Source of the DNA: Bacteroidota bacterium
Lineage (GTDB): Bacteria; Bacteroidota; Bacteroidia; Bacteroidales; UBA7960
NCBI GenBank assembly: GCA_007693555.1
Contig: REDJ01000132.1
Span: 1-39,588 of the forward strand
Reading direction: 5' to 3'
Length of the DNA stretch: 39,588 nt
Part shown: piece after piece, positions 1-39,588 of the stretch
How positions within the stretch are numbered: position 1 is the first letter of the stretch
How the letters are laid out: each line of letters starts with the position of its first letter
The notes under the pieces: generated by a model
The model's database searches: none
Told to the model about the DNA's origin: nothing
What the model saw: the letters and a program-made list of their open reading frames with translations, nothing else
Translations under genes and position numbers: made by a program

Positions 1-7
1 ACCCGGA

Positions 8-49
8 GAAAACTCCGCGCTCCTCCGCGCCTCTCCATCTCCGCGGTAA
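8..49. repeat. CTCCGCG-iterated intergenic sequence
   Basis: The left edge of the window has three or four imperfect copies of a CTCCGCG/CCTCCGCG word in about 40 bases, ending in CTCCGCGGTAA. It is GC-rich against an AT-rich background and sits about 100 bp upstream of the first gene. It resembles the iterated C-T-C-C-G-C-G tracts dispersed between genes in many bacteria. The window edge cuts it, so its extent is unknown. No coding role is seen. Confidence 0.35.
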
Positions 50-150
50 CCCAAAAACAATCGGAATTTTTCACGGTATTGAACATTGACAAATGCCGGC
101 TGTTTTTCCAACAGTAAAAAGCACATTTCAACATTTAATTTCATCAAACA

Positions 151-1404
151 ATGCTTATTGCCTTTTCAATTGTCCTGCTCGTAATTCTGGCAGTTGATAT
201 TTATGGCTGGTATGGTCTTCGGAAGCTTTTACATCACGGCCCTTTTTCAAAGTACCGGAAAAAAATTCTCAGAGCATACTGGATAATGGATATCAGCTTT
301 ATTGTATTTGCCATTGTTTGGACCATCATCATACGCACCAGTTCATGGCCCGATTATGTGATGTACCGCAATTATTTCTATATTACCGGTGCATTCATAC
401 TGATTTTTGCTCCGAAATTTGTTTTCCTGGTTTTTAATATCCTGGATGATTTAAAGCTACTGTTGCTTTTTGTTTTGCGAAAGATTATGTCAGGGTTTAA
501 TAAAGGCAGGGAAAGGATGATCCGCACTTACCCCTTAATGCTTACCACTGGTTTTTTCCTGTCGCTTTTTATGTTTGGTTGGGTAGTTTACGGAGTTGTT
601 TATGGCCGCTTTAACTTCCAGGTAAAGGAAGTAACAGTTGAGATAGATGACTTGCCTGAATCTTTTGATGGGTTTCGCCTTGTGCATATCACCGATACCC
701 ATTTCGGCAGCTTTGCCCGCAAACGGCCTGTTGAGCGGGCCCTGAGAAAAATTGAAAAGCTACCCAAAGACGCGCTTATGTTTACCGGTGATATGGTAAA
801 CAATGAGGCAGTGGAAGCTGAAAGATTTATTGAAGCCTTTCAGCGTTTGAATCCACCCTATGGTATGTATTCCGTTTTGGGTAACCACGACATGGGCGAT
901 TACCGCCGATGGTATACCATTGAAGAGCGTGATGCAAATCTGGATCGCTTAATGGAAATACAAGAGGAAATGGGATTTAACCTCCTGCGTAACAATCACA
1001 GGTTTATCCGTCGTGGCAACGATTCCATTATGATCGTGGGAGTTGATAACTGGGGTCTGCCGCCATTTCATCAGCTAGGAGATTTGGAAGAAGCATTGGG
1101 TGATTATCCATGGTTCCGAAATGCCATTTTGCTTTCTCATGACCCATCTCACTGGCGTGAGGAGGTTTTACCCGAAACCAATATTATGCTAACGCTATCG
1201 GGGCATACACATGGTTTTCAGGCGGGAATCAGACTCCCATTTTTGCGGTGGAGTCCGGTTTCGCTCAGGTATCCCGAGTGGAACGGGCTTTATCGTGAGG
1301 ATAACCAGTTTATGTATATTAACCGTGGGCTCGGTTTTATTGGTTTTCCCGGCCGCATGGGAATGAGACCGGAGATTACGCTTATTACTTTAAGAAGAGG
1401 TTGA
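151..1404 (+). CDS. Membrane-anchored metallophosphoesterase (calcineurin-like, YkuE/YaeI type)
   Basis: A 417-residue protein in two parts. Residues 1-150 hold about four hydrophobic segments (near 2-20, 45-62, 78-110 and 130-150). Residues 172-415 form a calcineurin-like phosphoesterase domain with the full metal-binding series: DTH at 182-184, GDMVNN at 213-218, GNHD at 244-247, a later SHDP, and SGHTHG near 342-347. Family members cut phosphomonoesters or phosphodiesters with two metal ions; membrane-tethered YkuE/YaeI-like proteins are often linked to lipid or envelope substrates, but the substrate cannot be read from sequence. The ATG at 151 begins directly with a membrane segment and no upstream in-frame start is evident. 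It appears monocistronic; smpB follows 200 bp later with its own promoter-like box. Confidence 0.9.
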   Translation: MLIAFSIVLLVILAVDIYGWYGLRKLLHHGPFSKYRKKILRAYWIMDISFIVFAIVWTIIIRTSSWPDYVMYRNYFYITGAFILIFAPKFVFLVFNILDDLKLLLLFVLRKIMSGFNKGRERMIRTYPLMLTTGFFLSLFMFGWVVYGVVYGRFNFQVKEVTVEIDDLPESFDGFRLVHITDTHFGSFARKRPVERALRKIEKLPKDALMFTGDMVNNEAVEAERFIEAFQRLNPPYGMYSVLGNHDMGDYRRWYTIEERDANLDRLMEIQEEMGFNLLRNNHRFIRRGNDSIMIVGVDNWGLPPFHQLGDLEEALGDYPWFRNAILLSHDPSHWREEVLPETNIMLTLSGHTHGFQAGIRLPFLRWSPVSLRYPEWNGLYREDNQFMYINRGLGFIGFPGRMGMRPEITLITLRRG

Positions 1405-1579
1405 TTTTATTTATGAAATTGCTACAAGATAAAAGAATGAATAAGGAAATAAGGTTCTATGTGATTTCTATTGATCCTGATTACTAATGTAATAAGGTTT
1501 AAGTTGGAATACAGAATCAGATTTTAATGCGTTAACCCTAACCTCCTGCAATACCATACAAATTCTGCCAAAAAATTCG

Positions 1580-1587
1580 TACTTTCG
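1580..1587 (+). promoter_or_regulatory. Putative -7 promoter box of smpB
   Basis: TACTTTCG matches the Bacteroidota -7 element (TAnnTTTG, G-ending variants common) and lies 18 bp before the smpB ATG, implying a very short leader. No clear TTG -33 box is seen at 19-20 bp. Confidence 0.4.
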
Positions 1588-1605
1588 TGGCCCCAAATCA
1601 GCAGT

Positions 1606-2052
1606 ATGGCAAATCCGGTAAAGATAAAAAACAAGAAGGCTTCATTTGAATACTTTCTCATTGAGAAGTTTGTGGCCGGTATTGTGCTTACCGGAACAGA
1701 GATAAAATCTATCCGTGGTGGCAAAGCCAGTATCAATGAGGCTTATTGTGCTTTTACAAAAGAAGAGCTGTTTGTGCGCAATATGCATATTGCTGAATAT
1801 GACTATGGCACCTATAACAATCACGATCCCAAACGCGAAAGAAAGCTCCTTTTAACCAAACGCGAGCTGAAAAAACTCAAAGCCAAACTGGAGGAAAAAG
1901 GACTAACCCTGATACCAACCTTTCTTTTTATCAATGAAAAAGGCCTTGCCAAGCTGGAAATTGCACTGGGCAAAGGGAAGAAGCTTTACGATAAGCGCGA
2001 AACACTCAAGCAGAAAGATACGAAGAGGGATATGGAAAGAAGCGGATTCTAG
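1606..2052 (+). CDS. smpB: SsrA-binding protein SmpB
   Basis: A 148-residue protein of the normal SmpB length. It binds tmRNA (SsrA) and brings it to stalled ribosomes for trans-translation, acting in the cytosol. Diagnostic features are the early F-E-Y-F-L-I-E-K-F segment, [14 protein letters not shown] near residues 28-41, the central [16 protein letters not shown] block (tmRNA-contact region) and the C-terminal [19 protein letters not shown] tail, which enters the ribosomal decoding site. The ATG at 1606 follows a TACTTTCG -7-like box. No neighbour is functionally linked, and the DNA downstream is repeat-rich. Confidence 0.97.
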
Positions 2053-2100
2053 GTTGGTTGATGGGTTGATGAGTTGAGAGGTTGATAGGTTGAAGAGTTT
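2053..2100. repeat. Degenerate tandem repeat of GTTGATG/GTTGAAG words
   Basis: About six imperfect 7-9-nt units of the form GGTTGATG, GAGTTGAG and GGTTGAAG run from just after the smpB stop. The same word family recurs near 39116-39350 upstream of the tRNA, so it is a genome-dispersed simple repeat and not part of smpB. Confidence 0.55.
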
Positions 2101-2153
2101 TGGGTCTTAAATCGATTCCTTCTTAATTTTTAAAAGCAGCAGTGGTATAGCAT

Positions 2154-2381
2154 GGAGTTCTTTCGCTCGTACCTCGCTCAAGATGACAATAATCATAAAG
2201 TCAGGGAAAGTGAAAGCAGGGGCGGCGAAGCCGCCCCTGCTTTCACTATTTACCCCCAGTGGCAATGTCATCCTGAGCGCAGCGAAGGATCTGTTGGCCA
2301 TAAAACTGCTGACAATTAACACAAATGAATCTACGGAAGGAAGCGCAGCGAAGAACCGTAAGCTCGACGAAGTCAATCTCG
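2154..2381. repeat. Modular palindromic dispersed element, copy A
   Basis: The outer arms are inverted copies of a word resembling TGTCATCCTGAGCGCAGCG (left arm about 2156-2190, right arm about 2264-2292). Between them lies a perfect 18-bp stem with a 3-nt loop (2209-2247, core GGGGCGGC-GAA-GCCGCCCC). The right side continues to GAAGAACCGTAAGCTCGACG and ends near AGTCAATCTCG, matching the reverse complement of the left ends of the copies at 11658 and 28567. The mosaic layout suggests a dispersed non-coding element. Confidence 0.7.
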
Positions 2382-2646
2382 CAGCCATTCTGGTAAATTC
2401 CGGGTTTCTTAATTGTTCTTTTAACCCTTATATGCCTTATATGTTTAAAACATCAAAATGTAAATATTAACGTAAGGGATTGCATCCCTTCAACTATCCT
2501 GATTTTTTAATACCGGGCTGCAACGAGCTGTTTATTATCTTGTCACTCGGCGAACTTTTAAGGGATGCCATCCCGCTCTGCTTTGTTTCTATTCTTTCGG
2601 ATTTCGCTTCGCTGAGCTCGGCTCTGCCTTGGTTCAAATTCATGAT

Positions 2647-3429
2647 TTATTCTTTCCCGTCTTTTTTACTTTTTCGAGGTGTGATATGGTATTTCACTTT
2701 TATTCTGCCATCGTAATCAGGTGATTCTTTACCAGGGGGTTTAGTTTTTTTAGCTTTTTGAGATGTGTCATGCGCGGAGGTTGTGGGTTTCATCCAGTAT
2801 GGAGGATTATCAGGGTCAATTTCTTCATCCTCGTCTTCCGGTTCCAGTTCCCATGAATATGCTTTTCTTTGCGGGCCTGTATCTTTATAAAACAGTGCCA
2901 GGATGATTCCTGCCAGCATGCCCATCAGGTGCCCTTCCCAGGAAACTCTTTCCCGCATGGGGAATATTCCCCAAACCATACTGCCGTAGAGGAATGCCAC
3001 CAGTAATGACAAGGCCATAAGTCGCGGATGTCCCCGGATAACACCGCTTACAAAAAGAAATGCAGCCCAGGCATAAATAATTCCACTGGCTCCGATATGA
3101 TAGGATTGACGGGCAAAGACCCAAACCCATATTCCACTGATAATCCAGGACAATAATGTGATGCGCAAACCCAGTTCGCGATAAAAATAAAATAATGCTG
3201 TACCCAGTATCAACAGAGGTAATGTGTTGGAAATGAGGTGATCATAACCAGCATGGATAAGCGGAGAAAACAAAATACCACGCAAACCGGAAAAACTGAG
3301 AGGATAAACCCCCAATGTCCTGAAGTCTAAGTTCCAGATACCTTGAATTATATGAATCAACCAAATAAGAGATACATAAACAGCAGGATAAAGGAAAGCA
3401 CTTAAGATTCTCCGGGTTTCGCCTTTCAT
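2647..3429 (-). CDS. Rhomboid-family intramembrane serine protease
   Basis: A 260-residue polytopic membrane protein counted from the ATG at 3429. An in-frame GTG at 3486 would add 19 residues; ATG is preferred because it places the first membrane segment near the N-terminus. The rhomboid dyad is present: GASG with the catalytic Ser near residue 115 and a His near 167 in the context WEGHLMG. H-A-G-Y-D-H-L-I-S-N matches the conserved segment before them. Rhomboids cut transmembrane helices of client proteins within the membrane. After the last helix there is a hydrophilic tail of about 75 residues, first strongly acidic (D/E run) and then basic (K/R-rich), probably cytoplasmic. A second, shorter rhomboid is encoded at 6263. 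The substrate is unknown. Confidence 0.88.
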   Translation of the reverse strand: MKGETRRILSAFLYPAVYVSLIWLIHIIQGIWNLDFRTLGVYPLSFSGLRGILFSPLIHAGYDHLISNTLPLLILGTALFYFYRELGLRITLLSWIISGIWVWVFARQSYHIGASGIIYAWAAFLFVSGVIRGHPRLMALSLLVAFLYGSMVWGIFPMRERVSWEGHLMGMLAGIILALFYKDTGPQRKAYSWELEPEDEDEEIDPDNPPYWMKPTTSAHDTSQKAKKTKPPGKESPDYDGRIKVKYHITPRKSKKDGKE

Positions 3430-3853
3430 TGCAATGAAATAAACAGATTCAACTTTTAGTCCTTTTGAAAGGGGTTTTAGGAACACAACCTGAACAGGTA
3501 AAAGTACAACCTTTTGAGGAGAATGCTGTTAAATAACTTTTTAAATCCATTGAAGATTCAAATACTAAATTCTTTTACCGTTTAAATAGTTATCAGAACT
3601 TCTTATTTACATGATTTTCAGAATATATGCGAAACAACCTTTTATGTTTTTTTAAAATAACAGATACAAACCGTTGAACTGATTTTGGGTAATTTTGTTG
3701 TTTGAACCTTTGCAATCAGGTAAACAAAAGCATACTATCAGAGTTTATTCATTAAAAGTTGGAACAATACTTGCAAAAAGTAGTAGTTTCACATATACAA
3801 GCAAAACATTAACTGACAAAAATTTATCAAATTACATTATTAACACATAAACC
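3430..3853. other. Divergent intergenic region between rhomboid and S41 protease genes
   Basis: An AT-rich region of 424 bp separating two divergent genes, so it should carry promoters for both. A TAATTTTG -7-like box lies at 3690-3697 on the plus strand, but without a TTG at the right spacing and about 155 bp from the ATG. No open frame, RNA gene or repeat was recognised. Confidence 0.45.
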
Positions 3854-5467
3854 ATGTATTTTAACAGAATGTCAAAAAAAACCACAACACTTATAGTTTT
3901 TGTTTTTATTACACTTATATCAACAAACTTATTTTCCCAGGTATCTACTGCGGCAGCTGAAAAGATTATCAGGACATTGCATATTGTTAGTAATGAATAT
4001 ATTGATCCTGTAGATGATGACGAGCTGGTTTCCAATGCCATAAGGGGCATGCTCAGGGAGTTGGATCCACATTCAGTATATCTTTCTGCCGAGGAGCTTC
4101 GCGAAGCCAATGAGCCTCTTGAAGGGAGCTTTGACGGGATCGGAGTACAGTTTAATATTATTAATGATTCTATCCTAGTGATATCTCCTGTTCCTGGTGG
4201 TCCCAGTGAAAAAGTCGGGATTTTGCCCGGAGATAAAATAGTTACCATTGATGGCGAAAGAGCTACAGGGGGAGATATAACCAACAACTTTGTTATGCGC
4301 AACCTAAGAGGTGAGCGCGGCACAAGGGTAAATGTCGGTATTTTCAGAAGAGGCGTAAATGAAGTTATGGAATTTACCATTACACGCGATCAGATTCCCA
4401 TCAATTCTCTGGATGCTGCATTTATGGCAACCCCGCAAATCGGATACATCAAACTCAACCGCTTTTCGCGAACTACAATGCGCGAAGTTCGTGAAGCACT
4501 CAACAGTCTGCTGGCGCAGGGAATGATGCATCTTATTCTGGATTTGAATTTCAATTCAGGCGGTTTTCTGGATGTTGCCATTGACTTATCGGACCAGTTT
4601 CTTGAGCGTGACAGGTTGATTGTATATACTGAAGGGCATGCCAGTCCTAAGCAGGAGTTTAAATCAACCAACCGCGGAAATTTTAAAACCGGAAAACTTG
4701 TTGTTTTAATCAATGAGGGAAGTGCTTCAGCCAGTGAAATCGTTGCAGGTGCTGTGCAGGACTGGGACAGGGGCTTGCTCATAGGAAGGCGCAGTTTTGG
4801 AAAAGGTTTGGTTCAAAGGCCTTTTGGACTTCCTGATGGCAGTGCTATACGTCTTACAACTGCCCGCTATTTTACTCCTACAGGAAGGAGCATTCAAAAA
4901 CCTTTTGATGAAGGCACTGATGCCTATTTCCAGGATCTAAGTGAAAGATTGCGCTCAGGTGAACTGGTGAGCGCAGAAAATATCCAATTCCCTGATTCGC
5001 TCAGGTTTTACACGAAAATTAATAACCGTGAAGTGTTTGGGGGTGGAGGCATAATGCCTGACTTCTTTATTCCGCTGGATACAAACAGGGTTTCCAGCTA
5101 TTACAGCAAACTTTGGCGTAGCGGTGCCATCAATACTTTCAGCATTGAATATGCCAATGAAAACCGCAACCGGTTGCTGAGAAATTACTCGGATGTAAAC
5201 GCATTTATTAACCATTTTGAGGTAGATGATAACTTGTTGAATCGGTTGTATGCATATGCTGAAAATCAGGGAATTAAAAGGGAGGAAGATGAAAAAAATG
5301 TCAGGGACGAATTTATGGAAATTCAATTAAAAGCTTTGATTGCAAGAAGTTTGTGGGATTTCGGCGCATCCATCCAGGTGCGTATGCAAAGTGATGAGGC
5401 TTACCTGAGAGCAATCGAAATCATGCAGGATAATACTTTTGAAAGTATGAATATCAGATACAGGTAG
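3854..5467 (+). CDS. S41-family C-terminal processing peptidase (CtpA/Prc type)
   Basis: A 537-residue exported serine protease. Residues 1-28 form a signal peptide (hydrophobic core, ending N-L-F-S-Q); translation may instead begin at Met6. A PDZ domain occupies about 85-170 (GIGVQF, PGDKIVTIDG). The S41 catalytic domain follows, with D-L-N-F-N-S-G-G at about 230-237, nucleophile Ser292 in EGSASASE and general base Lys317 in SFGKG; the 25-residue Ser-Lys spacing is typical of the family. Such proteases trim or degrade periplasmic proteins from the C-terminus. About 100 C-terminal residues after the protease domain are helical and charged. The genes on either side are rhomboid and HAD genes; it appears monocistronic and converges on the HAD gene. 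Confidence 0.93.
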   Translation: MYFNRMSKKTTTLIVFVFITLISTNLFSQVSTAAAEKIIRTLHIVSNEYIDPVDDDELVSNAIRGMLRELDPHSVYLSAEELREANEPLEGSFDGIGVQFNIINDSILVISPVPGGPSEKVGILPGDKIVTIDGERATGGDITNNFVMRNLRGERGTRVNVGIFRRGVNEVMEFTITRDQIPINSLDAAFMATPQIGYIKLNRFSRTTMREVREALNSLLAQGMMHLILDLNFNSGGFLDVAIDLSDQFLERDRLIVYTEGHASPKQEFKSTNRGNFKTGKLVVLINEGSASASEIVAGAVQDWDRGLLIGRRSFGKGLVQRPFGLPDGSAIRLTTARYFTPTGRSIQKPFDEGTDAYFQDLSERLRSGELVSAENIQFPDSLRFYTKINNREVFGGGGIMPDFFIPLDTNRVSSYYSKLWRSGAINTFSIEYANENRNRLLRNYSDVNAFINHFEVDDNLLNRLYAYAENQGIKREEDEKNVRDEFMEIQLKALIARSLWDFGASIQVRMQSDEAYLRAIEIMQDNTFESMNIRYR

Positions 5468-5503
5468 TGAATAAGATTACTCTGTAAAAGAATATTTTCA
5501 AAA

Positions 5504-6154
5504 TCAACTTTTTACATATTCGACAAATTCAGACAGGGAGTTCAAAACCGGATTCCCTGTTTTTATTAATCGGTTTCTGTGCTGATGACCCCGTGAAATC
5601 AAAACATTCTGCACTTTGATTTCATTTGCTACTTCTGCATCATGCAGGGTGTCGCCCACAAATATGCTTCCCGGTAAATCAATTGATTCTTCACGGATAA
5701 GTTTTTTGGCCAGGTCTGTTTTGCCATAGGCCAGATTATCATTAATGCCTCTTACTTTTTCAAAAAAATGCAATATATTCCTTGACTCTACCGATTCAAT
5801 CAAAGCATTGTGCTCCATGGCAGAAATGATATATTGCCTGATCCCATTTTGCTGAAAAAATGTGAGTGTTTTACACACATCTTCAAAGAGAGGAACCTGG
5901 CTGATGCCCTCATTATAATGGACAATGAATTCTTCGGCAGGTATTTCAAAAACCTCATGGTTAAAATCAAAACCCAGTTTCTGGTAATAATCTTTTACCG
6001 GGAAATTGAATATTTCAAGATAACGATCTGTACAAAGAGAGGGAAGCTTTCTCTTTTTCAGCAGCCGGTTCATGCTGCGGATACAAAGGCTCATGTCGTT
6101 GAGCAGTGTTCCGTTCCAGTCCCACAATATGGTGTTTATTTCTGATAGCTTCAT
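5504..6154 (-). CDS. HAD-superfamily phosphatase (phosphoglycolate phosphatase-like)
   Basis: A 216-residue soluble hydrolase with all four HAD motifs: DWNGTLLND near residues 11-19 (nucleophile Asp, with Asn in place of the usual second Asp, a variant common in this subgroup), the motif II Ser in YIISAMEH, the conserved Lys in YGKTD, and VGDTLHDAEVA as motif IV. A helical cap lies between motifs I and II, as in phosphoglycolate phosphatase and beta-phosphoglucomutase-like enzymes. It probably dephosphorylates a small metabolite. The gene is convergent with the S41 protease (36 bp apart) and divergent from the downstream rhomboid. Confidence 0.88.
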   Translation of the reverse strand: MKLSEINTILWDWNGTLLNDMSLCIRSMNRLLKKRKLPSLCTDRYLEIFNFPVKDYYQKLGFDFNHEVFEIPAEEFIVHYNEGISQVPLFEDVCKTLTFFQQNGIRQYIISAMEHNALIESVESRNILHFFEKVRGINDNLAYGKTDLAKKLIREESIDLPGSIFVGDTLHDAEVANEIKVQNVLISRGHQHRNRLIKTGNPVLNSLSEFVEYVKS

Positions 6155-6234
6155 GAAAGGAAGATATTAACTAAAATACTGGGCAAAAATAAAGTTTTGA
6201 TTGAACAGATCCTTTCCATTACGCGAAAAAAACT

Positions 6235-6242
6235 TAGGTTTG
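6235..6242 (+). promoter_or_regulatory. Putative -7 promoter box of rhomboid/aminotransferase pair
   Basis: TAGGTTTG fits the Bacteroidota -7 consensus exactly and lies 20 bp before the ATG at 6263. A TTG is present upstream, but its spacing is larger than usual. Confidence 0.4.
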
Positions 6243-6262
6243 CAAATTAAAATCTTAAAACT

Positions 6263-6874
6263 ATGAATCTTACCATTATCATAATAATCATTACTGCTGC
6301 CACATCCATTATGGCATTTCAAAATGCCGCAACTTTTTATAAAATGAAATTCAATGCCTACCTGATCAATCACAACAGGCAGTGGTACAGGTTTTTTACC
6401 TACGCCTTGCTGCATGCCGACTGGGCCCATTTGCTGGTGAACATGTTTGTACTATGGTCATTTGGTACACTGGTGGAGCAGCTTTTCAGTATTCATTTTG
6501 GAAATATTGCAACTATATATTTCCTGTTATTGTATGTTGGAGGTGTTATGTTTTCAACCCTTCCTTCTTATGGTAAACATAAGAACAACGATTTTTACAA
6601 TGCCGTTGGAGCCAGTGGAGCCGTTTCGGCAGTATTATTTTCCAGTATCATAATGTATCCGCAGGGTAGTATTGTCTTTTTGTTTTTTCCGGTACCCATT
6701 CCTGCATGGATTTTTGGAATTTTATACCTGGTTTATTCGGCTTACATGGCAAAGCGGGGTTCTGATAATATCGGACACGATGCACACTTCTGGGGTGCTG
6801 TGTACGGAGTGGTTTTCACAATCGCCCTTAATCCTTCATTTGTTCCAGAGTTTTTTAGAAACATTTTAGGTTAA
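6263..6874 (+). CDS. Rhomboid-family intramembrane serine protease (compact form)
   Basis: A 203-residue polytopic membrane protein, essentially only the six-helix rhomboid core. Key features are H-A-D-W-A-H-L-L-V-N at about 51-60, GASG with catalytic Ser118, and His175 in GHDAHFWGA. It is the second rhomboid within 4 kb but differs from the one at 2647 in lacking the charged C-terminal tail. The stop lies 6 bp before the next ATG, so it is almost certainly co-transcribed with the class IV aminotransferase; no functional link between the two is known to me. Confidence 0.9.
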   Translation: MNLTIIIIIITAATSIMAFQNAATFYKMKFNAYLINHNRQWYRFFTYALLHADWAHLLVNMFVLWSFGTLVEQLFSIHFGNIATIYFLLLYVGGVMFSTLPSYGKHKNNDFYNAVGASGAVSAVLFSSIIMYPQGSIVFLFFPVPIPAWIFGILYLVYSAYMAKRGSDNIGHDAHFWGAVYGVVFTIALNPSFVPEFFRNILG

Positions 6875-6880
6875 ACAGGT

Positions 6881-7735
6881 ATGTCACTTTATGTGAACTA
6901 TAACGGTAAGCTTAAGTCTGCTTCAGAGGCTTTAATACCATACGATAACAGGTCTTTTCGATACGGTGACGGTGTGTTTGAAACCATCAGATGTTACCGG
7001 GGCAAAGCTCTGTGGATGGAATATCATTTGAAAAGACTAGAGAAATCGACTGCCCTGCTCAAACTCACTTTGCCTGATGATTTTTCAGTTGATTTTCTGG
7101 CGGGTATGATTTCGGGTTTGCTGCATGCAAATAATCATTTGGCAGGTGCCAGGGTGCGTTTGTCTGTATTTCGCGATGCAGGTGGTTTTTACCGGCCCGA
7201 TAATAACAATGCCGGTTTCCTGATAGAATCAATGCCTCTCACCCATGAAATGTATGAATTAAACAAAAACGGATTAATTATCGGGATATATAATGAAGCA
7301 TTCAAAACTGCAAATATTTTCAGCGGGTTAAAAACTTCAAATGCTCTTTTATACATTTCAGCTTCCATGCATGCACAGGAAAAACAATGGAATGATGCCC
7401 TGATACTTAATTCGGAAGGATTTGTGGCAGAAGCTACCAGCTCAAATATTTTTATGGTTCATGAAGGTAAAATTTATACTCCATCTCTTGATCAGGCTTG
7501 TGTGGATGGTGTGATGCGAAGCGTTATCCTGAAAAAAATAACGGAAGCAAATTATCCAGTTGATGAATGCTCTCTTACAACGGATGATTTACTGGAAGCC
7601 GATGAACTTTTTATTACCAATACCATTGCAGGGGTTCAGTGGATAAAGGGGTTTCAATCCAAAAGATATTATCACAGACTATCGGGTAACCTCATAGAAA
7701 TGCTTAATACTGAGATACCTGCCGGGTCTGTTTAA
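6881..7735 (+). CDS. Aminotransferase class IV (branched-chain aminotransferase / aminodeoxychorismate lyase-like)
   Basis: A 284-residue PLP-dependent fold-type IV enzyme. R-Y-G-D-G-V-F-E-T-I near residues 27-36 is the family entry motif, Lys151 in GLKTSNALLY is the expected PLP Schiff-base lysine, and EGFVAEATSSNIF near 185-197 binds the cofactor phosphate. The family covers branched-chain aminotransferases (IlvE), D-amino-acid aminotransferases and 4-amino-4-deoxychorismate lyases (PabC). Length and the SSNIF form fit a PabC- or IlvE-like enzyme, but motifs alone do not decide. It follows the rhomboid gene by 6 bp. Confidence 0.88.
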   Translation: MSLYVNYNGKLKSASEALIPYDNRSFRYGDGVFETIRCYRGKALWMEYHLKRLEKSTALLKLTLPDDFSVDFLAGMISGLLHANNHLAGARVRLSVFRDAGGFYRPDNNNAGFLIESMPLTHEMYELNKNGLIIGIYNEAFKTANIFSGLKTSNALLYISASMHAQEKQWNDALILNSEGFVAEATSSNIFMVHEGKIYTPSLDQACVDGVMRSVILKKITEANYPVDECSLTTDDLLEADELFITNTIAGVQWIKGFQSKRYYHRLSGNLIEMLNTEIPAGSV

Positions 7736-7970
7736 AACTTTCTGAAGGTTTTGTTGTAAAAACATTCCAAATCAGGGGACAAACCTGCCTGTTAATAAGC
7801 ATTTGATAATTCAGGGGTATTCTTAAAGTATGTAATTCATTGCCATGAGGGCAAACTGAATTATATTTATCTGCCTTTTCTCCTTTGATTGTAAGGCACA
7901 AATGATAAAATGCATTGAACCGGGAAATTTAATTTTAACCTAAAATCCTCAAGTTGTGATAAATCTGAAG

Positions 7971-10334
7971 ATGAAAATCGGGCAGAAACTGCAATTGTAT
8001 GTTCTGTTGGTAACAGGCTTGATCTTCGTGCTGGCAATTGGTTATATCAGTCTGAAAAATCGTGACAAGGCCTTGCGTGACACAGCTACCCTTGTGGATA
8101 CTTACGCTGCCAATTATGCTGAAAATATCAGTAATTCCTTTAATGCCGACATGGCTGTGGTGAGAACCCTTGCACAGGTGTTTTACGTCAATAATTTTAT
8201 GCCGGTGCAGGAGTGGAAACCTTTGTTTGTAAAAATGTACAGACAGGTTTTTGAGAATAACCCGCATTTTTATGCATTATGGGACAGTTGGGAGTATACC
8301 CATGTAAGGCCGAACTGGAATCTTCCACACGGAAGATTTTTAAATTACCACTTCTGGGAAAATGGTGAAATAGGTTACCAGGAACTGGAGAGAAGTCTGG
8401 ATGGTGATCCACCGCTATATAACATGGCGAAAGAGTCGGGTCGTGAAATGATTTGGGAACCTTATCCCGATCAGTTGGTAGAAGGAGCTACTACCAGCAC
8501 ATTAATGACCACATTTACGGTACCCATGTTTCATAATAATCGTTATGTAGGTCTTGTTGGGCTTGATATTGCACTTACCAGCCTGCAGCAAATGATTTCT
8601 GATATCAGACCTTTTGAAGGTTCCTATGCTTTTCTGGTATCGCATGATGGATTATATGCAGCACATCCGGTAACCCAATACCTGGAGCAGCCCATTGCCA
8701 AAAACCTCGAAGAGGATGATGAGGAATTTCAGATTCTTGAGCGTATCAAAGCAGGAGATGCATTTAGCTTTATCAGCAACAGAGAAAAAAGCGAAAATTT
8801 CTATTACTCTTTTGCACCAGTATATGTTGGTGAAACAAGAACCCCATGGTCAATGGGTATGGCTGTACCGGTAAAACACATACGCGAAGAGGCCCGGTCG
8901 CATTTTGTTGCATCTATACTGATAGGGCTGGCCGGATTGATTATTATCGGTTTTATTATACGGTTGGTTTCTCTTTCCATTTCCAAACCCATAAAAAAGC
9001 TGACCTTGTTTATGAAAAGGCTGGCAAGGGGTGAAATTGATAAAAGCATGAAGCTGGAAATATCTACAGGTGATGAACTGCAGGAAATGTCAGAAGCTTT
9101 CAATACATCAATAGGGGGCCTTCTTACCAAAACCAACTTTGCATTGGATATTGGAAAGGGAGATTTGGATGCCAGATTGGCCCTTTTAAGTGATGAGGAT
9201 GTTTTGGGACGCTCTATGCTTGAAATGCAGGATGATTTAAAGAAAGCACGTGATGAGGAAGAAGCAAGGAAAGAAGAAAACAAAATACGAACCTGGGCAT
9301 CTGAGGGATATGCAAAATTCTCGGAAATACTCCGAAACAACAATGATGACCTGGAAGAACTTTCATTTGATGTGATCAAAAACCTGGTAAAATATCTTGA
9401 TGCAAACCAGGGAGGGCTCTTTGTGCTGAATGACGAGGATGCGCACAATAAATTCCTGGAGTTGAAGGGATGCTATGCCTATGACCGGAAAAAATACCTC
9501 GAAAAAGTTATACAGCCTGGTGAAGGACTTGTGGGTACCTGTTTCCTTGAGGGCAAAACCACTTACATTACCGATATTCCTGAATCATATATCCGCATAA
9601 CTTCAGGATTGGGAGACAGTAACCCCGGTGCTCTCATAATTGTCCCAATGAAATATAACGAGCGAGTTTACGGTGTGATAGAAATTGCAAGTTTTCATGA
9701 GTTTACTCCCTGGCAGATGGAATTTATTGAAAAAATCGGAGAAAGTCTGGCTTCTACACTTTCATCAGTTAAAACCAACCTGCGGACTACTGCACTGCTG
9801 GAAGTGTCGCAGCAGCAGGCTGAGGAAATGAAAGCACAGGAAGAGGAGATGCGGCAAAACATGGAAGAACTCCATGCAACACAGGAAGAAATTGCAAGAA
9901 AAGCAGCAGAAATGCAGGGGATTTTAAATGCACTGGATTCATCAAGCTATATCATTGAATATGATCTGAGCAAAAGAATTATAAACATTTCCGATTCTTA
10001 CCTGAAGTTGTTGAAACTTTCCAGAAACGAAGTCCTTGGTACTCATCATTCGGAAAAGCTCGAATTTACTCCCGAGCAAAAGAAAGAATATGAAAAATTC
10101 TGGGATGACATTATGAAGGGTAAAATCAAGCATCAGAAGATAAGGGTCAATGTCAATGGCAAAATTTTCTGGCTCGATGAAATTTATGCACCTATTTTCA
10201 ATCAGAATGGCAATGTGTATAAGATATTCAAAATAGCACATAATATTACTGATACAATTCATCTTACCGAAAAATATGAAGAGGAGATAGGAAAGCTAAA
10301 GGAAAAAATGAAAAAACTACATACCGGGAACTAA
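7971..10334 (+). CDS. Membrane sensor with dCache, HAMP, GAF and PAS domains, no kinase
   Basis: About 787 residues from the ATG at 7971 (an in-frame GTG at 7956 adds five). Domain order: transmembrane helix about 6-25; extracytoplasmic double-Cache sensor about 30-305 (FYALWDSWEYTHVRPNW and GLVGLDIALTSLQQM are typical); second helix about 309-335; HAMP about 335-390; GAF about 440-600; a Glu/Gln/Met-rich coiled coil about 610-650; PAS about 650-763; and a final short coil. There is no histidine kinase, GGDEF, phosphatase or methyl-accepting output module, so the signal must pass to a separate partner or to the coiled coil. The extracellular Cache suggests sensing of a small ligand. The next gene encodes a TPR-SPOR protein with its own promoter-like box. 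Confidence 0.87.
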   Translation: MKIGQKLQLYVLLVTGLIFVLAIGYISLKNRDKALRDTATLVDTYAANYAENISNSFNADMAVVRTLAQVFYVNNFMPVQEWKPLFVKMYRQVFENNPHFYALWDSWEYTHVRPNWNLPHGRFLNYHFWENGEIGYQELERSLDGDPPLYNMAKESGREMIWEPYPDQLVEGATTSTLMTTFTVPMFHNNRYVGLVGLDIALTSLQQMISDIRPFEGSYAFLVSHDGLYAAHPVTQYLEQPIAKNLEEDDEEFQILERIKAGDAFSFISNREKSENFYYSFAPVYVGETRTPWSMGMAVPVKHIREEARSHFVASILIGLAGLIIIGFIIRLVSLSISKPIKKLTLFMKRLARGEIDKSMKLEISTGDELQEMSEAFNTSIGGLLTKTNFALDIGKGDLDARLALLSDEDVLGRSMLEMQDDLKKARDEEEARKEENKIRTWASEGYAKFSEILRNNNDDLEELSFDVIKNLVKYLDANQGGLFVLNDEDAHNKFLELKGCYAYDRKKYLEKVIQPGEGLVGTCFLEGKTTYITDIPESYIRITSGLGDSNPGALIIVPMKYNERVYGVIEIASFHEFTPWQMEFIEKIGESLASTLSSVKTNLRTTALLEVSQQQAEEMKAQEEEMRQNMEELHATQEEIARKAAEMQGILNALDSSSYIIEYDLSKRIINISDSYLKLLKLSRNEVLGTHHSEKLEFTPEQKKEYEKFWDDIMKGKIKHQKIRVNVNGKIFWLDEIYAPIFNQNGNVYKIFKIAHNITDTIHLTEKYEEEIGKLKEKMKKLHTGN

Positions 10335-10354
10335 CAAGAAACCTTTACAAAATG

Positions 10355-10362
10355 TAACTTTG
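10355..10362 (+). promoter_or_regulatory. Putative -7 promoter box of TPR-SPOR gene
   Basis: TAACTTTG matches the TAnnTTTG -7 consensus exactly, 37 bp before the ATG at 10400. No TTG is found at the expected -33 position. Confidence 0.4.
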
Positions 10363-10399
10363 CATTTTCTTAGCATTTGAAATACGTAATAATAAGACT

Positions 10400-11560
10400 A
10401 TGCATACAAGGTTTCTGTTGATTATTCCTGTTCTTTTCTTTTTTAGTAATTTATTTTCCCAGCCCCCATCTGTTGAAAAGCTCGAAAAGGCACGTTTATA
10501 TTTCAACGAGGGAGTGCGGTTTGGAATAAACGAGCAGTTTGAAGCGTCTCTTGAGTCATTCAACAAGGCAATTGAATATAATCCATTATTTGCCGAGGCT
10601 TTTCTTTATAAAGGCCTGGCGCAGATAGAGCTGGGCGAATACCGTGAGGCGGTTCGTAATCTTACCATTACAATTGAGCTGGATCCGGCTTTTTCTGATC
10701 AGGCGCATTATTTTCGCGGAGTTAGTCGTCTGTATCTTGATGAGTTTTTTGAGGCTCTTGACGACCTTGATCTTGCAATTCATCTTAACCCCGATTATGC
10801 TGCTTATTTTCAAAGAGGAAGGGTACACCTTAAGCTGGAAAACTTTGAAAAAAGTTTACTGGACTTTGAAATTGCACTACGGTTAAACCCTGATTTTTTT
10901 GAAGCCAGGTTGTATCGCGCAATTGTGCATTATTACAAAGGAAATACAGATTTGGCTTTAAATGAATTTGAAACATTAAGAGACAAACTACCGGATAATA
11001 TTTTATTGGAACAATATATTCTGATTGCCGGTGATTATGATAAGGAAAGCACACAAAATCAATACGACCAAACTGAAATTCGGGAAATACGATTTGCAGA
11101 TTTTTACAGAAGAAGTGATGATAGCCTGGAAAAACAAAAAAATCAGATTTCAGATAATTTACCTGCCCAATTCATAGAAACTGAGAAAAAAGATGTATCC
11201 CATCTTTCTGAAAAACCACTTTATGAAAGCATGGATTCAGACGCTCTTGAAATTCCCCTTAGCTTCGAAGGGCTTAACTCCGGGACTTACAGTCATAGGC
11301 TTGTGCCTCAGAATCCCACAGGACTTGGTGTGCAGGTAGCAAGTTACAGCAATAGCCGGAATCTGTTGAATCTTGCTGAAGCTTATCATGTTAAATACCA
11401 GGTGCCGGTTTTTATCAATGTATCACAGGTGAACGGAAGGACACTTTACAAACTGATACTGGGGAGTTTTAGTGACAGGGCTGAAGCAGAAAAGTTTCGC
11501 GATGAAATGCGAAAAGCTGATTTTGCCGATAGTTTCCTGGTTATTTTTGAAAACCTTTGA
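10400..11560 (+). CDS. Secreted TPR and SPOR domain protein
   Basis: A 386-residue exported protein. Residues 1-20 form a signal peptide (hydrophobic run, ending N-L-F-S-Q). Residues about 25-220 are five or six tetratricopeptide repeats (recurring FNKAIEYNP, AEAFLYKGLA, LDLAIHLNP and FEIALRLNP patterns), a protein-interaction scaffold. A charged linker follows, then a C-terminal SPOR domain about 308-386 (GLGVQVASY, LYKLILGSFSD, AEKFRDEM). SPOR domains bind denuded glycan strands of septal peptidoglycan, so a periplasmic cell-wall-associated role is likely. The true partner is unknown. A dispersed repeat lies 100 bp downstream. Confidence 0.88.
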   Translation: MHTRFLLIIPVLFFFSNLFSQPPSVEKLEKARLYFNEGVRFGINEQFEASLESFNKAIEYNPLFAEAFLYKGLAQIELGEYREAVRNLTITIELDPAFSDQAHYFRGVSRLYLDEFFEALDDLDLAIHLNPDYAAYFQRGRVHLKLENFEKSLLDFEIALRLNPDFFEARLYRAIVHYYKGNTDLALNEFETLRDKLPDNILLEQYILIAGDYDKESTQNQYDQTEIREIRFADFYRRSDDSLEKQKNQISDNLPAQFIETEKKDVSHLSEKPLYESMDSDALEIPLSFEGLNSGTYSHRLVPQNPTGLGVQVASYSNSRNLLNLAEAYHVKYQVPVFINVSQVNGRTLYKLILGSFSDRAEAEKFRDEMRKADFADSFLVIFENL

Positions 11561-11657
11561 GAAAAATCACTTCACAGAATCTGTCCCAAATTTCAGAGGT
11601 AAATTATAAATTATCAGTACTTTCCGGTAAATTAAAATAACGAACCAGTTGTAAAAT

Positions 11658-11799
11658 GAGATTGGCTTCGCCGAGCTTACGGTTCCTCACTCCACTTTGT
11701 TACGTTCGGGATGACAGGCAATTACGTTAGTGGAGGAGGAGGGGATACCTGTCATTGGTACCGAAGGGAGATCACGAAGTAGCAGCGAAGCTAAATCTT
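11658..11799. repeat. Modular palindromic dispersed element, copy B
   Basis: It begins GAGATTGGCTTCGCCGAGC and runs through GCTTACGGTTCCTCAC to GGGATGACAGG. A central segment follows, then an inverted half starting CCTGTCATTGGTACCGAAG and ending AGCGAAGCTAAATCTT. The left half is a close relative of the left half of the copy at 28567. Unlike the other two copies it has no long internal hairpin; the centre is a short purine-rich GGAGGAGGAGG segment. Confidence 0.65.
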
Positions 11800-11872
11800 G
11801 TAAGTTTTACCGGAGATTAATTATAAATTATTTTAAATCAATTATATCGCAAATTAACAATGAAAAATTGTT

Positions 11873-11880
11873 TAATTTTG
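11873..11880 (+). promoter_or_regulatory. Putative -7 promoter box of glycogen operon
   Basis: TAATTTTG matches the Bacteroidota -7 consensus and lies 58 bp before the debranching-enzyme ATG. It is the only good match in the AT-rich part of the gap. No clear -33 TTG. Confidence 0.38.
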
Positions 11881-11938
11881 CACTATAATACCGCCTGGTT
11901 CAATAATTTGCATTTAACTTCTTCATTATCTTACAGTT

Positions 11939-13891
11939 ATGGGCTTCATTAAATTTGACAAAAATCAACTGATTAATCTGGAATATTCATTACCAAAGGA
12001 AATGCTTCGGAGTAATCGTGCGGGTTCATTTTCCTGTAATACCATTATAGGTTGTAATACCCGCAAGTATCATGGTTTGTTAATTTGCCCGCAACCACTT
12101 TTGGGTAATTCCATTCATGTTTTATTATCCAAGATTGATGAAACCATAATTCAGCGCGATGCCGAATTTAATATTGGTATCAACAGATATCCCGAGACTT
12201 ATAATCCCAAAGGACATAAATATGTTCGGGATTTTTCTGCTGATTTAATTCCAAAGGTTACCTACAGGGTAGGAGGGGTAGTACTTACCAAAGAAACCAT
12301 GTTCGTTACGGAACAGGAAAAGGTTATGATACGCTATACCCTTGTGGAGGCTCAGTCGCCAACCACAATACGGATCAAACCCTTTCTGGCATTTCGCAAC
12401 ATCCATAGTCTGAGTAAAAAAAATATTTATCTCGATACCAAGTATGAGGCAGTGCCCAATGGTATTAAAACCCGTATGTATGAAGGATATTCTCCATTAT
12501 ACATGCAGTTTTCCAAAAGCAAGGTTGAATACGTACATTCGCCCGACTGGTATAATGATTTGGAGTATCATCATGAAAAGGACAGGGGTTATGAATATCT
12601 TGAAGACTTATATGTTCCCGGATTTTTCGAGTTTCCCATCAAAAAAGGAGAAAGTGTCATATTTTGCGCAGGCACACAAGAGATCGCTCCCGGACAGATC
12701 AGTCGCAATTTTAATAAGGAACTCAATTTGCGCACACCAAGAAATTCCTATGAGAACTGCCTGATTAACTCAGCAGAACAGTTTATATACAATCATGATG
12801 GAGAAACCGATATACTTGCAGGTTATCCCTGGTACGACAGAATTGGCAGATATACTTTTATTTCATTACCAGGTATTGCCCTTGCAACGGGAAATCATGA
12901 TTCCTGCAGCGATGTGTTTGAAACCATGGTAAAGCATATGAGCGGACCGTTTTTCCCCGAAACAGGCAGGGGTGATCAAACCAGGTACCACTCTGCAGAT
13001 ACCTCTCTCTGGTTTATCTGGGCTTTACAGAATTGCTGCTGCCAGGATAAAGATATCGAAGAGGTATGGAAAAAATATGGCAAGGTGATTAAAACCATTC
13101 TGGAGAGTTATGCTGCAGGCAATCAATTGGTAAAAATGCATGAAAACGGATTGATATACCTGAACAATGACTTTCCTGATGTAACCTGGATGAATGCTAT
13201 GGTAATGGGAGAAGCTGTAACACCCCGTTATGGATATGTAGTTGAAGTAAATGCACTGTGGTACAATGCCATAATGTTTGCGCTTGAAGCGGCAAAGAAA
13301 AGTAAAGATAAAACCTTTACAGGTAAGTGGAAGTCCATAGCAGAAAAAATTCCCCTGTCATTTGAACAAACATTCTGGATAAAAGATTTAAACTCTTTAG
13401 CCGACTTTGTCTCTGATAACAGGAAAGATATAAGTGTTCGTCCGAATCAGGTTATTGCAGCTTCAATGCCATATTCTCCGCTTAGTGAGTCCATGATACA
13501 GAAAGTTCTGGATACTGTGATAAAAAAATTATTAACCCCTAAAGGCCTAAGAACACTGTCGCCCGACGATCCATTTTATAAAGGTCGCTACAAGGGTAAT
13601 GAAATAAAACGCAATCTGGCATTGCACCAGGGCACTGTATATCCATGGCTTCTGGGCCATTTTGCAGAAGCCTACCTGAAAATTTACGGGAAAGATGGCC
13701 TTAAGTTCATAAAAAACATCTACGAAGGTTTTCAGGAAGACATGACAGAAGATGGAATAGGTACCATATCCGAGTTATACGAAGGTGATCCACCACATCA
13801 GAGCCGCGGGGCAATCTCCTTTGCTGCCAATGTTACTGAGCTTTTGAGGATTAGGGATATGATTTTAAAAACAGAGAAAAAGAAAAAATGA
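11939..13891 (+). CDS. Amylo-alpha-1,6-glucosidase / glycogen debranching enzyme (GH133-like)
   Basis: A 650-residue cytosolic enzyme expected to hydrolyse alpha-1,6 branch points of glycogen or limit dextrin. The N-terminal bacterial/archaeal GDE domain (about 15-250) has the characteristic GCNTRKYHGLL motif. The C-terminal (alpha/alpha)6 barrel (about 285-640) has YPWYDRIGRYTFISLPG, DTSLWFIWAL, D-V-T-W-M-N-A, TPRYGYVVEVNALWYNA and a late LYEGDPPHQSRGAISFAANV segment. It is the first gene of an apparent operon with the GT4 gene (34-bp gap) and GH57 gene, so its role is in remodelling intracellular storage glucan. No signal peptide. Confidence 0.93.
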   Translation: MGFIKFDKNQLINLEYSLPKEMLRSNRAGSFSCNTIIGCNTRKYHGLLICPQPLLGNSIHVLLSKIDETIIQRDAEFNIGINRYPETYNPKGHKYVRDFSADLIPKVTYRVGGVVLTKETMFVTEQEKVMIRYTLVEAQSPTTIRIKPFLAFRNIHSLSKKNIYLDTKYEAVPNGIKTRMYEGYSPLYMQFSKSKVEYVHSPDWYNDLEYHHEKDRGYEYLEDLYVPGFFEFPIKKGESVIFCAGTQEIAPGQISRNFNKELNLRTPRNSYENCLINSAEQFIYNHDGETDILAGYPWYDRIGRYTFISLPGIALATGNHDSCSDVFETMVKHMSGPFFPETGRGDQTRYHSADTSLWFIWALQNCCCQDKDIEEVWKKYGKVIKTILESYAAGNQLVKMHENGLIYLNNDFPDVTWMNAMVMGEAVTPRYGYVVEVNALWYNAIMFALEAAKKSKDKTFTGKWKSIAEKIPLSFEQTFWIKDLNSLADFVSDNRKDISVRPNQVIAASMPYSPLSESMIQKVLDTVIKKLLTPKGLRTLSPDDPFYKGRYKGNEIKRNLALHQGTVYPWLLGHFAEAYLKIYGKDGLKFIKNIYEGFQEDMTEDGIGTISELYEGDPPHQSRGAISFAANVTELLRIRDMILKTEKKKK

Positions 13892-13925
13892 GTTTTAACG
13901 TAATGAGATTAATTGTAAGGTAATT

Positions 13926-15212
13926 ATGAAGGTTTTAATGTTTGGATGGGAGTTTCCTCCTCATATTTCGGGCGGATTAGGCACGGCCAGCTATGGCCTC
14001 ACAAAGGCTTTGCTCAAATGCGGTGTTGATTTGATATTTGTTGTGCCCAAGGCCTATGGTGATGAAAAACCGGGGTCGATCAGGTTGGTAAATGCAAGTG
14101 ATGTTTCCATTGATATTCGCGATGAAGTTTTTCGTGAATACGTAGATAAAATGTCTTATGTGGAGGTTGATTCAAAACTCCTGCCCTATGCTACAGAAGA
14201 AGAATATTACAACATTCTTGAGCAAGCTGAAAAAGGGACAATCACAGAGCCCGGAGAAATTCATTCTCAAAAATTTGAATTTTCCGGTGGTTATGGAAAA
14301 AACCTTCTGGAAGAAGTAAGAAGATATGCCATGGTGGCGGTATCCATTGCACAGCAATTCGAATTTGACCTGATACATGCACACGACTGGCTTACCTACA
14401 TGGCCGGAAAGGAAGCCAAAAGAGTCACTGGTAAGCCGCTTATAGTGCACATGCATGCCACTGAGTTTGATCGATCCGGGGAAAGCGTAAACCCACAGGT
14501 TTATGAAATTGAGCGCGCCGGAATGGAAGCTGCAGACAGGGTAATAGCTGTAAGTCACCTTACCCGTAATGTAGTGATTAACCGGTATGGAATAGATCCT
14601 GAAAAGGTTGTGACAGTGCATAACGGAGTAGAGCCTTCGCAGATGGAAAAAGATCTTGAGATTAAAAGGAATGTGGATGAGAAGATCGTGACTTTCCTGG
14701 GTAGAATCACATTTCAGAAAGGACCGGAATATTTTATCGAAGCTGCTTACAAAGTGCTTCAGAGAGATGACAATGTTCGTTTTGTGATGGCAGGTAGCGG
14801 AGATATGCTTTCTAAGATGATAAGGAGGGTTGCCAAGCTGGGTATTGCCAATAAATTTCATTTTACAGGATTTCTCAAAGGCGATGATGTGGACAAGATG
14901 TTTGGCATGAGCGATGTGTACGTTATGCCTTCGGTTTCCGAACCTTTTGGTATTTCTCCTCTGGAAGCCATGAGATCAAATGTACCAGTAATTATTTCCA
15001 AACAATCAGGGGTTGCTGAAGTACTCAAGCATGCCATAAAAGTAGATTTCTGGGATATTGATGCCATGGCCGATGCCATTTATGCATTACTTCATTATAA
15101 TGCCTTGCCTGAAACATTTAAAAAACATGGCAAAGAGGAAGTGGAAAATATAAAATGGGATCAGGCCGGTTTGCAAGTGAAGGCGATTTATGAGCAATAC
15201 CTAATGACATAA
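13926..15212 (+). CDS. GT4 glycosyltransferase, probable alpha-glucan (glycogen) synthase
   Basis: A 428-residue GT-B enzyme of family GT4. The N-terminal half starts VLMFGWEFPPHISGGLG, with the G-G-L-G loop that binds the donor in glycogen synthases; HAHDWLTY follows near 155-162. The C-terminal half has VTFLGRITFQKGPEYFI and the EPFGISPLE E-x7-E donor-site motif (Glu339/Glu347). It probably transfers glucose from a nucleotide sugar to an alpha-1,4-glucan. Its position between debranching enzyme and GH57 supports a storage-glucan role. It is shorter than classical GlgA (GT5, about 480 residues). A role on another acceptor such as maltose-1-phosphate cannot be excluded. Confidence 0.87.
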   Translation: MKVLMFGWEFPPHISGGLGTASYGLTKALLKCGVDLIFVVPKAYGDEKPGSIRLVNASDVSIDIRDEVFREYVDKMSYVEVDSKLLPYATEEEYYNILEQAEKGTITEPGEIHSQKFEFSGGYGKNLLEEVRRYAMVAVSIAQQFEFDLIHAHDWLTYMAGKEAKRVTGKPLIVHMHATEFDRSGESVNPQVYEIERAGMEAADRVIAVSHLTRNVVINRYGIDPEKVVTVHNGVEPSQMEKDLEIKRNVDEKIVTFLGRITFQKGPEYFIEAAYKVLQRDDNVRFVMAGSGDMLSKMIRRVAKLGIANKFHFTGFLKGDDVDKMFGMSDVYVMPSVSEPFGISPLEAMRSNVPVIISKQSGVAEVLKHAIKVDFWDIDAMADAIYALLHYNALPETFKKHGKEEVENIKWDQAGLQVKAIYEQYLMT

Positions 15213-15290
15213 TAAGTAGATTGCTTTGAATTTTTAAAAGAGTGTAGTGTTAACTGGTTGCCCTGCCAGGCAGCCAAAACAGATAAGAAT

Positions 15291-16631
15291 ATGAAGTCAA
15301 TATGTTTCTATTTTCAGGTTCATCAACCGTTTCGATTAAAAAACTACCGGTTCTTTGACATAGGTGTTCATCATGATTATTTTGATGATTATGCCAATAG
15401 ATTTCTTATGCAGCAACTGGCAGAAAAAAGTTATTTGCCGGCAAATCAGATTTTGCAAAACCTGATCAAAAAACATGGTAAAGCATTTCGTGTAAGCTTT
15501 AGTATTTCGGGAATGGCGCTTGAGCAATTTGAAAAGTATACTCCCGAAGTGCTGGAAAGTTTTAAAAAGCTTGCCAAGACAGGTAATGTGGAGTTCATTA
15601 CTGAAACATACGTTCATAGCCTGGCATCATTGAAAAGTAAAGATGAATTTTCCCGGCAGGTAAAACTTCATGAAGAAAAAATCAAAGAACATTTTGGAGT
15701 AAAACCCAGGGTATTTCGCAATACCGAATTGATTTACAATGACGAAATAGGCAACCTGATTTTTGATTTGGGTTACAATACCGTTATTACAGAAGGTCCA
15801 AAGCATATTCTGGGCTGGAAAAGTCCCAATTTACTGTATTGCAGTGCAACCAATCCAAAGGTAAAACTGCTGATGAAAAACTTCCAGCTTTCTGATGACA
15901 TATCTTTCCGGTTTTCAGTTCAAAACTGGAGTGAGTGGCCACTTACAACTGAAAAATTTGTTGGCTGGCTCAATGCTTTGGGACCTAAGGCAGAAGTCAT
16001 CAACCTTTTTATGGACTATGAAACATTTGGCGAAAACCAAAAGGCCGATACAGGGATATTTGATTTCTTAAAGTCATTTCCACAAACGGTTCTGGATAAA
16101 TCCCAATTTACATTCAACACACCTTCGGAAGTATCTTCAAAGCTTCAGGTTGCCTCACCTCTTCATATTCCTTATCCCATTTCATGGGCTGATGAGGAGC
16201 GCGACATTACAGCCTGGCTGGGTAATGAAATGCAAAATGAAGCATTTGATAAGCTTTACGATCTGGAGCCCATGATCATCCATTGCAATGATGAAAATTT
16301 ACTTAGCGACTGGCAAAGGCTACAAGTTAGCGATCACTTTTATTATATGTCAACGAAATGGTTCTCTGACAGTACCGTAAAGAGAAAGTTTAACCCTTAT
16401 AATTCACCCTACGATGCATTTATCAATTACATGAATGTATTATCGGATTTTGAGATAAGGGTAAAACAACACTGTGCGGAAGCTGCTGCTTCAACTCCTG
16501 TTAAAAAAAGAACCACCAGGTCCGCGGCAGATAATAAACCTGAAAAAAAGACCTCAGGAAAAACAGCAAAAGCTTCAAAAAAAGCTGATGCAACCAGGAC
16601 AAAAAAACCCACTGCAAGAAAAACAAAGTAA
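15291..16631 (+). CDS. GH57 alpha-glucan hydrolase / branching-type enzyme with Lys-Ala-rich tail
   Basis: 446 residues from the ATG at 15291; an in-frame TTG at 15258 adds eleven residues with no family similarity, so ATG is preferred. The GH57 fold begins immediately (YFQVHQPFRL, conserved motif 1). Glu146 in RNTELIY is the expected nucleophile and Asp242 in LFMDYETFG the acid/base. GH57 contains alpha-amylases, 4-alpha-glucanotransferases and branching enzymes; the position in a glycogen operon fits any of these. The last 40 or so residues (about 403-446) form a low-complexity Lys/Ala/Thr/Arg tail with repeated KK and TKKP words, resembling histone H1 tails; it is not part of the catalytic domain. 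Terminated by a strong hairpin at 16673. Confidence 0.9.
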   Translation: MKSICFYFQVHQPFRLKNYRFFDIGVHHDYFDDYANRFLMQQLAEKSYLPANQILQNLIKKHGKAFRVSFSISGMALEQFEKYTPEVLESFKKLAKTGNVEFITETYVHSLASLKSKDEFSRQVKLHEEKIKEHFGVKPRVFRNTELIYNDEIGNLIFDLGYNTVITEGPKHILGWKSPNLLYCSATNPKVKLLMKNFQLSDDISFRFSVQNWSEWPLTTEKFVGWLNALGPKAEVINLFMDYETFGENQKADTGIFDFLKSFPQTVLDKSQFTFNTPSEVSSKLQVASPLHIPYPISWADEERDITAWLGNEMQNEAFDKLYDLEPMIIHCNDENLLSDWQRLQVSDHFYYMSTKWFSDSTVKRKFNPYNSPYDAFINYMNVLSDFEIRVKQHCAEAAASTPVKKRTTRSAADNKPEKKTSGKTAKASKKADATRTKKPTARKTK

Positions 16632-16672
16632 TGTAGTTTTTGTGTTTTCAGGTATTCAATTTTACAGAGATA

Positions 16673-16712
16673 AAAAATCCGGTGTGTAAAATTTCGCACC
16701 GGATTTTTTTTA
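16673..16712 (+). terminator. Rho-independent terminator after the debranching-GT4-GH57 operon
   Basis: A perfect 12-bp stem (AAAAATCCGGTG with CACCGGATTTTT) with a 12-nt loop, followed by a T run, 41 bp after the GH57 stop. It separates this operon from the fused synthase-phosphorylase gene. Confidence 0.85.
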
Positions 16713-16806
16713 ACCGGTTTCAATAAAAAACAGAAGTTTGTTGTTAATAATTTTGAATGCAAACGTTGGCGGAAAATTTTGATGATTTCTTTTATAGAAA
16801 TTTTAG

Positions 16807-16814
16807 TAATTTCG
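16807..16814 (+). promoter_or_regulatory. Putative -7 promoter box of synthase-phosphorylase gene
   Basis: TAATTTCG matches the G-ending -7 variant (TAnnTTCG), 45 bp before the ATG at 16860 and downstream of the terminator at 16673, so this gene is probably transcribed separately from the operon before it. Confidence 0.4.
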
Positions 16815-16859
16815 CCTGTTTCTGGAAATTAAAGGATAAAATATTAAAGAAATTAATTT

Positions 16860-19800
16860 ATGACTGATAAGTTTAAAAAACCTGATTATTTATTTGAGGT
16901 AAGCTGGGAAATTTGCAATAAAATAGGAGGAATCCATACCGTATTAAGTACAAAGGCATTGTGGATGGTAAATCAAATGAATGACAACTACCTTTGTATC
17001 GGGCCTGACGTATGGAAAGAAACCCATGGAAATCCGGAATTTGTTGAAGATAAATATCTATACAGATCATGGCGTAAGCAGGCAACCAGGGATGGATTGC
17101 ATTTCAGGATAGGCCGTTGGAATGTTCCCGGCTCTCCGATAGCTATATTGGTTGATTTCACGCCCTTGTTTTCGGAAAAGGATGATATATTTACTGATCT
17201 TTGGATTAAGTTTGGACTTAATTCATTGAGCGGGCAATGGGATTATACCGAGCCTGCCATGTTCGGATATGCTGCCGGCAAAGTAATTGAAAGTTTTTAT
17301 AATTATCATCTCTCTTCACGTGATTCTATTCTTGCCCATTTTCATGAATGGATGACGGGTTCAGGAGTTTTATACATTAAGGACAAAGTTCCACAGGTGG
17401 GTACTATTTTCACCACACATGCCACCTCACTTGGCCGTTCCATAGCAGGAAACGGACAACAACTTTATGCCGATATGGGCAATATTGACCCCGAATCACG
17501 CGCCAGTGAGCTGGGCGTGGTATCCAAACACAGTATGGAAAAAACTGCTGCAACAAACGCAGATGCATTCACAACTGTAAGCAAAATAGCTGCAAAAGAA
17601 TGTCATAAGCTGCTTGAAAAGGAAGTTGACATCATTGCACCCAACGGTTTCAATAATTCATTTGTACCTGAGGAGAAAGAATTCGGGCAGCGCAGAAAAA
17701 ACTCCAGGGAGCAACTTCTTAGAGTTGCAAGAGGGCTTATGAACCAGGATATACCCTCTAACAGCCTGCTTGTAATAAACAGTGGTCGTTACGAATTTAA
17801 AAATAAAGGTATTGATGTATTCATTGAATCACTGGGCCAGCTTAATAAGAAAAAGCTTAAAACACCCATAGTTGCCTTTATTATGATACCCGGGCATCAA
17901 ACCGGCGTAAGACCCGAGGTTGTTGAAAGGATTGCAAAGCCTGATTTTAAGAACCCGCTATCGGGAGAGTATATTACGCATAAACTTGTGGAGGCCGACT
18001 CCGATCCGGTGCTGAAAAGTTTAAAATCAGCAGGACTGAAAAACAGCCCTGAGGATAATGTAAAAGTAGTGTTTTTGCCTGCCTATCTCAATGGCAGTGA
18101 TGGTGCTCTTAACCTGGATTATTATGATGCATTGATAGGCATGGACTACAGTATTTTTCCCTCATATTATGAACCATGGGGTTATACTCCCCTGGAAAGC
18201 CTTGCGTTTAGAATTCCCACCCTTACCACATCCCTTGCCGGTTTTGGAATATGGGCACGTGATAATTTTCCTGATGATAACCGTACTGTTGCTGTTCTGG
18301 AGAGAAATGACAGCAATGCACAAGAGATTTCGGATAATATTACCGGAGTAATACTCTCATTGATAAATGATGAGGGTTATGGTGATTTAACCGATGAAAA
18401 TGTGGAGCCTGACAGTCTGGTTCATAAAAATATGATTCCTCTGAGAAGTCGGGCACAGGAAATAGCAAGTGCAGCTTTATGGGATCAGCTCGTAGAAAAT
18501 TATCATCGCTCTTACGAACTTGCAATGCAAAAAGTTACTCAAAGAGCTGATACTTTCAAAGTAAAAAAACAACCTGTTAAACCCCAGGAAATTTATAAAG
18601 CCAAAGTTTCCAAGCCCAAATGGAAGAAAGTCCTGATTGAGATCAGTGTTCCAAAGGAACTGGAAGATTTACAGAAACTGGCAAAAAACCTATGGTGGAC
18701 ATGGAATTATGAGGCTACTCAGCTTTTCGAACGCATTGACCCGGATTTATGGGAAAAATCAGAGAAAAGCCCGCCCCGACTGCTTGATAACCTCACTGTT
18801 GAGCATTATCAGAATCTGATAGCAGATAAGGAATTTATGGAAGAATATGCCCGGGTAGTAAAGATGTTTGATGATTACATGAAGAAGGGCGAAAAAAAGA
18901 GTTCTGAGCAAATAGCTTATTTCAGCATGGAGTATGGTTTGCACACCTCTGTGAAGACCTATTCCGGTGGACTTGGCGTATTGGCCGGAGATTTTCTCAA
19001 GCAGGCCAGTGACGATAATATAGATATGATTGGAATAGGATTGCTTTACAGATATGGATATTTCAGTCAAAATCTGTCATTAAGCGGTGAGCAGCTTGCC
19101 AGTTATAAGGCGCACAATTTTACCTACATGTCAGCCCAGCCGGTACGCAACGAAATGGGAGAGTGGGTTAAAATAAGCATAGCTTTTCCCGGACGTAATA
19201 TTTATGCCAAAGTATGGAAAATTGATATAGGACGTATTCCATTGTATCTGCTGGATACCGATATACCCGAAAATGCATCGATTGATAAGGTGGTAACACA
19301 TCAGCTTTACGGTGGAGACTGGGAAAACCGGTTCAAGCAGGAATTTATGCTGGGAATTGGGGGTATCCGTATGCTCGATGCCCTGGGCATTAAACCAAGG
19401 GTATATCATTTGAACGAAGGTCATGCAGCTTTTGCCGGTCTGGAAAGATTGCGCAAATTTGTTCAGGATGATAAACTCAGCTTTGAAGAAGCTATGGAAG
19501 CAGTTCGCTCAAGCAGCCTGTTCACTACCCATACACCGGTGCCGGCCGGTCATGATTTTTTCAGTGAAGATATGCTGCGTACTTATATGCCACATTATGC
19601 AGATCGCCTGGGTGTAAGCTGGGAAACATTTATGTCATTGGGTAAAATCCATCCTGAAAACCCCGATGAGCGTTACTCCATGAGTGTGCTTGCTACCAAG
19701 CTTGCCAGCGAAGTAAATGGTGTAAGTAAGATTCACGGCGGAGTATCGAGGGAAATGTTTAAGGATTTATATCCCGGTTATTTTAATGATGAGATACATA

Positions 19801-21149
19801 TTGGTCATGTAACCAATGGGGTACATTATGGTACATGGTGTGCACCTGAGTGGCAGAAACTGTATGCCGAAAGTTTTGGAAACGGTTTTCTGAATGATGT
19901 CTCTGACCCGGCTTATTGGGAAAAGATTTATGACCTTCCCGATGATAAGATTTGGGAAATGCGCGAGGTGCAGAGAAAAAAACTTACGGAATATATTAAA
20001 AAACGTTTGCTTTCCAATTTGTCAAGACGCCAGGAAACCCCAAAAAAGGTTTATCAAACCCTTGAAGGTTTGAATGACAAGGCATTGACAATTGGTTTTG
20101 CCCGTCGTTTTGCCACATATAAACGTGCACAATTGTTGTTTAATGACCTGGAGAGACTTTCTCAAATAGTAAACAATCCCGATATGCCGGTTCAGTTTCT
20201 GTATGCCGGCAAGGCTCACCCGGCCGATAAGGCAGGGCAGGACCTGATTAAGCACATTGTAGAGGTATCAAAGAAAAAAGAGTTCAGAGGAAAGATCATC
20301 TTTCTGGAAGACTATGATATGGAGCTGGGTGAAGCCCTTGTAAAAGGTGTGGATATTTGGCTAAATACACCCACAAGGCCTCTTGAGGCATCCGGTACAT
20401 CAGGACAAAAAGCTTCCATTAACGGTGTTATGAATTTCAGTGTGCTTGACGGATGGTGGGCTGAAGGATATACCCCTGAGGCCGGCTGGGCCATCAAGGA
20501 GGAAAAAACCTATGAAAATCAGGCTTACCAGGATGAACTGGATGCAGAAGTGATATACAATACTTTTGAAAACGAGATCACCCCTATGTTTTATGAAAGA
20601 AACAAAGATGGTGTGCCGGTGGAATGGGTAAGATGGGTTAAGAATAACATAGCCAGGATTGCACCTGATTATACCAATAAGAGAATGATGGATGATTATT
20701 TCAAATTATTTTATAACAAGCTCTTTAAACGTGCCGATGTTATGCTGGCAAATAATTGCGAACACTCAAAAGAGCTGGCTGCATGGAAGGCGCGTATGGT
20801 GAGGGGATGGGAGAGCATTGAGTTGGTTTCATTGGATTTAATGAATACTTCTGACAATTCCTTGCTGCTGGGCGATAAGTTTGTGGCAGAAATTGTTCTG
20901 GATCTCAATGAGCTCAATGAATCTGATTTTGGTGTGGAAGTGGTGTTTATTCAGAAGGATTTTGAAGGTGAGGAAAGTATTATTTCGGTATACGAGATGG
21001 AACAGATGAAGAAAGAAAACGAGAAGGTTACTTTCCGATGTGAGGTTACAACAAAGCGGGTGGGTATTTATAATTATGCTTTCCGCATGTTTCCGAAACA
21101 TGAATTGCTTGCTCACCGTCAGGATCTGAAGCTGATCAGATGGTTCTGA
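16860..21149 (+). CDS. Fused GT3 glycogen synthase and alpha-glucan phosphorylase
   Basis: A 1429-residue bifunctional cytosolic protein. Residues 1 to about 555 are a GT3 (eukaryote-type) glycogen synthase: FEVSWEICNKIGGIHTVLSTK at the start, HFHEWMTG, an NGFNN loop, and PSYYEPWGYTPLES carrying the donor-site E-x7-E. After a short linker, residues about 605-720 match the N-terminal (DUF3417-like) domain of short bacterial/archaeal alpha-glucan phosphorylases (NLWWTWNYEATQLFERIDP). The phosphorylase body runs to about 1330, with YFSMEYGLH, HLNEGHAAF and EASGTSGQKASINGVMN, where Lys1184 should carry PLP. About 100 C-terminal residues look like an accessory beta domain. One half adds glucose to glycogen, the other releases glucose-1-phosphate. 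Such fusions are known in Bacteroidota. The frame is intact through the junction. Confidence 0.95.
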   Translation: MTDKFKKPDYLFEVSWEICNKIGGIHTVLSTKALWMVNQMNDNYLCIGPDVWKETHGNPEFVEDKYLYRSWRKQATRDGLHFRIGRWNVPGSPIAILVDFTPLFSEKDDIFTDLWIKFGLNSLSGQWDYTEPAMFGYAAGKVIESFYNYHLSSRDSILAHFHEWMTGSGVLYIKDKVPQVGTIFTTHATSLGRSIAGNGQQLYADMGNIDPESRASELGVVSKHSMEKTAATNADAFTTVSKIAAKECHKLLEKEVDIIAPNGFNNSFVPEEKEFGQRRKNSREQLLRVARGLMNQDIPSNSLLVINSGRYEFKNKGIDVFIESLGQLNKKKLKTPIVAFIMIPGHQTGVRPEVVERIAKPDFKNPLSGEYITHKLVEADSDPVLKSLKSAGLKNSPEDNVKVVFLPAYLNGSDGALNLDYYDALIGMDYSIFPSYYEPWGYTPLESLAFRIPTLTTSLAGFGIWARDNFPDDNRTVAVLERNDSNAQEISDNITGVILSLINDEGYGDLTDENVEPDSLVHKNMIPLRSRAQEIASAALWDQLVENYHRSYELAMQKVTQRADTFKVKKQPVKPQEIYKAKVSKPKWKKVLIEISVPKELEDLQKLAKNLWWTWNYEATQLFERIDPDLWEKSEKSPPRLLDNLTVEHYQNLIADKEFMEEYARVVKMFDDYMKKGEKKSSEQIAYFSMEYGLHTSVKTYSGGLGVLAGDFLKQASDDNIDMIGIGLLYRYGYFSQNLSLSGEQLASYKAHNFTYMSAQPVRNEMGEWVKISIAFPGRNIYAKVWKIDIGRIPLYLLDTDIPENASIDKVVTHQLYGGDWENRFKQEFMLGIGGIRMLDALGIKPRVYHLNEGHAAFAGLERLRKFVQDDKLSFEEAMEAVRSSSLFTTHTPVPAGHDFFSEDMLRTYMPHYADRLGVSWETFMSLGKIHPENPDERYSMSVLATKLASEVNGVSKIHGGVSREMFKDLYPGYFNDEIHIGHVTNGVHYGTWCAPEWQKLYAESFGNGFLNDVSDPAYWEKIYDLPDDKIWEMREVQRKKLTEYIKKRLLSNLSRRQETPKKVYQTLEGLNDKALTIGFARRFATYKRAQLLFNDLERLSQIVNNPDMPVQFLYAGKAHPADKAGQDLIKHIVEVSKKKEFRGKIIFLEDYDMELGEALVKGVDIWLNTPTRPLEASGTSGQKASINGVMNFSVLDGWWAEGYTPEAGWAIKEEKTYENQAYQDELDAEVIYNTFENEITPMFYERNKDGVPVEWVRWVKNNIARIAPDYTNKRMMDDYFKLFYNKLFKRADVMLANNCEHSKELAAWKARMVRGWESIELVSLDLMNTSDNSLLLGDKFVAEIVLDLNELNESDFGVEVVFIQKDFEGEESIISVYEMEQMKKENEKVTFRCEVTTKRVGIYNYAFRMFPKHELLAHRQDLKLIRWF

Positions 21150-21173
21150 TGAATGATTTAGAATAAATGATAC

Positions 21174-21212
21174 AAAAAGCCGGCGTGGATTTGGTTTTCC
21201 TCACCGGCTTTT
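21174..21212 (+). terminator. Rho-independent terminator after synthase-phosphorylase gene
   Basis: AAAAAGCCGG pairs with CCGGCTTTT, with further imperfect pairing inside, 25 bp past the stop and ending in T residues. Confidence 0.75.
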
Positions 21213-21232
21213 CGCATTTTACAGGATTAAGG

Positions 21233-21264
21233 TTTGCTGTTACCTGAAAAATATGATAATTTTG
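21233..21264 (+). promoter_or_regulatory. Putative Bacteroidota-type promoter of fabG
   Basis: TTTG at 21233-21236, a 20-bp spacer, then TAATTTTG at 21257-21264, a good match to the -33/-7 consensus, 54 bp before the fabG ATG. A second -7-like box, TAATTTCG, lies at 21273-21280. Confidence 0.6.
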
Positions 21265-21317
21265 ATAGAACGTAATTTCGAAGAGTAAAAATTTAGTACA
21301 AACCAAAAATTAATGTA

Positions 21318-22064
21318 ATGAAGATATTAGAAGGAAAAGTTGCACTTATTACGGGCGGCTCAAGAGGAATAGGTAAAGCACTGGTGCTGGCATTTGCCGG
21401 GCAGGGTGCTGATGTGGCATTTTCTGATTTGTTTTACGACGATAAGGCCAAAGAGCTTGAAAAGGAAATTACAGCCATGGGGGTGAAAGGAAAAGGTTAT
21501 GCTTCTGATGCCAGCAGTTTTTCAGATAGTGAAAAGCTTGTTGACCAGGTAGCTGCCGATTTTGGTCGCATTGATATACTCATCAATAATGCCGGCATTA
21601 CCCGCGATACTTTGCTCATGCGTATGACAGAGGAAAACTGGGACGATGTAATCCGCGTTAATCTCAAATCTGCTTTTAACCTTACAAAAGCTACCCAGAA
21701 ATATATGTTGAAGCAACGCTACGGCTCCATCATTAATATGAGCTCGGTAGTTGGGCTGGGAGGTAATGCCGGACAGGCAAACTATGCAGCATCCAAAGCG
21801 GGTATGATTGGTTTTACCAAATCGGTAGCCCAGGAGCTGGGTGCCCGCAATGTGCGTTGCAATGCCATTGCTCCGGGTTTTATTGAAACCGATATGACTG
21901 CCGGGCTTCCCGAAGAAGTAAAAAAGGGCTGGGCAGAGAAAATTCCGCTGAGAAGGGCAGGCAATGTGGATGATGTAGCCAATGTGGCACTTTTCCTTGC
22001 TTCCGACATGTCATCCTACATAACCGGGCAGGTAATTGCTGTGTGTGGTGGGATGACCAAGTAA
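21318..22064 (+). CDS. fabG: 3-oxoacyl-[acyl-carrier-protein] reductase FabG
   Basis: A 248-residue short-chain dehydrogenase of standard FabG length. It reduces 3-oxoacyl-ACP to 3-hydroxyacyl-ACP with NADPH in fatty acid elongation. Visible features are the TGGSRGIG nucleotide-binding loop (12-19), NNAG (90-93), and the catalytic Ser143, Tyr156 and Lys160 in SSVVGLGGNAGQANYAASKAG spacing that matches E. coli FabG; it ends with the typical SSYITGQVIAVCGGM segment. It stands alone with its own promoter and terminator, not in a fab cluster. A related SDR with a different substrate is possible, but the match to FabG is strong. Confidence 0.92.
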   Translation: MKILEGKVALITGGSRGIGKALVLAFAGQGADVAFSDLFYDDKAKELEKEITAMGVKGKGYASDASSFSDSEKLVDQVAADFGRIDILINNAGITRDTLLMRMTEENWDDVIRVNLKSAFNLTKATQKYMLKQRYGSIINMSSVVGLGGNAGQANYAASKAGMIGFTKSVAQELGARNVRCNAIAPGFIETDMTAGLPEEVKKGWAEKIPLRRAGNVDDVANVALFLASDMSSYITGQVIAVCGGMTK

Positions 22065-22086
22065 ACACACTCTTGATTAAATAAAT

Positions 22087-22125
22087 AACCCCTGACCGGC
22101 TTAAAAAAAGCCTGCAGGGGTTTTT
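22087..22125 (+). terminator. Rho-independent terminator after fabG
   Basis: AACCCCTG pairs with CAGGGGTT, with a nested GGCTT/AAGCC pairing across an A-rich loop, then a TTTTT run. It lies 22 bp past the stop and could also serve the convergent C10 peptidase gene. Confidence 0.8.
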
Positions 22126-22151
22126 AAATTTCCTTTTATGTACTTTCCAGT

Positions 22152-23420
22152 TTATGGACGACGAAGATTTCTTATTATCATTCTGTTTTCATTAAAAAGA
22201 CCTTCCTTTTTAAGATAATAGCCATCATGCCTGCTTCCATCCCAACCCCAGTTCATATGAATCATATAATCATTCATAAAGCCTTCTTCACAATTCCAGA
22301 GTTGAGAATAACCGTCTGCAACCCAGGCATGACCGTTATATTTCTTTTTTAATTCTCCTTCAAGGTTTTCTTCATATACTGTTTGCCTGCCTCTCATGTA
22401 AACAGGATAGTTATTTCTTATTTCACTTATAACGACGCCATAATCTGACGAACTATTTATATGTAGAATAGATGAGGTGTTAAAGATGAAATTATTGTGG
22501 AAAGTGTTAAGTGCTGATTGAATACTTGCACCTGAGCCTCCGCATGAGTAGCTCATATTTAGCATTTGACCCAAATGAGCCATCAGATTAGGAATATGTC
22601 CATGATTGTTTTCATTTATACCTGTCAGAGGCATACCGGCCCAATTAAGCTGGGGCGCATTATTACCATTTGGTAAAGCATATCGTCCATCCCATCCATT
22701 ATCAGCATGATATTTTAAAATCTGAGCCATAGCTGTAGCAACGCATCCAACAGGGGGACGGTCACAATTTCTCGAACAAGTGTCAGAAAGTAGAGCATTA
22801 TAGCCACATCCCTGGCCCCATTGTGTTTCAAGTAGCATTTTTTTCTCAACATAATGTTCCGGAGGACAAAACGTTTCTAAAATCATACCGATATTAACTG
22901 CTGTTAGCAATACCTGTTCCCACATCAATTTAACAGGTTCTTCAGGTTTGTTTTCCGAACTTCTTAATTTTTTAATTAATTCAGCATATTCTTCAAGCCA
23001 GTCTACCAGGCCAGGTGGATAGGATTCCTGATCCAGAGAAAATACATTACTTGTGGAATATGCCAGAACCGGATTAAGCCTTTTGTCACCTGAAATGATA
23101 ACAAATCCTCCTCCTGAATAATTTACTATGAAGAATAATGGATTGCTTTCATTACCGTAAATAGGTACAATACTTTCAGGATCTTTTTGAATTGTATAAT
23201 CTGTTACCGTGAGATATACAGTGGTTGTGTCGATGGGTTCAATTTCGGGAAATAAAAGATTGCCGGCTACCAGATTCGCATCGGATAAAGTAATGATATA
23301 CTCATCATCGTCCTGAAGTAAACTTTCAATATCACATGAGATAAACAATATTGAAGCAATACCCAGATAACCCAAATATGAGATAATTTTTTTGATAAAG
23401 GGATAAACGAAATTTTTCAT
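22152..23420 (-). CDS. C10-family (streptopain-like) cysteine peptidase, lipoprotein
   Basis: A 422-residue exported protease. A basic and hydrophobic N-terminus ends at a lipobox-like L-F-I-S-C (Cys29), so it is probably lipid-anchored. Residues about 40-195 are the Spi-like inhibitory propeptide region (a GGGFVIISGDKRLNPVLAYS element is typical). The mature peptidase begins near WGQGCGYNAL; Cys226 in PVGCVATAMAQI is the nucleophile and His364 in NGHAWVADGY the catalytic histidine, followed by the conserved HMNWGWDG (388-395). Four cysteines (205, 215, 219, 226) cluster around the active-site entry; the first three are unusual for C10 enzymes and might form disulfides. Divergent from the 823-residue secreted protein. 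Confidence 0.9.
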   Translation of the reverse strand: MKNFVYPFIKKIISYLGYLGIASILFISCDIESLLQDDDEYIITLSDANLVAGNLLFPEIEPIDTTTVYLTVTDYTIQKDPESIVPIYGNESNPLFFIVNYSGGGFVIISGDKRLNPVLAYSTSNVFSLDQESYPPGLVDWLEEYAELIKKLRSSENKPEEPVKLMWEQVLLTAVNIGMILETFCPPEHYVEKKMLLETQWGQGCGYNALLSDTCSRNCDRPPVGCVATAMAQILKYHADNGWDGRYALPNGNNAPQLNWAGMPLTGINENNHGHIPNLMAHLGQMLNMSYSCGGSGASIQSALNTFHNNFIFNTSSILHINSSSDYGVVISEIRNNYPVYMRGRQTVYEENLEGELKKKYNGHAWVADGYSQLWNCEEGFMNDYMIHMNWGWDGSRHDGYYLKKEGLFNENRMIIRNLRRP

Positions 23421-23542
23421 TTTTCATGACTTTTTAATGATAAATAAATTGGATGTCTATAAATTACTACACAAAAAAAAACCAAACCGGGTCATATAGA
23501 AGTAAATATTCAATTTTTAAAACTACTGTTTGTATAATATTT

Positions 23543-23550
23543 TACCTTTG
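23543..23550 (+). promoter_or_regulatory. Putative -7 promoter box of secreted repeat protein
   Basis: TACCTTTG matches the Bacteroidota -7 consensus exactly, 39 bp before the ATG at 23590, in the divergent 169-bp gap shared with the C10 peptidase gene. Confidence 0.45.
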
Positions 23551-23589
23551 TTTGCTGTTTTTTACATGTATCCGGAATTCTGACTTATT

Positions 23590-26061
23590 ATGTTTCTTCG
23601 ACTTCATATTACTATTTGCGTTATCTCACTGGTTGTATCTTTACCAATTATTTCCATTGCCTCGAACTCTTACAATTCAGAAAGAGTTTTTCATCAGCAT
23701 AGTCAGACATTCAGTTTTACTCCGGGAGCTCAGAGAGTAAGCGAGCAGGTTTCAAATAATCTGCTTCAGCTAATTTCAGAGGGAAATCAGAAACTCAGGG
23801 TATTTACCTCATATATGTTTCATTGTGAATTGCATATTCAACCCTTAAAGCTGGAAAATAACATCTGGGTATTGGATCTGGATGTGAGGAATCCACGTGT
23901 AGCGGGTGATGTTACATACAGACATTTTGCACTTGATGAATTGTTGATACCTCCTTTGGTTGATATGGAATTGGTGTTAAGACAAAAGGATGATGAAACT
24001 ATTCATCACCTCCACTTTAAATATCTGCCCTGGCAGGATAAAAGCCATACAGATACTGTTCTAAGGTTTTCGTTCAATGGTAAAACAGCTCCTGAAGAAA
24101 TAGTGACAGAAATCATAAGTATAAATTTCAAATACCCTGAAAGCCTCAATCAGGAAATTGATTTTACCATTGCTGCATTGGCAAGCTATTACAAAGCAGA
24201 AGAAAATATCAATACAATAAACGGACTGATTGAAGGCCTGGATAAGGCTACACATGACCAGGTGATTTTAGATGAGTTTCGTTTGTGTGAAGCAGAAGCT
24301 TTGGCAGGAAGAATGGCCCATGCTCCATTTAACCGGTTGATTGAAATGAGAGATAAAGACCCTTTAAATGTTTCGGGCCAGCTTCAGGCAATAAATAACA
24401 GACTATCAAGGTTGCGTGGTGATTTTAATTTTGTAATCTCTCATATGGACAGCCTGCTGTACTTGCAGGGTCAGGAATTTCTGTTGCATAATGAACCTGA
24501 GAAGGCGCGGCAGGCTTTTGAGAGGGTTTTGGCATACAACCCTTTATATATTCCCGCTCATATTTGCCTTGCAGAATTTGAAATGAATGAGCAACGCCCT
24601 GCCGATGCCATGAAAAGGCTTAGCGGTTTTATGGGTAAAATGCCACCTCCGGCAAGATGGATACCCGATGCGCAGAGTTTTGCTTCCTATATTTTTGAAA
24701 AAGAGATTGAAAGAGCTGCCGGTATAATTGAAGAGGGGCGATACCTTTTTGCTTTGGGGGAGCTTGAAAGCCTGGAAAACTTTTGTAACTCCATAGTGCT
24801 TTGGGATTGTCCTGATGAATTGATCCAGTGTATCGCCCAGGGGCATTACGGTATGTATGAGTCCTATCTGCGTGTGGCACGAAGAGCGTATGAATCTGAA
24901 AATTATTCTTTTGCCATAACCTATGCAGAAAATGCAAAGAGTTACAGGAATGAAAACGCATCCTATATAGCTTACGATGGTGAAACCATGCAGTTGCTGC
25001 AAATGATAGCTGACGGCTACTTCAGAAAGGCAGATGTTGCATATTTTTTTAATGATTTTGCCCGGGAGGCTGAATTGCTGACAATGGCAAAAGACCTATG
25101 TGTAAACTATGTTGAGTTGAATTGTCGTGAAGACATTGATGTAAAAATTGCCGACGCAAACGAAAGGAAAGCACTGGCTGAGATTATGAGGCTTGAGTAT
25201 GTAATAACCGATCCAATCATCTATTCACAGCTTACAGACCGTGAACAGGCCATGGAGTTTGTAAAAGAAAATCTTTCACTTGGCCATCTTCGGGCATGGG
25301 CGGGAGAAGTGGTTCAGGCACGCAGTATTCTTAACCAGGTTGCAGAATATGCAATAAAATATGACCTTCGCACCGATACACTTATCAATATGCGTATTAT
25401 CAGTCTTACAGAGATGATAAAGGATAAGGAATGTGAACTGGCTGAAAGGGAAATGAGGGAATTGCTGAATCTGATTCCCGGCAGAATCCGAAGCGGGCAG
25501 TATATTCAGGCATATAGCAACTTTAATCAGGTTATTCAATTACAGCAGAAATCAGATGTATGCCCCTGGAATTATGCAGATTCCATAGAGAAATTTACTC
25601 ATGTAAAACTTCTTGCCACTTACCAGGAGTTGCTGCAGGAGGCTCACGGGGCCTATTTCAGGGGTGCGCAAACCGGATTTGACAGCTTCCTGCAAAAGTA
25701 TACTGCCACAACCGGCTTTTTTGAGGCAAACCGGCTGGAGCGATACGGAGCCGCTCACGAAGCCCTTGAGAATTTCATCCTTGGTTCTTCCAATATCGCT
25801 CTTATGAGGGCGGGGGTAGAATATTATGCATCGATTAATGAGCATAATACAGTATTGCAGATACTTGATGAATTGAAGCTAAATCGTATTGACCCGCGCG
25901 AATTAAGAGACCTGCTGGAATATTCTGGAAAAAAAGCTGCGGCCTATCTTTCATTTCATAGCCCTGAAATTCAACCCAGGACCTATGCCCGTGAAATTAC
26001 CGGCAACGATTCATGGTACAGATATTATGTCAGGAGTTTTATAAGTAACTGGCAAAATTAA
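23590..26061 (+). CDS. Secreted helical-repeat (TPR-like) protein of unknown function
   Basis: An 823-residue protein I do not recognise as a named family. Residues 1-25 are a signal peptide (ends S-I-A-S). Residues about 30-195 look beta-rich (HCELHIQPLKLENNIWVLDLDV, FSFNGKTAPEEIV). From about 200 onward it is alpha-helical with TPR-like elements, e.g. EPEKARQAFERVLAYNPLYIPAHICLAEFEMNE near 300-335 and further helical pairs to about 790. No catalytic motif is visible. It is divergent from a C10 peptidase and overlaps the convergent DoxX-like gene by 4 bp. It may be a periplasmic or surface scaffold; no more can be said. Confidence 0.8.
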   Translation: MFLRLHITICVISLVVSLPIISIASNSYNSERVFHQHSQTFSFTPGAQRVSEQVSNNLLQLISEGNQKLRVFTSYMFHCELHIQPLKLENNIWVLDLDVRNPRVAGDVTYRHFALDELLIPPLVDMELVLRQKDDETIHHLHFKYLPWQDKSHTDTVLRFSFNGKTAPEEIVTEIISINFKYPESLNQEIDFTIAALASYYKAEENINTINGLIEGLDKATHDQVILDEFRLCEAEALAGRMAHAPFNRLIEMRDKDPLNVSGQLQAINNRLSRLRGDFNFVISHMDSLLYLQGQEFLLHNEPEKARQAFERVLAYNPLYIPAHICLAEFEMNEQRPADAMKRLSGFMGKMPPPARWIPDAQSFASYIFEKEIERAAGIIEEGRYLFALGELESLENFCNSIVLWDCPDELIQCIAQGHYGMYESYLRVARRAYESENYSFAITYAENAKSYRNENASYIAYDGETMQLLQMIADGYFRKADVAYFFNDFAREAELLTMAKDLCVNYVELNCREDIDVKIADANERKALAEIMRLEYVITDPIIYSQLTDREQAMEFVKENLSLGHLRAWAGEVVQARSILNQVAEYAIKYDLRTDTLINMRIISLTEMIKDKECELAEREMRELLNLIPGRIRSGQYIQAYSNFNQVIQLQQKSDVCPWNYADSIEKFTHVKLLATYQELLQEAHGAYFRGAQTGFDSFLQKYTATTGFFEANRLERYGAAHEALENFILGSSNIALMRAGVEYYASINEHNTVLQILDELKLNRIDPRELRDLLEYSGKKAAAYLSFHSPEIQPRTYAREITGNDSWYRYYVRSFISNWQN

Positions 26062-26543
26062 GCAACTTTCTTTCTGTCGTTTTTATCTTTGGCAATGATC
26101 CTTCCCTGGTCCCAGGCAAGTATTACCATGGCCGCTGTTATGAGAATGATGTTTTTAAGAATGTACTGACCTTCAATTGTGGGTACCAGCGGCACCATAT
26201 AGAAAGTTTCATCAGGAAATACAAAAAGAGGAAATATGGTGCCCGCCATTTGCAGATAAAGCAGTATTACTGTAGTACGCAAATATTTTCCTGTAATAAA
26301 ACCCAGACCGATCAAAGATTCCCATGTAGCCAGAATGGGCATGGAGTAGGGCGCCTGAACAATTCCAAACGAAAGCACATCAATGGTGCGTGTTGCAATA
26401 TCTTCGGCTGAGCTTATACCCGGAAAAAACTTCTGAAACCCGAACCAGAAAAAGATGATCCCCACACTGATCCTTAACATGTAAATTCCGTTCACAGCCA
26501 TCCAGCTAATAATTCTTTCCTCAATTTTTTTGAACTTGTCCAT
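26058..26543 (-). CDS. DoxX-like / DUF417-like small integral membrane protein
   Basis: A 161-residue protein with four predicted membrane helices (about 18-38, 72-92, 95-113, 128-148). R-I-S-V-G-I-I-F-F-W-F-G-F-Q-K-F near 25-40 and the W-E-S-L-I-G-L-G-F segment near 88-96 fit the DoxX/YkgB (DUF417) group of small membrane proteins, some linked to redox or respiratory functions; specific activity is unknown. A short Lys/Arg-rich C-terminus follows the last helix. The stop overlaps that of the convergent secreted protein through the shared bases TTAA. Confidence 0.78.
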   Translation of the reverse strand: MDKFKKIEERIISWMAVNGIYMLRISVGIIFFWFGFQKFFPGISSAEDIATRTIDVLSFGIVQAPYSMPILATWESLIGLGFITGKYLRTTVILLYLQMAGTIFPLFVFPDETFYMVPLVPTIEGQYILKNIILITAAMVILAWDQGRIIAKDKNDRKKVA

Positions 26544-26902
26544 ATATGTTTTTCAATTATTTATTTGTTAGGTGATATTTGAATTGTATATCTAAAATTA
26601 AGAAAAAATTCTTTAATTATTGCGCTGTTATTCATAAAAAAAATAAATTTTATAAATAAATATACTGGGCCGCAAATATTTGTTTAGCAAGTAATTCGCA
26701 GCTAATTTGATTTGAGAAACCTTAAAATAATTAAAGAAATATAACTAAATAAAGAGTCCACTCCGAAAAGTACAATACCCCACGGTCCCCTAAGAGGGGG
26801 AGTTTGCAACTAATATAATATCAGTGCATTGTAAAATCGGATGTGATACTAACATCACAAAATATACTTTTTCGGAGTGGACTCAACAAATAATCCTTTT
26901 TG
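26544..26902. other. Gene-free intergenic region containing a MITE-like element
   Basis: A 359-bp gap, very AT-rich from 26580 to 26750, with a 131-bp inverted-repeat element at 26754-26884. No coding frame is credible. Confidence 0.6.
26754..26884. mobile_element. MITE-like element with 19/20-bp terminal inverted repeats
   Basis: The left end GAGTCCACTCCGAAAAGTA and the reverse complement of the right end GAGTCCACTCCGAAAAAGTA differ by one inserted A. The 131-bp element is non-coding; inside it has a TCCCCTAAGAGGGGGA hairpin (26786-26801) and a small GTGAT/ATCAC hairpin. Size, long terminal repeats and lack of a transposase fit a MITE or the remains of an insertion sequence. No convincing target-site duplication flanks it. 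Confidence 0.6.
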
Positions 26903-28474
26903 TCAGTAAGGATCATGAGGTTCATGCCGGTCCATATCATGGTCGTGGGCTTGAATTTGATAGATATCGGTACGGCGGTCATTCCAGTTTGTAACGTTAC
27001 CACGGTTTCGGTGTCTTTTAAGCAGCTCCAGGTCAATATCGTTTATTATAACGGTTTCCACATTGGGAGTGCATTCAGCGGCAATGGCATCACGTGCGAA
27101 TGAAAAATCGGAAGGGGTGAAAATCCCGGATTGGGCGTATTGTATATCCATGTTATCAAGTTGCGGCAGGTTGCCCACCGTACCTGCGATAGCGACAAAA
27201 ATCTGATTTTCCACGCATCGTGCCTGGGCGCAGTATCTTACCCTGAGGTAGCTCTGGCGGTCGTCGGCACGGAATGGCACAAATATCATTCTTGCGCCCC
27301 GTTCCACTGCTATGCGGGCCAGTTCGGGGAATTCAATGTCATAACAAATCTGGATGGCAATTTTTCCTTTGTCGGTATCAAAAACCTCAATGTGTCGTCC
27401 GGGTTCTACTCCCCACCATTTTTTCTCGTTGGGGGTAATGTGGAGTTTGTATTGCTTGCCGATTTCTCCATTGCGTTTGAAAAGGTATGCAATGTTGTAT
27501 AGTTTGTCATTTTCCGGAGTAAAGTGTGAACCTGCCACAATATTGATATTGTATTTGAGGGAAAGATCGCTGAACAGCTCCAGGTACTGTTCGGTGAACT
27601 CTCCGATTTTGCGTGCTGCAGTACCGGGATTTTCCTTTGGGAAAAGAGAAAGCAACTGCAAGGTAAAAATCTCGGGAAACAACACAAAGTCACTTTTGTA
27701 GCCTGATGCCACATCCACAAAATACTCGCATTGTACGGCAAAATCATCGAAGCTTCTGATGGGTCGCATCTGGTATTGTACTACGCAGATTCGCATGGGC
27801 AGAGATGCCAGGAACTTCCTGTCTTTTTCTTCTCTGTAGTCAAAATTAGACCATTCGAGGTAGGTGGCAAAACCACCGGATTCCTTGTCATCATCAAGGT
27901 ATTCGCGGATTACTTTTTTCAGTGAAAAACCGTTGGAGAGCTGCGGTGTAAGTACCGGGTCGAAGATAGCTTTGCTGGTAACGCGGTCCACATACTGGTT
28001 GATGGTAAGCTTGTCGCGGTATTGTTTATATCCCGGCAGGCGGCCGCCAATGACAATACGCATGAGATTACGTTCGCGGGCCAGCTCTTTGCGTGCTTCA
28101 TAGAGGCGTGTAGCCAGTTTCATTCCCCTGTAATCGGGGTGCACCATGATTTCCATCCCGTAAAGGGTATCACCTTCGGGGTCGTGGGTACCAATGTTGC
28201 CATTGTCGCAAATCTCATCCCAGTTTTTCTCCAGGTCAAGGTCTTCCGAGTCAATAATAAGGCTGGAAGATGAGGCTACCAGCATTCCATCTATTTCAAT
28301 TACAATCTGCCCATCGGGGAATATACGTAACTGGTTTTCAATATTTTCTCTTGACCATGTTTCCATTGAGGGGAAACATATTTTCTGCATTCGCACCAGT
28401 TTGTCAAAGTCCTCTATTTGCAGGTTTCTGACTTTTAGCTTACTTTCAAATTCGTGAAGATCTATTTTTTCCAT
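26903..28474 (-). CDS. Bifunctional GNAT N-acyltransferase / carbon-nitrogen hydrolase (nitrilase)
   Basis: A 523-residue two-domain cytosolic protein. Residues about 15-215 are a GNAT acetyltransferase fold with the acetyl-CoA loop HPDYRGMKLATRLYEARKE (about 112-130) followed by IGGRLPGY. Residues about 226-495 are a nitrilase-superfamily domain with the triad Glu268 (LFPEIF), Lys343 (GKQYKLHITP) and Cys377 (IQICYDIEFPE), expected to cut a C-N bond of an amide. The fusion recurs in bacteria as a recognised architecture, but the substrate is not established. The C-terminus ends in a His/Asp-rich stretch (HDHDMDRHEPHDPY) that could bind metal. A MITE-like element begins 19 bp downstream of the stop. 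Confidence 0.92.
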   Translation of the reverse strand: MEKIDLHEFESKLKVRNLQIEDFDKLVRMQKICFPSMETWSRENIENQLRIFPDGQIVIEIDGMLVASSSSLIIDSEDLDLEKNWDEICDNGNIGTHDPEGDTLYGMEIMVHPDYRGMKLATRLYEARKELARERNLMRIVIGGRLPGYKQYRDKLTINQYVDRVTSKAIFDPVLTPQLSNGFSLKKVIREYLDDDKESGGFATYLEWSNFDYREEKDRKFLASLPMRICVVQYQMRPIRSFDDFAVQCEYFVDVASGYKSDFVLFPEIFTLQLLSLFPKENPGTAARKIGEFTEQYLELFSDLSLKYNINIVAGSHFTPENDKLYNIAYLFKRNGEIGKQYKLHITPNEKKWWGVEPGRHIEVFDTDKGKIAIQICYDIEFPELARIAVERGARMIFVPFRADDRQSYLRVRYCAQARCVENQIFVAIAGTVGNLPQLDNMDIQYAQSGIFTPSDFSFARDAIAAECTPNVETVIINDIDLELLKRHRNRGNVTNWNDRRTDIYQIQAHDHDMDRHEPHDPY

Positions 28475-28793
28475 TAGGGTACTGCTGATGTTATTTTGTG
28501 ATTATTTATCCGTATTACTTTTGAATTATTTTATTTTTTGTTTTGTATGATTTACTTAAATTAACACGAGATTGACTTCGTCGAGCTAAAGGTTCTTTGC
28601 TTCACTGTGTTCCGCTCAGAATGACAGGAAACTACGAGTTTAACAGGGGTTATTTGGAGGGGATGGTAGCGGCTATGCCGCCACCATCCCCTCCAAACCA
28701 CTGGCCTTTATGAAAGCCTGTCATGCTGAGCAAAGCGAAGCATCTCGTTGTTTTACCGGACACTTTTAAATTACTTTATTTAAAAACGTGAAA
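28475..28793. other. Intergenic region dominated by a dispersed palindromic element
   Basis: A 319-bp gap between two minus-strand genes; 181 bp of it is the element at 28567-28747. The remaining AT-rich part (28475-28566) should hold the promoter of the GNAT-nitrilase gene, but no clear consensus box was found. The large insert makes co-transcription of the flanking genes less likely. Confidence 0.55.
28567..28747. repeat. Modular palindromic dispersed element, copy C
   Basis: It begins CGAGATTGACTTCGTCGAGC and ends GCGAAGCATCTCG. Outer inverted halves are joined through the word CTCAGAATGACAGG and its partner CCTGTCATGCTGAGC. In the centre, 28653-28697 folds into a 21-bp stem with a single mismatch and a TAT loop (core GGATGGTAGCGGC-TAT-GCCGCCACCATCC). 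The left half matches copy B and the reverse complement of the right part of copy A. Confidence 0.72.
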
Positions 28794-29549
28794 TCAATAC
28801 TGTTCGCGGATATCGATGATTTCACCGTTTTTAAAATTTTTTGAAAAGAGCAGCTCTTTCAGTTTTTTACCAGCCAGGTTTGGAGCAATAAGTTGCCCGG
28901 TTTCTTTTAATTCCACAAATTTTTTCCTGTGAATAAACTGTTCGTCGCTGGTACCCCTAATGGTAGTTTGCATGTCGGTATCAATGATACCTGGAGCCAC
29001 GGCCATGAGTTTAACTGGAAACTCCTTGTCTTCCTGCTCGGTAGCAATACATCGGGTAAACATATCAATGCCGGCTTTGCCGGTGCAATAGTTGCTCCAG
29101 CCATGGTAAGGGTTGATGGCAGCACCTGAAGAGATATTCAGGATTCGTTTCTCAGTCTTCCATGATGAAAAGTGCTTTACAAACTCTCTGATGATATACA
29201 TGGGGGCGAGCAGATTGATGCGCATATGTAGGTCCATTTCTGCCGGGTCAAGGGTTTCCAGGGGCCCGATGGGCTTAATTACACCTGCATTATTTATAAG
29301 ATACACTCCTTCACAATCTTCTGGTGTGATTTTCTCAAAAACCAGCTTTATGGTGGCTTCTATTGTATCAGTATGAGAAAGGTCGCAGGAGTAAAAGCTC
29401 ATTTTACAACCTTTGGCGGCAGCAAGTTTTTGCAAATCAGTATTATCAGTGCGTGAAATTCCGTGTATATGATGATTTTCATCAATAAGTGCCGTTGTAA
29501 TTCCGGCACCCAATCCTTTGCTATGTCCTGTTATAATTAGATGCTTCAT
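28794..29549 (-). CDS. Short-chain dehydrogenase/reductase (benzil/sepiapterin reductase-like)
   Basis: A 251-residue SDR. The N-terminal nucleotide loop is TGHSKGLGAGI, NNAG is at about 88-91, and the catalytic Ser-Tyr-Lys appears in I-S-S-G-A-A ... YCTGKAG. The Y-C-T-G-K form of the active site and the HSKGLG loop point to the (S)-benzil reductase/sepiapterin reductase-like subgroup, which uses NADPH and reduces carbonyl compounds. The physiological substrate is unknown. It is clearly distinct from the FabG encoded at 21318. The downstream neighbour on the same strand is separated by a dispersed repeat. Confidence 0.87.
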   Translation of the reverse strand: MKHLIITGHSKGLGAGITTALIDENHHIHGISRTDNTDLQKLAAAKGCKMSFYSCDLSHTDTIEATIKLVFEKITPEDCEGVYLINNAGVIKPIGPLETLDPAEMDLHMRINLLAPMYIIREFVKHFSSWKTEKRILNISSGAAINPYHGWSNYCTGKAGIDMFTRCIATEQEDKEFPVKLMAVAPGIIDTDMQTTIRGTSDEQFIHRKKFVELKETGQLIAPNLAGKKLKELLFSKNFKNGEIIDIREQY

Positions 29550-29606
29550 AAGTAAATATTAATTTTTTTGATTTAAAAAATGGTTGCATGATAAATTTCC
29601 TGAGTA

Positions 29607-30785
29607 TTACTTTATTTTTTCCACTGATTTGATGGAGCCGGTATTGGGATAAAACTCAATTTTCAGGTCATTGGGTGGCAGGCTGGTAATGATTCCATAC
29701 TGATTTACCAGCAGGCGTGAATCGGCCAGCGGGGCAGTACCTTTTCTTACGGTTATATTTGCATGTTCGGGAACGCGGTAAAAGAATCCTGTGTCAGCTT
29801 TTTTATTACGCTCGGGATTCATGATAAATACTCCCAGCTGGCGGGTTATATTGCTTCTTGCAGCCTCAATCTCCAGCTTAAAGCTTCCGCTTTTTTCTTC
29901 ATTTAAAACGCCCTCTTTTTCAGAAAAGTAAAAAAGCGTGTGTGGTATACCTGCGGTATTCTTTTCGGGTATATAGTAAAAGCGATAGCTCATTACAGTT
30001 TGAGTTGTAATGCCGGTAAAAAGTTCGAGGTAATCATTTTCCTGATTTTTCATTTGATCATACATATATTGCAATGCCTCTTTTGAATATGGGATTTCTG
30101 CAAAACCGCTGATCAGGTCAAATTTCTTTTCACGAAGTTTCATGATATAATCTGCCACTTCCCTTGCCCTTATTTCAGAGGATTTTTCCACCATTCTGCG
30201 CCTGAGATTTCTTCGCTCTACAGTCATTGTATCCACTTGAATATATTGAATAATAGTATCTACTTTTTCCTGCAAACCTGATTCGAGGAAGTAGTTGAAG
30301 GTAGCCTCGGTGCCGAAATACCCGTATTTTCTTGTTTCAGACATGCTCATAAGAAACTCCTGCTCATCAAAAGGAGCATTAACAGCTGAAATGAGGCCTG
30401 ATTCACTGGCGTGTAGTGAGAATGGGTTTTTCTGGTTTTTGTTCAAATCCAGTTCCACGAAGTAAAACTCGGCCGGGTCAGGCTCAGCAAAAGAATTGAT
30501 TTTCACTTCTCTTATTTCGAAAATAGTTGAGGGAGTTGAAATTACATTTTCAAGGCTCAGAAACCTTGATGCATATTGTGCAAAAGGACCGGGGGTTTCT
30601 TCTGTTTTAACCACGACAATGTCGATACTCAAAACGGTTCTTGGCAAGGCATAATAAAATCCCTGAAGTGTGTGGCCTGCCTCCAGGTTTCTGATATGCT
30701 GCACTCTTATGGGCTGCTGGGTTTTACATCCCATTCCCACGATAAGGAAAAAAATTCCGGCGATAATAATTCTGGTATTGCTCAT
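29607..30785 (-). CDS. DUF4831-family lipoprotein
   Basis: A 392-residue predicted lipoprotein: the hydrophobic N-terminus ends V-G-M-G-C (Cys20), close to a lipobox. The body (HTLQGFYYALPRTVLSIDIVV, YASRFLSLENVI, EIREVKI, RKYGYFGTEATFNYFLE) matches my knowledge of DUF4831, a Bacteroidota family of unknown function. A central stretch (about 215-260) contains RRMVEKSSEIRAREVADYIMKLREKKFDLISG, as usual in the family. Probably periplasmic or outer-membrane attached. It lies 116 bp downstream of the cyanophycin synthetase-like gene on the same strand. Confidence 0.82.
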   Translation of the reverse strand: MSNTRIIIAGIFFLIVGMGCKTQQPIRVQHIRNLEAGHTLQGFYYALPRTVLSIDIVVVKTEETPGPFAQYASRFLSLENVISTPSTIFEIREVKINSFAEPDPAEFYFVELDLNKNQKNPFSLHASESGLISAVNAPFDEQEFLMSMSETRKYGYFGTEATFNYFLESGLQEKVDTIIQYIQVDTMTVERRNLRRRMVEKSSEIRAREVADYIMKLREKKFDLISGFAEIPYSKEALQYMYDQMKNQENDYLELFTGITTQTVMSYRFYYIPEKNTAGIPHTLFYFSEKEGVLNEEKSGSFKLEIEAARSNITRQLGVFIMNPERNKKADTGFFYRVPEHANITVRKGTAPLADSRLLVNQYGIITSLPPNDLKIEFYPNTGSIKSVEKIK

Positions 30786-30901
30786 GTGCCTGAATAAATT
30801 AAAGTTATTTTTTTGTTTTATTTATTCTCATTATGGATCATATAATTTCCCTGTTTATGGGATAACAAAATTATGCAAATTAAATTGTCTGCTTAATCAT
30901 C

Positions 30902-33646
30902 TTATAAAAATATAAGATTCTGACTGATGAGTTGCTGCAGATAGCGGAAATTCCAGCTAAATAGAAGGAATGTATGTGTCTTTGTATTCGTTTCCAGTTT
31001 TTTTATGCATTCTATGGCATTTTTAAAATACCTGAACTCAAAATTTTTGCCGGTGTTTCTATTCATTTGGTTTTTTATGGTATCGACAATGGATTTTTCA
31101 TCCATTTTATCATGAAAGATTTTTGGTTTTTGATAACGGTTTTTGAGTGGGATTATAGCTGAGTTTTGAGCATCTGCAATGAAGGGAGAACCGGAGTTCT
31201 GAAAATCATTTTGTGAGAAAAACAGGTTTACTCTTATATTTTCTTTTTTGAAAACATTGGAAAAATGCAGCCAGAAATCATCGGGTATATTGCCACTAAG
31301 GTCGGTGAATATTTCATAATTGTCTTTATTATCAGCCAGTTTGTTTTTGAGGTTTTTAAGGGCAATGGGTCCTGCCGGTTTATCAATGATTACTGTATTT
31401 TGATTGGGGTATATGGTCATAAGCCGTCCGTGCAGGCTTGATGAATCGGGCTTAAAAGCTTTAAGCAGGTGGCTGATCCGTTCGGGATGCAGGTCCATAG
31501 CAGCGGCAGTACAAATTGCAGCAAGTATGGATTCGAGTAGGATGTCATTTTTCCCATTACCCCATAAGGGGATATCACTGAGCCTGGCAATGCAGTTTTT
31601 TCCTCCATGTGTCCAGAGAAAAATTTCATTGTTTTCCACGCCTGCACCCATTCCTCCTTTCAGACAGTGCTTTTTAAATTCGGGATTATCAGTTTTTTTT
31701 GTAAATAGTATGGGTTTGCTGTAAATCCTTTCTCTCATGGATAAGATAAGAGGTTCGTCGGCATTGAGAATGCTGTAGCCATCGCGGTAAACCTCTTCAG
31801 CTACCACCGATTTGGCATGGGCGAGGTCATCGGTATTGTGGATACTGTCGAGGTAAAGATGCTGTGGATGGACATTGAGCACAATACCTACATCAGCAAA
31901 ATCATATCCCAGTCCTTCGCTCATTATGCTTTCGGCAGAAGTTTCGAGTACAGCACAGTCCACGCCGGGGTCCTTGAGGATTAGCTGTGCAGCGTGATGA
32001 TTGGCCATATCTTCACGAATGATGCGATGACCGTCGATATAAATTCCATCGGAATGTGCCAGGCCGGTTTTATATCCTTCTTTTTCCAGCATGAAGTTGA
32101 CCAGGTATGCACATACGGATTTACCTGCTGAGCCGGTGACAGATATAACGGTTATTCTGAAAGGAGCATTTTCAGGGAAAAGCATATCGAGAAAAGGGGC
32201 TGCCACATCTCTTCGCTTCCCCTGCCAGGGGTTTAAATACATCTGAAAGTCTTGCCCGGGTATTATATCAACCACAGCACCCTGTGTGTCTTCAATGGGT
32301 TTGCTGATATCAGGACATACGATGTTGACCCCTGCCACATCCAGCCCGCTTATCCTGGCTGCCCTTTCGGCAATTTGTTGGTTTTGGGGATGTACCTCAC
32401 CGGTAACATCGGTGGTAAGTGCACCATTTTTAGCACTGGGGTAATGACTGAGCAATATTTTTTTACCTTTCTCGGGTACGTCATCGAGTGTATAACCATA
32501 GAATGACAGAACTTCGAGCATGGCATCATCAGGTTGCAGTATTTTCAATCCAGCCCTTTTTACTGACTGTCTGTTTTGCTCTTTGTTCAGTTTTTCAATA
32601 AGTCTGGCAATGGTATCTTTTCCGTTTCCGACAACTTCCGGGTTTTGCAAAAGTGTGGCGGCAACAAACCTGTTATTGATGACCAGAATGCGGTAACTCA
32701 TCCCGGGTATCTGCTCCTGTACCAAAACCTCATCATCGTGTGCTTTACACCGGATAAAAGCTTCTTTTAAAACATCTTCATGATTGATACCCGGAAATAG
32801 TGAAGCTTCATCAAGCCGGGCAGGGGATTTTAAGGTAACAGGCTTTCGCTGAGATTTCCAGAAAGATACTACCTCCTCAATATCTTCTGTTTTCAGGGTT
32901 TCGGGTGCGGGAATTCCGGCGTTGGACAGCATGAGTGTGTTGAGATATTTGTTACGGGTGTTTTCTGCTCCAATGAGAGGGGTTTGGGAGGTTACAGTGC
33001 CACGTATACGTTTCTGATACTTCCCTGTACCAAACTGAACAAGATTGCAGGTTTGAAGTGGAATTACAGGGATGTTGCGCATATCTGCCTCTTCTTTAAT
33101 TGCGGCAATACCGGTGCTCATCATCTCTTTTTCGTATATATAGCTTAGATTTCCGGTGATTTGATCTATGTCATCCGGTTCTTTCCCGGTGAGTATTTGA
33201 TTGAGCAGGTTAACGGAAGCCCTGGCGGTATAGAAGCCCGCATTTTCATTAATAAACCGGAATATGACATTATAAATTCCTTTTTTGCCGGTACTTTTTG
33301 TTTTGCCGAAGTTTACATTCATGCCTGCCAATGCCTGAAGCTCTATGACGATATGCTCTGCTACATGCCCCAACAGCGTTCCTTCTATTATTCTTTTGAA
33401 AAACCCACCGGATTCACCTTCACTGCATTTATGCTCTTCAAGAGTTGGAAGTGTATTTTTAAGTTTCTCAGCAAAACCCGGAATTTTATTGGTAAATACT
33501 TCGCCATAATCTCCCAGGTTTAATTGCAAAATAATGACAGGTCCGGCACTGTAATATCCTGCACCATGAATGGCCTGCAGTGATTCGATGCGAAGCGGGC
33601 CATCCACCAGGGCATTATCCGGATATTGCTCTTGATTTATAGTCAT
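30902..33646 (-). CDS. Cyanophycin synthetase-like protein with altered ATP-site motifs
   Basis: A 914-residue protein with the three-part CphA layout. The N-terminal domain (1-170) keeps EHKCSEGESGGFF and GTLLGHVAEHIVIELQ. The ATP-grasp domain (about 180-490) keeps VQFGTGKYQKRIRGTVTS, VQEQIPGMSYRILVIN and DVTGEVHPQN, but the glycine-rich loop expected after VKP/VKS (canonical GNHGRG) is replaced by ARLDEASLF (277-285) and the metal-binding E-V-N near 460 reads D-I-I. The Mur-ligase domain (about 497-914) has a P-loop G-S-A-G-K-S (505-510) instead of GTNGKTTT, S-A-E-S for A-R-G-G, and D-K-P-A-G-P (755-760) where DYGHNP is expected. It may be a specialised CphA2-like ligase, a new amino-acid ligase or an inactive paralogue. 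The peptidase E gene lies directly upstream. Confidence 0.85.
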   Translation of the reverse strand: MTINQEQYPDNALVDGPLRIESLQAIHGAGYYSAGPVIILQLNLGDYGEVFTNKIPGFAEKLKNTLPTLEEHKCSEGESGGFFKRIIEGTLLGHVAEHIVIELQALAGMNVNFGKTKSTGKKGIYNVIFRFINENAGFYTARASVNLLNQILTGKEPDDIDQITGNLSYIYEKEMMSTGIAAIKEEADMRNIPVIPLQTCNLVQFGTGKYQKRIRGTVTSQTPLIGAENTRNKYLNTLMLSNAGIPAPETLKTEDIEEVVSFWKSQRKPVTLKSPARLDEASLFPGINHEDVLKEAFIRCKAHDDEVLVQEQIPGMSYRILVINNRFVAATLLQNPEVVGNGKDTIARLIEKLNKEQNRQSVKRAGLKILQPDDAMLEVLSFYGYTLDDVPEKGKKILLSHYPSAKNGALTTDVTGEVHPQNQQIAERAARISGLDVAGVNIVCPDISKPIEDTQGAVVDIIPGQDFQMYLNPWQGKRRDVAAPFLDMLFPENAPFRITVISVTGSAGKSVCAYLVNFMLEKEGYKTGLAHSDGIYIDGHRIIREDMANHHAAQLILKDPGVDCAVLETSAESIMSEGLGYDFADVGIVLNVHPQHLYLDSIHNTDDLAHAKSVVAEEVYRDGYSILNADEPLILSMRERIYSKPILFTKKTDNPEFKKHCLKGGMGAGVENNEIFLWTHGGKNCIARLSDIPLWGNGKNDILLESILAAICTAAAMDLHPERISHLLKAFKPDSSSLHGRLMTIYPNQNTVIIDKPAGPIALKNLKNKLADNKDNYEIFTDLSGNIPDDFWLHFSNVFKKENIRVNLFFSQNDFQNSGSPFIADAQNSAIIPLKNRYQKPKIFHDKMDEKSIVDTIKNQMNRNTGKNFEFRYFKNAIECIKKLETNTKTHTFLLFSWNFRYLQQLISQNLIFL

Positions 33647-33675
33647 AGGAAAAGGTTTTTTACAAAAAGAAACAA

Positions 33676-33707
33676 CCCCGTACTATACAAATATAGCAAG
33701 TATGGGG
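33676..33707 (-). terminator. Rho-independent terminator downstream of peptidase E
   Basis: Read on the minus strand: CCCCATACT, a 14-nt loop, AGTACGGGG (9-bp stem with one G-U pair), then a T-rich tract. It lies 25 bp past the peptidase E stop and before the cyanophycin synthetase-like gene, so the two may be only partly co-transcribed. Confidence 0.65.
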
Positions 33708-33731
33708 CTGAAAGCAGAACTTTTCCTGTTA

Positions 33732-34445
33732 TTATTTCAGAATAAAATCAAGCGAAGTGCTGGGGTCGTATTCAAGGGTGGGCTGGTCTTTGCGAAACAC
33801 TTTCAATGTTTTGTTGCCCAGCAGTTTAACCATATCTCCTTCAATTCGCAGCATTGTGCCCTCTTTGAGGCCCACAACGGTCATGTCAGGATTGAGTTCA
33901 AGGAATTCCCTTATTCTATCTTCGCGCGATTCCCCGTTATGGTTGGGGACACGCCCATCGGTATAATGTGGATTGATTTGAAACGGTATGAGCGACAGTC
34001 CTTCAAAACTCACAGGTTGAATTACGGGCATATCATTTGTAGTTTTGATGGTGGGGCAGGCTACATTGCTTCCGGCGCTCCAGCCGATGAAGGGTGTGCT
34101 GTTTTCCACTTTTTGTCTGATGACATCCATTATACCCTTTTCGTGCATATAATGGATGAGGTGAAATGTATTTCCCCCACCAACAACTATGGCATCGGCA
34201 TCTTCAATTACTTTTTTTGCACCTTGCACATCTTCGGTGGATTTCAGCGTATAGCCCAGTTCGGAAAATACTTCGCTCACCTGGTTGGTATACTCCACCC
34301 AGGAGATGTCGACAGCGGCATAGGGAACGAAAGCTACGTTGCGAACATCTTTACCCAGAAACTCACTAATGTATTTGCGGGTATAGGCAAGGTATTGTTC
34401 TCCGTAGTTGGTGGAGTTGCTGATTAATAAAAGTCGTTTTTGCAT
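33732..34445 (-). CDS. pepE: Dipeptidase E (alpha-aspartyl dipeptidase, peptidase S51)
   Basis: A 237-residue cytosolic serine dipeptidase that cleaves Asp-Xaa dipeptides. The nucleophile is Ser123 in GWSAGSN, the histidine His160 in QINPHY, and Asp138 in TTNDMP; the 15- and 37-residue spacings equal those of Salmonella PepE (Ser120, Asp135, His157). AIVVGGGNTFHLIH (85-98) is the family's glycine-rich motif. Cyanophycinase (CphB) belongs to the same S51 family, but this protein's length and INPHY/NDMP motifs favour PepE. It lies 85 bp upstream of the cyanophycin synthetase-like gene on the same strand, suggesting handling of aspartyl peptides, with a terminator hairpin in between. Confidence 0.92.
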   Translation of the reverse strand: MQKRLLLISNSTNYGEQYLAYTRKYISEFLGKDVRNVAFVPYAAVDISWVEYTNQVSEVFSELGYTLKSTEDVQGAKKVIEDADAIVVGGGNTFHLIHYMHEKGIMDVIRQKVENSTPFIGWSAGSNVACPTIKTTNDMPVIQPVSFEGLSLIPFQINPHYTDGRVPNHNGESREDRIREFLELNPDMTVVGLKEGTMLRIEGDMVKLLGNKTLKVFRKDQPTLEYDPSTSLDFILK

Positions 34446-34657
34446 ATGATTGTTTTTTTTGGTTTTAATACTATGAAGATTTTGCTATGTTTAAAAAAAT
34501 AGCATTTTTGGTGTCATTATGCTAACGTTTAAGTGTATTTTTTTGTTTTGAGCATGGTTGTTAATTTGTTTTTCATTGCTTTCTGTCGGGGAATTGGCGG
34601 TTCTTTGCTGTTTGATAGTTTTATTTTGCGGGTCTTTTATTTTACATGAAAAATACT

Positions 34658-34665
34658 TAGGTTTG
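34658..34665 (+). promoter_or_regulatory. Putative -7 promoter box of GroES-like/DUF4301 operon
   Basis: TAGGTTTG matches the -7 consensus exactly. Transcription would start near 34672, which argues for the ATG at 34706 and against the in-frame TTG at 34673 as the translation start. Confidence 0.45.
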
Positions 34666-34705
34666 TGAAGTTTTGAAGAGTGTTCATTTTAAGCCAAGCC
34701 ATTAT

Positions 34706-35095
34706 ATGTTGTTAAAAATTGAGGGTGAAGATCTTAATAAGTTTATCCTGATAGGAGACCGGGTGCTCATCAAACCCAAGAGTGCCACCCAGCGCACCAA
34801 AGGCGGATTGTATCTGCCTCCCGGTGTGGAGGAGAAGCGTAAAATACAGAGTGGATATGTTATAAAATGTGGACCGGGTTACCCTATTCCTGCTCCTCTG
34901 GAGAGCGATGAACCCTGGAAGGATAGCCGGGAAAATCTCAAGTATTTTCCACTACAGGCTGCTGAAGGCGATTTGGCGGTTTTTCTGCAGGACAGTGCTT
35001 TTGAGATTGAGTTTAATGGGGAGAAATATTTTATCGTTCCTCATTCGGCCATATTGATGCTGGTTCGTGATGAGGATTTTGTGGTGGGAAAATAA
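34706..35095 (+). CDS. GroES-family co-chaperonin-like protein
   Basis: 129 residues from the ATG at 34706 (an in-frame TTG at 34673 would add eleven). The chaperonin-10 fold is recognisable: GDRVLIKPKSATQRTKGGLYLPPGVEEK is a close match to the GroES N-terminus and mobile loop, and D-L-A-V-F-L-Q to the central GDxV-F strand. Between G-Y-V-I-K-C-G-P-G and that strand there is an insertion of about 25 residues (YPIPAPLESDEPWKDSREN) absent from normal 95-residue GroES. No groEL is adjacent; the DUF4301 gene follows 23 bp later. It is probably a specialised paralogue, not the housekeeping GroES. Confidence 0.82.
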   Translation: MLLKIEGEDLNKFILIGDRVLIKPKSATQRTKGGLYLPPGVEEKRKIQSGYVIKCGPGYPIPAPLESDEPWKDSRENLKYFPLQAAEGDLAVFLQDSAFEIEFNGEKYFIVPHSAILMLVRDEDFVVGK

Positions 35096-35118
35096 CAATA
35101 ACCTATAAAAGAAAATTT

Positions 35119-36654
35119 ATGTTTACGGAAAAAGATCTCAGGCAGCTTAAGGAAAAGGGTATCAGCACGGAAATGGTGCAAGACCAGGTACAAAAGTTTG
35201 AAAAGGGTTTTCCTTTTGTAAAGCTTGCTGCGCCGGCCACTCCGGGCGATGGAATAATACAGATTGATGAAAAGCGATTTAAGGAATACATGGAGCTGTA
35301 TGACAAGGAAGCACCGCATAAAGATGTGCTCAAATTTGTACCTGCCAGCGGAGCTGCAACACGTATGTTTAAAGATTTGTTTTCGTGGAGGGAAAAGCTT
35401 CGCAGCGGAATGACTGCTGATAAGGTTTCAGCAGAGGATGCACAGGCTGAAAAATTTTTCGGGGAGATAAAAACTTTTGCTTTCTGGAATGACCTGCAAA
35501 GGCTTATGAAAGAAAAGGGGCCGGATGCAGATGCATGCTATGCCGGCAAAGACTTTTTACCTTTGCTTGATAGCCTGCTTGATGATGAAGGATTGGGCTA
35601 TGCCATGTTGCCCAAGGGATTGCTTCGGTTTCACAGGTACGAAGGATTCAACCGCACACCCCTGGAAGAGCACCTGGTGGAGGGAGCGCATTACGCCCGA
35701 AGCAGGGATAACGTTGTCAGGCTGCATTTTACCGTTTCGGCTGAGCACCGTGGCCGTTTCATTAACCATGTGGGCGATGTCATCCAACAATACGAGGATG
35801 AATTTGGGGTAAACTTTGAAGTGAAGTTTTCAGTACAGAAACCGTCTACCGACACCATTGCCGTAGATTTAGAAAACAAACCTTTTCGCGACACCGACGG
35901 CTCACTTCTTTTCAGGCCCGGTGGGCATGGTGCTCTTATTCAAAATCTCAATGATCTTACCAACGACATTGTATTCATCAAAAATATTGATAATGTGGTG
36001 CCCGACAGGCTGAAGGATGAAACTTTCCGTTACAAAAAGGCCCTGGGAGGGTTGCTGCTGTCATTGCAAAAAAGCATTTTTAAAATTCTTGATAAAATAG
36101 AGAGTGGAGAGTTTTATGATGATGAATATGCTGTGGCGCGCACCTTTGCCATAGAGTATCTCTGCATTGATAAAAAGCTGCTTCCCCACGAGGCTGAAAA
36201 GGGTACCGAAATGTTACGAAAAATTCTGAACAGGCCCCTTCGTGTTTGTGGTATGGTTAAGAATGTTGGTGAGCCGGGTGGCGGGCCATTTTGGACAGAA
36301 GATTTGAAAACCGGGGGGCGTTCACTTCAGATTGTGGAATCATCGCAGGTAGATCATGAAAATAAATCTCAGCGGGAAATTTTTGAGCAGGCTACCCACT
36401 TTAACCCGGTTGATCTTGTATGCGCACTGAAAGACCGCAAGGGCAATGCCTTTGATCTGAAGGATTATGTTGATCCTGAAACCGGCTTTATCAGTTTGAA
36501 AAGCAAGGATGGCAAAGATTTAAAAGCCCAGGAGCTACCCGGTTTGTGGAATGGAGCCATGGCGGGCTGGACCACAATTTTTGTGGAAGTACCACTTATC
36601 ACCTTTAACCCTGTAAAAACCATTATGGACCTGCTAAGGGAGGAGCATAGGTAA
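35119..36654 (+). CDS. DUF4301-family protein
   Basis: A 511-residue soluble protein matching my recollection of DUF4301, a Bacteroidota family of unknown function. It starts MFTEKDLRQLKEKGIS and has KFVPASGAATRMFKDL near 74-89, MLPKGLLRFHRYEGFNRTPLEEHLVEGAHYAR near 162-193, LLFRPGGHGALIQNLNDL near 266-283, and GEPGGGPFWTEDL near 390-402. The P-A-S-G-A-A-T-R-M and R-P-G-G-H-G-A-L words resemble those of UTP-sugar pyrophosphorylase-like nucleotidyltransferases, so a nucleotide-sugar link is an inference only. No signal peptide. It follows the GroES-like gene by 23 bp, consistent with one operon. Confidence 0.85.
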   Translation: MFTEKDLRQLKEKGISTEMVQDQVQKFEKGFPFVKLAAPATPGDGIIQIDEKRFKEYMELYDKEAPHKDVLKFVPASGAATRMFKDLFSWREKLRSGMTADKVSAEDAQAEKFFGEIKTFAFWNDLQRLMKEKGPDADACYAGKDFLPLLDSLLDDEGLGYAMLPKGLLRFHRYEGFNRTPLEEHLVEGAHYARSRDNVVRLHFTVSAEHRGRFINHVGDVIQQYEDEFGVNFEVKFSVQKPSTDTIAVDLENKPFRDTDGSLLFRPGGHGALIQNLNDLTNDIVFIKNIDNVVPDRLKDETFRYKKALGGLLLSLQKSIFKILDKIESGEFYDDEYAVARTFAIEYLCIDKKLLPHEAEKGTEMLRKILNRPLRVCGMVKNVGEPGGGPFWTEDLKTGGRSLQIVESSQVDHENKSQREIFEQATHFNPVDLVCALKDRKGNAFDLKDYVDPETGFISLKSKDGKDLKAQELPGLWNGAMAGWTTIFVEVPLITFNPVKTIMDLLREEHR

Positions 36655-36934
36655 GGGGTGAATTCTTTGGGGTCGGGTTTGGGAGATACAAAACCCCCCA
36701 TCCCCCTGAAAGGGGGAGAACGGAGCCCAATGAGATGAAATGCATTAAAAAAATTTCGCCGCTATGCGGCTTTCAGGTTATTGGCTGATTTTTCTTTCTA
36801 CCATAATTTTAGCGCTATGCGCCTTTGCTAAACATAGAATTTACGGGTAAATTTTGGCATAATTACCATTACCGCATTTTACGCTGCGCATAGGCGTGGG
36901 AAATCAGAATGATAGCGTTTTGCTTCCCGGTAAA
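36655..36934. repeat. Intergenic cluster of short palindromes
   Basis: This 280-bp convergent gap holds TCCCCCTGAAAGGGGGA (36701-36717), GCCGCTATGCGGC (36758-36770), GCGCTATGCGC (36812-36822) and a related GCGCATAGGCG near 36886. All can form short hairpins. Related CCCC...GGGGG hairpins occur at 26786-26801 and 39220-39235. No coding frame is present. Confidence 0.6.
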
Positions 36935-38344
36935 TCAGTTTTGCATTTCCCTGAGAATGATTTCTTCTGCCTGCTCTACGGTAATTCTTTTGGCGATGAT
37001 ACGTTTATCCTCATCCAGCAGGAATAGAAGAGGAGTTGCCCATATGTCATATTTATCGCGGAATCCTGACTGATTTGTCGGGTCGTTAACATGAATCCAT
37101 GTAAGGTTGTTATTATTGACATAGTCGAGCCATTTCTGACGGTCGGCTTCGGTATTGGCTGCAAAGATTTCCACTCCTTTTGGGTTTAGACGTTGGTAAA
37201 ACTCTTTGAGTTTCGGGGTTTGGCGCTTGCAATGGCTGCATTCTGAATCCCAGAAATACAGCAGTGTAAACCGCGCTTCCACATCATGGAGGCTCAGGGG
37301 TTTGCGATCGGGTGTAAACATGATAATTTCCGGAGCGATGTTACCAATAAGCAGGGGTTTGAGTGCCATAGCCCTTTCAGCAATGCGCTCCAACTGGTCG
37401 GGGGTTACCCAGTCCACTTCACCGGTCATATAGTAATTCTCAACCATATGCACAAATACGGCATCCATTCCCATAATCTGTGAACGCTCAAAGGTATTGG
37501 TAATAAAAAACACTACATATTTAAACACTTCGGGGTGTGCGCGTGCTTTTTCCACAATTCGATCAGCTTCAGCGATGATGCTGTCGGGTATCTGAATGAT
37601 CACGCGGGTAAAAAAATGATTGAGTTTGCTGTGGAATATTGGTGTACGCAATAACCGGTCATCGGCAAAATCCATAAAATGCCAGAAGTTTTGCTTATAG
37701 GTTTGATACATGAATTCATTGTCGGGTGTGCCGTCCTCTCTCAGCGGTGCTTCGGGCATGGGAGGTTCTCTTTGTGCCAGTAAAATACGTCCAAAGAGGC
37801 CATCGGGAAATGCTTCGATTATTTCTTCCTGTTTGGCTTTGACCTGGGTATCGATTTCCGACAAGAGGTTTCTGAGTTCGGCTTTGCGTTCTTCGGTGGT
37901 GCCGGGGTCCTGCAGTTCGGCCCTGACAGGCCCACCTAATTCATTCATGGTGCTGATAAAACGCATGTAGTTGTAAAAAGCTTCATTATCGGGTGAATTT
38001 TCAAACTTCATGGTTTCCACAAAGTTATCCATCACGGCAGATACGCTGAAGTGCTGATTGTGGTCTACGATTATTTCAAAGAATTTCTGGCCGGGTAGCA
38101 CAACCATATACATGCCCGGATCGAGGCGTTCGTCGCCTGCAAAACGGAACCTGCCTTCGCTGTCAACATTTACGGTATCCAGAATATACTGGCGGTTGCC
38201 GAAGTGATATGCCAGGAAGGATGTAGTGTCGCTGACACCGGCTACCTGCACATCAATCTGGTATCCTTTGCCGGCAAAGGCACAACCTAAGATGCCTGCG
38301 GAAATTATAGCGGAGTAAAAAAGCTTTTTAAGTTGCATAATCAT
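36935..38344 (-). CDS. TlpA/thioredoxin-like lipoprotein with DUF4369 and DUF5106-type regions
   Basis: A 469-residue exported protein. Residues 1-21 end at a lipobox-like G-I-L-G-C (Cys21). An N-terminal beta domain (about 27-110) matches DUF4369 (FRFAGDERLDPGMYMVVL style), followed by a long helical region about 115-325 as in DUF5106 proteins. The C-terminal thioredoxin fold (about 335-469) has Y-F-W-D-S-E-C-S-H-C with the redox Cys369/Cys372, and I-W-A-T-P-L with the cis-Pro. It likely acts as a periplasmic thiol-disulfide reductase or oxidoreductase. The gene has a TTG-N17-TAACTTCG promoter-like sequence 26 bp upstream of the ATG. A second in-frame ATG two codons later is equally possible. 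Confidence 0.9.
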   Translation of the reverse strand: MIMQLKKLFYSAIISAGILGCAFAGKGYQIDVQVAGVSDTTSFLAYHFGNRQYILDTVNVDSEGRFRFAGDERLDPGMYMVVLPGQKFFEIIVDHNQHFSVSAVMDNFVETMKFENSPDNEAFYNYMRFISTMNELGGPVRAELQDPGTTEERKAELRNLLSEIDTQVKAKQEEIIEAFPDGLFGRILLAQREPPMPEAPLREDGTPDNEFMYQTYKQNFWHFMDFADDRLLRTPIFHSKLNHFFTRVIIQIPDSIIAEADRIVEKARAHPEVFKYVVFFITNTFERSQIMGMDAVFVHMVENYYMTGEVDWVTPDQLERIAERAMALKPLLIGNIAPEIIMFTPDRKPLSLHDVEARFTLLYFWDSECSHCKRQTPKLKEFYQRLNPKGVEIFAANTEADRQKWLDYVNNNNLTWIHVNDPTNQSGFRDKYDIWATPLLFLLDEDKRIIAKRITVEQAEEIILREMQN

Positions 38345-38369
38345 TCTTTTAGGATTTTCAGCTTGGTTG

Positions 38370-38397
38370 CGAAGTTAATAACAAAATATGAACCCAA
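38370..38397 (-). promoter_or_regulatory. Putative promoter of thioredoxin-like lipoprotein gene
   Basis: On the minus strand, TTG (38397-38395), a 17-bp spacer and TAACTTCG (38377-38370), 25 bp before the ATG. The spacer is slightly shorter than the usual 19-20 bp. Confidence 0.45.
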
Positions 38398-38454
38398 GTT
38401 GTTTTTAAACTTTCTTTGGATTTGATGAGCTTAAAGTGCTGAGAGGATGGTGTG

Positions 38455-38519
38455 GCCGCGATGCGGCTTTGGGGGTAATGCTGGCAAAGTGTGTTACCAT
38501 AATGTCGCCGCGATGCGGC
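38455..38519. repeat. Pair of GCCGCGATGCGGC palindromes
   Basis: Two identical 13-nt palindromes in direct orientation (38455-38467 and 38507-38519), 39 bp apart and both followed by a T, in the gap between the thioredoxin-like and DUF5063 genes. The same core with TATG in place of GATG occurs at 36758. This is a REP-like arrangement; no transposase of the REP-associated (RAYT) type is in the window. Confidence 0.6.
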
Positions 38520-38536
38520 TGATTAGTATGTAGTTA

Positions 38537-39085
38537 TTACAAATCAGAAAGGTCGTCGTCGTCAAACAGGCTGGGGTCGATGCTTTGGCTGTAGATTTTA
38601 GTGTGAATATTGAGCAGTGCCTGAATGGTCCTTAACCCCCAGTGGTTTTCAAATAGTTTTTGTAATTCGGCTACAGCGCAGGTTTTGCTTTGCATGGGGG
38701 CTTTCTGATAGAGCAATACAAAGTCTTTCATGTCCTGGTATATGTCGGCCATGTTGTCGGCCAGGCTGGCCTGCTGAGTATCGTAATTATGATCGTGGAT
38801 GTAATAAACATCTTCTTCAGCAAATTTTTCCCTGAGTGTTTTGAATATAGCCTCCCATTGTTCTTCGGTAACGAAGCGTTCGAGGTATTCGGGTTCGGCT
38901 TCCAGTTCTGCGGGCAATACGGAGCCTTTGAGATAGAGCAGGGGGGCAATTTTCTGGTAGTAGGAGAATATCTCCTGCTTTGAATATTTTTCGGCTTCCT
39001 CAAAAAACAAACAATACTCATGTGCCACGGTAATCATTTCAATTACCTGGCGGGAGAGAATGGGATTTTCGGCTGGTGATGTCAT
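38537..39085 (-). CDS. DUF5063-family protein
   Basis: 182 residues from the ATG at 39085. An in-frame TTG at 39103 is rejected because it lies inside a TAGTTTTG -7-like box. The helical, acidic soluble protein fits DUF5063, a small Bacteroidota family of unknown function: VIEMITVAHEYCLFFEE near 12-28, FSYYQKIAPLLYLKG, FVTEEQWEAIF, NMADIYQDMKDFVLLYQ and a final FENHWGLRTIQALLNIHT. It ends in an Asp-rich tail (SLFDDDDLSDL). No enzymatic motif is visible and no neighbour suggests a role. Confidence 0.83.
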   Translation of the reverse strand: MTSPAENPILSRQVIEMITVAHEYCLFFEEAEKYSKQEIFSYYQKIAPLLYLKGSVLPAELEAEPEYLERFVTEEQWEAIFKTLREKFAEEDVYYIHDHNYDTQQASLADNMADIYQDMKDFVLLYQKAPMQSKTCAVAELQKLFENHWGLRTIQALLNIHTKIYSQSIDPSLFDDDDLSDL

Positions 39086-39117
39086 GCTGATTTTTTTTTG
39101 CAAAACTACGGATAAAG

Positions 39118-39208
39118 TTGGAAAGTTGAAGAGTTGAAGAGTTGGGAAGTTTATGGAGTTTATGGAGTTTATGAAGTTTATGAAGTTTATGGAGTTTATG
39201 AAGTTGAT
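39118..39208. repeat. Tandem 9-nt repeat, GTTTATGAA/GTTTATGGA units
   Basis: A lead-in of GTTGAAGA units changes into about six to seven units of GTTTATGGA or GTTTATGAA, the A/G variation being the main difference. There are no spacers, so it is not a CRISPR array. Confidence 0.75.
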
Positions 39209-39253
39209 GCCGGTCTATTCTCCCTTTCAAGGGGGTTAGGGGGATGTTGTTTT

Positions 39254-39281
39254 GGGTGACGGGTGATGGGTAACGGGTAAT
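39254..39281. repeat. Tandem 7-nt repeat, four GGGT(G/A)A(C/T) units
   Basis: Four consecutive heptamers GGGTGAC, GGGTGAT, GGGTAAC, GGGTAAT in a regular two-by-two variation pattern. Confidence 0.7.
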
Positions 39282-39353
39282 GAGTTGAAGAGTTGAAAAG
39301 TTGAGAGGTTTATAAGTTTATGAAGTTTATGAAGTTTATGAAGTTTATGAAGT
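39282..39353. repeat. Second GTTGAAGA to GTTTATGAA tandem array
   Basis: As at 39118, GTTGAAGA-type units lead into GTTTATGAA units (four clean copies). The same order of word types in two arrays 75 bp apart suggests duplication of a composite block. Confidence 0.7.
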
Positions 39354-39397
39354 AAATTACTATTGTGAGGGATGGGTAAAAAATGCCATGGGTGTTG

Positions 39398-39427
39398 TTG
39401 GTTGAATAAAAAGTTTTTTTACCTTTG
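39398..39427 (+). promoter_or_regulatory. Putative Bacteroidota-type promoter of tRNA-Leu
   Basis: TTG (39398-39400), an exact 19-bp spacer and TACCTTTG (39420-39427): the best match to the TTG-N19-TAnnTTTG consensus in the window. The tRNA begins 68 bp downstream. Confidence 0.65.
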
Positions 39428-39495
39428 CCGAACATTTTCAAAAAAGGGTTTTCAGAAACAAAAGTTCGTTCTTTTCCAGTGAAAATCTGATAGAT

Positions 39496-39582
39496 GCCCA
39501 GGTGGTGAAATTGGTAGACACGCTACTTTGAGGGGGTAGTGAGCGCAAGCTCGTGCAAGTTCGAGTCTTGTCCTGGGCACCA
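39496..39582 (+). tRNA. tRNA-Leu (anticodon GAG)
   Basis: 87 nt including an encoded 3' CCA. The acceptor stem GCCCAGG pairs with CCTGGGC. The anticodon stem CTACT/GGTAG encloses loop TTGAGGG with anticodon GAG at 39530-39532, reading CTC/CTT leucine codons. There is a long class II variable arm (GAGC-GCAA-GCTC), as in all bacterial tRNA-Leu, and a T loop TTCGAGT. Confidence 0.96.
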
Positions 39583-39588
39583 TTTTTT

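Follow-up and report, generated by a model that had tools for sequence, protein, structure and literature searches.

A 39,588-nucleotide stretch of a Bacteroidales genome (contig REDJ01000132.1; here called the window) encodes a 914-residue protein that descends from the cyanophycin synthetase CphA1, with changes in both ligase halves and an unbroken zinc site in its N domain. Our leading interpretation, to which we assign a probability of roughly 0.45, is that this divergent CphA may be a ligase-disabled CphA1 derivative, kept for an N-domain zinc site that would cut or handle cyanophycin-like chains. The best reading of the substitutions is that peptide building would have been lost in the G half or, in the M half, would at least no longer be that of CphA1.

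Results

The gene lies on the minus strand at positions 30905..33646, with its ATG at 33646 and its stop codon at 30902-30904. The initial annotation had described a CphA layout kept at full length in an intact 914-codon frame, and the open reading frame list, HMM searches, and a fold match all bear this out. The frame of 914 codons plus stop is whole, so the gene lacks the broken frame of a pseudogene. Against the cyanophycin synthetase profile TIGR02068 (cut-off, 850), the protein scored 690.9 bits over positions 1-755 of 862; against NF010623 (cut-off, 877) it scored 682.1 bits. It thus misses the cut-offs of both CphA1 profiles. Its closest solved structures are TeCphA1 7wac (E 4.6e-131) and SuCphA1 7lg5 (E 3.4e-130). 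A structure model built from 32 aligned rows had a mean pLDDT of 84.8 and aligned with SuCphA1 7txv (Z 45.2, rmsd 6.5, 841 residues) and 7lgq (Z 36.8, rmsd 5.2, 854 residues). The window protein is homologous to CphA1 across the N, G, and M domains, which makes it a CphA1 by descent and fold; judged by its residues, it appears to lack the G site and the M site of a working two-ligase CphA1. Site residues are numbered here after TeCphA1 unless a residue of the window protein is named, and the roles of G- and M-site residues follow passages of PMC9427784 and PMC9262961. Promoter and terminator consensus matches around the gene showed no excess over shuffled sequence.

Divergent CphA genes were present in 11 of the 47 genomes of the window's family. 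The order was sampled with 393 genomes, of which 30 gave a match at an E value of 1e-60 or better. Five of these were canonical CphA1 by site pattern, and the other 25 were assigned to the divergent clade, in one case (G466) on a 189-aa N-domain piece only. Most of the genomes look like draft MAGs. The order samples were scored on at most 2 or 3 candidates per genome, such that a canonical CphA1 beside a clade member could escape. Quick trees placed the clade as sister to canonical CphA1, with SH-aLRT values of 97 and 96 at the split and of 100 and 100 in a second tree. The window protein is 59-65% identical to L010, L011, L012, L015, and L031. Named relatives come from Bacteroidales and Bacteroidetes MAGs and from one MAG each assigned to Muiribacteriota, Chlorobiota, and Acetofilamentum, and several of the MAGs are labelled CSSed or T3Sed10, which we take to be soda-lake sediment sets. 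When the window protein by itself served as query, genome contigs yielded no relative; an alignment query yielded 16 loci, 8 of them on contigs already among those analyzed. One match, in an alphaproteobacterium (L095), covered residues 435-644 only, at 25%, and the CphA matches of G169, G221, G269, and G324 start after the N domain or late within it.

The clade was compared with 37 canonical rows, a set that includes 30 best-scoring matches and five rows called canonical by site pattern and that leans canonical. All 37 rows are identical at K220, K261, G268, R309, R323, N394, S396, D431, E450, N452, R458, D585, and H586, and 34 are identical at H267. The site columns were chosen after the alignment had been viewed and the rows are related, so that the counts below are not independent and are all weakened.

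In the G domain, the ATP-grasp half, alignment places the lost P-loop (KSPARLDEAS) at 32801..32830 on the minus strand, as are all features of the protein described below. Positions 263-269 read LDGNHGR in TeCphA1 and PARLDEA in the window protein. The aspartate-binding R323 is a leucine (L333; 32648..32650), and the aspartate-pocket residues N394 and S396 (roles, PMC9427784) are serine and lysine (S404 and K406; 32429..32437). Both Mg ligands are changed, D431 (role, PMC9427784) to N (N441; 32324..32326) and E450 to D, where D460-I-I462 replaces E450-V-N452 (32261..32269), and R458 is Q. The residues kept are E215, K220, K261, and R309. Thus, among K220, K261, the P-loop with H267, R309, R323, N394, S396, D431, and E450, only K220, K261, and R309 survive. 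Across the family, all 11 genes have a change in D431, in E450, or in both. The P-loop is gone in 8 of the 10 genes with data; part of it is kept in L016 and L017, which retain E450. The nine family rows other than L018 keep 37 of 98 G-site cells. Outside the family, the G site is mostly whole (217 of 274 cells), so that the clade overall is not ligase-dead. Its Asp pocket is the exception: R323 is replaced by L or V in every clade row with data (36 of 36, among them 25 of 25 outside the family), and S396 is replaced by R or K in 22 of the 25 rows outside the family. The initial annotation had proposed a divergent ligase with another substrate. The clade-wide change of R323 fits an altered or lost use of substrate, but the Mg ligands and the P-loop leave the proposal poorly supported for the G half of the window protein; for the M half it may hold.

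In the M domain, the Mur half, alignment shows a P-loop altered from GTNGKTT to GSAGKSV (32114..32134). E558 is kept and the A-R-G-G that follows is replaced by S-A-E-S (E568-T-S-A-E-S573; 31928..31945). D585 is Q beside a kept H586 (Q595-H596; 31859..31864); a D585A H586A double mutant serves as the published M-inactive control (PMC9262961). DYAHNP reads DKPAGP, and H748 is A. From the set K499, T500, E558, ARGG, D585, H586, R731, and H748, the window protein has thus lost ARGG, D585, and H748; it keeps K499, S at 500, S at 522, E558, H586, R731, and D745. The Mur lid (residues 734-914; 30905..31447; hhalign and fold alignment) is diverged, with R741 and D755 of the window protein kept and HNP and GDRR lost. 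The lid sequence of the family is barely recognizable against the canonical Mur lid, hhalign giving only 8.5%. A new C-terminal domain was considered and rejected because the predicted fold, despite this profile comparison, aligns over the lid with SuCphA1 through residue 914.

All of the motif changes named in the initial annotation (ATP-grasp loop, E-V-N, Mur P-loop, A-R-G-G, and the D-Y-G-H-N-P region) are therefore real at aligned sites, and its list can be extended by D431N, R323L, N394S, S396K, R458Q, and D585Q. Canonical residues at shifted positions were sought by alignment and none was found; the residues are altered at the aligned sites themselves. Nor, at the invariant columns listed above, does any of the 37 canonical rows, a set leaning canonical by choice, share the substitutions.

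The nucleotide residues that the M half keeps are the main fact that a cutting function leaves unexplained, and they give rise to the alternative of a retargeted ligase or an ATP-gated domain. As a retargeted Mur-type ligase, the M half would bind ATP and join another substrate, and the N domain would only hold the chain; we regard this as rather unlikely, though the likeliest of the alternatives. Of the 11 family genes, 10 have GSAGKS, the exception being L018 with GSKGKT, and all 11 have the P-loop lysine; K499, S/T at 500, S at 522, E558, R731, and D745 occur in all family rows that have these positions. When the window protein is compared with four near relatives, one of them partial, no domain is better conserved than the M core (0.76-0.83 versus 0.65-0.67 for the N domain); in the pair L010-L012 this order is reversed (0.80 versus 0.88). 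The family has retained a folded lid, though 20 of 24 clade rows outside it lack this part of the Arg-adding half (L170 was left out since a contig end cuts the gene). M conservation exceeds what a chassis for the N domain would need. Against this alternative, the substrate-side ARGG, D585, and H748 are lost, with no consistent replacement except Glu at 562 (11 of 12 family rows); D585 has become Q, S, N, or R, and H586 is H, N, Y, or Q across the family. The nine family rows other than L018 keep 44 of 115 M-site cells. The lid sequence is drifting, and relatives without the lid still keep the N site.

The initial annotation had viewed the protein as having two ATP-dependent sites. Both of these are altered as it claimed, but it missed a third, the endo-cyanophycinase of the N domain, and this one is intact. 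The N domain comprises residues 19-178 (33113..33592) by alignment and by a 140-bit match to PF18921 at residues 40-152. Its zinc site, with motif and function as described in passages of PMC9262961, aligns to H72, C74, x19, H94, E97, H98, and E102 (H57, C59, H79, E82, H83, and E87; 33341..33433). Cx19HxxEH is present together with H57, R70, and E87, which gives the protein the complete N-domain motif. H57, C59, S60, F67, R70, H79, E82, H83, E87, T101, and Y110 are all unchanged; the site thereby retains its zinc ligands and general base, its second shell, and the majority of its chain contacts. The changes at the site are G97 to N and R100 to K, and R100A was without effect in SuCphA1 according to PMC9262961. 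S603 and E607, through which the M domain contacts cyanophycin lying in the N groove (role, PMC9262961), are kept by alignment (S613 to E617; 31796..31810). These two contacts are kept in 31 and 34, respectively, of the 35 clade rows with data and are present in only 7 and 14 of the 37 canonical rows.

The N site is unbroken in 34 of 35 clade rows compared. Eight N-site columns are invariant in the 37 canonical rows. In these columns the nine family rows without L018 retain 72 of 72 cells, the ten rows that include it 77 of 80, and the 25 clade rows from other families or lineages 200 of 200. Counted as fully kept columns, the family without L018 retains 8 of 8 at the N site versus 2 of 11 at the G site (p 0.0007) and 4 of 13 at the M site (p 0.005). 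With L018 included, the figures are 5 of 8, 2 of 11, and 4 of 13, and the differences are not significant (p 0.07 and 0.20). Among the other clade rows, 8 of 8 N-site columns are fully kept, compared with 3 of 11 at the G site (p 0.003) and 3 of 13 at the M site (p 0.001). Damage to each ligase half affects some members of the clade, so that its constant is the N site. The sole exception, L018, carries E82G, R70E, S60K, T101F, and Y110R and is truncated by a stop; it shows that the gene can persist, truncated, without an N site, and it lies in G011, the only 1 of 47 family genomes that also holds a canonical CphA1. A far-diverged relative, L176 (genome G610), has lost both P-loops and has a whole N site, with E607 kept and G at 603. 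Damage to both ligase halves is apparent in the family and in L091/L094/L176, which a quick tree joins with a support of 49, so that the two cases may share one origin.

The initial annotation had argued that full-length retention speaks against decay, a point that substitution rates corroborate. Whole-gene dN/dS was 0.135 in the closest congeneric pair (dS 0.18) and 0.095-0.109 in three other congeneric pairs (dS 1.0-1.5); by domain, the values over congeneric pairs ranged from 0.045 to 0.18, with dS often above 1. For pairs with the window protein dS is saturated, so the figures near 0.1 concern congeneric pairs only. The congeneric copies are under purifying selection, and since dN/dS is 0.095-0.135 in all four pairs (dS at least 1 in three), simple decay of the gene is unlikely.

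Genomes with a divergent CphA often encode a CphA2-like protein. In the order sample (n = 393), 25 genomes carry the former and 26 the latter; 21 have both, 4 only the divergent CphA, 5 only CphA2, and 363 neither (Fisher 2e-26, a statistic that takes genomes as independent of kinship). In G567 and G800, cross-matches to canonical CphA1 were left out of the CphA2 count; G800 also has a true CphA2. Among 25 family genomes searched, 8 encode a full-length CphA2-like protein and all eight carry the divergent CphA, which occurs without such a partner in three family genomes (G000, G010, and G011). In 9 of 9 CphA2-like rows, the ATP, Mg, and Asp-pocket residues of the G site are kept apart from R458F, and the N motif is absent; position 458 is F or Y in two solved CphA2 proteins. 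One partner best matches the CphA2 structures 7ta5 (Gloeothece, E 6.2e-136) and 8fxh (Stanieria, E 2.4e-125). The partners thus have the traits of CphA2, which retains the G site, lacks the N motif, and measures about 600-650 aa; the window protein shows the opposite pattern. CphA2 is called cyanobacterial in passages of PMC10206079 and PMC9262961.

The co-occurrence would also suit a pseudo-synthetase that serves CphA2 or cyanophycin granules as a noncatalytic partner or scaffold. Within the same 25 family genomes, G015 and G021 have a 569-aa CphA2 without about residues 315-395 (the omega module) and no divergent CphA, whereas the 8 with a full-length CphA2 have one. We nonetheless consider such a role improbable: a scaffold needs neither a catalytic E82 nor zinc ligands, yet these are kept in 34 of 35 rows, and the gene persists in G000 and G010 though CphA2 is absent from the syntenic locus.

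A PepE-like S51 peptidase is encoded 85 bases upstream of the divergent CphA on the same strand (33732..34445, minus; NF003642, 304.8 bits, cut-off 156). It immediately precedes the gene in all 10 family genomes whose sequence extends that far; in the eleventh, G003, the contig ends inside the gene. Downstream lies a DUF4831 protein (29607..30785, minus; domain match), a neighbor in most of the genus with no known link to CphA. Among 20 clade loci of the order, many of which lie on short contigs, 3 have pepE nearby (L194, L195, and L212) and 4 have cphB, iadA, or CphA2 nearby (L195, L197, L199, and L209). Linked orders include pepE-divergent CphA-CphA2-iadA (L090) and cphB-CphA2-iadA-divergent CphA (L088, and L209 read on its own strand). 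The iadA locus of the window genome is syntenic with that of G002, and IadA is present; cphB and CphA2 are missing there, with no tblastn remnant at E 0.01. They are likewise absent from the syntenic locus of G010, and G012, of another genus, lacks both between the same neighbors. We infer a loss in the window lineage and not a gain in its relatives, a reading to be set beside the absence of both from G012. An assembly gap is an unlikely cause, because the contig spans the junction and the genome is 96.7% complete.

The initial annotation had offered a regulatory paralogue as its other option and had raised the possibility of a canonical cphA elsewhere in the genome. A search of the genome found none; the next NF010623 matches are partial, at 85 bits or less, and look like Mur ligases and ATP-grasp proteins. 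As the only CphA-like gene found there, the divergent CphA is not a paralogue in its own genome, and a canonical CphA1 stands beside a divergent one only in G011 of the 47. The window genome encodes another cyanophycinase-family protein above cut-off (151 bits versus 126.6), which is weak evidence because genomes without any CphA have such proteins too. Its N terminus looks like a lipoprotein signal.

These absences raise the question of a relic whose function depended on CphA2 and which would have fallen idle once the window lineage lost that partner. CphA2 and cphB are absent from an otherwise syntenic locus in the window genome and G010, and G001 and G007 have no divergent CphA gene between pepE and DUF4831. 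Against this stand the intact 914-codon frame and intact N site of the window protein, at 59-65% identity to five relatives, and a dN/dS near 0.1 in congeneric pairs, though dS is saturated on the window branch. We rate a relic as the least probable of the alternatives.

Discussion

The divergent CphA shares with CphA1 (SuCphA1 7lg5/7txv and TeCphA1 7wac) the three-domain layout, the full-length fold, and Cx19HxxEH. It differs in its changed G P-loop, Mg ligands, and Asp pocket, in the loss of ARGG, D585, and H748, and in forming a separate clade. CphA2 (Gloeothece 7ta5 and Stanieria 8fxh) is likewise a CphA with only part of the activities; it keeps G and has no N motif, as passages of PMC9262961 describe it, whereas the window protein is the reverse, with N kept, and is far nearer CphA1 in sequence (E 1e-130 versus 1e-33). 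The catalytic and metal residues of the window protein are those of the inverzincin-like N-domain endo-cyanophycinase of CphA1. In the account given in PMC9262961, that activity is slow and was described in 2022 as a helper within an active synthetase, serving ligases of the same chain; in the window protein those ligases look altered or disabled. CphB/CphE and PepE (family S51) act in the breakdown of cyanophycin or Asp peptides, and PepE adjoins the window gene. The S51 cyanophycinases and PepE are serine peptidases with an unrelated fold. Literature searches over titles and the starts of abstracts, mostly from non-subscription journals, found neither a ligase-dead CphA with an intact N site nor a CphA2 in Bacteroidota.

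If the divergent CphA is kept for its N domain, the zinc site would cut or hold cyanophycin-like chains. In most relatives, this cutter might yield short pieces that prime CphA2, which would rejoin beta-Asp-Arg units, so that the activities of CphA1 would be shared between two proteins. The comparative pattern thus makes conceivable, though we advance it only tentatively, a split system in Bacteroidales, composed of a CphA2-type polymerase (G only) and CphA1-derived scissors, from which the window lineage would have lost the polymerase and been left with a stand-alone hydrolase. With no CphA1, CphA2, or linked cyanophycinase in the window genome, no internal chain is evident. Because CphA2 and a linked cyanophycinase are absent, the cutter would act alone there and would process only imported or residual chains, and IadA would split beta-aspartyl dipeptides.

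The co-occurring CphA2-like proteins extend CphA2 to Bacteroidales, and a division of labor can be tested directly with two purified proteins, the divergent CphA and its CphA2-like partner. If our interpretation is true, the divergent CphA would provide a ligase-poor enzyme for studying the N-domain endo-cyanophycinase, and a family in which the N site outlasts eroding ligase sites would offer natural evidence for the importance of the N site on its own.

CphA copies and CphA2-like proteins in other genomes

The divergent CphA of genome G023 (locus L017) carries an in-frame TGA, real or an assembly error, within its N-terminal third, and its frame is open apart from this codon. Loci L176 (G610), L091, and L094 form a very diverged branch, in which the P-loop of the G-domain is deleted and the M site of the other ligase half is damaged. 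Both L176 and L091 retain an intact zinc endo-cyanophycinase site in the N domain (N site), and this portion of the protein is absent from L094. In one species of the genus (G011; loci L030 and L018), a canonical CphA1 adjoins a cyanophycinase, and the same genome has a divergent copy that is truncated, with a broken N site.

CphA2-like genes are present in two copies per genome in G018, G023, G501, G694, and G761. CphA2-like proteins of 569 aa without the G-omega module were found in G015 (contig C51) and G021 (contig C289) (loci L026 and L024), and divergent CphA is absent from both genomes. Four genomes from another family of the phylum (G169, G221, G269, and G324) gave CphA matches with scores below the cut-off. 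Since these matches start at profile positions 114 to 196, the proteins may lack an N domain or have a dissimilar one.

Neighboring and cyanophycinase genes in the genome of the window

A GNAT acetyltransferase and a carbon-nitrogen hydrolase are joined in one protein at positions 26903 to 28474 of the window, and this fusion is a frequent neighbor in the genus. In G002, CphA2 and cyanophycinase genes are flanked by iadA, the gene for the beta-aspartyl dipeptide-splitting IadA, and a 440-aa gene, whereas neither lies between iadA and the 440-aa gene in the window's genome (L233, contig C234, positions 7108 to 7242). Elsewhere in this genome, a cyanophycinase-family protein (L232, contig C203, positions 5910 to 6767) bears an apparent lipoprotein signal, judged by reading of the sequence, and is a candidate surface cyanophycinase.
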